DNA of 35,256 nucleotides from Marinobacterium jannaschii DSM 6295 (GTDB lineage: Bacteria > Pseudomonadota > Gammaproteobacteria > Pseudomonadales > Balneatricaceae), in contig NZ_JHVJ01000035.1 of assembly GCF_000620085.1 (NCBI RefSeq), positions 1 to 35,256 of the forward strand. Reading direction: 5' to 3'. Below are positions 1 to 35,256 of the stretch, one piece after another; position 1 is the first letter of the stretch, and each line of letters begins with the position of its first letter. The notes beneath the pieces were generated by a model that saw nothing but the letters and a program-made list of their open reading frames with translations, searched no databases and was not told where the DNA came from. A program made the translations under genes and the position numbers.

Positions 1-94
1 CTGAACCCTGATTGAAAATCGCTTTTCTTTCAACAAGTTAGAAGACTGTCCTGCGACGTTGTCCGGTGCCGTTTGCGACCCCGCGTCTCAATGT
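1..94 (-). other. Untranslated leader of the leftward stable-RNA transcript
   Basis: No open reading frame is supported here. The stretch lies downstream of the rRNA-type promoter and, on the minus strand, contains a short inverted repeat (TTGAAA...TTTCAA near 15-36) of the kind found in rRNA leaders. I did not recognise a definite boxA antiterminator or the 5' end of 16S rRNA. The assignment rests on position only. Confidence 0.35.
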
Positions 95-149
95 GGAGGC
101 GTATTCTATAGATCCTGCAGCGGGCGTCAATGGCTTTTTAAATAAAAAG
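95..149 (-). promoter_or_regulatory. Strong rRNA/tRNA-type promoter firing leftward off the window
   Basis: Read on the minus strand there is a -35 TTGACG (125-130), a 16-bp spacer and a -10 TAGAAT (103-108), the latter inside TATAGAAT. Directly upstream of the -35 is an AT-rich block (134-149, CTTTTT-AAAT-AAAAG) where an UP element would lie. Downstream of the -10 is a GC-rich discriminator (95-101, CGCCTCC). UP element, near-consensus hexamers and GC-rich discriminator are together the hallmark of stringently controlled stable-RNA promoters (rrn P1 type). The transcribed gene lies outside the window, so whether it is an rRNA or tRNA operon is inferred. Confidence 0.7.
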
Positions 150-202
150 TCGTATAAACAGGAATTAGTTTAAACCGGGGCAAAATCGCACAAAAAACAA
201 AC

Positions 203-230
203 AAAAAAGGCACCTGATCTGAGGTGCCTT
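203..230 (-). terminator. Rho-independent terminator of the tat operon
   Basis: The 9-bp stem AAGGCACCT/AGGTGCCTT (207-215 with 222-230) has a 6-nt loop and, on the minus strand, is followed by a run of six T. It sits 20 bp beyond the tatC stop codon and separates the tat transcript from the rRNA-type promoter downstream. Confidence 0.85.
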
Positions 231-249
231 ATATTGATCCGATTAAATA

Positions 250-1062
250 TTAACCGTTTTGATTATTCTGCTCATCTTCATGGATAGCATCATCCAGTTC
301 GTCATCCGGATCTTCGTCCGAGCGTTTCACTACGATCCGCGACATCAGCAGGCCACACTCAAAGAGCAACCACATAGGCACGGCCAACAGACTTTGAGAG
401 ATTATGTCCGGCGGCGTCAGTAACATCCCCAAGACAAAACACCCCACCAGCACATAGGCCCGCTTGTCAGCCAGACTGTCTGCAGTCGTCGCCCCACTCC
501 AGATCAGTAGCAAAGTGGCGATAGGAATCTCAAAAACGATGCCAAAGGCGAAGAACAGCTTAAGTACGAAGTTAAGATAACTACTTATATCTGTCATCAC
601 CGCGACGTTTTCCGGACCAACACTGGTAAAGAAACCAAATATCAACGGAAATACGACGAAGTAGGCAAAGCCAATACCTGCGTAGAACAAGATGATACTC
701 GTTACCAGCAAAGGCACAGCAAGACGCTTTTCGTTGCTATACAAGCCTGGGGCTATAAACCCCCAGACCTGATGTAATACAAAGGGCATCGCCATGAATA
801 TAGAGAGCACCAGCGTCAGCTTAAACGGAGCGAAGAACGGCGAAGTTACATCGGTCGCGATCATACTGGTGCCTTCTGGCAACAGTGCTGTTAACGGTGC
901 CGACAGGTAGGAGTAAAGATCATTAGCAAAGTAGAACAGACAGGCGAACAGAGCCAATACCAGAAGAACCACCCGCAGCAAACGCTGGCGTAGCTCTACC
1001 AGATGGGAGATCAGAGGTTGTTCCTGATCCTGTTCAGGTATGCTCTGTTGAGAATCGGTCAT
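250..1062 (-). CDS. tatC: Sec-independent protein translocase subunit TatC
   Basis: TatC is the polytopic inner-membrane core of the twin-arginine translocase; with TatB it binds the RR signal peptide of folded substrates. The 270-residue protein has the family's usual length. The cytoplasmic N-terminus carries the conserved HLVELRQRLLR segment (about residues 19-30), and the first cytoplasmic loop has YSNEKRLAVPL with the conserved Glu. Six hydrophobic segments are visible, and the tail is acidic and hydrophilic. The ATG overlaps the tatB stop as ATGA (1059-1062), which indicates translational coupling. It is the last gene of tatABC and is followed by a terminator. Confidence 0.97.
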   Translation of the reverse strand: MTDSQQSIPEQDQEQPLISHLVELRQRLLRVVLLVLALFACLFYFANDLYSYLSAPLTALLPEGTSMIATDVTSPFFAPFKLTLVLSIFMAMPFVLHQVWGFIAPGLYSNEKRLAVPLLVTSIILFYAGIGFAYFVVFPLIFGFFTSVGPENVAVMTDISSYLNFVLKLFFAFGIVFEIPIATLLLIWSGATTADSLADKRAYVLVGCFVLGMLLTPPDIISQSLLAVPMWLLFECGLLMSRIVVKRSDEDPDDELDDAIHEDEQNNQNG

Positions 1063-1412
1063 TCTTTATCAGATTTGGGTTGGCTGGAGGTTGAAGCCTG
1101 ATCACCAGACTCCACCTTATTTGATGTATTGCCGGTCGCCGCAAACGGAGATTCGTTCAGCGACTCGCTAAATGGCGTCTGCATATCAGACAGCTCTTTA
1201 TCCAGCTGTTCTTTATGGATAGCAGTCGTTCTCTTTAGCTCCTCCAGGCGCAACTCTTCAGAGATCTCTGACTGAATGCCCCCCAGGGTCCGGCGTATCC
1301 GCCCCACCCACATGCCTACGGTCTTTGCCGCAGTAGGAAGTTTATCCGGCCCAAGCACGATGAGTGCGACGACGGCAACGATTAAGATTTCAGCAAAGCC
1401 GATATCAAACAT
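1059..1412 (-). CDS. tatB: Sec-independent protein translocase subunit TatB
   Basis: TatB pairs with TatC to form the signal-peptide receptor. The 117-residue protein starts MFDIGFAEILIVAVVALIVLG, one N-terminal membrane helix followed by the GPDKLP hinge and an amphipathic helix. A long, charged, poorly conserved cytoplasmic tail follows. The order tatA-tatB-tatC, with 18 nt between tatA and tatB and a 4-nt overlap with tatC, supports the TatB call over a second TatA. The start residues MFDIGF are typical of TatB. Confidence 0.95.
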   Translation of the reverse strand: MFDIGFAEILIVAVVALIVLGPDKLPTAAKTVGMWVGRIRRTLGGIQSEISEELRLEELKRTTAIHKEQLDKELSDMQTPFSESLNESPFAATGNTSNKVESGDQASTSSQPKSDKE

Positions 1413-1430
1413 AAAAGGCGGCCCTGAGGC

Positions 1431-1676
1431 TTACTTCTCGGCTTTCTTGTCGTCTTTTACTTCTGCTTTCTCGGCAGAAGTGAAGCTGGCGTCATCCTTT
1501 TCTATCTTCTTTTGCTCATCCGCTTTGTTTTCTTCGTCAGTCACGGCTTTTTTAAAACCTTTGACCGCACTGCCCAGATCACCACCCAGGCCACGAAGTT
1601 TCTTAGTACCGAATAGCAGAACGATGATCAAAGCGACGATCAGTAACTGCCAGATGCTGATTCCACCAAAACCCAT
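1431..1676 (-). CDS. tatA: Sec-independent protein translocase subunit TatA
   Basis: TatA oligomerises to form or thin the membrane passage for folded Tat substrates. The 81-residue protein has a short N-terminal helix ([18 protein letters not shown]), the [10 protein letters not shown] hinge and an amphipathic helix with [10 protein letters not shown], followed by a Lys/Glu-rich tail. Length and motifs are standard. A ribosome site (GGAGAAAC) lies just upstream of the ATG. The 170 bp between tatA and hisE contain no gene and may hold a tat promoter, but I saw no convincing hexamers there. Confidence 0.96.
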
Positions 1677-1846
1677 AATGTTTCTCCGTTACTACATGAC
1701 CGCTCATCCGGCGATCAAAGCTGTTGATTGTTGCGAGTATCAGCGCCCGGCCTTCCGGACGCTCCTAACTTAAAAGCTTCCCGCCAGAGTACACAAGGTA
1801 GATTGATACCCACAGTGTTTTACAGGAATATCTTGTCGTATCTTGA

Positions 1847-2179
1847 TCAGGATTTGGTTCTCGACGCTTTCTCTTCCAGACCAGACAGGTCAAAGCGGCG
1901 TGCCAGTTCATCCAGGACGGCCTGCGGCTCCTCTCCCAGGTGCGACAGCATGACCAGACTATGGAACCAAAGGTCGGCGGTTTCGTAGATCACATCGCTG
2001 TTATCACCGGAGGATTTGGCATCTTTGGCCGCCAACACGGTCTCGACTGCCTCTTCGCCGACTTTCTCCAGAATTTTATTCAGCCCCTTCTGGTGCAGGC
2101 TTGCTACGTAGGAGCTGTCAGCCGAAGCGTTTTTGCGCGCTTCCAGTACAGCACCCAACTGTTTCAGTACGTCACTCAT
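1847..2179 (-). CDS. hisE: Phosphoribosyl-ATP pyrophosphatase HisE
   Basis: HisE hydrolyses phosphoribosyl-ATP to phosphoribosyl-AMP and pyrophosphate, the second step of histidine synthesis, in the cytoplasm. The 110-residue protein shows the all-alpha NTP-pyrophosphohydrolase motif [19 protein letters not shown] (near residues 35-53) and the second acidic helix [14 protein letters not shown], whose Glu and Asp residues bind Mg. It starts 8 nt after the hisI stop. In enterics HisI and HisE are fused; separate genes next to ubiB and tat are the Pseudomonas-like arrangement. Confidence 0.96.
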
Positions 2180-2187
2180 AACACAGA

Positions 2188-2577
2188 TTACTTATCGTAG
2201 ATCTTCTTTGGGTCTTTGAGCACCGGATCGACCGCCACCCACTCTTCGTTTTCCAGGACGCTATAGAAACAGCTTTTTCTTCCTGTATGACAAGCAATTC
2301 CGCCCAGCTGCTCAACTTTCATCATGATTACATCGGCATCACAATCGATACGCAGTTCATGCAGCTTCTGCACATGGCCCGATTCCTCGCCCTTGCGCCA
2401 AAGCTTCTGGCGGGAGCGGGACCAGTAAATAGCACGCTGTTCCTGGGCGGTCAGTGCGAGCGCCTCTGCATTCATCCAGGCAACCATCAGGATCTCACCG
2501 CTCTGATAGTCTTGTGCGATGGCCGGAATCAAACCGTTGTCATCCCACTTAACCTGCGTTAACCATTGTTTCGACAT
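2188..2577 (-). CDS. hisI: Phosphoribosyl-AMP cyclohydrolase HisI
   Basis: HisI opens the adenine ring of phosphoribosyl-AMP, the third step of histidine synthesis; it is a zinc- and magnesium-dependent cytoplasmic enzyme. The 129-residue protein contains [17 protein letters not shown], the [13 protein letters not shown] segment that binds Mg, and [10 protein letters not shown], whose two Cys with the upstream Cys form the zinc site. It is a stand-alone form, with hisE immediately downstream. There are 88 bp without a gene between it and ubiB. Confidence 0.97.
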
Positions 2578-2665
2578 GACTTCACAACTTCTTCAATCAG
2601 TGACTATGGCTGAGGAGCATAACTGATCACCGTCACTACGACTATACTCCTTTCCTGCCCGGGTG

Positions 2666-4297
2666 CTAACGCTTCACTAAAAGGTAGACACCAAGGCCTG
2701 CCAGCATCCAGCCACCGGCGGAGATATTGTCGAGTAGTTGTTTTAACTCTTCATTACCGCTGGCTAGCGCAAGCAAAATCAGTAGCGCTCCCAAATAACG
2801 GCTGCCTCTGCGCTTGAGGTCTGACTCATAACGCGCGCCGGCGTGAGCGCGACGTTCTCGCAGACGACTGTCATCCAGGCGACGCAACTGGTTCAGCGCA
2901 TCATAAACCAACTGTGGTAGGTGGGGCGCTTTTTCCAGCCAGTCCGGAGCCTGCTGTTTGATACTGCGATAGACCGCTTTCGGTCCCATGCGCTCCTTCA
3001 TCCAGTTTTCCAGATAGGGCTTGCCGGTCTGCCACAGATCCAGCTCAGGATAGAGCTGGCGCCCCAGGCCTTCGACATTCAACAGGGTTTTCTGCAACAG
3101 CACTAACTGGGGCTGCACTTCCATATTGAAACGGCGAGCAGTCTGGAACAGTCCCAGCAATACCTGCCCAAAGGAGATATCTTTCAGTGGCTTTTCAAAG
3201 ATCGGCTCACACACACTGCGGATGGCCGTTTCAAAAGCATCGACGTTAGTATCTGCAGGCACCCAGCCAGAGTCGACATGGAGCTGGGCAACCTGACGGT
3301 AGTCGCGACGGAAGAAGGCCAGGAAGTTACGAGCCAGATAGCTCTGATCTTCCAGCGACAGGGAACCGATAATGCCGAAATCGACGGCAATATATTGTGG
3401 TTCGGAGGGATTATCCCGGGAAACAAAGATATTACCCGGGTGCATGTCGGCATGAAAGAAGCTGTCACGGAACACCTGGGTGAAAAAGATCTCCACACCG
3501 CGTTCGGCCAGCTTCCTCATATCGGTATTCTGGGCCTGCAGCTGCTTGACGTCGGCCACCGGGATACCATGGATCCGCTCCATCACCAGTACATTAGCGC
3601 GGGTGTAATCCCAGTAGATCTCAGGTACATAAAGGATATCTGAGCCTTCGAAATTGCGTCGCAGCTGTGAGCCGTTAGCCGCTTCCTTACGCAAATCCAG
3701 CTCATCAAAGATCGTCTGCTCATACTCAGCCACCACTTCCACTGGGCGCAACCGGCGCCCCTCACTCCAAAGCAGCTCAACCAGCTGGGCGAGGCTATAG
3801 AGCAGGGCGACATCTTTGCGGATGGTCTTAGCGATACCGGGGCGAATCACCTTCACCACCACTTCACGGCCATCATGCAATGTAGCCCTGTGGACCTGGG
3901 CAACCGAAGCCGATGCCAGTGGCTCTACATGGAAGTTCAGGAACAGCTGATCCACCGGCTGCTGTAATGCCTGCTCAATGATTTTCTGTGCCTGAGGGCC
4001 ATCAAACGGCGGCACCCGGTCCTGCAACCGGGTCAGCTCTTCGGCGATATCATCCGGCAGCAGGTCCCTGCGGGTGGAGAGCATCTGACCAAACTTGATG
4101 AACACCGGCCCCAGCTCTTCCAGCGCCAGGCGCAGCCTTTCTGCTTCAGGCTTATCAGCCCTGATCAGGTAGCGCCAGGGAAGCAGCCACAACAGCAAGC
4201 GAACCGACAGAGGCATCGCATTGTGTTCAAGGAAGGTATCGAGACGGTATTGGGCGATAACCCGGGTGATTTTGAGGATTCGAAGCAGACGTCTCAC
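2666..4297 (-). CDS. ubiB: Ubiquinone biosynthesis accessory kinase-like protein UbiB
   Basis: UbiB is an ABC1/ADCK-family atypical kinase-like ATPase needed for ubiquinone synthesis. The 543-residue protein carries the family signatures: [13 protein letters not shown] (KxGQ motif), the Ala-rich loop [12 protein letters not shown] that replaces the Gly-rich loop, DMHPGNIFV and the metal-binding DFGIIGS. Two hydrophobic segments at the C-terminus (from about residue 500) anchor it in the membrane. The start is GTG at 4297, because [13 protein letters not shown] matches the usual UbiB N-terminus. The neighbours ubiE and ubiJ, which often precede ubiB, are not upstream; a GGDEF gene is there instead. 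Confidence 0.97.
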
Positions 4298-4350
4298 TGG
4301 ACGGGGGCCTTATATAACAACATTAAAGTAGAAGTATGCAGCGAGCCTGT

Positions 4351-5913
4351 TTAGTCGCTACACACCTGATTACGGCCATTTTCCTTGGCCTGATATAGCA
4401 GAGCATCTGCCCGACTGAACAGCGCATCCACGTTATCCCCCTCTTTGGCTTCGGTAACACCAAACGACATGGTGACGGTGACCGGCTTGCCATGAAAGTT
4501 AAACGGACTGGATTCCACCGCCGCCCGGAGTTTCTCCAATGCGGTAGCGGCTTCTTTACGTGCTGTGGAAGGCATTATGATAACAAACTCTTCGCCGCCA
4601 TAGCGGGCAACGAAATCAGTACTGCGCAGGCTGCGGGTCAATACGCGGGCAATGAGGCGCAATACCTTATCGCCCGCCAGATGGCCATAAGTGTCATTAA
4701 TTCGCTTGAAGAAGTCGAGGTCACAGACGGCAACAGATAGCGGCGCCCGGTAGCGGGCCCAGCGTTCACTCTCGGAGAAGATCTGATCATCATAGGCCGC
4801 CCGGTTGGGCAGCCCGGTCAGCGGATCGGTGCGCGCCTTCATCCGCTCCTCTTCCATGTGCGCCTTAACCTGCCGGGTCTCCTGCTCCATCTGTTCAACC
4901 TTACCCATCAGGCCTTCATAACGCTCCTGCATGCGGCTTTCGCGAGCCTCTTCAGAGCGTTTGAAGTTGTCCATCGCCCGCATAATGCCGACCAGTTGGC
5001 GGGTCACATTCTGCTTGAGTTCGGTAATCTCATTGGTGGTTTTCACCGCCTCGTTGAGCGCGCGCACATCCTTGCGCACCTGGCTATCTAACAGGCGCTG
5101 GCTCTGGCCGACGGCCGCCTGCTCTTTCTGGCTGTCCGACAGGAAGCTTTGCACACCGGTCAGCTGTTCGCTCAGGTTTATCAGGTAGCGTTCGAAGTCT
5201 TCACTGGCATTGTTGTTGGCCTTGCCGACCAGCGTAACCAGCTCGCGCATCAGGTCGGGAAGATCAGCCAGTTCAAAGCCCTTCTCAACCTCCTGCACCA
5301 GCTTCCGGGCCAGCGGTTTCTCTTCCTGCGGGACATAAAGGCAGGCGATAAGCTCCAGCAGCTCACTGGCGATATTCTGCAACAGCATGCGGGTATCACC
5401 ATCAACCGGGGAAGGCCTTCCCGGCTGAAGGTCAAAGTCACTGACCTGATCCTGACTGATACGCAGTCCTGACTGGCATTCGGCCAACCGGGCGATCAGG
5501 TCAGGCAATTCATAGAGGCTGTCGACGGCCGACTGGCTGCTCTGGCTGAGTTCATTCAGATCACTCAGGCTGGACTGCTGGGTCGCGATCGCTTTCATAT
5601 CCGCGATCCACTTCTGCAGACTGATCAGCAGACGCTTGGCATTGTCCTCACGGCGCGAATCCCGACTACGAATCAGGCTTCCGAGACGCTGCGTGACCGG
5701 CTTAAGCTCACGGGCACCGCCATCAACCAGGGTTTGCTTAAGCACCCGCAGTTCATTATCAAGATCGGCATCATCCCCCTGCAGGGCAATGGTCATTCCG
5801 GATACGAGCTGTTTAAGGCTCTCAATGGTCAGCTCCGCGGCTTTGGCATTGCCTTCGGTTTCCAGCGCCAGCTCACGGTATTTCTTTTTCCAGTCGTCTT
5901 GCTCCGATGCCAC
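4351..5913 (-). CDS. Diguanylate cyclase with coiled-coil N-terminus (DgcP-like)
   Basis: The protein makes c-di-GMP from two GTP. Residues about 350-520 form a GGDEF domain with the active-site GGEEF at 439-443, the metal-binding DLDFFKRINDTYGH segment, and an inhibitory I-site RSTD exactly five residues before GGEEF. The first 350 residues are hydrophilic, helical and without a membrane segment, ending in a coiled coil rich in Glu, Arg and Gln. In Pseudomonas aeruginosa the cyclase DgcP lies beside dsbA and cytochrome c4, as this gene does; DgcP is longer (about 670 residues), so orthology is likely but not certain. The start is GTG, supported by AGGAAG five bases upstream. It lies about 50 bp before ubiB on the same strand. 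Confidence 0.88.
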   Translation of the reverse strand: MASEQDDWKKKYRELALETEGNAKAAELTIESLKQLVSGMTIALQGDDADLDNELRVLKQTLVDGGARELKPVTQRLGSLIRSRDSRREDNAKRLLISLQKWIADMKAIATQQSSLSDLNELSQSSQSAVDSLYELPDLIARLAECQSGLRISQDQVSDFDLQPGRPSPVDGDTRMLLQNIASELLELIACLYVPQEEKPLARKLVQEVEKGFELADLPDLMRELVTLVGKANNNASEDFERYLINLSEQLTGVQSFLSDSQKEQAAVGQSQRLLDSQVRKDVRALNEAVKTTNEITELKQNVTRQLVGIMRAMDNFKRSEEARESRMQERYEGLMGKVEQMEQETRQVKAHMEEERMKARTDPLTGLPNRAAYDDQIFSESERWARYRAPLSVAVCDLDFFKRINDTYGHLAGDKVLRLIARVLTRSLRSTDFVARYGGEEFVIIMPSTARKEAATALEKLRAAVESSPFNFHGKPVTVTMSFGVTEAKEGDNVDALFSRADALLYQAKENGRNQVCSD

Positions 5914-6019
5914 GCTGCTTCCTCTAATCCGTAAAGCGTCAGATCCCTGAAGGGAAGGTTGTCATCAAGATGTTAGTCTAACCCGTTAAGCGGTACTAAA
6001 AATAGCGGACATTTTAACC

Positions 6020-6047
6020 AAAAAAACCGCCATGAAGGCGGTTTTTT
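6020..6047 (-). terminator. Rho-independent terminator after dsbA
   Basis: The stem ACCGCC/GGCGGT (6026-6031 with 6037-6042) has loop ATGAA and is flanked by A and T runs that lengthen the stem. It can act in both directions. It lies 23 bp past the dsbA stop and separates dsbA from the GGDEF gene. Confidence 0.85.
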
Positions 6048-6069
6048 CCGTGAGCAGTTATAACCAGTA

Positions 6070-6699
6070 TCAGTTTGCGCTCTGACGCTCCTGCTCAACC
6101 AGGTAGTTTACGACTTTCAGCATTTCCTGATGACCGCCGGCTGTCTGGGCCGTAATACGGTATTTACCGTTCACCACCATCGCCGGGACACCGGTAATCT
6201 GATAACCGCGGGCTTTCGATTCACCCTGCTTCAGCTTGGTTTCGACTGCAAAGGAGTTATACAGCTTCTTAAACTTTTTCTCATTTACACCCAGCTTGCC
6301 ATAAAACTCAGCCAGTTTTTCCGGGCTGTTGAAACGTTTCTTTTCAATATGCACCGCATCAAAAGTCGCCTGATGGGTTTTATCCGTGGTTTTAAGCAGA
6401 TCACTGATGTAATAAGCGCGCGCCAGCGGCTCCCAGCTGCGGCCAAACACGACAGGTATCCGGACAAAATTTACATCCTGCGGCTGAGCATGGTGCCAGC
6501 TTTGTACCAGCGGCTCGAAGCTGTTGCAGTGAGGGCATGGGTAGCCGAACAGTTCAACCACCTCCACCCGCTTCTTATCTGTCGTGGTAACAGGGAAAGG
6601 TAGCTTCTCATAGTGAACCCCTTCCTCATACTTATCAGCCGCCAGCGCAACCACCGGCAACAGTAATGTTGCGATCAGCAATCCAATTTTTTTCAGCAT
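6070..6699 (-). CDS. dsbA: Periplasmic thiol:disulfide interchange protein DsbA
   Basis: DsbA introduces disulfide bonds into exported proteins. The 209-residue precursor has a signal peptide (MLKKIGLLIATLLLPVVALA, cut after residue 20), the catalytic CPHC at 55-58 and the cis-proline loop GVPA with Pro172. An alpha-helical insertion lies between them, as expected. A good ribosome site (GGAGATG) lies 5 nt before the ATG. It sits between the DgcP-like gene and cytochrome c4, as in Pseudomonas. The 177 bp towards cytochrome c4 hold that gene's terminator and presumably the dsbA promoter. Confidence 0.97.
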   Translation of the reverse strand: MLKKIGLLIATLLLPVVALAADKYEEGVHYEKLPFPVTTTDKKRVEVVELFGYPCPHCNSFEPLVQSWHHAQPQDVNFVRIPVVFGRSWEPLARAYYISDLLKTTDKTHQATFDAVHIEKKRFNSPEKLAEFYGKLGVNEKKFKKLYNSFAVETKLKQGESKARGYQITGVPAMVVNGKYRITAQTAGGHQEMLKVVNYLVEQERQSAN

Positions 6700-6830
6700 C
6701 TTTCATCTCCATTACAGTCTTCAAATCTGATGACTGGATATGACCTTTACCAAACCACTAAGTTCGCCTGTCCGGTATCTGCAACAGCGGGCAGCGGTAC
6801 AGTTGCCCTGATCCGAGAAACGGCAGCGAC

Positions 6831-6856
6831 AAAAAAGGCAGCCTAAGCTGCCTTTT
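6831..6856 (-). terminator. Rho-independent terminator after cytochrome c4
   Basis: The 10-bp perfect stem AAAAGGCAGC/GCTGCCTTTT (6833-6842 with 6847-6856) has a 4-nt loop CTAA, and a T run follows on the minus strand. It lies 20 bp beyond the cytochrome c4 stop. Confidence 0.88.
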
Positions 6857-6876
6857 CCGAACCGGGACTGAACTGA

Positions 6877-7479
6877 TCAGTTCAGACCCTGAATGTAGCT
6901 TGCGACCGCTTTGATCTCGACATCGCTCATTTTAGCAGCAATATCGCGCATCATTTTATTCGGATCGTTTGCACGTTCGCCAACACGGAATGCTTTCAGC
7001 TGCTTCTCTACGTAAGCTGCATGCTGACCGCTCAGAGCCGGGAAGCCGGCCTGGCCGTTACCGTTACCGGTCGGGCTGTGGCAAGCGGTACAAGCCGCAA
7101 TGCCTTTCTTGGTTACGCCTGCACGGTAGATGGACTGACCGGCAGCAACCTGATCTTTGGCAGCGTGACCGATGGTTGTCTTCTTAGAGGCAAAGTACGC
7201 AGCGATATCAGCCAGATCCTGATCGCTCATGCCGTCCAGCAGGCCGGTCATCTCAACCACCGGACGAGTACCGCCCTTGATCTCTTTCAGCTGTTTCAGC
7301 AGGTATTTTTCGTTCTGCCCCGCCAGTTTTGGAAAGTTGGCAATGGCGCTGTTACCATCGGCACCGTGACAAGCGGCACATACAGCAGTTTTCGCCTTAC
7401 CCGCTGCAGCATCACCGGCTGCGTGAGCAACCCCTGTGATACCCAGGGTCAACATTAAGCTGATCAGTAGTTTATTCAT
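6877..7479 (-). CDS. Di-haem cytochrome c4
   Basis: This is a periplasmic electron carrier of the cytochrome c4 family that usually feeds terminal oxidases. The 200-residue precursor has a signal peptide (cut after ALA-type VAHA, residue 20) and two tandem class I cytochrome c domains, with haem-binding CAACH at 34-38 and CTACH at 130-134. Candidate Met axial ligands lie in VVEMTG and in DPNKMMRD. The near-equal halves (NFPKLAGQ and GFPALSGQ after each haem site) show the internal duplication typical of c4. It has its own terminator, so it is transcribed separately from dsbA. Confidence 0.95.
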   Translation of the reverse strand: MNKLLISLMLTLGITGVAHAAGDAAAGKAKTAVCAACHGADGNSAIANFPKLAGQNEKYLLKQLKEIKGGTRPVVEMTGLLDGMSDQDLADIAAYFASKKTTIGHAAKDQVAAGQSIYRAGVTKKGIAACTACHSPTGNGNGQAGFPALSGQHAAYVEKQLKAFRVGERANDPNKMMRDIAAKMSDVEIKAVASYIQGLN

Positions 7480-7694
7480 CGACTAACCCAGACTCTTGCT
7501 TTTATAAAATTGCTTACGATCGCCGCTTAAGATTGGACCCGGACTTGCCGCGCGATGACCGTTTTATCCTCACCTTTTCCCTGCGATACTAGTGTATATC
7601 CCTTATCGCGGGTAAAATTTGGCGCAATTATAACCTAATATCCTTACAAACTGGAACGGCAAACCGAGTTCCAACAATCAGCGACCCCGAACCC

Positions 7695-8369
7695 ATGTCA
7701 ATAAACCCTTCCCAGCTGCGTTATAACAGCGCCAAGTTCAATATTAGTGCCGCGAAACTGCACCAGTGTCCAGCCGACTTTGGTGCAGAGGTAGCCTTTG
7801 CGGGCCGCTCCAATGCCGGTAAATCCAGCGCTATTAATACCCTGACCGGCAATAATAAGCTGGCCCGGACCTCCAAAACGCCCGGACGCACCCAGCTGAT
7901 CAACTTCTTCGACCTGAATGTCGAAGGTGTTCGCCTGGTTGACCTGCCTGGCTACGGCTTTGCCAAAGTCCCGGTCGAAATGAAACTGCACTGGCAGAAA
8001 CATCTGGGTGAGTATCTGGAGAAACGCCAGTGCCTGCGCGGTGTGGTGCTGGTGATGGATATTCGCCACCCGATGAAAGAGTTCGACCAGATGATGGTCG
8101 AATGGTGTGCCGCATCCCAGCTGCCGCTGCATGTGCTGCTGACCAAAGCAGACAAGCTGAAGCGCGGCCCGGCGCAGAGCACTCTGCTGATGCTGAAGAA
8201 AGAACTGAAAGCTGAACTGGGTGAGCTGGTCAGCGTACAGGTATTCTCTGCGCTGAAACGCCAGGGCGTCGATCAGTTGCAGCAGAAACTGGACCAGTGG
8301 CTGACCGCTGAAGCACCGCAGGATGACGCGGATCTGCCACATCAGGACGATGATTTCGCTGAGGACTAA
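7695..8369 (+). CDS. engB: Ribosome biogenesis GTPase EngB (YihA/YsxC)
   Basis: EngB is an essential cytoplasmic GTPase that helps assemble the 50S subunit. The 224-residue protein has the full set of GTPase motifs: P-loop GRSNAGKSS (37-45), the G2 threonine in the SKTPGRTQ switch, G3 DLPGYG (83-88), G4 TKAD (150-153) and G5 SAL (186-188). A short acidic tail follows. It is divergent from cytochrome c4, with 215 bp between them, and convergent with polA. This neighbourhood, with a small RNA between engB and polA, is conserved across gammaproteobacteria. Confidence 0.97.
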
Positions 8370-8381
8370 GCAGTAGCAGGC

Positions 8382-8435
8382 AAAAAGAAGCCCCGGGAGA
8401 CTTGGAAGGGGAACAAAGAAATCTCTCAGGGCTTC
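8382..8435 (-). terminator. Terminator hairpin with large C/U-rich loop, downstream of polA
   Basis: On the minus strand GAAGCCC (8429-8435) pairs with GGGCTTC (8387-8393). A small internal loop, a GAGA/TCTC stem and a 21-nt pyrimidine-rich loop follow, and TTTTT (8382-8386) comes directly after the stem. This is a credible rho-independent terminator for polA and for any small RNA encoded between polA and engB. Confidence 0.75.
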
Positions 8436-8500
8436 AACGCATGCTTGTTATGATAAGAGCTACCTACCGGCTTGGCACAGACTGATAGGTAAGCAACTCT
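8382..8500 (-). ncRNA. Candidate small RNA in the Spot 42/ErsA position
   Basis: The interval lies downstream of polA on the same strand and convergent with engB. That is where Spot 42 (spf) lies in enterics and ErsA in Pseudomonas. It ends in a strong hairpin with a U run. A sigmaE/AlgU-like promoter at 8507-8533 would start it near 8500, giving about 119 nt. It contains a stem TACCTA/TAGGTA (8461-8466 with 8486-8491) and an exposed CCCCTTCC in the terminator loop, complementary to purine-rich ribosome sites. A TATCAT -10-like element at 8450-8455 could give a shorter form. No sequence match to a known family could be checked, so ends and identity are inferred. Confidence 0.5.
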
Positions 8501-8506
8501 CAGTAG

Positions 8507-8533
8507 TGAGAGTACGGAACCCGTTAAAGGTTC
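8507..8533 (-). promoter_or_regulatory. Possible sigmaE/AlgU-type promoter for the small RNA
   Basis: On the minus strand GGAACCTTT gives a -35-like GAACCT (8528-8533), followed by a 16-bp spacer and TCTCA (8507-8511). The AlgU consensus is GAACTT-N16/17-TCTGA, so each element has one mismatch. The same bases also form two abutting stems (ACGGAACC/GGTTCCGT at 8514-8536, ACTCTCA/TGAGAGT at 8496-8513), so they could instead serve as 3' structure of the polA mRNA. Confidence 0.35.
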
Positions 8534-8547
8534 CGTCCCCGGCTCAA

Positions 8548-11295
8548 TTAATGCGCCTGCTCCCAGTTGTCACCGATACCGGCATCCACCACCAGAGGGA
8601 CATCCAGGCTGACGGCCTCTGCCATCATCTGTTTCGCCTGCTCAACAAAGCGGTCCAGCTGCGCTTCGGCCACTTCAAAGACCAGTTCATCGTGTACCTG
8701 CATAATAATGCGGGCATCCATATCACTTTCGCTCAGCCACTGATCGACCTGTACCATCGCCTTTTTGATAATGTCGGCGGCTGTTCCCTGCATCGGGGCA
8801 TTAATCGCGGTACGTTCGGCGGCCTGTCGGCGCATGGCATTGCGGGACTTTATCTCCGGCAGGTACAGACGGCGGCCATACAGCGTCTCGACATAACCCT
8901 CTTCCGCCGCTTTCAGCCGGATCTCGTCCATATACCTCTGCACGCCCGGATAGGTCTCGAAGTAGTGATCGATATACTGCTTGGCCTCGTTACGGCCAAT
9001 CCCCAGCTGTTTCGCCAGACCAAAGGCGGACATGCCATAGATCAGGCCGAAGTTAATCGCCTTGGCACTGCGACGCTGATCGCTGCTGACCTGATCCAGC
9101 CCCACCTTGAAGACTTCCGCTGCCGTGGCGCGGTGAACGTCGTCACCATGGGCAAACGCCGATAGCAGTCCCTGATCCTGCGACAGGTGCGCCATGATGC
9201 GCAGCTCAATCTGGGAGTAGTCTGCAGCGACGATCTTATAACCTTCAGGTGCCACAAAGGCCTGACGGATACGGCGGCCTTCGGCGTTGCGCACCGGGAT
9301 ATTCTGCAGGTTCGGATCGGAAGAGGAGAGGCGCCCGGTCGCGGTCACCGCCTGGTGATAGGAGGTATGGATACGCCCTGTGGCCGGATTGATCATCAGC
9401 GGCAGCTTATCGGTATAGGTGGATTTCAGCTTACTCAGGCTGCGATGCTCCAGAATCAGCTTCGGCAGCGGATAATCCAGTGCCAGCTCCTGCAACACCT
9501 CTTCTGCAGTCGACGGAGCCCCCTTCGGGGTTTTCTTCAGCACGGGTATCTTCTGCTCTTCAAACAGGATCTGCTGCAGCTGCTTCGGCGAGCTGAGATT
9601 GAACTCTTTACCCGCCAGATCAAACGCTTCCCGCTCCAGCTCCACCAGCCGGGCGGCAATTTCGACACTCTGCTCACCCAGCAGCCGGGCATCGACCCGG
9701 GCTCCATTGCGCTCGATACGCGACAATACCGGGATCAGAGGTTTCTCAATCTGCTCGAATACGGCCGCCAGGGCCTCATCTTTATTCAGGCTGGCATTCA
9801 GCGTCAGGTGCAGACGCAGGGTAATATCGGCATCTTCAGCCGCATAGGGCGCCGCCTGTTCCAGATCAATCTGATTGAAGGTCAGCTGCTTCTTGCCCTT
9901 CCCGGCGATATCCTCAAAGTGGATCGTCTTCATGCCCAGGTATCTGTCCGCCAGGCTGTCCATATCATGACGACTGGCGGTGGAGTTGAAAACATAGGAT
10001 TCCAGCATGGTATCGAAGGCGACGCCTTTCAGCTCGATACCATAACGGGCCAGCACGTTCATATCGTACTTGATATGCTGACCGACCTTGAGCTGTTGAT
10101 CACTTTCCAGCAGCGGCTTCAGTTTCTCCAGCAGGCGCGCGCGACTGATCTGTTCCGGCGCACCGACGTAGTCATGGCCACAAGGAACATAAGCCGCCTG
10201 GCCCGGCTCCACTGCGAAGGAGACCCCGACCAGCTCCGCTTCCATATAATTGAGGCTGGTGGTTTCGGTATCGAAGGCAAACAATTCAGACTGCGTCAGT
10301 ATCTCCAGCCAGCTATCCAGCTCCGCTTCAGTGAGCACCAGCTGATAATCTGTTTCGATCTCATCGGCAGCCAGTTCGGCGGGGTCATTGCCATCAGCCA
10401 CGGCAACCGGTCCGGCTTCCAGCGCCTGCACCCAGCTGCGGAACTCAAAGCGGCTGAACAGCGCTTTCAGCGCGTCGTTATCCGGCTGCGGCAACTGGAA
10501 GTCGTCGATCGACTCATGCAACGGCACATCCAGCTTAATCGTGGCCAGCAGGTAGGAAAGCTCCGCGGCTTCGCGATTATCCTGCAGCTTTTTCGGCATG
10601 ATCTTGGAGCCGCGAAAGCCCAGCGCCGGGATCTTATCCAGATTGTCGTACAGATCCTTAATCCCGCCGATCCCCTGCAACAGAGCCAGTGCGGTCTTCT
10701 CACCCACGCCCGGCACCCCGGGAATGTTATCGACCTTATCGCCCATCAGGGCCAGATAATCGATGATCAGGTGCGGTGGAATACCGAACTTCTCTTCCAC
10801 CCCGGCAACATCCATATGACTGTCGTTCATGGTATTGATCAGGCTGACATGCTGGTCCACCAGCTGCGCCATGTCCTTATCGCCGGTCGAGATGATTGTG
10901 GCACGCCCTTTTTCGCTGGCCTCGCGGGCCAGGGTACCGATCACATCGTCCGCCTCAACGCCCTCCTCAACCACCAGTGGCAGCCCCATGGCGCGGATAA
11001 TGTCGTGGATCGGTTCGACCTGCAGCCGCAGGTCATCCGGCATCGAAGGACGCTGGGCCTTGTATTCCGGATAGATCTCGTCGCGGAAGGTCTTGCCTTT
11101 GGCATCGAATACCACCACCACCGGACTGTGCGGATACTGATTAATCAGACTGCGCAGCATCGACGTCATTACCCGAACGGCGCCGGTGGGCGTACCATCA
11201 GAGGTACGCAGGTCCGCCTGCTGCGAGGCAAAGAAAGCGCGGTAGAGGTAGGAAGAGCCGTCCACAAGGATCAGCGGTGCAATCTGCTCGGTCAT
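8548..11295 (-). CDS. polA: DNA polymerase I
   Basis: The enzyme fills gaps during repair and removes Okazaki primers. The 915-residue protein has an N-terminal 5'-3' exonuclease (LILVDGSSYLYRAFFA; EADDVIGTLA; TGDKDMAQLV), a 3'-5' proofreading domain with FAFDTETTSLN carrying the metal-binding Asp and Glu, and a family A polymerase domain. The polymerase shows motif A DYSQIELRIMAHLS, motif B RRSAKAINFGLIYGMS and motif C QVHDELVFEV, whose HDE lies 45 residues from the C-terminus as in E. coli. The frame is open 43 codons further upstream, but MTEQIAPLILVDGSS is the family N-terminus, so the ATG at 11295 was chosen. It is divergent from the DUF2782 gene. Confidence 0.97.
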   Translation of the reverse strand: MTEQIAPLILVDGSSYLYRAFFASQQADLRTSDGTPTGAVRVMTSMLRSLINQYPHSPVVVVFDAKGKTFRDEIYPEYKAQRPSMPDDLRLQVEPIHDIIRAMGLPLVVEEGVEADDVIGTLAREASEKGRATIISTGDKDMAQLVDQHVSLINTMNDSHMDVAGVEEKFGIPPHLIIDYLALMGDKVDNIPGVPGVGEKTALALLQGIGGIKDLYDNLDKIPALGFRGSKIMPKKLQDNREAAELSYLLATIKLDVPLHESIDDFQLPQPDNDALKALFSRFEFRSWVQALEAGPVAVADGNDPAELAADEIETDYQLVLTEAELDSWLEILTQSELFAFDTETTSLNYMEAELVGVSFAVEPGQAAYVPCGHDYVGAPEQISRARLLEKLKPLLESDQQLKVGQHIKYDMNVLARYGIELKGVAFDTMLESYVFNSTASRHDMDSLADRYLGMKTIHFEDIAGKGKKQLTFNQIDLEQAAPYAAEDADITLRLHLTLNASLNKDEALAAVFEQIEKPLIPVLSRIERNGARVDARLLGEQSVEIAARLVELEREAFDLAGKEFNLSSPKQLQQILFEEQKIPVLKKTPKGAPSTAEEVLQELALDYPLPKLILEHRSLSKLKSTYTDKLPLMINPATGRIHTSYHQAVTATGRLSSSDPNLQNIPVRNAEGRRIRQAFVAPEGYKIVAADYSQIELRIMAHLSQDQGLLSAFAHGDDVHRATAAEVFKVGLDQVSSDQRRSAKAINFGLIYGMSAFGLAKQLGIGRNEAKQYIDHYFETYPGVQRYMDEIRLKAAEEGYVETLYGRRLYLPEIKSRNAMRRQAAERTAINAPMQGTAADIIKKAMVQVDQWLSESDMDARIIMQVHDELVFEVAEAQLDRFVEQAKQMMAEAVSLDVPLVVDAGIGDNWEQAH

Positions 11296-11429
11296 CAGAG
11301 TATCCGTTATCAGGTCCACAATTAGTGGCCCATCATAAAGGATCAGCCCGGCCGACATAAACTGCCTGAAGGCCAAAAGCTTCAGGTACAATGAAAAGAT
11401 GCAAAATTGTAGTGAGGAGGACACTCACC

Positions 11430-11702
11430 ATGCTTAAATACTTGCTGCTGGTGCTGCTATTGTTAGCACCTTCGGTTCAGGCGGAAGCCATTTCAGCGGA
11501 CGATGAAAACGAACCTCAGGTAACCATCCGCCACGATGCGGGTAAAACCTATTACGAGTACCGGGTGGGCGGCGAGCTGCGAGAGATCAAAGTCGTCCCG
11601 GAGAATGGCAAACCTTATTATCTGGTGCCGGCGCAGGGCGAGTTTATCCGCCACGAAGAGTCACAGCTGCTGGTTCCCAAATGGATTCTGTTTAGTTGGT
11701 AA
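11430..11702 (+). CDS. DUF2782 family small exported protein
   Basis: The 90-residue protein begins with a signal peptide (MLKYLLLVLLLLAPSVQA), followed by an acidic stretch and a compact beta-rich region with YYEYRVGGELREIKVVP and YYLVPAQGEF. The pattern and the place between polA and thrB match the DUF2782 family, of unknown function, found there in Pseudomonas. The ATG at 11430 has a strong GAGGAGG site 9 nt upstream; the frame is open 13 codons further but without such a site. thrB begins one base after its stop, so the two are co-transcribed. A TACAAT element at 11387-11392 may be the -10. Confidence 0.85.
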   Translation: MLKYLLLVLLLLAPSVQAEAISADDENEPQVTIRHDAGKTYYEYRVGGELREIKVVPENGKPYYLVPAQGEFIRHEESQLLVPKWILFSW

Positions 11703-11703
11703 T

Positions 11704-12687
11704 ATGGCTGTATATACTGAAGTAACCGAGGCTGACCTGAACGGCCTGCTGGCTGATTATGATCTGGGTTCGCTGGTTTCGATGCAGGGCATCGATGGCG
11801 GCATCGAAAATACAAACTACTTTGTGACCCTGCAACAGGGCGACAAAACCACTGAGTACGTCCTGACACTGTTTGAAGAACTGAGCCAGGAAGAGTTGCC
11901 GTTCTTCGTCGAGCTGTGCCAGTGGCAGGCCGACCGTGGGGTGGATGTCCCCTACGCGATCCGGGATCGTAACGGTATTGGCCTGAAACGCCTTAACAAC
12001 CGCCCGGCCGTGCTGCAACCCCGCCTGCGAGGCGGCCATGTTGCACAACAGGATCTGACCCCTGCCCACTGCGCATCTGCCGGTAAGGTACTGGCGCAGT
12101 TCCATAATGCCGGTAGGGATTTCTACCTCAAGCGACAGGCGCACCGGGGTGTCTTCTGGTGGCGCCGGGAAAGTGCCAATATCAAGTCCCACCTGCAGCA
12201 GGAAGACGCTGAGCTACTGATGGATGAGGTGTCCGCCTTCGATCAGCTGCGCGAACAGCCGGGTGATCTGCCTATGGGAGTGATCCATGGCGACCTGTTC
12301 CATGATAACGCGCTGTTTGAAGGCAGTGATATCACCGCCCTGCTGGATCTTTATAACGCCGCCACCGCCTACTTTCTCTATGACCTGGCCATTGTCGCCA
12401 ACGACTGGTGCACCAATGCCGACGGCAGCATCGATCTGGCCCGCGAACAGGCACTGCTGGAAGCCTATGCAGCGGTCCGTCCCTTTACCCCGGACGAGCA
12501 GCAAGCCTGGCCGGTACTGGCACGCACAGCGGCCATGCGCTTCTGGCTCTCCCGCCTGATCCCATGGCTGGGCATCGCCCAGGAGATGCGCAGCGATGAT
12601 GCCCCGGAGATGAAGCTGAAAGATCCTGACGAGTTGAAGCAGATTCTGCTCAACCGCCGTCAGTTCCCGACCTCTCTGCCCGCCTGA
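11704..12687 (+). CDS. thrB: Homoserine kinase, aminoglycoside-phosphotransferase-like type
   Basis: The enzyme phosphorylates homoserine in the threonine pathway. This is the protein-kinase-fold form of ThrB used by Pseudomonas and relatives, not the GHMP-kinase form of E. coli. The 327-residue protein starts MAVYTEVTEADL and shows GGIENTNYFV in the ATP-binding lobe, the catalytic loop VIHGDLFHDNALF and the metal-binding DLYNAATAYFLYDLAIVANDWC. The ATG lies one nucleotide after the upstream stop without a clear ribosome site, suggesting translational coupling. Confidence 0.93.
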   Translation: MAVYTEVTEADLNGLLADYDLGSLVSMQGIDGGIENTNYFVTLQQGDKTTEYVLTLFEELSQEELPFFVELCQWQADRGVDVPYAIRDRNGIGLKRLNNRPAVLQPRLRGGHVAQQDLTPAHCASAGKVLAQFHNAGRDFYLKRQAHRGVFWWRRESANIKSHLQQEDAELLMDEVSAFDQLREQPGDLPMGVIHGDLFHDNALFEGSDITALLDLYNAATAYFLYDLAIVANDWCTNADGSIDLAREQALLEAYAAVRPFTPDEQQAWPVLARTAAMRFWLSRLIPWLGIAQEMRSDDAPEMKLKDPDELKQILLNRRQFPTSLPA

Positions 12688-12734
12688 TCACACCGCTGCT
12701 TTGAGACGGGGCTGCAGCTTTCGCCCTGTCTCGC

Positions 12735-12763
12735 TATAATCCCACCACTGAATATTCATACAG
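12735..12763 (+). promoter_or_regulatory. uvrD promoter with LexA operator
   Basis: A perfect -10 TATAAT (12735-12740) is followed at 12748-12763 by CTGAATATTCATACAG, which fits the gammaproteobacterial SOS box CTG-N10-CAG with an AT-rich centre. The box covers the expected transcription start, so LexA binding would block the promoter. The -35 region is weak (CTGCAG, 12712-12717, at 17 bp). uvrD is a known SOS gene in E. coli. Confidence 0.82.
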
Positions 12764-12788
12764 TCTTTTAGATCACAGGTCAGCCGCG

Positions 12789-14999
12789 ATGGACGTAACC
12801 CACATAATTGATTCCCTCAATGATGCCCAGCGTGAGGCTGTTACCGCGCCGGCACAGAATATGCTGGTACTGGCCGGCGCCGGTTCCGGTAAGACCCGGG
12901 TGCTGGTGCACCGTATCGCCTGGCTGATCCAGACCGAAGGGATGTCGCCCTATTCCATTATGGCGGTAACCTTTACCAACAAGGCGGCGAAGGAGATGCG
13001 CGGCCGTATTGAGGACCTGCTGAACCTTAACCCGCGCGGCATGTGGGTCGGCACCTTCCACGGCCTGGCCCACCGCCTGCTGCGTTCGCACTGGCAGGAT
13101 GCCGGCTTACCGGAAAATTTCCAGATCATGGACAGTGACGACCAGTTGCGGGTAATCAAGCGACTGGCAAAAGAGGCCGGACTGGATGACAAGCGCTGGC
13201 CGGCGAAGCAGTTCCAGTGGTATATCAACGCCAAAAAGGATGAGGGACTGCGCGCCGCCCATATCGATGCCTGTGGCGATATGATCGAAGGCACCATGCT
13301 GAAGATGTATGAAGCCTATGAAGGGGCCTGTGAGCGCGGCGGCATGATCGACTTCGGCGAGCTGCTGTTGCGCTCTCTGGAGCTGCTGCGCGACCGTAAG
13401 CCGGAACTGCTGGCCCATTACCAGCAGCGCTTCCGCTACATCCTGGTGGACGAATTTCAGGATACCAACAGCATCCAGTACGGCTGGTTGCGCCTGCTGG
13501 CAGGTAACAGCGGCAAGCTGATGGCAGTCGGCGACGATGACCAGTCGATCTATGGCTGGCGCGGTGCCAAGATCGAGAATATCCAGAACCTGTCGCACCA
13601 CTTCGACGACCTGCTCACCATCCGCCTGGAACAGAACTACCGCTCTACCGGCAATATCCTCCGTGCCGCCAACAACGTGATCCGCAATAACCAGGGCCGG
13701 CTGGGCAAAGAGCTGCACGCCAACACCGGCGACGGCGATAAAATTGCCCTCTATGCCGCCTTCAATGAGCAGGATGAAGCCCGCTTTATTGTCGACCGTA
13801 TCGAGAGCTGGATCTATAAGGGCAATAAGCGCGCGGATTCCGCCATTCTCTATCGTTCCAACGCCCAGTCGCGGGTACTGGAGGAAGCGCTGATCCGCAG
13901 CGGCATCCCTTACCGCATCTACGGTGGCCAGCGCTTCTATGACCGCCTGGAGATCAAGAACGCCCTTGCCTATATGCGCCTGCTCAGCAACCGCGATGAC
14001 GACACGGCGATGGAGCGGGTGATCAACGTCCCGACCCGGGGCATCGGCACCCGCACTATCGAGGAGATCCGCTCGCTAGCCCGTGAACAGGGCATCTCCA
14101 TGTGGCGCGCTGCCAGCGAGATCGTTGCTAACCGCGCCCTGCCCGCCCGTGCAACCAATGCGCTGGCAGCTTTTCTGGAACTGGTCAGCAATATGGACAG
14201 TGCCACTCAGGGCGTCGAACTGCATGAGATGGCCGACCATGTGCTGCAGAGTACTGCGCTGATCGACCACCACCTGAAGGAGAAAGGTGAAAAGGGCCAG
14301 TCGCGGGTCGAGAACTTACAGGAACTGGTCAATGCGGCACGTCAGTTTGCCAATAGCTGGAGCGAAGAATTTGCCGACGAATTCAGTTCACCGCTGGCCG
14401 CCTTCCTGGACCAGGCGGCGCTGGATGCCGGGGACGCTCAGGCAGATGAGCACCAGGACAGCGTACAGCTGATGACCCTGCATTCGGCCAAGGGCCTCGA
14501 ATTCCCACTGGTCTTCCTGGCCGGTATGGAAGAAGGCCTGTTCCCCCACAGTATGTCGGCAGAGGAACCCGGCCGGCTGGAGGAGGAACGACGGCTCTGT
14601 TATGTGGGCATTACCCGCGCCATGGAGCAGTTACAGATCACCTATGCCGAGTCGCGCCGGATGCACGGCCAGGAGAACTATAACCGGCCCTCGCGCTTTA
14701 TTCAGGAGATCCCGATCGATCTGCTGGAAGAGGTCAGGCTTAACGCCAGTGTCAGTCGCCCGCTGACCGCCCGCAGCGATACCCGCTCCAGCCTGCGACA
14801 AAGCAGCTCACTGAAAAATGCCGAGGTGCCATCAACCAATCTGGCGCTGGGCCAGCGGGTGATGCATCAGAAGTTTGGGGAAGGGACAGTGCTGAACTTT
14901 GAAGGGGACGGCCCTAAGGCACGGGTTCAGGTGAACTTTGACTATGAAGGGGTGAAGTGGCTGATGGTCGGCTTTGCTAACCTGCAGCCGATCGGCTGA
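12789..14999 (+). CDS. uvrD: DNA helicase II UvrD
   Basis: UvrD is a 3'-5' superfamily 1A helicase that removes UvrC-bound oligonucleotides in excision repair, unwinds in mismatch repair and strips RecA. The 736-residue protein has Walker A AGAGSGKT (29-36), motif Ia AVTFTNKAAKEM, Walker B ILVDEFQDTN (DEFQD at 221-225), motif III VGDDDQSIYGWRGA, motif IV LEQNYRST, motif V LMTLHSAKGLEFP and motif VI YVGITRAM. The C-terminal tail ends in the Tudor-like segment LGQRVMHQKFGEGTV found in UvrD. The start MDVTHIIDSLNDAQREAV matches UvrD, not Rep. An SOS box lies directly upstream. Confidence 0.98.
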   Translation: MDVTHIIDSLNDAQREAVTAPAQNMLVLAGAGSGKTRVLVHRIAWLIQTEGMSPYSIMAVTFTNKAAKEMRGRIEDLLNLNPRGMWVGTFHGLAHRLLRSHWQDAGLPENFQIMDSDDQLRVIKRLAKEAGLDDKRWPAKQFQWYINAKKDEGLRAAHIDACGDMIEGTMLKMYEAYEGACERGGMIDFGELLLRSLELLRDRKPELLAHYQQRFRYILVDEFQDTNSIQYGWLRLLAGNSGKLMAVGDDDQSIYGWRGAKIENIQNLSHHFDDLLTIRLEQNYRSTGNILRAANNVIRNNQGRLGKELHANTGDGDKIALYAAFNEQDEARFIVDRIESWIYKGNKRADSAILYRSNAQSRVLEEALIRSGIPYRIYGGQRFYDRLEIKNALAYMRLLSNRDDDTAMERVINVPTRGIGTRTIEEIRSLAREQGISMWRAASEIVANRALPARATNALAAFLELVSNMDSATQGVELHEMADHVLQSTALIDHHLKEKGEKGQSRVENLQELVNAARQFANSWSEEFADEFSSPLAAFLDQAALDAGDAQADEHQDSVQLMTLHSAKGLEFPLVFLAGMEEGLFPHSMSAEEPGRLEEERRLCYVGITRAMEQLQITYAESRRMHGQENYNRPSRFIQEIPIDLLEEVRLNASVSRPLTARSDTRSSLRQSSSLKNAEVPSTNLALGQRVMHQKFGEGTVLNFEGDGPKARVQVNFDYEGVKWLMVGFANLQPIG

Positions 15000-15013
15000 T
15001 CGGGCTGATAGTG

Positions 15014-15042
15014 AAAAAACCGGGACGGGTTCCCGGTTTTTT
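15014..15042. terminator. Bidirectional terminator between uvrD and the convergent gene
   Basis: The 12-bp stem AAAAAACCGGGA/TCCCGGTTTTTT (15014-15025 with 15031-15042) has a 5-nt loop CGGGT. The flanking A and T runs make it work on both strands. The last base overlaps the stop codon of the convergent gene, so the terminator is shared. Confidence 0.9.
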
Positions 15043-15554
15043 CAGAAGCCGGACAGGCCGATATTCAGTTGAGAGCTGTCCTGATGCTGCCAGAGTTCAA
15101 CACAATACCCCGGGACAACCATCAGTTCGCAGTCATCGCCATTATCCAGCCGCCCCTGCATATGCCCCTCAAGGGCTGAAACCAGGTGATCGGTATCATC
15201 GTCATGGGCAAAGCGATTGATAATCTGACTAAAGCTGTACAGCTCTTCAAAGATACTCACCACCACCCGGTTAACCGGATCGATCTTAGCCGCACCGCTA
15301 TAAATATGTTCCTTACGCTCATATTCATCTTTATGCAGCCAGAGGCAAAGTGATGGTTGCTCAATCTTCAGACCATGCTTGGTACTCATCAGGTACTCCC
15401 ACAGCTTGAAGCTATCCAGCTCAACCAGGCGGGAACGGGTCTCATCATTCTGATTGCGGGTCAGACAATGCACCAGCTTTTGCGACTGATGAAACTCAGG
15501 CCGGGCTGCGCCCTGAGCGTAGGTCGCTACTTCGAGTTCGTTTAATATTGCCAT
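15042..15554 (-). CDS. Hypothetical protein, 170 residues, unrecognised
   Basis: I do not recognise this family. The product is acidic, soluble-looking, without a signal peptide or membrane segment, and likely cytoplasmic. Visible features are QSQKLVHCLTRNQNDETRSRLVEL, which looks helical, a central YERKEHIYSGAAKIDPVNRVVVSIFEEL and an acidic HDDDTDHLV; it ends NIGLSGF. A purine-rich AAGGAG lies about 15 nt before the ATG, farther than usual, and an in-frame stop between them rules out an earlier start. Codon use and composition match the neighbours, so it is probably real. Confidence 0.7.
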   Translation of the reverse strand: MAILNELEVATYAQGAARPEFHQSQKLVHCLTRNQNDETRSRLVELDSFKLWEYLMSTKHGLKIEQPSLCLWLHKDEYERKEHIYSGAAKIDPVNRVVVSIFEELYSFSQIINRFAHDDDTDHLVSALEGHMQGRLDNGDDCELMVVPGYCVELWQHQDSSQLNIGLSGF

Positions 15555-15689
15555 TGCACTTAATTACGACTCCTTCCGTGGAGCTCATGGATAAATTGTC
15601 ACGACACTCTAACGGTGCCGAATTTGCCGTACAAGCGATCAAGTACGTTGAAGTCCTCCTAATCCAATCCATTGGTGACGGAGGTCAAT

Positions 15690-16091
15690 TCAGGCGGCGG
15701 GCAGGCGCCTTATATGTCCCTTATCATCGATGGCAACCAGCACACATTCGGCTTCGGTTACCTTGCGCAGCTCAGCCCCATCCGGGCAGCGGCCCCAGAC
15801 CTCTACCCAGATCGAGAGCGAACTCCGTCCCCGCTCGACCACCTGGGTATAAAAGGACAGAATGGTGCCGACCAGCACCGGCGACATAAACTGCATCGGC
15901 CCGATAGAGACCGTCGCAATTCGTCCCTGCGCTTCACGCGCTGCATGCACCTCAGCGGCCAGTACGACCTGCGCACTGACCCAGCCACCGTAGACATCGC
16001 CAAACATATTGGCGGCCTCGCTCCCGGCAGGCAGCTGTATGCTCAGTTCACCGTCAGGTGTCAGGGTTTCAGCCTGTTCCAGCGTAGCCAT
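15690..16091 (-). CDS. Acyl-CoA thioesterase, hotdog fold, YciA-like
   Basis: The enzyme is expected to hydrolyse acyl-CoA to free acid and CoA in the cytoplasm. The 133-residue protein is a single hotdog domain: the motif MFGDVYGGWVSAQ (near residues 29-41) contains the catalytic-type Asp before the central helix and matches the NGDIFGGW motif of YciA. The beta strands MQFMSPVLVGTILSFYTQV and LSIWVEVWG follow the family pattern. The substrate range cannot be read from sequence. It is the same strand as the 170-residue gene but 135 bp upstream, and nothing was seen in that gap. Confidence 0.85.
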   Translation of the reverse strand: MATLEQAETLTPDGELSIQLPAGSEAANMFGDVYGGWVSAQVVLAAEVHAAREAQGRIATVSIGPMQFMSPVLVGTILSFYTQVVERGRSSLSIWVEVWGRCPDGAELRKVTEAECVLVAIDDKGHIRRLPAA

Positions 16092-16324
16092 CTCACTGTA
16101 TTTCCTGGGTATAAGACAAAAAGAGTATGTGACAATACTAAAAGCTGCTGTGGCATAACAACAAGGTGATTAAGATATTTTTCCTATATTACGCTAATAA
16201 GCTGCTATAGCATGCCATCAGTCCCTCCGTAGCATAGCGCGCCGCTATGACAGACAGATGGAAAACACGCCCCAGCTATGCAGATCCATCCCCTGACCTG
16301 GTTGAAATCTGCTCAGGATGACAA
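16092..16324. other. Gene-free interval upstream of the pstS promoter
   Basis: No supported reading frame or RNA gene. Together with the Pho box region it makes 322 bp between the divergent thioesterase and pstS. It should hold the thioesterase promoter on the minus strand. The only visible structure is a short palindrome (GATGACAACTTGTCAC) merging into the Pho box. Confidence 0.6.
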
Positions 16325-16359
16325 CTTGTCACATTTTTGTCATCAGGCGCTTTTATAGT
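16325..16359 (+). promoter_or_regulatory. PhoB-dependent promoter of pstS (Pho box and -10)
   Basis: Two direct repeats, CTTGTCA (16325-16331) and TTTGTCA (16336-16342), start 11 bp apart, the canonical spacing of a Pho box. A -10 element TATAGT (16354-16359) follows 11 bp later, so the box occupies the position of a -35, as in PhoB-activated promoters. The coding start of pstS is 54 bp downstream of the -10. PhoB is encoded in the same window. Confidence 0.88.
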
Positions 16360-16413
16360 GCCCCCAGCGTCTAAAACAACTTCTAATTTTTTGTTCTCTC
16401 TCAGGAGCTTCAA

Positions 16414-17385
16414 ATGAAACCGATGACTAAGCTGTTCGCAGCAGTTGCCATGGCTGCAGCTTGTACTACTGCTTCAGCATCCGACCTGCTGGACAAGAAC
16501 CTGCCTGTTTACCAGAAAGCATCTGGCGTATCCGGTAACCTGTCCAGCGTAGGTTCCGACACTCTGGCCAACCTGATGACTCTGTGGGCTGAGGAATTCA
16601 AGCGTCTGTACCCTAACGTCAACATCCAGATTCAGGCTGCGGGTTCCTCTACTGCGCCTCCGGCCCTGACCGAAGGTACTGCGAACATGGGTCCTATGTC
16701 CCGTAAGATGAAGGACAAGGAACTGGAAGCTTTTGAGAAGAAATTCGGCTACAAACCGACTCCGGTTGCCGTAGCCATCGATGCGCTGGCGGTCTTCGTA
16801 CACAAAGACAACCCGATCAAAGGCATGGACATCACTCAGGTTGATGCGATCTTCTCCTCTACCCGCAAGTGCGGTGCTAAAGCAGATATCACCAAATGGG
16901 GTCAGACTGGCGTAAGCGGGACTCTGGCAGACAAGACTGTACAGCTGTACGGCCGTAACTCTGTATCCGGTACTTACGGCTACTTCAAGAAGAAAGCCCT
17001 GTGTAAAGGCGATTTCCGTAACAATGTAAACGAGCAGCCAGGTTCTGCATCCGTTGTACAGTCCGTATCAACGTCCCTGAACGGCATCGGTTACTCCGGC
17101 ATCGGCTACAAGACTTCTTCCGTACGCGCCCTGCCACTGGCTAAGAAGCCTGGTCAGAAGTTCGTAGAAGCTACGCCTGAAAATGCAATCGCCGGCAAAT
17201 ACCCACTGGCACGTTCCCTGTATGTATACGTGAACAAGAAGCCAGGTCAGCCGATCGCCCCACTGGAGCGTGAATTCGTTAAGATGGTAATGTCCAAGGT
17301 TGGTCAGGAAGTTGTCGTGAAAGACGGCTATATCCCACTGCCAGCTAAAGTTGTTGAGAAACAGATGGCGGCTCTGGGCCTGTAA
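16414..17385 (+). CDS. pstS: Phosphate-binding periplasmic protein PstS
   Basis: PstS captures inorganic phosphate in the periplasm and hands it to PstCA. The 323-residue precursor has a signal peptide ([22 protein letters not shown], cut near residue 22-23). The mature part has the phosphate-binding motifs [32 protein letters not shown] and [18 protein letters not shown], and it resembles the Pseudomonas type of PstS. AGGAG lies 9 nt before the ATG. Its codons are more strongly biased than its neighbours' (many CTG, CGT and GTA/TCC codons), fitting very high expression under phosphate limitation. A hairpin after the gene may make it more abundant than the rest of the operon. Confidence 0.95.
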
Positions 17386-17421
17386 TCTTATAGATCAATA
17401 ACTTAGACATTATGTCTTAGT

Positions 17422-17457
17422 ACGGGGGGGCCATGTATGGTTGCCCCCGTTTGCTTT
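17422..17457 (+). terminator. Partial terminator or attenuator between pstS and pstC
   Basis: The stem ACGGGGG/CCCCCGT (17422-17428 with 17444-17450) is followed by a poor T tract (TTTGCTTT). Such a weak terminator would stop most transcripts after pstS while allowing some read-through into pstC, which also has its own Pho box. Confidence 0.6.
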
Positions 17458-17466
17458 GGCGCGCGC

Positions 17467-17501
17467 TATGTAACAAAAATGTCATAACGTTCAATTAATG
17501 T
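17467..17501 (+). promoter_or_regulatory. Second Pho box and promoter, upstream of pstC
   Basis: Direct repeats TATGTAA (17467-17473) and AATGTCA (17478-17484) are 11 bp apart, and a -10-like TAATGT follows at 17496-17501. The arrangement copies that at pstS. It lies 31 bp before the pstC ATG, giving pstCAB-phoU a PhoB-driven promoter independent of pstS. Confidence 0.78.
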
Positions 17502-17531
17502 ACGCGCCTCAACATCCAGGACCATTGCGCC

Positions 17532-19808
17532 ATGAGTATCGACAACACACCTATCCATCCCGATCTGGATTTCGACACCCCGGCGGCGCAGCGTCTACGC
17601 AAGATTCGTGCATTTAAAGATAAGCTGGCCGGTGTTGGAATCGCCTTTGGCGGTATCAGCGTCATCGTCGCCATCCTGCTGATCTTCTTTTATCTGTTGT
17701 ACGAAGTTGCTCCGCTGTTCCAGTCTGCAGAGATCCATCCCTGGCAAGAACAAGACCGACAGGTTGAGCCTTATGCTGTTCCCGGTGAGGGCAATACGCT
17801 TTACCTGACCATGGAAGAACAGGCCGAGATTGGCCTGCGCGTAACTGATGAAGCGATTCTGACGTTCTTTGATACCCGCTCCGGCGCCGTGATCAAATCA
17901 GAAAAGCTGGCTCTGCCTGAAGGAGCTACGGTTACCAGTTTTGCACTGGCATCGGAAGCCAGCCGCATACTTGCGCTGGGATTGAGCAATGGTCAGGCAC
18001 TGGTCATAAAGCATAACTACAAGTCCACTTACCCTGACGGTAAGCGGGTTATCTCCCCGGAGCTGGCCTGGCCGATGGGAGAGGAACCTATTCAGGTTTC
18101 CGACACGCCGCTGACCCTGCTGGCGATTAACGGTGATGAAGAGAACTGGAGCCTGATCGGCGGTGACAACCAGCACCTGAAGCAGACCTCAATCTCCCTG
18201 ACAGAGAACCTGTTCAGCGGCGAGGTTGAAGCGGAGGCAGAACGTTCAGAACTGCCATACCTGAATATCAATGCCCGCAAGATCCTGCTGATGCCTGATA
18301 ACCGCTGGATGATGATCAGCGGCGCCGAAGGCAAGATTGCCGTGGTGGATATGCAGGCTGAAGGCGGTCCGAAAGCAACCCAGCTGATTAAAGGCAGCAG
18401 TGGCGAGATCACCAGCTTTAACCTGTTGCTGGGCGGAAACTCGGTGCTGGTCGGCGATAATAAAGGTCAGATGTCACAGTGGTTCCTGGTACGCGATGAA
18501 AACCAGAACTGGCAGCTGTCCAAGATTCGCAGCTTTGCCAGCGGATCGAACCCGATCAACAGCCTGTCCACAGAACACCGCCGCAAAGGCTTTGTCACTG
18601 TCGATGACAGCGGTATGCTGCGCATGTACAGCACTACCGCCAACCGTAACTCTCTCAGCCATAGCATCGCTTCCGGTGCCGTGGACAATGCCGTGCTGTC
18701 GCCCCGCTCCAACGCCTTGCTGGTGGAAAAGGACGGCCAACTGGCACTGTGGAAGATCGACAACGAACATCCGGAGATCTCCTGGAGCGCACTCTGGAGC
18801 AAGGTCTGGTACGAAGGTTATGAGGAGCCAGAGTTCATCTGGCAGTCTTCTGCATCAACCAATGATTTCGAGCCCAAATACAGCCTGATGCCACTGGCAT
18901 TCGGTACCCTGAAAGCGGCCTTTTATGCCATGCTGCTGGCGACCCCGTTGGCAATCTGCGGCGCGATCTACACTGCTTACTTCATGGTGCCGTCACTGCG
19001 CCGTAAGGTGAAGCCGTTTATCGAGCTGATGGAAGCACTGCCAACGGTTATCCTGGGCTTCCTCGCCGGTCTCTGGCTGGCCCCCTTTATGGAAACCAAT
19101 CTGGCGGGTATTTTCCTTACCCTGCTGTTGGTTCCGGTCTCGATCGTCACCTTCGCCTTCATCTGGGCCCAGCTACCGAATAAAGTTCGCTACCTGATTC
19201 CGGAAGGCTGGGACGCTATTCTGCTGATTCCGGTGGTTGTCTGTTCCACCCTGTTCAGTTTCGAGATAGCCCCCCTGTTTGAGCAGCTGATCTTCGGCGG
19301 CGATATGCGCTACTGGGTGGCCAATGAGGTGGGTATCCCGTTCGACCAGCGTAACGCTCTGGTGGTGGGCATCGCGATGGGCTTCGCCATTATCCCGACC
19401 ATCTTCTCAATCACCGAGGACGCCATCTTCGCCGTCCCTAAGCACCTGAGCTACGGCTCTCTGGCGCTGGGCGCAACACCATGGCAGACCCTGGTCCGCG
19501 TAGTCATGCCGACTGCCAGCCCGGGTATCTTCTCCGCCGTGATGATTGGTATGGGCCGTGCGGTGGGCGAAACCATGATCGTACTGATGGCAACCGGTAA
19601 CACGCCCATCATGGACGTCAACATCTTCGAGGGTATGCGTACCCTGGCGGCCAATATCGCCGTGGAGATGCCGGAATCCGAGGTCGGCAGCACACACTAC
19701 CGTATCCTGTTCCTGGCTGCCTTTGTGCTGTTCATGTTTACCTTCGTGGTGAACACCCTGGCGGAAACCATCCGTCAGCACCTTCGCAAAAAATACGGCT
19801 CCCTGTAA
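17532..19808 (+). CDS. pstC: Phosphate ABC transporter permease PstC, long form
   Basis: PstC is one of the two membrane channel subunits of the phosphate importer. At 758 residues it is more than twice the E. coli protein (319). After a first membrane helix (about residues 34-60) comes a roughly 390-residue extracytoplasmic region with repeated beta-strand patterns suggestive of a propeller, then the usual permease core from about residue 455. The EAA-type coupling loop GSLALGATPWQTLVRVVMPTA begins at residue 642. Long PstC forms are known in Pseudomonas and Vibrio relatives, so the insert is not unique, but its role is not established. Confidence 0.95.
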   Translation: MSIDNTPIHPDLDFDTPAAQRLRKIRAFKDKLAGVGIAFGGISVIVAILLIFFYLLYEVAPLFQSAEIHPWQEQDRQVEPYAVPGEGNTLYLTMEEQAEIGLRVTDEAILTFFDTRSGAVIKSEKLALPEGATVTSFALASEASRILALGLSNGQALVIKHNYKSTYPDGKRVISPELAWPMGEEPIQVSDTPLTLLAINGDEENWSLIGGDNQHLKQTSISLTENLFSGEVEAEAERSELPYLNINARKILLMPDNRWMMISGAEGKIAVVDMQAEGGPKATQLIKGSSGEITSFNLLLGGNSVLVGDNKGQMSQWFLVRDENQNWQLSKIRSFASGSNPINSLSTEHRRKGFVTVDDSGMLRMYSTTANRNSLSHSIASGAVDNAVLSPRSNALLVEKDGQLALWKIDNEHPEISWSALWSKVWYEGYEEPEFIWQSSASTNDFEPKYSLMPLAFGTLKAAFYAMLLATPLAICGAIYTAYFMVPSLRRKVKPFIELMEALPTVILGFLAGLWLAPFMETNLAGIFLTLLLVPVSIVTFAFIWAQLPNKVRYLIPEGWDAILLIPVVVCSTLFSFEIAPLFEQLIFGGDMRYWVANEVGIPFDQRNALVVGIAMGFAIIPTIFSITEDAIFAVPKHLSYGSLALGATPWQTLVRVVMPTASPGIFSAVMIGMGRAVGETMIVLMATGNTPIMDVNIFEGMRTLAANIAVEMPESEVGSTHYRILFLAAFVLFMFTFVVNTLAETIRQHLRKKYGSL

Positions 19809-19832
19809 TCCGGGTGTGATAGAGGCATAACG

Positions 19833-21521
19833 ATGCGAATTTCTTTTAAAGAATGGACTAAATCCGGCGCACCCTGGGTCTGGTTGAACGCAGGTGCAGT
19901 AGCCATCAGCATGATTATGGTGGTTGGCCTGCTGATCCTGATCGCGGTGCGCGGTCTGGGTCACTTCTGGCCGGCTGACCTTGTACAGGCGACCTACAGC
20001 GAGAACGGCCAGCAGATGAAGCTGGTCGGTGAACTGGTCAACTCCGAGGATGTACCGGCTGATCAGCTACGCGACAGCGGTGTAGATGTACCTGAAGGTG
20101 CTGAGTTTATGCAGCGCAACCTGATCAAGGTCGGTAACCGCGATGTCGGTGGCAGCGACTTTATCTGGGTGCTGGATGACTTTATCTCCCAGAGTAGCAA
20201 GCCGGAGATGCTGTTCGCGGCAGAACGCCGTGAGTGGGGTAACTTCTACGGCTACCTGCGTTCAGTGAAGCAGGATGGCGAACTGGTTGCCAGCTATGAT
20301 GGCTATGAGAAAACGGCTGAATACGAAGTCCTGTGGCAGGACTTCCAGAGCCGTATCGAACGGGCCCTGGTTCTGCACGAACAGATCAAGGATATCGAGA
20401 AAGGCGATATCGGTTCGATCAACTATGAACTGGAGCGCATCCGCCTGAAAGAGCGGGCGCTGCAGCTGAAAGAGATCACCGATCAGGCACGCTACCAGGA
20501 GCTGGATGCCCGCCGTGCCGAGCTGAATGCGGACTATGAAGTGCTGCAGAAGGATCTGACCGATCTCTATACCGCCTTTAACCGTGACAGCATCACCGCT
20601 GAGGTGGCCGACGGCCGTATCGTCGAGATCGAGATCTCCAAGATTGTTCGGGCTTTCCTGCCTAACGATATGGGACTGGGCGCCAAGATCGCGCACTATG
20701 CGGAGAAGATCGTCGAGTTTATGACCGATGATCCGCGTGAAGCCAATACCGAAGGTGGTATCTTCCCGGCTATCTTCGGTACGGTGATGATGGTACTGCT
20801 GATGTCCGTGATGGTGACGCCTTTTGGTGTCGTTGCCGCAGTCTACCTGCGCGAATATGCCAAGCAGGGTTTTGTCACCCGCCTGATCCGTATCGCAGTG
20901 AACAACCTGGCGGGGGTACCCTCCATCGTTTATGGTGTCTTCGGCCTCGGCTTCTTTGTTTACTTCCTGGGCGGCCATATCGATGATGCGCTGTTCCCGG
21001 AAGCCAAACCGGCTCCGACCTTCGGTACTCCAGGCCTGTTGTGGGCATCTCTGACGCTGGCACTGCTGACTGTACCGGTGGTGATTGTGGCGACCGAAGA
21101 GGGCCTGTCCCGTATCCCGCGGGCTGTGCGTGAAGGTTCCCTGGCGCTGGGTGCAACCAAGGCAGAAACCCTGTGGAAGGTCGTACTGCCAATGGCCAGC
21201 CCGGCAATGATGACCGGTGTGATTCTGGCGATCGCCCGTGCTGCCGGTGAGGTAGCACCGCTGATGCTGGTGGGTGTGGTCAAGCTGGCACCCAGCCTGC
21301 CGCTGGATATGAACTACCCGTTCCTGCATCTGGATCAGAAGTTCATGCATCTGGGCTTCCATATCTACGACGTTGGCTTCCAGAGCCCTAACGTCGAAGC
21401 AGCGCGGCCACTGGTTTACGCCACCGCCCTGTTGCTGGTGGCCGTGATTGCCATGCTGAACCTGTCAGCCATCGCAATCCGAAACCACCTGCGTGAAAAA
21501 TACAAAGCACTTGAAATGTAA
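19833..21521 (+). CDS. pstA: Phosphate ABC transporter permease PstA, long form
   Basis: PstA is the partner channel subunit of PstC. At 562 residues it is far longer than the E. coli protein (296). One membrane helix near residues 16-38 is followed by about 260 extracytoplasmic residues, including a charged, heptad-like coiled coil around 165-245 (runs of Glu, Arg, Leu and Lys). The permease core starts near residue 300. The coupling loop GSLALGATKAETLWKVVLPM and RAAGEVAPLMLVG identify the family. GAGG before the ATG and a 24-nt gap from pstC support co-transcription. Confidence 0.95.
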   Translation: MRISFKEWTKSGAPWVWLNAGAVAISMIMVVGLLILIAVRGLGHFWPADLVQATYSENGQQMKLVGELVNSEDVPADQLRDSGVDVPEGAEFMQRNLIKVGNRDVGGSDFIWVLDDFISQSSKPEMLFAAERREWGNFYGYLRSVKQDGELVASYDGYEKTAEYEVLWQDFQSRIERALVLHEQIKDIEKGDIGSINYELERIRLKERALQLKEITDQARYQELDARRAELNADYEVLQKDLTDLYTAFNRDSITAEVADGRIVEIEISKIVRAFLPNDMGLGAKIAHYAEKIVEFMTDDPREANTEGGIFPAIFGTVMMVLLMSVMVTPFGVVAAVYLREYAKQGFVTRLIRIAVNNLAGVPSIVYGVFGLGFFVYFLGGHIDDALFPEAKPAPTFGTPGLLWASLTLALLTVPVVIVATEEGLSRIPRAVREGSLALGATKAETLWKVVLPMASPAMMTGVILAIARAAGEVAPLMLVGVVKLAPSLPLDMNYPFLHLDQKFMHLGFHIYDVGFQSPNVEAARPLVYATALLLVAVIAMLNLSAIAIRNHLREKYKALEM

Positions 21522-21557
21522 CGCTGTATAGCAGACTTTAGTGAGAAGGTGTCAGTC

Positions 21558-22391
21558 ATGACTAGCGAAGCCAAAACACACGCGATTGATATTTCCGCCA
21601 TGCAGCGTGAAAACAGAACCCTGAACCTTGAGGACGAAACCACCGCCCTCGAAGTGAAAAACCTGAAACTTTACTACGGTGATAACGAAGCCCTGCACGG
21701 CATCGATATGATGATCCCGAAAAACCGCGTCACGGCCTTTATCGGCCCTTCCGGTTGCGGTAAGTCGACCCTGCTGCGCTGCTTCAACCGTATGAACGAC
21801 CTGGTGGACAGCTGCCGTATCGACGGTCAGATCCTGCTGGATGATGCCAACATCTACGACCGCAGTGTCGACGTCGCCGAGCTGCGCCGTCGTGTCGGCA
21901 TGGTATTCCAGAAGCCAAACCCGTTTCCGAAGTCCATCTACGAGAACGTGGCTTACGGCCTGCGTATTCAGGGTGTGACCAAGAAGCGCGTCATCGATGA
22001 AACGGTTGAATGGGCGCTGCGCTCTGCCGCCCTGTGGGATGAAGTTAAGGACCGCCTGCACGAAAGTGCACTGGGTATGTCCGGTGGTCAGCAGCAGCGT
22101 CTGGTTATTGCCCGCACCATCGCGGTTAAGCCGGAAGTCCTGCTGCTGGATGAGCCGGCCTCCGCACTGGACCCGATCTCCACCCTGAAAATCGAGGAAC
22201 TGATCCACGAGCTGAAGAACGACTTCACCATCGTGATCGTAACCCACAATATGCAGCAGGCAGCGCGTGTATCTGACTACACTGCATTCATGTATATGGG
22301 CGACCTGATCGAATTTGGTGTCACCGACACCCTGTTCACCAACCCATCCAAGAAGCAGACCGAAGACTACATTACCGGTCGTTACGGCTAA
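21558..22391 (+). CDS. pstB: Phosphate import ATPase PstB
   Basis: PstB is the ABC ATPase that powers PstCA. The 277-residue protein has Walker [10 protein letters not shown] (63-71), the Q-loop Gln118, signature LGMSGGQQQ (172-180), Walker B VLLLDEP (194-200) and switch His230 in VTHN. It has about 30 extra N-terminal residues before the ABC domain. The ATG at 21558 was chosen over an in-frame GTG three codons earlier because GAGAAGG ends 8 nt before it. It lies 36 bp after pstA. Confidence 0.96.
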
Positions 22392-22416
22392 GAGATCTGC
22401 GAATAAGCCCCGTGCC

Positions 22417-22442
22417 GCGGGAGGTAAATCACCTCCCGCTTT
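22417..22442 (+). terminator. Hairpin between pstB and phoU, possible attenuator
   Basis: A perfect 9-bp stem GCGGGAGGT/ACCTCCCGC (22417-22425 with 22431-22439) has loop AAATC and is followed only by TTTAAA. The short T tract makes it a weak terminator or an mRNA-stability element that could lower phoU expression relative to pstB. Confidence 0.5.
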
Positions 22443-22481
22443 AAACCCGGGCCCGAAAACACAGCAACGGAGAGTGAAGCC

Positions 22482-23210
22482 GTGCAGTTTGAAGACAATT
22501 ATTCATCACATATTTCCCAGCAGTTTAATGACGAACTGGAACAGATTCGTACCCAGCTGCTGACCATGGGTGGCATCGTCGAGCGTCAGGTGCATGACGC
22601 CGTGGAATCCCTGCTCACCGGTGATACCGAACTGGCAGAGCAGAGTCGTCGTGTCGATAAGCAGACCAATGATATGGAACTGATGATCGACGAACAGTGC
22701 ACCATGATCATCGCCCGCCGCCAGCCAGCGGCCAGCGACCTCCGCCTGATTATCTCGGTCTCCAAGGCCGTCAGCGACCTGGAACGGATGGGCGATGAAG
22801 CCAGCCGAATCTGCCGTCATGCCATCGAGCTGGCAGATGCCGGTGACTCCCAGCGCGGCTATCAGGAAGTACGTCATATAGGTAACCTGGTACGCGCGAT
22901 GGTGAAGGATGTATTGACCGCCTTCGCCCGTAACGATACCGAACTGGCGTATCGTGTTGCCAAGAAGGACAAAGAGGTCGATCAGGAATACCGCTCCGCC
23001 ATGCGCTCGCTGGTGACCTACATGATGGAAGACCCACGTGCCATCTCCAGCGTCCTCAATGTGACCTGGGTGTTGCGTAGCCTGGAGCGTATCGGCGACC
23101 ACGCCCGCAATATGGCCGAGCACCTGATCTACCTGGTCAGCGGCACCGATGTACGCCACAGCAGCCTGAAACAGATTAAACAGGCCGTTCAGGCAGATAG
23201 TGACAGCTGA
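22482..23210 (+). CDS. phoU: Phosphate signalling regulator PhoU
   Basis: PhoU links the Pst transporter to the PhoR kinase and keeps the Pho response off when phosphate is plentiful. The 242-residue protein is two three-helix PhoU domains, each with the metal-binding pattern: DKQTNDMELMIDE in the first and KKDKEVDQEYRSAM in the second, plus the paired ISVSKAVSDLERMGDEA and NVTWVLRSLERIGDHARN helices. The start is GTG, supported by GGAG about 10 nt upstream and by the family N-terminus. It is the last gene of the operon, before a strong terminator. Confidence 0.97.
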   Translation: MQFEDNYSSHISQQFNDELEQIRTQLLTMGGIVERQVHDAVESLLTGDTELAEQSRRVDKQTNDMELMIDEQCTMIIARRQPAASDLRLIISVSKAVSDLERMGDEASRICRHAIELADAGDSQRGYQEVRHIGNLVRAMVKDVLTAFARNDTELAYRVAKKDKEVDQEYRSAMRSLVTYMMEDPRAISSVLNVTWVLRSLERIGDHARNMAEHLIYLVSGTDVRHSSLKQIKQAVQADSDS

Positions 23211-23240
23211 TTAAAGCCACACACTCAGCAATTCACCAAA

Positions 23241-23267
23241 GGGCAGCCCGACCGGCTGCCCTTTTTT
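23241..23267 (+). terminator. Rho-independent terminator of the pst-phoU operon
   Basis: The 8-bp stem GGGCAGCC/GGCTGCCC (23241-23248 with 23254-23261) has loop CGACC and is followed by TTTTTT (23262-23267). It lies 30 bp past the phoU stop. Confidence 0.93.
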
Positions 23268-23390
23268 ATTGCCGCTACGCCAATACTCGCAAAAGTAATC
23301 CGGCATTTGGCCGATAGTCTAAGCTTGTACAGATACATTAGCCTATCGGGTCGCTTGCAGTCGCCCAACGCTATCCACACCGGTATTACT

Positions 23391-24902
23391 ATGGATAAAT
23401 ACATTGTCTACGGAGATCTCAACTGCCCATTCTGCTATGCCCTGCAGGAACAACTGGCGAAATGTGATCTGCTGAATCAGGTAGACTGGCGGCTGATCGA
23501 GCACGCCCCCGACATCGGCGTTTACGGCCGTAACGCCGAGAGTCAGGCCGAGCTGGCCGGTGAGGTATTCATCGTTCGCAGCCGGGCCCCCCAGGTACAA
23601 CTGGCACTGCCCCCGATCCGCAGCGACAGCCGCTTCGCTATCCTCTGCATCATTGCCGCGATGGAGCTGGACGACGCCAAAGCCCGGCAACTGCGCCATA
23701 ACCTCTATCGCTCACTCTGGATTGAAGGCCTGGATATCGCCAATACCGCGGTGATTTATGACTGTATAACCGACGCCGGGCTGCCGGGCGAACTCAACAT
23801 TGAGGAACGCCATGAAGAGATGCTCGCACACTGGCAATCAGAGTGGGAGCATGGCGATTTCGCCCTGAGGATTCCGGTAGTGGCGGCACCCGACGGCCGG
23901 CGTATGCTGGGACTGGCGCCGCCAGAACAGCTGCTATCATTCTTTGGCGGGGCCGAAGTCGAAGCCAGCCCGGAAAGCATGGACAGCTGTCGCCATATCG
24001 ACCGCCAGACCATCTGCCTGCTGACCGGCCGTGATACCGACAAGGTCTGGCCACTGATCGCGGCCCTGCGGGATGACTTCAATATACTGCTGCCCGCCTC
24101 GGCAATGGAGCTTAAGCAGTTGCTAAACGGCAGCGAAGCCCCGGACCTGGTGTTGCTGGATAGCAGCGAACAGTGGCAGACGACACTTGAGCTGTGCCAC
24201 GATCTGAGCCAGCAGCAGCTGGATCACAACACGCCGCTGGCGCTGGTGGGTGAAGATATCAGCGAAAGCCAGGAAGTGGCCGTCTATGATGCCGGTGCAG
24301 CTGACTACTTCACCACCCATCGAGCCCCGGCGGTACTGCGCGCCCGGGTAAGAACCCTGCTGCAGCTGAAACGCTCGCATGACCTGCTGGAGCGCGCTGC
24401 GCGGATCGATGGCCTGACCCAGGTCTATAACCGCCGCGAGTTCGAACGCACCCTGGAAGTCGAATGGCGACGAGGTCAGCGCTCAAAGCGCAGCCTGTCG
24501 CTGATCCTGCTCGATATTGACCACTTTAAACAATACAACGACCATTATGGCCACCTGACCGGAGATGGCTGTCTGAGAACCGTTGCCCAGACGATTAAGT
24601 CATCTGTCCGCCGGGTGCAGGATATGGCCTGCCGTTATGGCGGCGAAGAGTTTGCGGTGATTCTGCCGGAAACCGATATCTATGGCGCCTCGCAGCTGGG
24701 GGAGAAGATCCGCCGCCAGATCGCGGAGCTGCAGATAAAGCACGACGGCCTGAAGCCGGGGGCCACGCTCACCATCAGTATCGGCATCGCCTGCATGAAC
24801 CCGGCAGACGTTGACAGCCCTCACCTGCTGATCGAAGCCGCCGACCAGGCGATGTACCAGGCCAAGGCCGATGGCCGTAACCGGGTGGTCAGTGCCGACT
24901 GA
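23391..24902 (+). CDS. DsbA-like thioredoxin fold / receiver-like / GGDEF fusion protein
   Basis: The 503-residue protein has three parts. Residues 1-190 resemble a DsbA/FrnE-type thioredoxin fold, with CPFC at 12-15 right after strand IVYGDLN, a helical insert, and the cis-Pro loop RIPVV (Pro162). Residues 205-325 look like a receiver: Asp257 sits in the phosphoacceptor position, but the N-terminal acidic pair and the conserved Lys (TTH instead of TK) are missing. Residues 335-503 are a GGDEF domain with DIDHFKQYNDHYGH, GGEEF (417-421) and I-site RVQD (408-411), so it should make c-di-GMP. There is no signal peptide, so it is cytoplasmic. The ATG at 23391 begins the thioredoxin strand; an upstream TTG is unlikely. 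It follows the phoU terminator and shows no Pho box. Confidence 0.85.
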   Translation: MDKYIVYGDLNCPFCYALQEQLAKCDLLNQVDWRLIEHAPDIGVYGRNAESQAELAGEVFIVRSRAPQVQLALPPIRSDSRFAILCIIAAMELDDAKARQLRHNLYRSLWIEGLDIANTAVIYDCITDAGLPGELNIEERHEEMLAHWQSEWEHGDFALRIPVVAAPDGRRMLGLAPPEQLLSFFGGAEVEASPESMDSCRHIDRQTICLLTGRDTDKVWPLIAALRDDFNILLPASAMELKQLLNGSEAPDLVLLDSSEQWQTTLELCHDLSQQQLDHNTPLALVGEDISESQEVAVYDAGAADYFTTHRAPAVLRARVRTLLQLKRSHDLLERAARIDGLTQVYNRREFERTLEVEWRRGQRSKRSLSLILLDIDHFKQYNDHYGHLTGDGCLRTVAQTIKSSVRRVQDMACRYGGEEFAVILPETDIYGASQLGEKIRRQIAELQIKHDGLKPGATLTISIGIACMNPADVDSPHLLIEAADQAMYQAKADGRNRVVSAD

Positions 24903-24922
24903 GCCGGCCTGACAGACGTGGG

Positions 24923-25486
24923 CTAGCAGTAGTCGGCGAACGGCGGAAACAGTTCGATCAGCCCATCGCGCCCCAGTGAACGCATCAGTTCCATATTGCG
25001 CTCTGGAATCGCATCCGGATCCGGATAGTTCATCAGTACCCGGCTCATCTGGCCTTCGCGGATAATATGGAAGCAGGGAAACGGCATCCGGTTGGTCCAG
25101 TGACTGAGGTCATCGGCCGGAACACCGCCGAACAGGTAGGCCGGATGAAAGCTGGCCAGCTGAAAGGTCCCCGCCAGGCCAGACTGCTTCAGCAGGTCTT
25201 CCAGCAGCGCCAGCATATCGAGATAGTCGTAGAAGTCAGCCAGCGCATAGGGCGTGATAAAGAGCGTGGTAGCGATCTCGTCTTCGCCACTCTGGTGGAT
25301 CAGTTCCAGTTCCTGCAGAAAACCTTCGGCGATCTGCTGCGGCTCAGTCTCGGCGCAGACGGCATAACGCAAGGTGGCATTTTTAACCACCGGCGCCGCA
25401 AAGGGACAAAGGTTCTGGCCTACCACCAGGGTTTCCACCCAGCGGCGGCACAGGGCCTCAACTTCATCAATCGAATACTGCTTCAA
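24923..25486 (-). CDS. DUF1415 family protein
   Basis: The family has no established function. The 187-residue protein matches it through WVETLVVGQNLCPFA (near residues 16-30), the LASFHPAYLFGG segment, and NRMPFPCFHIIREGQMSR. The conserved Cys-Pro-Phe and His residues suggest a binding or catalytic site, but that is inference. It is soluble and cytoplasmic by appearance. It converges with the GGDEF fusion (20 bp between stops, no clear terminator) and diverges from ubiC (133 bp). Confidence 0.85.
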   Translation of the reverse strand: MKQYSIDEVEALCRRWVETLVVGQNLCPFAAPVVKNATLRYAVCAETEPQQIAEGFLQELELIHQSGEDEIATTLFITPYALADFYDYLDMLALLEDLLKQSGLAGTFQLASFHPAYLFGGVPADDLSHWTNRMPFPCFHIIREGQMSRVLMNYPDPDAIPERNMELMRSLGRDGLIELFPPFADYC

Positions 25487-25619
25487 TGTTTCAATCCCAT
25501 CCGCAACTATATGAGGTTAAGCCCTGAAGGCGGCAACAGCGGACTGTTGTCCCGACTCAGATTTCTTTTGCAGGTGGCAGTGATAATATACGCGCACCCG
25601 TAATCAGGAAGTATGCCAC

Positions 25620-26177
25620 GTGCCGATCCCCAGTGCTTTGACTAAAGCCAGTTTTGATACCCGCTGGACCTCCCTCAGACGCCCTACAGAGCAGCAGGTG
25701 CCACGCTACTGGCGCAGCTGGCTGACAGACAGGGGCTCGCTGACACAGCGTCTGGTGCGCCTCAGCCAGGGTGACTTCCGGGTCGAGGTGGTCTGGCAGG
25801 GCTGGAGCCGGCCGACCCGCTCTGAAGCCAAGGCCCTGAATATGCGTACCCGGCAGCGCGCCCTGATTCGCGAAGTCCAGCTGATCGGCCGGGACCAGGC
25901 CTGGGTCTATGCCCGCTCGGTGTTTCCCGCCACAACCCTGACCGGCAGCCAGCGCCAGCTGAAGCTGATCGGCACCCGTTCGCTGGGTACCATCCTGTTT
26001 CGGGACCCGACCATGCGCCGCGGCCCGTTGCAGGTCAGCCGCCTGCAACTGAAAGACCGGCAGGCAGTCTGGGCGCGGCGCTCGCTGTTCTATCTTTCCG
26101 ACAAGCCGTTGCTGGTCTGCGAGGTTTTTCTGCCAGCGCTACAACAGGTAGAATGTGCTGCAGAAAACAACCGATAA
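25620..26177 (+). CDS. ubiC: Chorismate pyruvate-lyase UbiC
   Basis: UbiC converts chorismate to 4-hydroxybenzoate and pyruvate, the first committed step of ubiquinone synthesis. The 185-residue protein is slightly longer than the E. coli enzyme (165). It shows the family's substrate-pocket elements [29 protein letters not shown] and the C-terminal [22 protein letters not shown] with the conserved Glu168. The start is GTG at 25620; AGGAAG lies about 8 nt upstream, and the nearby ATG is out of frame. Its stop overlaps the region just before ubiA, so the two are translated from one message. Confidence 0.93.
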
Positions 26178-26187
26178 AGACTCCACT

Positions 26188-27075
26188 ATGACCGCACAGC
26201 TCAACCCGTCCTTGTCCTGGAAAGAGAAACTCGGCGCCTATGGCCAGCTGATGCGGATCGATCGTCCCATTGGTACCCTGCTGCTGCTGTGGCCAACCTA
26301 CTGGGCGCTGTGGGTTGCGGCGGGTGGTTTACCAGACCTGAAGCTGCTGCTGATTTTCACCCTCGGGGTCTGCCTGACCCGGGCAGCCGGTTGTGTGATC
26401 AATGATTTTGCCGACCGCAAGGTAGACGGCCATGTAAAGCGCACCCAGAACCGGCCCATGCCCTCCGGCAGGGTCAGCAGCCGCGAAGCGATCAGCCTGT
26501 TTATCGGCCTGATGCTGCTGGCGTTTATCCTGGTTCTGTTTACCGATCCTCAGACCATTCTGCTCTCGGTCGGAGGCTTGCTGCTGGCATTCAGCTACCC
26601 CTTTATGAAACGTTACACCCATCTGCCTCAGCTGGTCCTCGGGGCGGCCTTTGCCTGGGCGGTACCGATGGCCTTCAGCGCGGTACGCGGTGAAGTACCG
26701 GCCGAAGCCTGGCTGATCTATCTGGCCACCCTGCTCTGGACGGTCGCCTACGATACCAAGTATGCGATGGTGGACCGGGATGACGATCTGAAGATCGGCA
26801 TTAAATCCACCGCCATCCTGTTTGGACAGCATGACCGGCTGATGGTTGGCCTGCTGCAGGGGCTGACATTGCTGACACTGCTGGGGCTGGGCCTGATGCT
26901 GCAGCTGACCACCTGGTACTACCTGGGGCTGCTGGCCGCCGGCGCTTTGTTTGTCCACCAGCAGTGGCTGATTCGCGACCGCGACCGCGACCTCTGCTTT
27001 AGGGCCTTTCTCAATAACAACCGGGTCGGACTGGCCATATTCGCCGGGATACTGCTACAGTATTCAGCGGCCTGA
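26188..27075 (+). CDS. ubiA: 4-Hydroxybenzoate octaprenyltransferase UbiA
   Basis: UbiA attaches the polyprenyl tail to 4-hydroxybenzoate in the inner membrane. The 295-residue protein is almost wholly hydrophobic helices and carries both Asp-rich prenyl-diphosphate motifs: [19 protein letters not shown] in the first half and [20 protein letters not shown] in the second. [20 protein letters not shown] is the family N-terminal helix. The ATG at 26188 was chosen; an in-frame GTG 11 codons earlier overlaps ubiC and is less likely. ubiC and ubiA are 10 bp apart. phoB-phoR follow, as in Pseudomonas. Confidence 0.97.
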
Positions 27076-27138
27076 TCGCTGTAAATTCTTATACTATGGA
27101 CGGTATTTCAGCCGCAGCTTGCGCTTGCACAGGGCGGG

Positions 27139-27173
27139 CGTCATATTTGTGTAACAATATTGTCTTGTAATAG
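27139..27173 (+). promoter_or_regulatory. Pho box and promoter of phoB
   Basis: Three 11-bp tandem units, CGTCATATTTG, TGTAACAATAT and TGTCTTGTAAT (27139-27171), have TGTCA-like starts in register, and a -10-like TAATAG lies at 27168-27173. This predicts autoregulation of phoBR by PhoB. It lies 35 bp before the phoB ATG and after ubiA, with no terminator between, so ubiCA transcripts may also read into phoB. Confidence 0.8.
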
Positions 27174-27208
27174 TGCCGTCCTGAACCCACGTCAGAGAGG
27201 CTTTTTAC

Positions 27209-27904
27209 ATGTCTTCCCCGAAAAAGGTGCTGATCGTCGATGACGAAGCGCCGATTCGCGAAATGATCGCAGTGGCACTCGAGATGGCTGGCTATGAATG
27301 CCTCGAAGCGGACAGCGCCAATGCCGCTCACGCCATCATCGTCGATGATAAACCCGATATGGTATTGCTGGACTGGATGATGCCGGGCACCAGCGGTGTC
27401 GACTTCGCCCGTCGCCTGCGCAAAGATGAACTGACCTCCGACCTGCCGATTATCATGCTCACCGCCAAAGGTGAGGAAGATAATAAGATTAAGGGACTGG
27501 AGTGCGGTGTCGACGACTACATCACCAAGCCGTTTTCACCCCGGGAGCTGGTTGCCCGCCTGAAAACAGTCCTGCGCCGCACCACACCGAAAGGCATCGA
27601 AGAACCGGTATCCGTGGATGGCCTGACACTGGACCCTATTTCGCACCGCGTCACCTCTGATGCCAGCCCGATTGAGCTGGGTCCGACCGAATTCCGCCTG
27701 CTGCAGTTCTTTATGACCCATCAGGACAGGGCTTACTCCCGCAGTCAGCTGCTCGACATGGTCTGGGGTGGTAATGTCTATGTGGAAGAGCGTACAGTGG
27801 ATGTACATATTCGTCGCCTGCGTAAAGCACTTGGAGAGCGTCACGATTATCTGGTACAAACAGTACGCGGTACCGGATATCGTTTTTCCTCTAAAGTAGC
27901 CTGA
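27209..27904 (+). CDS. phoB: Phosphate regulon response regulator PhoB
   Basis: PhoB activates the Pho regulon when phosphorylated by PhoR. The 231-residue protein has a receiver domain with the acidic pair Asp11-Asp12, phosphoacceptor Asp55 in LLDWMMPG, Thr85 and Lys107 in TKPF. A winged-helix DNA-binding domain follows, with LGPTEFRLLQFFMTH, the recognition helix region VDVHIRRLRKAL and the wing VRGTGYRF. It is the OmpR/PhoB class, of the family's usual length. phoR begins 8 nt after its stop. Confidence 0.97.
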   Translation: MSSPKKVLIVDDEAPIREMIAVALEMAGYECLEADSANAAHAIIVDDKPDMVLLDWMMPGTSGVDFARRLRKDELTSDLPIIMLTAKGEEDNKIKGLECGVDDYITKPFSPRELVARLKTVLRRTTPKGIEEPVSVDGLTLDPISHRVTSDASPIELGPTEFRLLQFFMTHQDRAYSRSQLLDMVWGGNVYVEERTVDVHIRRLRKALGERHDYLVQTVRGTGYRFSSKVA

Positions 27905-27912
27905 GATAACTG

Positions 27913-29247
27913 ATGCATAAGCTCCGTCACTCCATGCTCAGCAGCCTGTTTATGGCCGCCATTCCGGGATTGCTGATCGGTTTTATGGTGGGGCACCCTG
28001 GTTGGATACTGGGCCTGGCCATACTGATCTGGGGCATCTATCAGTCACACCAGTTTGGTCGCCTGACCGACTGGCTGCAGTTTGAAAGCGAGAAGGAACC
28101 GCCGGAAGCCGGCAGTCACTGGGGCGAGTTATTCGATGAACTGTCGCGCTTACAAAAGCGGCACAAGTCGCGTGAGAAATATCTGCGCAGTGTCATCACC
28201 CGCTTCCAGCAGTCGTCTGCGGCATTGCATGATGCGATTGTCATCATCGACCGGCATAACAACCTGGAGTGGTGGAACAAGGCCGCTGACCGGTTATTGG
28301 GACTGAAAGCGTCCTCTGACCGTGGAAAACCGGTTATGAACCTGCTGCGCGATCCGCGCTTCATCCGCTATTTCAAGAAAGACAACTATGCCGAGCCACT
28401 GCAGTTAATCTCTCCGGTCGATCCGGAGGTTCAGCTGCAATACCAGATCACCAAGTTTGGTCAGGGGGATCACCTGCTGGTGGCCCGCGACATTACCCGC
28501 CTGATGCGCCTGGAACAGACCCGACAGGACTTTGTTGCCAACGCCTCCCATGAACTGCGTACACCGCTCACCGTGATCCGGGGTTATCTCGAAACCTTCC
28601 TCGATCAGGAGCTGCCAAGGCCACTGGTGCGCGGGCTGACCCAGATGCAGCAACAGGCCAAGCGGATGGAAAGCCTGGTATCTGACCTGCTATTGCTATC
28701 CCGCCTGGAAGCCAGTAACCAGATCTCCGACGAACAGTCGGTACAGATTCAGAACCTGATCAGCCAGATCCATGAATCAGCGGCAGAGCTGGCACGGGAG
28801 AAAGGCCACAGTTTCGAACTGGAACTGGACCAGGAGTTTGACCTGCTGGGCCAGGAGATCGAGCTGCACAGTGCATTCTCCAACCTGGTGTACAACGCCG
28901 TTCGCTACACCCCCGCAAACGGTCATATCAAGCTACGCTGGTGGGTGGATGCTGCCGGGGGGCACTTTGCCGTCACCGATAATGGCCTGGGTATCGATTC
29001 GATCCATATCCCGCGCCTGACCGAACGCTTTTACCGGGTGGATGAAAGCCGCTCCTCAGCCAGCGGCGGTACCGGGCTGGGGTTGGCAATCGTCAAGCAT
29101 GTGCTGGCGCGCCACAGCGGTCAGCTATCCATCAAGAGCAAGGTCGGTCACGGCAGCACCTTTGCCTGTCACTTCCCCAACGATATGGTGGTGCGGGCCC
29201 GGGCGACCGAAGATGACGACGACCACACCGAGTCGATGCCGGCCTGA
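27913..29247 (+). CDS. phoR: Phosphate regulon sensor histidine kinase PhoR
   Basis: PhoR phosphorylates PhoB under phosphate limitation and dephosphorylates it otherwise. The 444-residue protein has two N-terminal membrane helices (about residues 8-44) with almost no periplasmic loop, a PAS-like domain (about 100-195, including HDAIVIIDRHNNLEWWN), the dimerisation/phosphoacceptor motif FVANASHELRTPL with His213, and an ATPase domain with N-box SNLVYNAVRYTP, G1 VTDNGLGID, F-box FYRVD and G2 GGTGLGLAIV. The lack of a sensing loop fits signal input from Pst and PhoU, not direct phosphate binding. Confidence 0.97.
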   Translation: MHKLRHSMLSSLFMAAIPGLLIGFMVGHPGWILGLAILIWGIYQSHQFGRLTDWLQFESEKEPPEAGSHWGELFDELSRLQKRHKSREKYLRSVITRFQQSSAALHDAIVIIDRHNNLEWWNKAADRLLGLKASSDRGKPVMNLLRDPRFIRYFKKDNYAEPLQLISPVDPEVQLQYQITKFGQGDHLLVARDITRLMRLEQTRQDFVANASHELRTPLTVIRGYLETFLDQELPRPLVRGLTQMQQQAKRMESLVSDLLLLSRLEASNQISDEQSVQIQNLISQIHESAAELAREKGHSFELELDQEFDLLGQEIELHSAFSNLVYNAVRYTPANGHIKLRWWVDAAGGHFAVTDNGLGIDSIHIPRLTERFYRVDESRSSASGGTGLGLAIVKHVLARHSGQLSIKSKVGHGSTFACHFPNDMVVRARATEDDDDHTESMPA

Positions 29248-29260
29248 ACACCGGACAGAG

Positions 29261-29290
29261 AAAAAACGGCAGCCCAAGGGCTGCCGTTTT
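29261..29290. terminator. Bidirectional terminator between phoR and cysZ
   Basis: A 13-bp perfect stem AAAACGGCAGCCC/GGGCTGCCGTTTT (29263-29275 with 29278-29290) has a 2-nt gap and A and T runs on either side. It serves phoR on the plus strand and cysZ on the minus strand. Confidence 0.93.
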
Positions 29291-29316
29291 CATTCTGTCA
29301 GCCCAAAGCCCGGCCT

Positions 29317-30051
29317 CTAGCGTTGGCTGGAATGCTCTTCAACCCAGTACAGGGTGGCACCGATCACGGCCGAGGGCATCAGTACCAGGTTCACCACCGG
29401 AATCATCATCCCCAGCTGCACCAGACCACCGAACCCCACCGATGTCATTCGCTGCTGTTTCAGCATCAGCTTCATATCCTTAAAGCTGACCTTGTTGTTA
29501 TCCATCGGATAATCGCAATACTGGATCGCCATCATCCAGGCGCCGAACAGAAACCACAGTAGCGGAGAGACAATATTCAGCAGCGGAATAAAGGTCACCA
29601 GTAACACCAGCAGAAACCGGGGCAGGTAATAGGCCAGCTTGGACAGCTCGCGGCCAATCGCGCGCGGCACCAGCGCCAGCACAGCCCCCCAGCCCTCATC
29701 GGTCAGCACCTCGCCACGCAGGCTACGCTCAACCTTCTCTGCCAGGAAGCCATTAAAAGGCGCCGCTATCAGGTTCGCGACGATATTGAAGCTGTAATAG
29801 ACCAGCACCAGCACCAGCACCGCGAACAACGGCCAGAGCAGGAAGTCGAGGAAGGAGAGCCACTCGGGCATCTTAGCCAGCCAGTAGTCGACCCATTGAT
29901 CGAACTGGTTGATCAACAGCCAGATAGCACCGACAAACAGCAGAATATTGACCATCAGCGGTACGATAACAAACTGGCGGATACCGGGCTGTGGCAGCAT
30001 CTTAATGCCACGCACCAGGTAGCCGGCTCCGCGAAACGGATTTCCTTTCAT
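29317..30051 (-). CDS. cysZ: Sulfate transporter CysZ
   Basis: CysZ is an inner-membrane sulfate uptake protein that supplies cysteine synthesis. The 244-residue protein has the family's hallmark start GAGYLVRGIKMLPQPGIRQFVIVPL, hydrophobic segments and amphipathic hemi-penetrating stretches, the loop LIAAPFNGFLAEKVERSLRG and PFLLWFLFGAWM-like central helices (PLLWFLFGAWMMAIQYCDYPMDN). The length is normal (E. coli 253). It follows, on the same strand and 10 bp away, a small membrane protein that is probably co-transcribed. Confidence 0.92.
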   Translation of the reverse strand: MKGNPFRGAGYLVRGIKMLPQPGIRQFVIVPLMVNILLFVGAIWLLINQFDQWVDYWLAKMPEWLSFLDFLLWPLFAVLVLVLVYYSFNIVANLIAAPFNGFLAEKVERSLRGEVLTDEGWGAVLALVPRAIGRELSKLAYYLPRFLLVLLVTFIPLLNIVSPLLWFLFGAWMMAIQYCDYPMDNNKVSFKDMKLMLKQQRMTSVGFGGLVQLGMMIPVVNLVLMPSAVIGATLYWVEEHSSQR

Positions 30052-30061
30052 AGTGGTCCCA

Positions 30062-30292
30062 TTAACCCAGATAGAAGAACAGGAATAGCTTGATCACCAC
30101 GGCCAGAATCATCAGAGACAGGCCCGCACGGTTGATCGTGAACTCCTTCGGCGTAAACACAATCGTCGGCTGCCAGAACACCAACAGCGATTTGTAATCT
30201 TTAGTGCGCCCGGCATACATCGCCAGAGACACCAGCAAGACTAACAAGCCACCCCAGAACAACAGAGGTTCAATCATTGCCAGAAAATTCAT
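30062..30292 (-). CDS. Small membrane protein, 76 residues, unrecognised
   Basis: The product has a hydrophobic N-terminal helix (about residues 5-24), a short hydrophilic middle (AGRTKDYKSLLVFWQP, FTPKEFTINRAG) and a second helix near the C-terminus (LSLMILAVVIKLFLFFYLG), so it is a two-pass inner-membrane protein. The ATG at 30292 follows GGAAGG by five bases; an adjacent ATG one codon earlier is possible, while a TTG further up is unlikely. It precedes cysZ by 10 bp, so a role near sulfate uptake is possible, but this is only context. Confidence 0.72.
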   Translation of the reverse strand: MNFLAMIEPLLFWGGLLVLLVSLAMYAGRTKDYKSLLVFWQPTIVFTPKEFTINRAGLSLMILAVVIKLFLFFYLG

Positions 30293-30390
30293 CATCGCCT
30301 TCCCTTGTTGCAACTCATAAAGTCAGCAAGACTATCAGAAATTGAAGACACCGACTGCCCGTCAAAGGCAGTAGAGGAGCGCGAACAACC

Positions 30391-31326
30391 ATGAAAGCGA
30401 TTCAGATCCATCAGTTTAAAAGCCCGGCCGAGCCACAGTACGGCGATGTAGCAGAACCGCAACTGAACAGCGGCGAAGTCCTGATTCGTAACCGCGCCGC
30501 CGGCATCAATCCGATTGACTGGAAAACTTGCAGCGGCGGTGGCGCGGCGCCCTTTATCGGCGAGCTGCCGTTTATTCCCGGCTGGGAGTTTGCTGGTGAA
30601 ATAGAGCAGGCCGACGCCGAATCCGCCTTCAAACCGGGTGACCGGGTACTGGGATTTATCCGCTTTCCCCAGGCTGCTGGTTGTTTTGCCGAGAAGATCG
30701 CCGCGCCCGCGGCCGAAATCGCGCCCTGCCCTGCGGCACTGGATGCGAAAACAGCTGCCGCACTGCCGCTCGCCGGCCTGACGGCATGGCAGGCGCTGTT
30801 CGACAAAGGCAACTTGCAGGCAGGACAGCGGGTGCTGATTCTTGCCGCCGCCGGCGGAGTCGGCCACCTGGCCGTGCAGCTGGCAAAACAGGCCGGAGCT
30901 TATGTGATCGCCACAGCGTCGGAGAAAAACCATCGCTTCCTGCAGCAACTGGGTGCTGATGAGACCCTCGATTACAACAGCGTCGATATCAGCAGTACGG
31001 TGAGCGCTATCGACCTGGTGCTGGACGGCATCGGTGGTGACAGCGGCATTGCGGCCCTGCAGACACTGACGCCCGGCGGCACACTGGTCACCCTGCCCTC
31101 CGTGACCAAGGATGCCGTTATCGCCGCCGGAGAGGCGCTGGGACTGAAGGTCGAGCCGATACGGGTAGAGCCGAATGCCGTCCAGCTGAGCGAACTGGCA
31201 CAACGCTGTGCCGCCGGCGCGCTGAAACTGCAATTGGCCAACAGCTATCCGATCAGCCGTACGGCAGAGGCCTTTGCCGAAAGTGCCTCGGGCCATGTTC
31301 AGGGAAAGATCGTGATCACGCTTTAA
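30391..31326 (+). CDS. Zinc-independent NAD(P)H quinone oxidoreductase, MDR family
   Basis: This is a medium-chain dehydrogenase/reductase of the quinone-oxidoreductase group, expected to use NADPH to reduce quinones or enals in the cytoplasm. The 311-residue protein has the GroES-like N-terminal half (AAGINPIDWKTCSGG, FIPGWEFAGEIEQ, KPGDRVLGF) and a Rossmann half with LAAAGGVGHLAVQLAKQAGA (151-170). The position used for the catalytic zinc Cys in alcohol dehydrogenases is not Cys here, so no catalytic zinc. GAGGAG lies 10 nt before the ATG. The exact substrate cannot be told. It is divergent from the small membrane protein and cysZ. Confidence 0.88.
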   Translation: MKAIQIHQFKSPAEPQYGDVAEPQLNSGEVLIRNRAAGINPIDWKTCSGGGAAPFIGELPFIPGWEFAGEIEQADAESAFKPGDRVLGFIRFPQAAGCFAEKIAAPAAEIAPCPAALDAKTAAALPLAGLTAWQALFDKGNLQAGQRVLILAAAGGVGHLAVQLAKQAGAYVIATASEKNHRFLQQLGADETLDYNSVDISSTVSAIDLVLDGIGGDSGIAALQTLTPGGTLVTLPSVTKDAVIAAGEALGLKVEPIRVEPNAVQLSELAQRCAAGALKLQLANSYPISRTAEAFAESASGHVQGKIVITL

Positions 31327-31357
31327 GGCGCCACAACAGAAGCACAGCGTTAAACGC

Positions 31358-31382
31358 AAAAAAGCCTGCAGATGCAGGCTTT
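31358..31382 (+). terminator. Rho-independent terminator after the quinone oxidoreductase
   Basis: The stem AAAGCCTGC/GCAGGCTTT (31361-31369 with 31374-31382) has loop AGAT and is flanked by an A run and TTTCTTT. It is usable from both sides and lies between two convergent genes. Confidence 0.85.
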
Positions 31383-31406
31383 CTTTATAGGCGACGCGGT
31401 TTCGGC

Positions 31407-31835
31407 TCAGGGATTAGAGCACAGGTACTGTTTCTGCCTCATCAGCAGGCGACAACCGGCATCGCGGATATTACGGTCGATACAGTAGAACTTGGCCCAG
31501 CTCTTATCGTCCTCAGTCGGCTTGTCACGAAACGCCGGGGTATCGTCACAGAAACCTTCAGTCGGCGCGGATTTGCTCCAGCAAGCCTTAAGGTACTGGC
31601 CATGATTCACGGTACATTCATAGCCAAAGCATTCATTAAACTGCTCCAGCGTCTGATCCAGACAGCCCTGCTGATCGGTGGTCGCACCCAGTGCCGCTCC
31701 GCGTTGACGAAACTCTTCTGCCTGGGCACCCATCTCCTGATTGTACTCATCCAGCCACTGCGCGCCACGGAACTCTATCCAGGCATAACTGCCCAGTGCC
31801 AGCAGGATCAGCAGCAACCACCAGAATTTTTTCAT
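31407..31835 (-). CDS. Membrane-anchored Cys-rich protein, 142 residues, unrecognised
   Basis: The product starts MKKFWWLLLILLALGSYAWIE, an uncleaved-looking helix or signal anchor. The rest is hydrophilic with nine Cys, including ECFGYEC and a late YCID...GC...YLC series. Exported and rich in paired Cys, it would be a plausible disulfide-bonded periplasmic protein and so a possible DsbA client; that is inference. The ATG at 31835 has AGGAAAGG upstream; longer in-frame extension lacks such a site and overlaps the preceding gene. It is last in a three-gene minus-strand run headed by yjaG. Confidence 0.75.
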   Translation of the reverse strand: MKKFWWLLLILLALGSYAWIEFRGAQWLDEYNQEMGAQAEEFRQRGAALGATTDQQGCLDQTLEQFNECFGYECTVNHGQYLKACWSKSAPTEGFCDDTPAFRDKPTEDDKSWAKFYCIDRNIRDAGCRLLMRQKQYLCSNP

Positions 31836-31858
31836 CCTTAAACCTTTCCTAATAGCGC

Positions 31859-32119
31859 TTAGCGGGCACGGGTATAGAGTCCGCCCAGACAACCAAACAA
31901 TCCCACCACCGCCAGCAGCATACTGCCATTGACCAGCGCCATATGACGCTGGATAAAGGGCTGGAAGGGATGTTCGGTATTCATATCGCAAACGGACTGG
32001 CTGTAATCGAAGGAACCACCGCTATCGAGGCAGCTTTCAACCTCAGATAACTCGCTCAGGTAGATCCCCATCAACAGCAGGCAGGGTAACACCAGCAGAA
32101 CTAATCCTATTCTCAGCAT
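31859..32119 (-). CDS. Small two-pass membrane protein, 86 residues, unrecognised
   Basis: It has a hydrophobic N-terminal helix (MLRIGLVLLVLPCLLLMGIYL), a middle of about 40 residues with two Cys (SCLDSGGSF and SVCDMN) that would lie in the periplasm, and a second helix MLLAVVGLFGCLGGLY at the C-terminus. Its ATG overlaps the yjaG stop as ATGA (32117-32121 region), showing translational coupling to yjaG. The following gene, also Cys-bearing and membrane-anchored, starts 23 bp downstream, so the pair may act together. Confidence 0.75.
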   Translation of the reverse strand: MLRIGLVLLVLPCLLLMGIYLSELSEVESCLDSGGSFDYSQSVCDMNTEHPFQPFIQRHMALVNGSMLLAVVGLFGCLGGLYTRAR

Positions 32120-32718
32120 CAGTCTTCGTCACTGATACCGATGTTGCTGACGCCTTCATTCTCAGCCAGCAAGCGCAGCTCATTGACCAGGCTGGCCGAT
32201 GGCTCAGCCTGGGTGATGCGAGCCAGCACCTCTTCCACAAAGGCTTCTTCCTGTTCCATCATGTCGTGAGTGTTGATCATTCTGACCACCTCCTCATCGG
32301 ACATCTGGTCATTGGCTTCGCTGACCTCGATATAGGAAGCGACGCACTCGCGGGACAGGTTTATGACATTAGCCACTTCTGTCGCATCAGTCGCAATCAC
32401 ACTGTTGAGGGTTGAATACAGCGCGACCACTGCATCCAGGGCCGGGTAGGCGCCATACATGCTGTACTCTTCCAGGTCAGGCATATTGGCTTCGACATTG
32501 TCCAGCTGAACCTCGAAGTTCATCTTGACCTTACTGTTGCCGAGATGATCCCAGATAGCGTTGAGTATCTGGCGTAGCTGACCCGCATCGCCAAACTCCA
32601 CCAGCCTGGAGAACAGGGCAAAGTTAGGAAACATACGTTCAGTCATGGCTGCGCTCAGGGCAACCAGCTGCCAGTCCTGCAGGTCATTTAACTGCTTTTC
32701 AACGTGCTGATCAGGCAT
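32119..32718 (-). CDS. yjaG: YjaG family (DUF416) protein
   Basis: This is a conserved gammaproteobacterial cytoplasmic protein of unknown function. The 199-residue product follows E. coli YjaG in its key segments: LNDLQDWQLVALSAAMTERM near the start, PNFALFSRLVEFGD, the central MYGAYPALDAVVALYSTL and the C-terminal ENEGVSNIGIS. It is acidic and helical with no membrane segment. The ATG at 32718 has GGTGGAGA six nt upstream. It is the first gene of a run with two small membrane proteins, an arrangement I do not know from E. coli. Confidence 0.9.
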   Translation of the reverse strand: MPDQHVEKQLNDLQDWQLVALSAAMTERMFPNFALFSRLVEFGDAGQLRQILNAIWDHLGNSKVKMNFEVQLDNVEANMPDLEEYSMYGAYPALDAVVALYSTLNSVIATDATEVANVINLSRECVASYIEVSEANDQMSDEEVVRMINTHDMMEQEEAFVEEVLARITQAEPSASLVNELRLLAENEGVSNIGISDED

Positions 32719-32956
32719 CAATCATCTCCACCGGAGCTGTCTTTTAAAGGGGCTATTGTACGGCTTTTAGGGCTATTTGCAGAGTTTCTACACTATTTAT
32801 TTCAGCAATATTGCAGCGATATCGCCGATTTAGGGTCGGATTCCCGTCAATATGCGCGCACGCCCCCGGCCCTGGCCTGCTCAGTGGTTATGCTCGCTGT
32901 TTATACTGTTATACTTTTCCCCCCTAACCCTCTGGTTTATATAGGCCATAGACCCC

Positions 32957-33508
32957 ATGAAGAAGAATAACTCTCTTTCCCGGGTGGTCAGAGCACTGGA
33001 TCTGCTCAGTGAGTGGACAGGGCGCTGTATCGCCTGGCTAACGTTGCTGATGGTGCTGGTCACCTTCGCGATCGTTGTAATGCGTTACCTGTTTGAAACC
33101 GGCAATATCGCCCTGCAGGAGTCTGTGATCTATATGCACAGCTTCGTTTTCCTGCTCGCGGCCGGCTATACCCTGAAGCATGACGGTCATGTGCGGGTCG
33201 ATATTTTCTACCGCCCGATGGCTGAAAAGCGCAAGGCACTGATCAATATCTTCGGCACCCTGTTCCTGCTGTTCCCGGTCACCGGTTTTATCTTCTATAT
33301 CTCCTGGGAGTACGTGGCGACCTCTTGGTCACTGATGGAAGGCTCGCAGGAAGCCGGAGGACTGGACTTCCGCTACCTGCTGAAAAGTGCCCTGCTGGCG
33401 ATGCCAATGCTGATGATCCTGCAGGGAATTGCCGAACTGCTGCGCAACTATCTGGTGCTGACCGGCCGTGGCCATCTGCTGCATGAAGAAGAGGAGCACG
33501 CCCTGTGA
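32957..33508 (+). CDS. TRAP transporter small permease subunit DctQ
   Basis: This is the four-helix small membrane subunit of a tripartite ATP-independent periplasmic transporter. The 183-residue protein has helices near residues 22-42, 60-75, 95-115 and 140-160, with the family motif GYTLKHDGHVRVDIFY (about 71-86) that follows the second helix. Its stop overlaps the DctM start (GTGA), so the two are coupled. Upstream, 32722-32956 holds no gene; TATACT-like elements near 32898-32910 could be its promoter. Confidence 0.92.
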   Translation: MKKNNSLSRVVRALDLLSEWTGRCIAWLTLLMVLVTFAIVVMRYLFETGNIALQESVIYMHSFVFLLAAGYTLKHDGHVRVDIFYRPMAEKRKALINIFGTLFLLFPVTGFIFYISWEYVATSWSLMEGSQEAGGLDFRYLLKSALLAMPMLMILQGIAELLRNYLVLTGRGHLLHEEEEHAL

Positions 33509-34884
33509 TCGAATATCTGCCGCTGTTCCTGTTCCTGGGCGCTATCGTCGTCCTGTTGCTGGGCTACTCGGTCGCCTTCTCGCTGGCGGGTACCGGATTG
33601 CTGTTTGCCGCAATCGGCGCCTATACCGGTCATTTTGATTCGGTGTTTCTGGAGGCCATTCCAAACCGCTTGTTCGGCATCATGAATAACGAGGTGCTGA
33701 TCGCCGTACCGCTGTTTGTCTTTATGGGGGTTATGCTGGAGAAATCCCGGATTGCCGAAGAACTGCTCGATACCATGGCCGCTCTGTTCGGCCCGATGCG
33801 TGGCGGTCTCGGCATCTCGGTTACCGTGGTAGGCATGCTGCTGGCGGCCAGTACCGGTATTGTCGGCGCCACGGTGGTCACCATGGGCCTGCTGTCGCTG
33901 CCCACCATGTTGCGGCGCGGCTACGATCCGAAAGTCGCCACCGGCATTATCTGCGCCTCAGGTACCCTGGGACAGATCATTCCACCGTCGATTGTCCTGG
34001 TCCTGCTGGGCGATGTGATCTCTTCTGCCTACCAGCAGTCACAGCTCGATCAGGGCATTTTCTCCCCGGAGACCGTGACCGTGGGCGACCTGTTCCTCGG
34101 AGCGCTGATACCGGGCCTGATGCTGGTGGTCGCCTATACCCTTTACCTGGTCTTTAAGGCGATCGTTCACCCCGCGACCGTGCCTGCCATTCCGCAGGAA
34201 GAGCGGGATGCGATCGATAATATGGGAAGCCGCGTGCTGAAAGCGCTGTTGCCACCGGTGCTGCTGGTCGGTCTGGTACTGGGCTCGATTCTTGGCGGCC
34301 TGGCGACTCCGACGGAGGCCGCATCTGTTGGTGCTGTCGGTGCCATGATACTGGCGATGTTCCGCCGCAGCTTTAACCTGCAGATCCTGCGCGAAGTGAT
34401 GCACTCCACCACCCAGGTCAGCTCGATGGTGTTTATTATCCTGGTCGGTGCTTCGATCTTCTCGCTGGTGTTCCGTGGCTACGGCGGCGACGATCTGGTA
34501 CGGGAGTTCCTCGAAGACCTGCCGGGTGGTGTTGTCGGGGCTATGGTCGTGGTGATGCTGGTGATGTTTCTGCTCGGCTTCTTCCTCGACTTTATCGAGA
34601 TCACCTTCGTGGTGGTACCGATTGTGGCGCCGATCCTGCTCAGCATGGGCCTGGATCCGGTCTGGCTGGGCATTATGATCGCCATCAACCTGCAGACTTC
34701 CTTCCTGACACCGCCGTTCGGCTTCGCCCTGTTCTACCTGCGCGGCGTAGCACCCGACACTATCAGCACCATGCAGATCTACCGCGGCGTGATTCCGTTT
34801 ATCCTGATCCAGCTGGGCGCCCTGACCCTGCTGGCATACTGGCCTTCGCTGGCCACCTGGTTACCGGAGCTGGTGTACGGTTAA
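33505..34884 (+). CDS. TRAP transporter large permease subunit DctM
   Basis: DctM is the twelve-helix transport subunit that couples solute uptake to a sodium gradient. The 459-residue protein shows typical DctM stretches: MNNEVLIAVPLFVFMGVMLEKS, ICASGTLGQIIPPSIVLVLLGD, GLATPTEAASVGAVGAMI and NLQTSFLTPPFGFALFYLRGVAP. The start is GTG at 33505, set by the 4-nt overlap with dctQ. No dctP solute-binding gene is beside it in this window; the substrate is therefore unknown. An insertion sequence follows 34 bp after the stop. Confidence 0.94.
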   Translation: MIEYLPLFLFLGAIVVLLLGYSVAFSLAGTGLLFAAIGAYTGHFDSVFLEAIPNRLFGIMNNEVLIAVPLFVFMGVMLEKSRIAEELLDTMAALFGPMRGGLGISVTVVGMLLAASTGIVGATVVTMGLLSLPTMLRRGYDPKVATGIICASGTLGQIIPPSIVLVLLGDVISSAYQQSQLDQGIFSPETVTVGDLFLGALIPGLMLVVAYTLYLVFKAIVHPATVPAIPQEERDAIDNMGSRVLKALLPPVLLVGLVLGSILGGLATPTEAASVGAVGAMILAMFRRSFNLQILREVMHSTTQVSSMVFIILVGASIFSLVFRGYGGDDLVREFLEDLPGGVVGAMVVVMLVMFLLGFFLDFIEITFVVVPIVAPILLSMGLDPVWLGIMIAINLQTSFLTPPFGFALFYLRGVAPDTISTMQIYRGVIPFILIQLGALTLLAYWPSLATWLPELVYG

Positions 34885-34898
34885 CCCGGTGCGGAAAC

Positions 34899-34920
34899 AA
34901 AAAAAGCAGGCTGAGAAGCC
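34899..34920 (+). terminator. Half of a terminator after dctM, apparently cut by the insertion sequence
   Basis: A run of seven A (34899-34905) and left arm GCAGGCT (34906-34912) are followed by loop GAGA and AGCC (34917-34920). A complete symmetrical terminator would continue with TGC and a T run, but the sequence changes to CAATGCCG, where the insertion sequence begins. The remaining stem is only four base pairs, so termination is probably lost. Confidence 0.55.
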
Positions 34921-35256
34921 CAATGCCGTTCACTTAAGCGGGGCAGCACTGCGATCAACCGGATAGCGGGTCTTGCTCATTTTCACCGTCCTGGGTCTTG
35001 AAGGCCTGGGACGGTAGTGGATGCACAACTCACCTATCCCGGATCTTAAGTTCGCTAATCGCTGCCCTGTTTTGGATACAGGCTGAGCCTGAGCCATCAC
35101 GATTAGTTGGCTGGCAATGTAACAATAGGCCGCTTTAAAACTTATCTCGCTTGGCGCTCTCTGATAAGCGATGGCTGCCAGCGCGGCCTCCCGGCGGATC
35201 ACATTGTAAGCGAGCAACATGCCCCAGAGTTCTTGATAAACCAACGCAACTTTTTT
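34918..35256 (-). mobile_element. IS4-family insertion sequence, 3' end only (runs off the window)
   Basis: The segment contains the C-terminal part of an IS4-type transposase and, between its stop codon and the host junction, the short outer sequence AAGCCCAATGCCGTTCACTT, probably the terminal inverted repeat. The other end and any target duplication lie outside. The boundary at about 34918-34921 is estimated from where the dctM terminator symmetry breaks. Confidence 0.75.
34930..35256 (-). CDS. IS4-family transposase, C-terminal fragment (truncated by window edge)
   Basis: The frame is open to the right edge, so only the last 108 codons are seen. LVYQELWGMLLAYNVIRREAA is the helix following the catalytic Glu/YREK motif of IS4-type DDE transposases, and the Arg/Lys-rich ending with KMSKTRYPVDRSAAPLK is a characteristic C-terminus of this group. 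The catalytic Asp and Glu residues are outside the window, so whether the full gene is intact cannot be told. Confidence 0.82.
   Translation of the reverse strand, partial: KKVALVYQELWGMLLAYNVIRREAALAAIAYQRAPSEISFKAAYCYIASQLIVMAQAQPVSKTGQRLANLRSGIGELCIHYRPRPSRPRTVKMSKTRYPVDRSAAPLK

Follow-up and report, generated by a model that had tools for sequence, protein, structure and literature searches.

A gene on the forward strand of the window, by which we mean the whole 35,256-nt stretch of DNA that was analysed, raises the question of what a DsbA-like domain might do at the front of a diguanylate cyclase. Translation of positions 23391-24902 (+) gives 503 codons and a stop. An automatic ORF list opened the same frame at a more 5′ TTG; the start Met of the 503-aa protein aligns with most homologues, many of which open M..Y.VYADLNCPF or M..Y.VYGDLNCPF. 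The Pfam search that a preliminary description of this locus had proposed as a check placed a DSBA domain (PF01323) at residues 6-131 (E 1.4e-6; 28.6 bits, over the 25.6-bit cut-off) and a GGDEF domain (PF00990) at residues 338-498 (E 6.8e-55), with a Response_reg match between them at residues 228-320 that stayed under its cut-off (18.1 against 30.2 bits). The features of the gene and of the gap before it are as follows:

23238-23264, + strand: terminator-like hairpin and T run between phoU and the 503-aa gene (hairpin search)
23391-24902, + strand: gene of the 503-aa DsbA-like, pseudo-receiver and GGDEF protein, stop included (translation, Pfam, start alignment)
23391-23960, + strand: predicted DsbA-superfamily thioredoxin fold with helical insert, approximately residues 1-190 (PF01323, AlphaFold2, Foldseek)
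23424-23435, + strand: CPFC, residues 12-15 (sequence, homologue alignment)
23646-23648, + strand: Cys86 (alignment and tree rows)
23874-23876, + strand: Pro162, in the model the presumed cis-Pro opposite the active Cys (alignment; precedes strand 163-165)
24009-24365, + strand: pseudo-receiver, approximately residues 207-325 (secondary structure of the model, residue counts, Pfam match under cut-off)
24159-24161, + strand: Asp257 (residue counts)
24402-24884, + strand: GGDEF domain (PF00990)
24612-24623, + strand: RVQD I-site, residues 408-411 (motif counts)
24639-24653, + strand: GGEEF active-site motif, residues 417-421 (motif counts)

The motifs that the preliminary description had picked out were recovered: CPFC lies at residues 12-15 within the DSBA match, Pro162 is present at the proposed cis-Pro loop and in all 67 aligned homologues, and GGEEF and RVQD were located in the cyclase. 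The description had also proposed that there is no signal peptide, and no hydrophobic signal stretch was seen by eye at the N-terminus (MDKYIVYGDLNCPF). Judged by the lack of an export signal, the protein thus does not appear to be of the periplasmic DsbA type, and it looks soluble and cytoplasmic.

A survey of the spread of the fusion, likewise suggested earlier, revealed a real family. Residues 1-211 matched 45 of the 116 genomes of the host family, in 6 of 16 genera, and fusions alike in domain order and close in length were found in at least six families and at least three orders, the host family included. With a domain profile, matches came from at least 44 of 390 genomes of the host order, the majority weak and outside any fusion; among those scored, ten were strong, six in the host family and four in families f2, f46 and f29. 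A draw from the class gave matches in at least 37 of 369 genomes, and fusions besides the host's own were found in f103 and f200, both of orders other than the host's. The order of genome G543 contains only f103 (8 genomes, one with a match) and that of G845 only f200 (41 genomes, 23 with a match); at the 12 f200-group places that were fetched, of 27, GGDEF lay in the same frame in 11. Among the candidates scored in a phylum draw of 398 genomes there was no strong match outside the class, the best (53.4 bits) lying in a frame without GGDEF. The order, class and phylum counts are lower bounds, part of the candidates having been scored (7 of 20 in the host genome, for example). Relatives were not found in a search of plasmid records. 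Because 45 of 116 family genomes match and because Cys12, Pro162 and the I-site are fixed down to approximately 30% identity, the sequences confirm that the domain fusion is real and not due to chance.

Second fusion copies occur in genus g2 (L053-L055, L057 and L059); they have CPFC, are without Cys86 and show no phoU in the fetched flank. Two fusion copies are split between frames (G017:C1:4865262-4865884 and G750:C25:7648-8272, the latter L094), which may reflect decay or sequencing error. L105 (G726) holds a 491-aa frame with a DsbA-like CPFC domain and without GGDEF, at a locus that also has a phoU relative (49% identity), which may be chance or a second association with phoU. In the host genome the 503-aa query gave 70 matches, nearly all through the GGDEF part.

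For residue counts we used a set of 50 family sequences from 53 places, with G056 and two frame-split pieces of G017 left out. The 67 homologues are this set plus a net 17, drawn from six further fusions and 12 of the 27 f200-group places; loci repeating the same gene (L004, L012, L032, L037 and L039) were dropped. L056, which has a shorter frame, is in the set of 50 and was left out of the 67, of the tree and of row set A2, which is also without L025; row set A1 holds 31 of the 50.

Structure prediction, the other check proposed for the N-terminal part, yielded a thioredoxin fold, so that the preliminary description came through one of the two tests it had named as able to refute it. AlphaFold2 with 48 full-length family members as input gave a mean pLDDT of 86 and a pTM of 0.48, so that the single domains are well modelled and their mutual packing is not; residues 1-211 alone reached pLDDT 87 and pTM 0.85. 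In the latter model, a strand (4-8) is followed by the active-site helix (13-24), a second strand (31-35), a helical insert (approximately 49-153), strands 163-165 and 171-173 and then a helix. Foldseek against the PDB returned kappa GST as the best match (E 8e-8, TM 0.65, rmsd 5.2), followed in order of E-value by 2in3, YjbH with Spx, FrnE, HCCA isomerase and DsbM; one FrnE entry (5xwh) was crystallised with GSH, as was one DsbM entry (5hfi, E 7.6e-5). Among entries described as periplasmic, 4gxz came highest (4.4e-4), and S. aureus DsbA stood at 1.3e-3. The first 18 matches had TM-scores of 0.53-0.68, rmsd mostly of 4-6 Å and identities of 12-17%; such moderate TM-scores alone do not separate glutathione-linked from other matches, and the ranking is one of E-values, the TM-scores of the leading matches being close to one another. 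A sequence-profile search favoured none of GST kappa, FrnE and S. aureus DsbA, all three being weak matches (best E 0.014). Because the best structural matches are mostly cytosolic and often glutathione-linked, the model points to the cytosolic, glutathione-linked part of the DsbA superfamily.

Kappa GST, FrnE, DsbM and HCCA isomerase have the thioredoxin fold with helical insert in common with the input domain; they differ in being only approximately 12-17% identical to it and in not forming the N-terminus of a signalling protein, and the input domain has residues of its own (N11, H38 and W110). Kappa GST and HCCA isomerase carry Ser at the active position, where all 67 homologues have Cys. 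Many but not all members of the FrnE subfamily have a second, C-terminal CXXXXC, according to excerpts of PMC8945050; residues 1-211 have cysteines at 12, 15, 25, 86, 125, 200 and 209 and contain no CXXXXC. The fold is common to enzymes, and the N-terminal domain might be a working thiol oxidoreductase or transferase merely tethered to a constitutive cyclase. We consider this very improbable, since the domain is fused in at least six families in the same order and at similar length, with a pseudo-receiver in between, and since the second Cys of the motif is missing from 26 of the 67 homologues.

The segment that would connect this domain to the cyclase resembles a receiver. In the AlphaFold2 model, residues 207-325 show the receiver-type succession of strands and helices, and helix 313-338 continues to the GGDEF domain. 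The preliminary description had called the receiver degenerate, with Asp257 kept and the acidic pair and Lys lost. With positions assigned from the strand ends of the model, this holds for the 503-aa protein, which has T212-G213-R214 at the place of the acidic pair, T308 at that of the Lys and a retained Asp257, but neither trait is general among the homologues. Position 257 is Asp in 11 of the 67, His in 22, Asn in 17, Ser in 10, Thr in 4 and Cys in 1; Asp or Glu stands at 213 in 26 and at 214 in 23, which makes the missing acidic pair a trait of the 503-aa protein and not of every homologue. Because only 11 of 67 have Asp257, ordinary phosphorylation is unlikely as a shared input; with Asp257 present, phosphorylation-like control may operate in the 503-aa protein, and likewise in single other members. 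Its Asp257 also sets the protein apart from the aspartate-less receivers (ALRs), and this residue is absent from 56 of the 67 homologues. The frequent His and Asn at this position look like uneven drift and may carry lineage-specific function.

The cyclase motifs are intact. D375, D377, K380, N383, D392, R408, D411 and GGEEF are present in 50 of 50 family sequences; in the 66 homologue rows that reach this part, the same single residues and G417, G418, E420 and F421 are invariant, with position 419 occupied by Glu in 65 rows and by Asp in one. With GG[DE]EF, metal and I-site residues all in place, the protein is predicted to be an active diguanylate cyclase. PleD (REC-REC-GGDEF) uses its second receiver as a dimerisation adaptor. 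The NCBIfam PleD model aligns its positions 168-455 of 457 to residues 219-502, which indicates a PleD-like layout whose first receiver has given way to a different domain; the score (195.9 bits) lies under the equivalog cut-off of 474. The 503-aa protein thus has the C-terminal half in common with PleD, and the DsbA-like domain stands where PleD has its first receiver.

One reading of the CXXC in the input domain is that an intramolecular Cys12-Cys15 disulphide gates the cyclase, which is the main thiol-based rival to the reading that we prefer. CXXC is present in the 503-aa protein and in 41 of the 67 homologues. In the remaining 26, position 15 is Ser, with the domain, the cyclase motifs and Pro162 all retained; a Cys12-Cys15 pair as an obligatory switch is thus not the mechanism of the family. 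Cys12, by comparison, is present in 67 of 67, even in a homologue only approximately 30% identical to the 503-aa protein. Among the 50 family sequences, which divide into 26 with Ser15 and 24 with Cys15, Cys12, Asn11, Pro13 and Pro162 are invariant; across the 67, Asn11, Pro74, Trp110, Trp152 and Pro162 are each fixed, and Pro13 is found in 66.

A quick tree of 55 rows, with long branches and with a chosen outgroup that does not form one side of any branch, grouped 41 rows in one clade (SH-aLRT 100), here called the phoU-locus clade. All Ser15 forms lie within it and require at least two changes of state on the tree, and Cys15 is found in 14 of 14 tree rows outside it and in 12 of 12 fetched f200 rows. 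Because Cys15 is kept in all rows outside the clade, it is probably ancestral. This speaks for the CXXC switch; weighed against the 26 Ser15 homologues, we nevertheless hold the Cys12-Cys15 switch to be unlikely. Cys86 is present in 41 of 41 clade rows, the Ser15 ones included, in none of the 14 other tree rows and in none of the 12 f200 rows added later; Cys15 was thus probably lost, in one event or two, after the clade had acquired Cys86. It is therefore possible, from these patterns, that Cys86 takes the place of Cys15 as the partner of Cys12.

The loss of Cys15 is also compatible with a domain that works outside redox chemistry. In this main other rival, the DsbA-like domain would serve to bind a partner protein or a small molecule, with Cys12 structural or incidental. 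The analogy is to DsbA-like YjbH, which binds Spx and whose structure with Spx ranks high in the Foldseek list. Residues that are peculiar to the subfamily also speak for this rival: in 34 other DsbA-like profile rows, position 11 is Ile or Val in 26, position 38 Ile or Leu in 28 and position 110 Phe in 29, so that Asn11, His38 and Trp110 mark the fusion subfamily, a stand-alone relative among the 34 having all three. The retention of Cys12 in every homologue, down to approximately 30% identity, argues against an incidental cysteine, and we rate such a module as rather doubtful.

We regard it as an evenly balanced proposition that the cyclase is instead governed by a single reactive cysteine in a DsbA fold of the glutathione branch, acting via the pseudo-receiver on dimer geometry. 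The invariant Cys12, opposite Pro162, would take a thiol adduct; a mixed disulphide, formed with glutathione or else with a partner protein, is the likeliest form. The adduct would alter the packing of the input domain on the pseudo-receiver and thereby the dimer geometry that pairs two GGEEF sites, which in turn would set cyclase output; the degenerate receiver would serve to couple the input domain to the cyclase and is unlikely to take up phosphate in the usual way. Sequence and models carry the case as far as the domains, the fold, the intact cyclase motifs, gene order and an unvarying Cys12; from there we infer cyclase activity, thiol chemistry, glutathione as the ligand and the direction of control. 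Glutathione is a candidate ligand because of the Foldseek neighbours and, less firmly, because the host genome has a match to the glutathione-synthetase domain PF02955 (E 5.8e-78, 261.8 bits); this domain, the only enzyme of glutathione synthesis covered, also matches in 9 of 14 control genomes. Cys12 could alternatively be retained for structure, metal binding or persulphide chemistry. The preliminary description had proposed that redox state, glutathione adducts or another ligand sensed by the N-terminal domain control c-di-GMP output. That proposal stands as a reasonable inference, given a DsbA-superfamily fold with no export signal, a degenerate receiver and intact GGDEF motifs; the idea of the CXXC as a working pair is weakened by Ser15 in 26 of 67 homologues.

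The gene order at the locus is a pstS-like gene, pstC, pstA, pstB, phoU, the 503-aa gene, a DUF1415 gene on the opposite strand, ubiC, ubiA, phoB and phoR. The pstS-like gene, pstB, phoU, DUF1415, ubiC, ubiA and the two-component pair were assigned by Pfam or NCBIfam, and pstC and pstA by position alone. Because all 37 testable members of the phoU-locus clade, this one included, have phoU upstream and on the same strand (the other four of the 41 begin at contig ends), co-regulation with the phosphate genes was considered. It was set back by the terminator-like hairpin after phoU, by the lack of a Pho-box-like site and by the fact that phoU was not in the fetched flank of the fusions examined outside the clade. 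The gap between phoU and the fusion is 180 bases here and 112-1085 in 36 relatives, 27 of which have a hairpin in it by a loose, unshuffled screen (a T run preceded by a fold of < -10 kcal/mol, at any place in the gap). These hairpins argue against simple co-transcription with pst-phoU and suggest a separate transcript for the 503-aa gene. Against this, 9 of the 36 relatives fail the screen and no sigma-70-like promoter was found in 23100-25000 (0.8 expected). Terminator-like sites in the same interval number three, with 1.3 expected by shuffling. An ATG-started frame of at least 60 aa, which may be a small gene, is present in the gap of 13 of the 36 relatives.

The preliminary description had noted that the gene adjoins the phosphate regulon and has no Pho box, and this was borne out: phoU is directly upstream, and 23211-23390 contains no match with three or fewer mismatches to the consensus. 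Over the whole window, seven Pho-box-like matches were counted where chance predicts 5.4, and any one of them therefore carries little weight. The PstS-like gene has one such site upstream, at 16326-16343 (+), which departs from the consensus at three positions. Elsewhere in the window, at 4351-5913 (-), is a second gene for a diguanylate cyclase, this one with a DGCcoil domain (PF20975).

The preliminary description knew of no characterised protein with this domain order. In our literature searches this held for function, but a DsbA-bearing Cys-type receiver was noted in 2015, so that the architecture is partly in print already. According to excerpts of PMC4395418, Neptuniibacter caesariensis (Oceanospirillales) has a DsbA module on a Cys-type pseudo-receiver without the phospho-Asp, one of 26 Cys-ALRs, next to an operon that includes a glutathione S-transferase gene, and redox sensing at the receiver Cys was raised as a general idea; those excerpts make no mention of a GGDEF or cyclase output for that protein, of a family or of a fixed Cys12. 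Unlike this Cys-ALR, the 503-aa protein retains Asp257. L135/L020 is the sole homologue of the 67 with Cys at 257 and has an adjoining GST gene, and it may be the Cys-ALR of PMC4395418 or a close relative. At L135:7598-8780 (genus g11), GST and PNPOx-like (pyridoxamine-oxidase-like) genes lie beside the fusion where the 503-aa gene has DUF1415; the excerpts of PMC4395418 name a predicted NADPH ferredoxin gene beside the GST, whereas the second gene of L135 scores as PNPOx-like.

In searches on the fusion architecture and on the relatives DsbM and FrnE, we recognised no functional study among the matches listed, which were mostly from non-subscription literature. In the accessible parts of PMC8846402, redox inputs to c-di-GMP are periplasmic cysteines, haem, hemerythrin and flavin. 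The redox-sensing proteins named there, PdeC, HmsC/HmsD, AxDGC2 and CdgF, likewise feed redox state into c-di-GMP turnover, but through periplasmic cysteine domains or flavin PAS domains; those parts describe no thioredoxin-fold input, and the word 'thioredoxin' is absent from the main text as accessed. Portions of PMC7084401 report a Leptospirillum thiol oxidoreductase gene that adjoins a cyclase gene, as separate genes and not as a fusion, and portions of PMC1262709 report a different fusion, a DSBA-like domain on a mycobacterial protein kinase. The fusion architecture is not described in the sections available of PMC10101095, PMC12943098, PMC8945050, PMC10974088, PMC1978522, PMC13304067 and PMC13269488.

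The closest stand-alone relative of the input domain, at L137:3768-4409 (29% identity over 198 columns), offers a further view of what the domain might do. Within L137:3768-7152 its gene overlaps with the 5′ end of the gene for a PAS-hybrid histidine kinase; after the kinase comes a receiver-HD_5 protein, whose translation contains HDIGK and GKGYP (HD and GYP motifs). The kinase and the HD-GYP-type neighbour link the domain subfamily to c-di-GMP signalling a second time, which we count in favour of the preferred reading; this arrangement is that of one genome, five other genomes of the same order giving no match to the input domain. We tentatively suggest, as a possibility somewhat short of probable, that a DsbA fold of the glutathione branch became a one-cysteine receptor of thiol state governing the synthesis of a second messenger, whose partner Cys was lost or moved in one clade (where Cys86 is present and Cys15 is free to be Ser), and that the subfamily was linked to c-di-GMP twice, once fused and once free.

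The natural split between Cys15 and Ser15 provides a built-in comparison of one- and two-cysteine versions of the protein. If the proposed mechanism is true, a thioredoxin-fold input in the cytoplasm would make the change between motile and attached life directly dependent on thiol or glutathione state, and the fusion family could connect thiol state with the choice between swimming and settling. If a one-cysteine receptor with two links to c-di-GMP is borne out as well, the subfamily would represent a general means of coupling thiol state to c-di-GMP in the cytoplasm.
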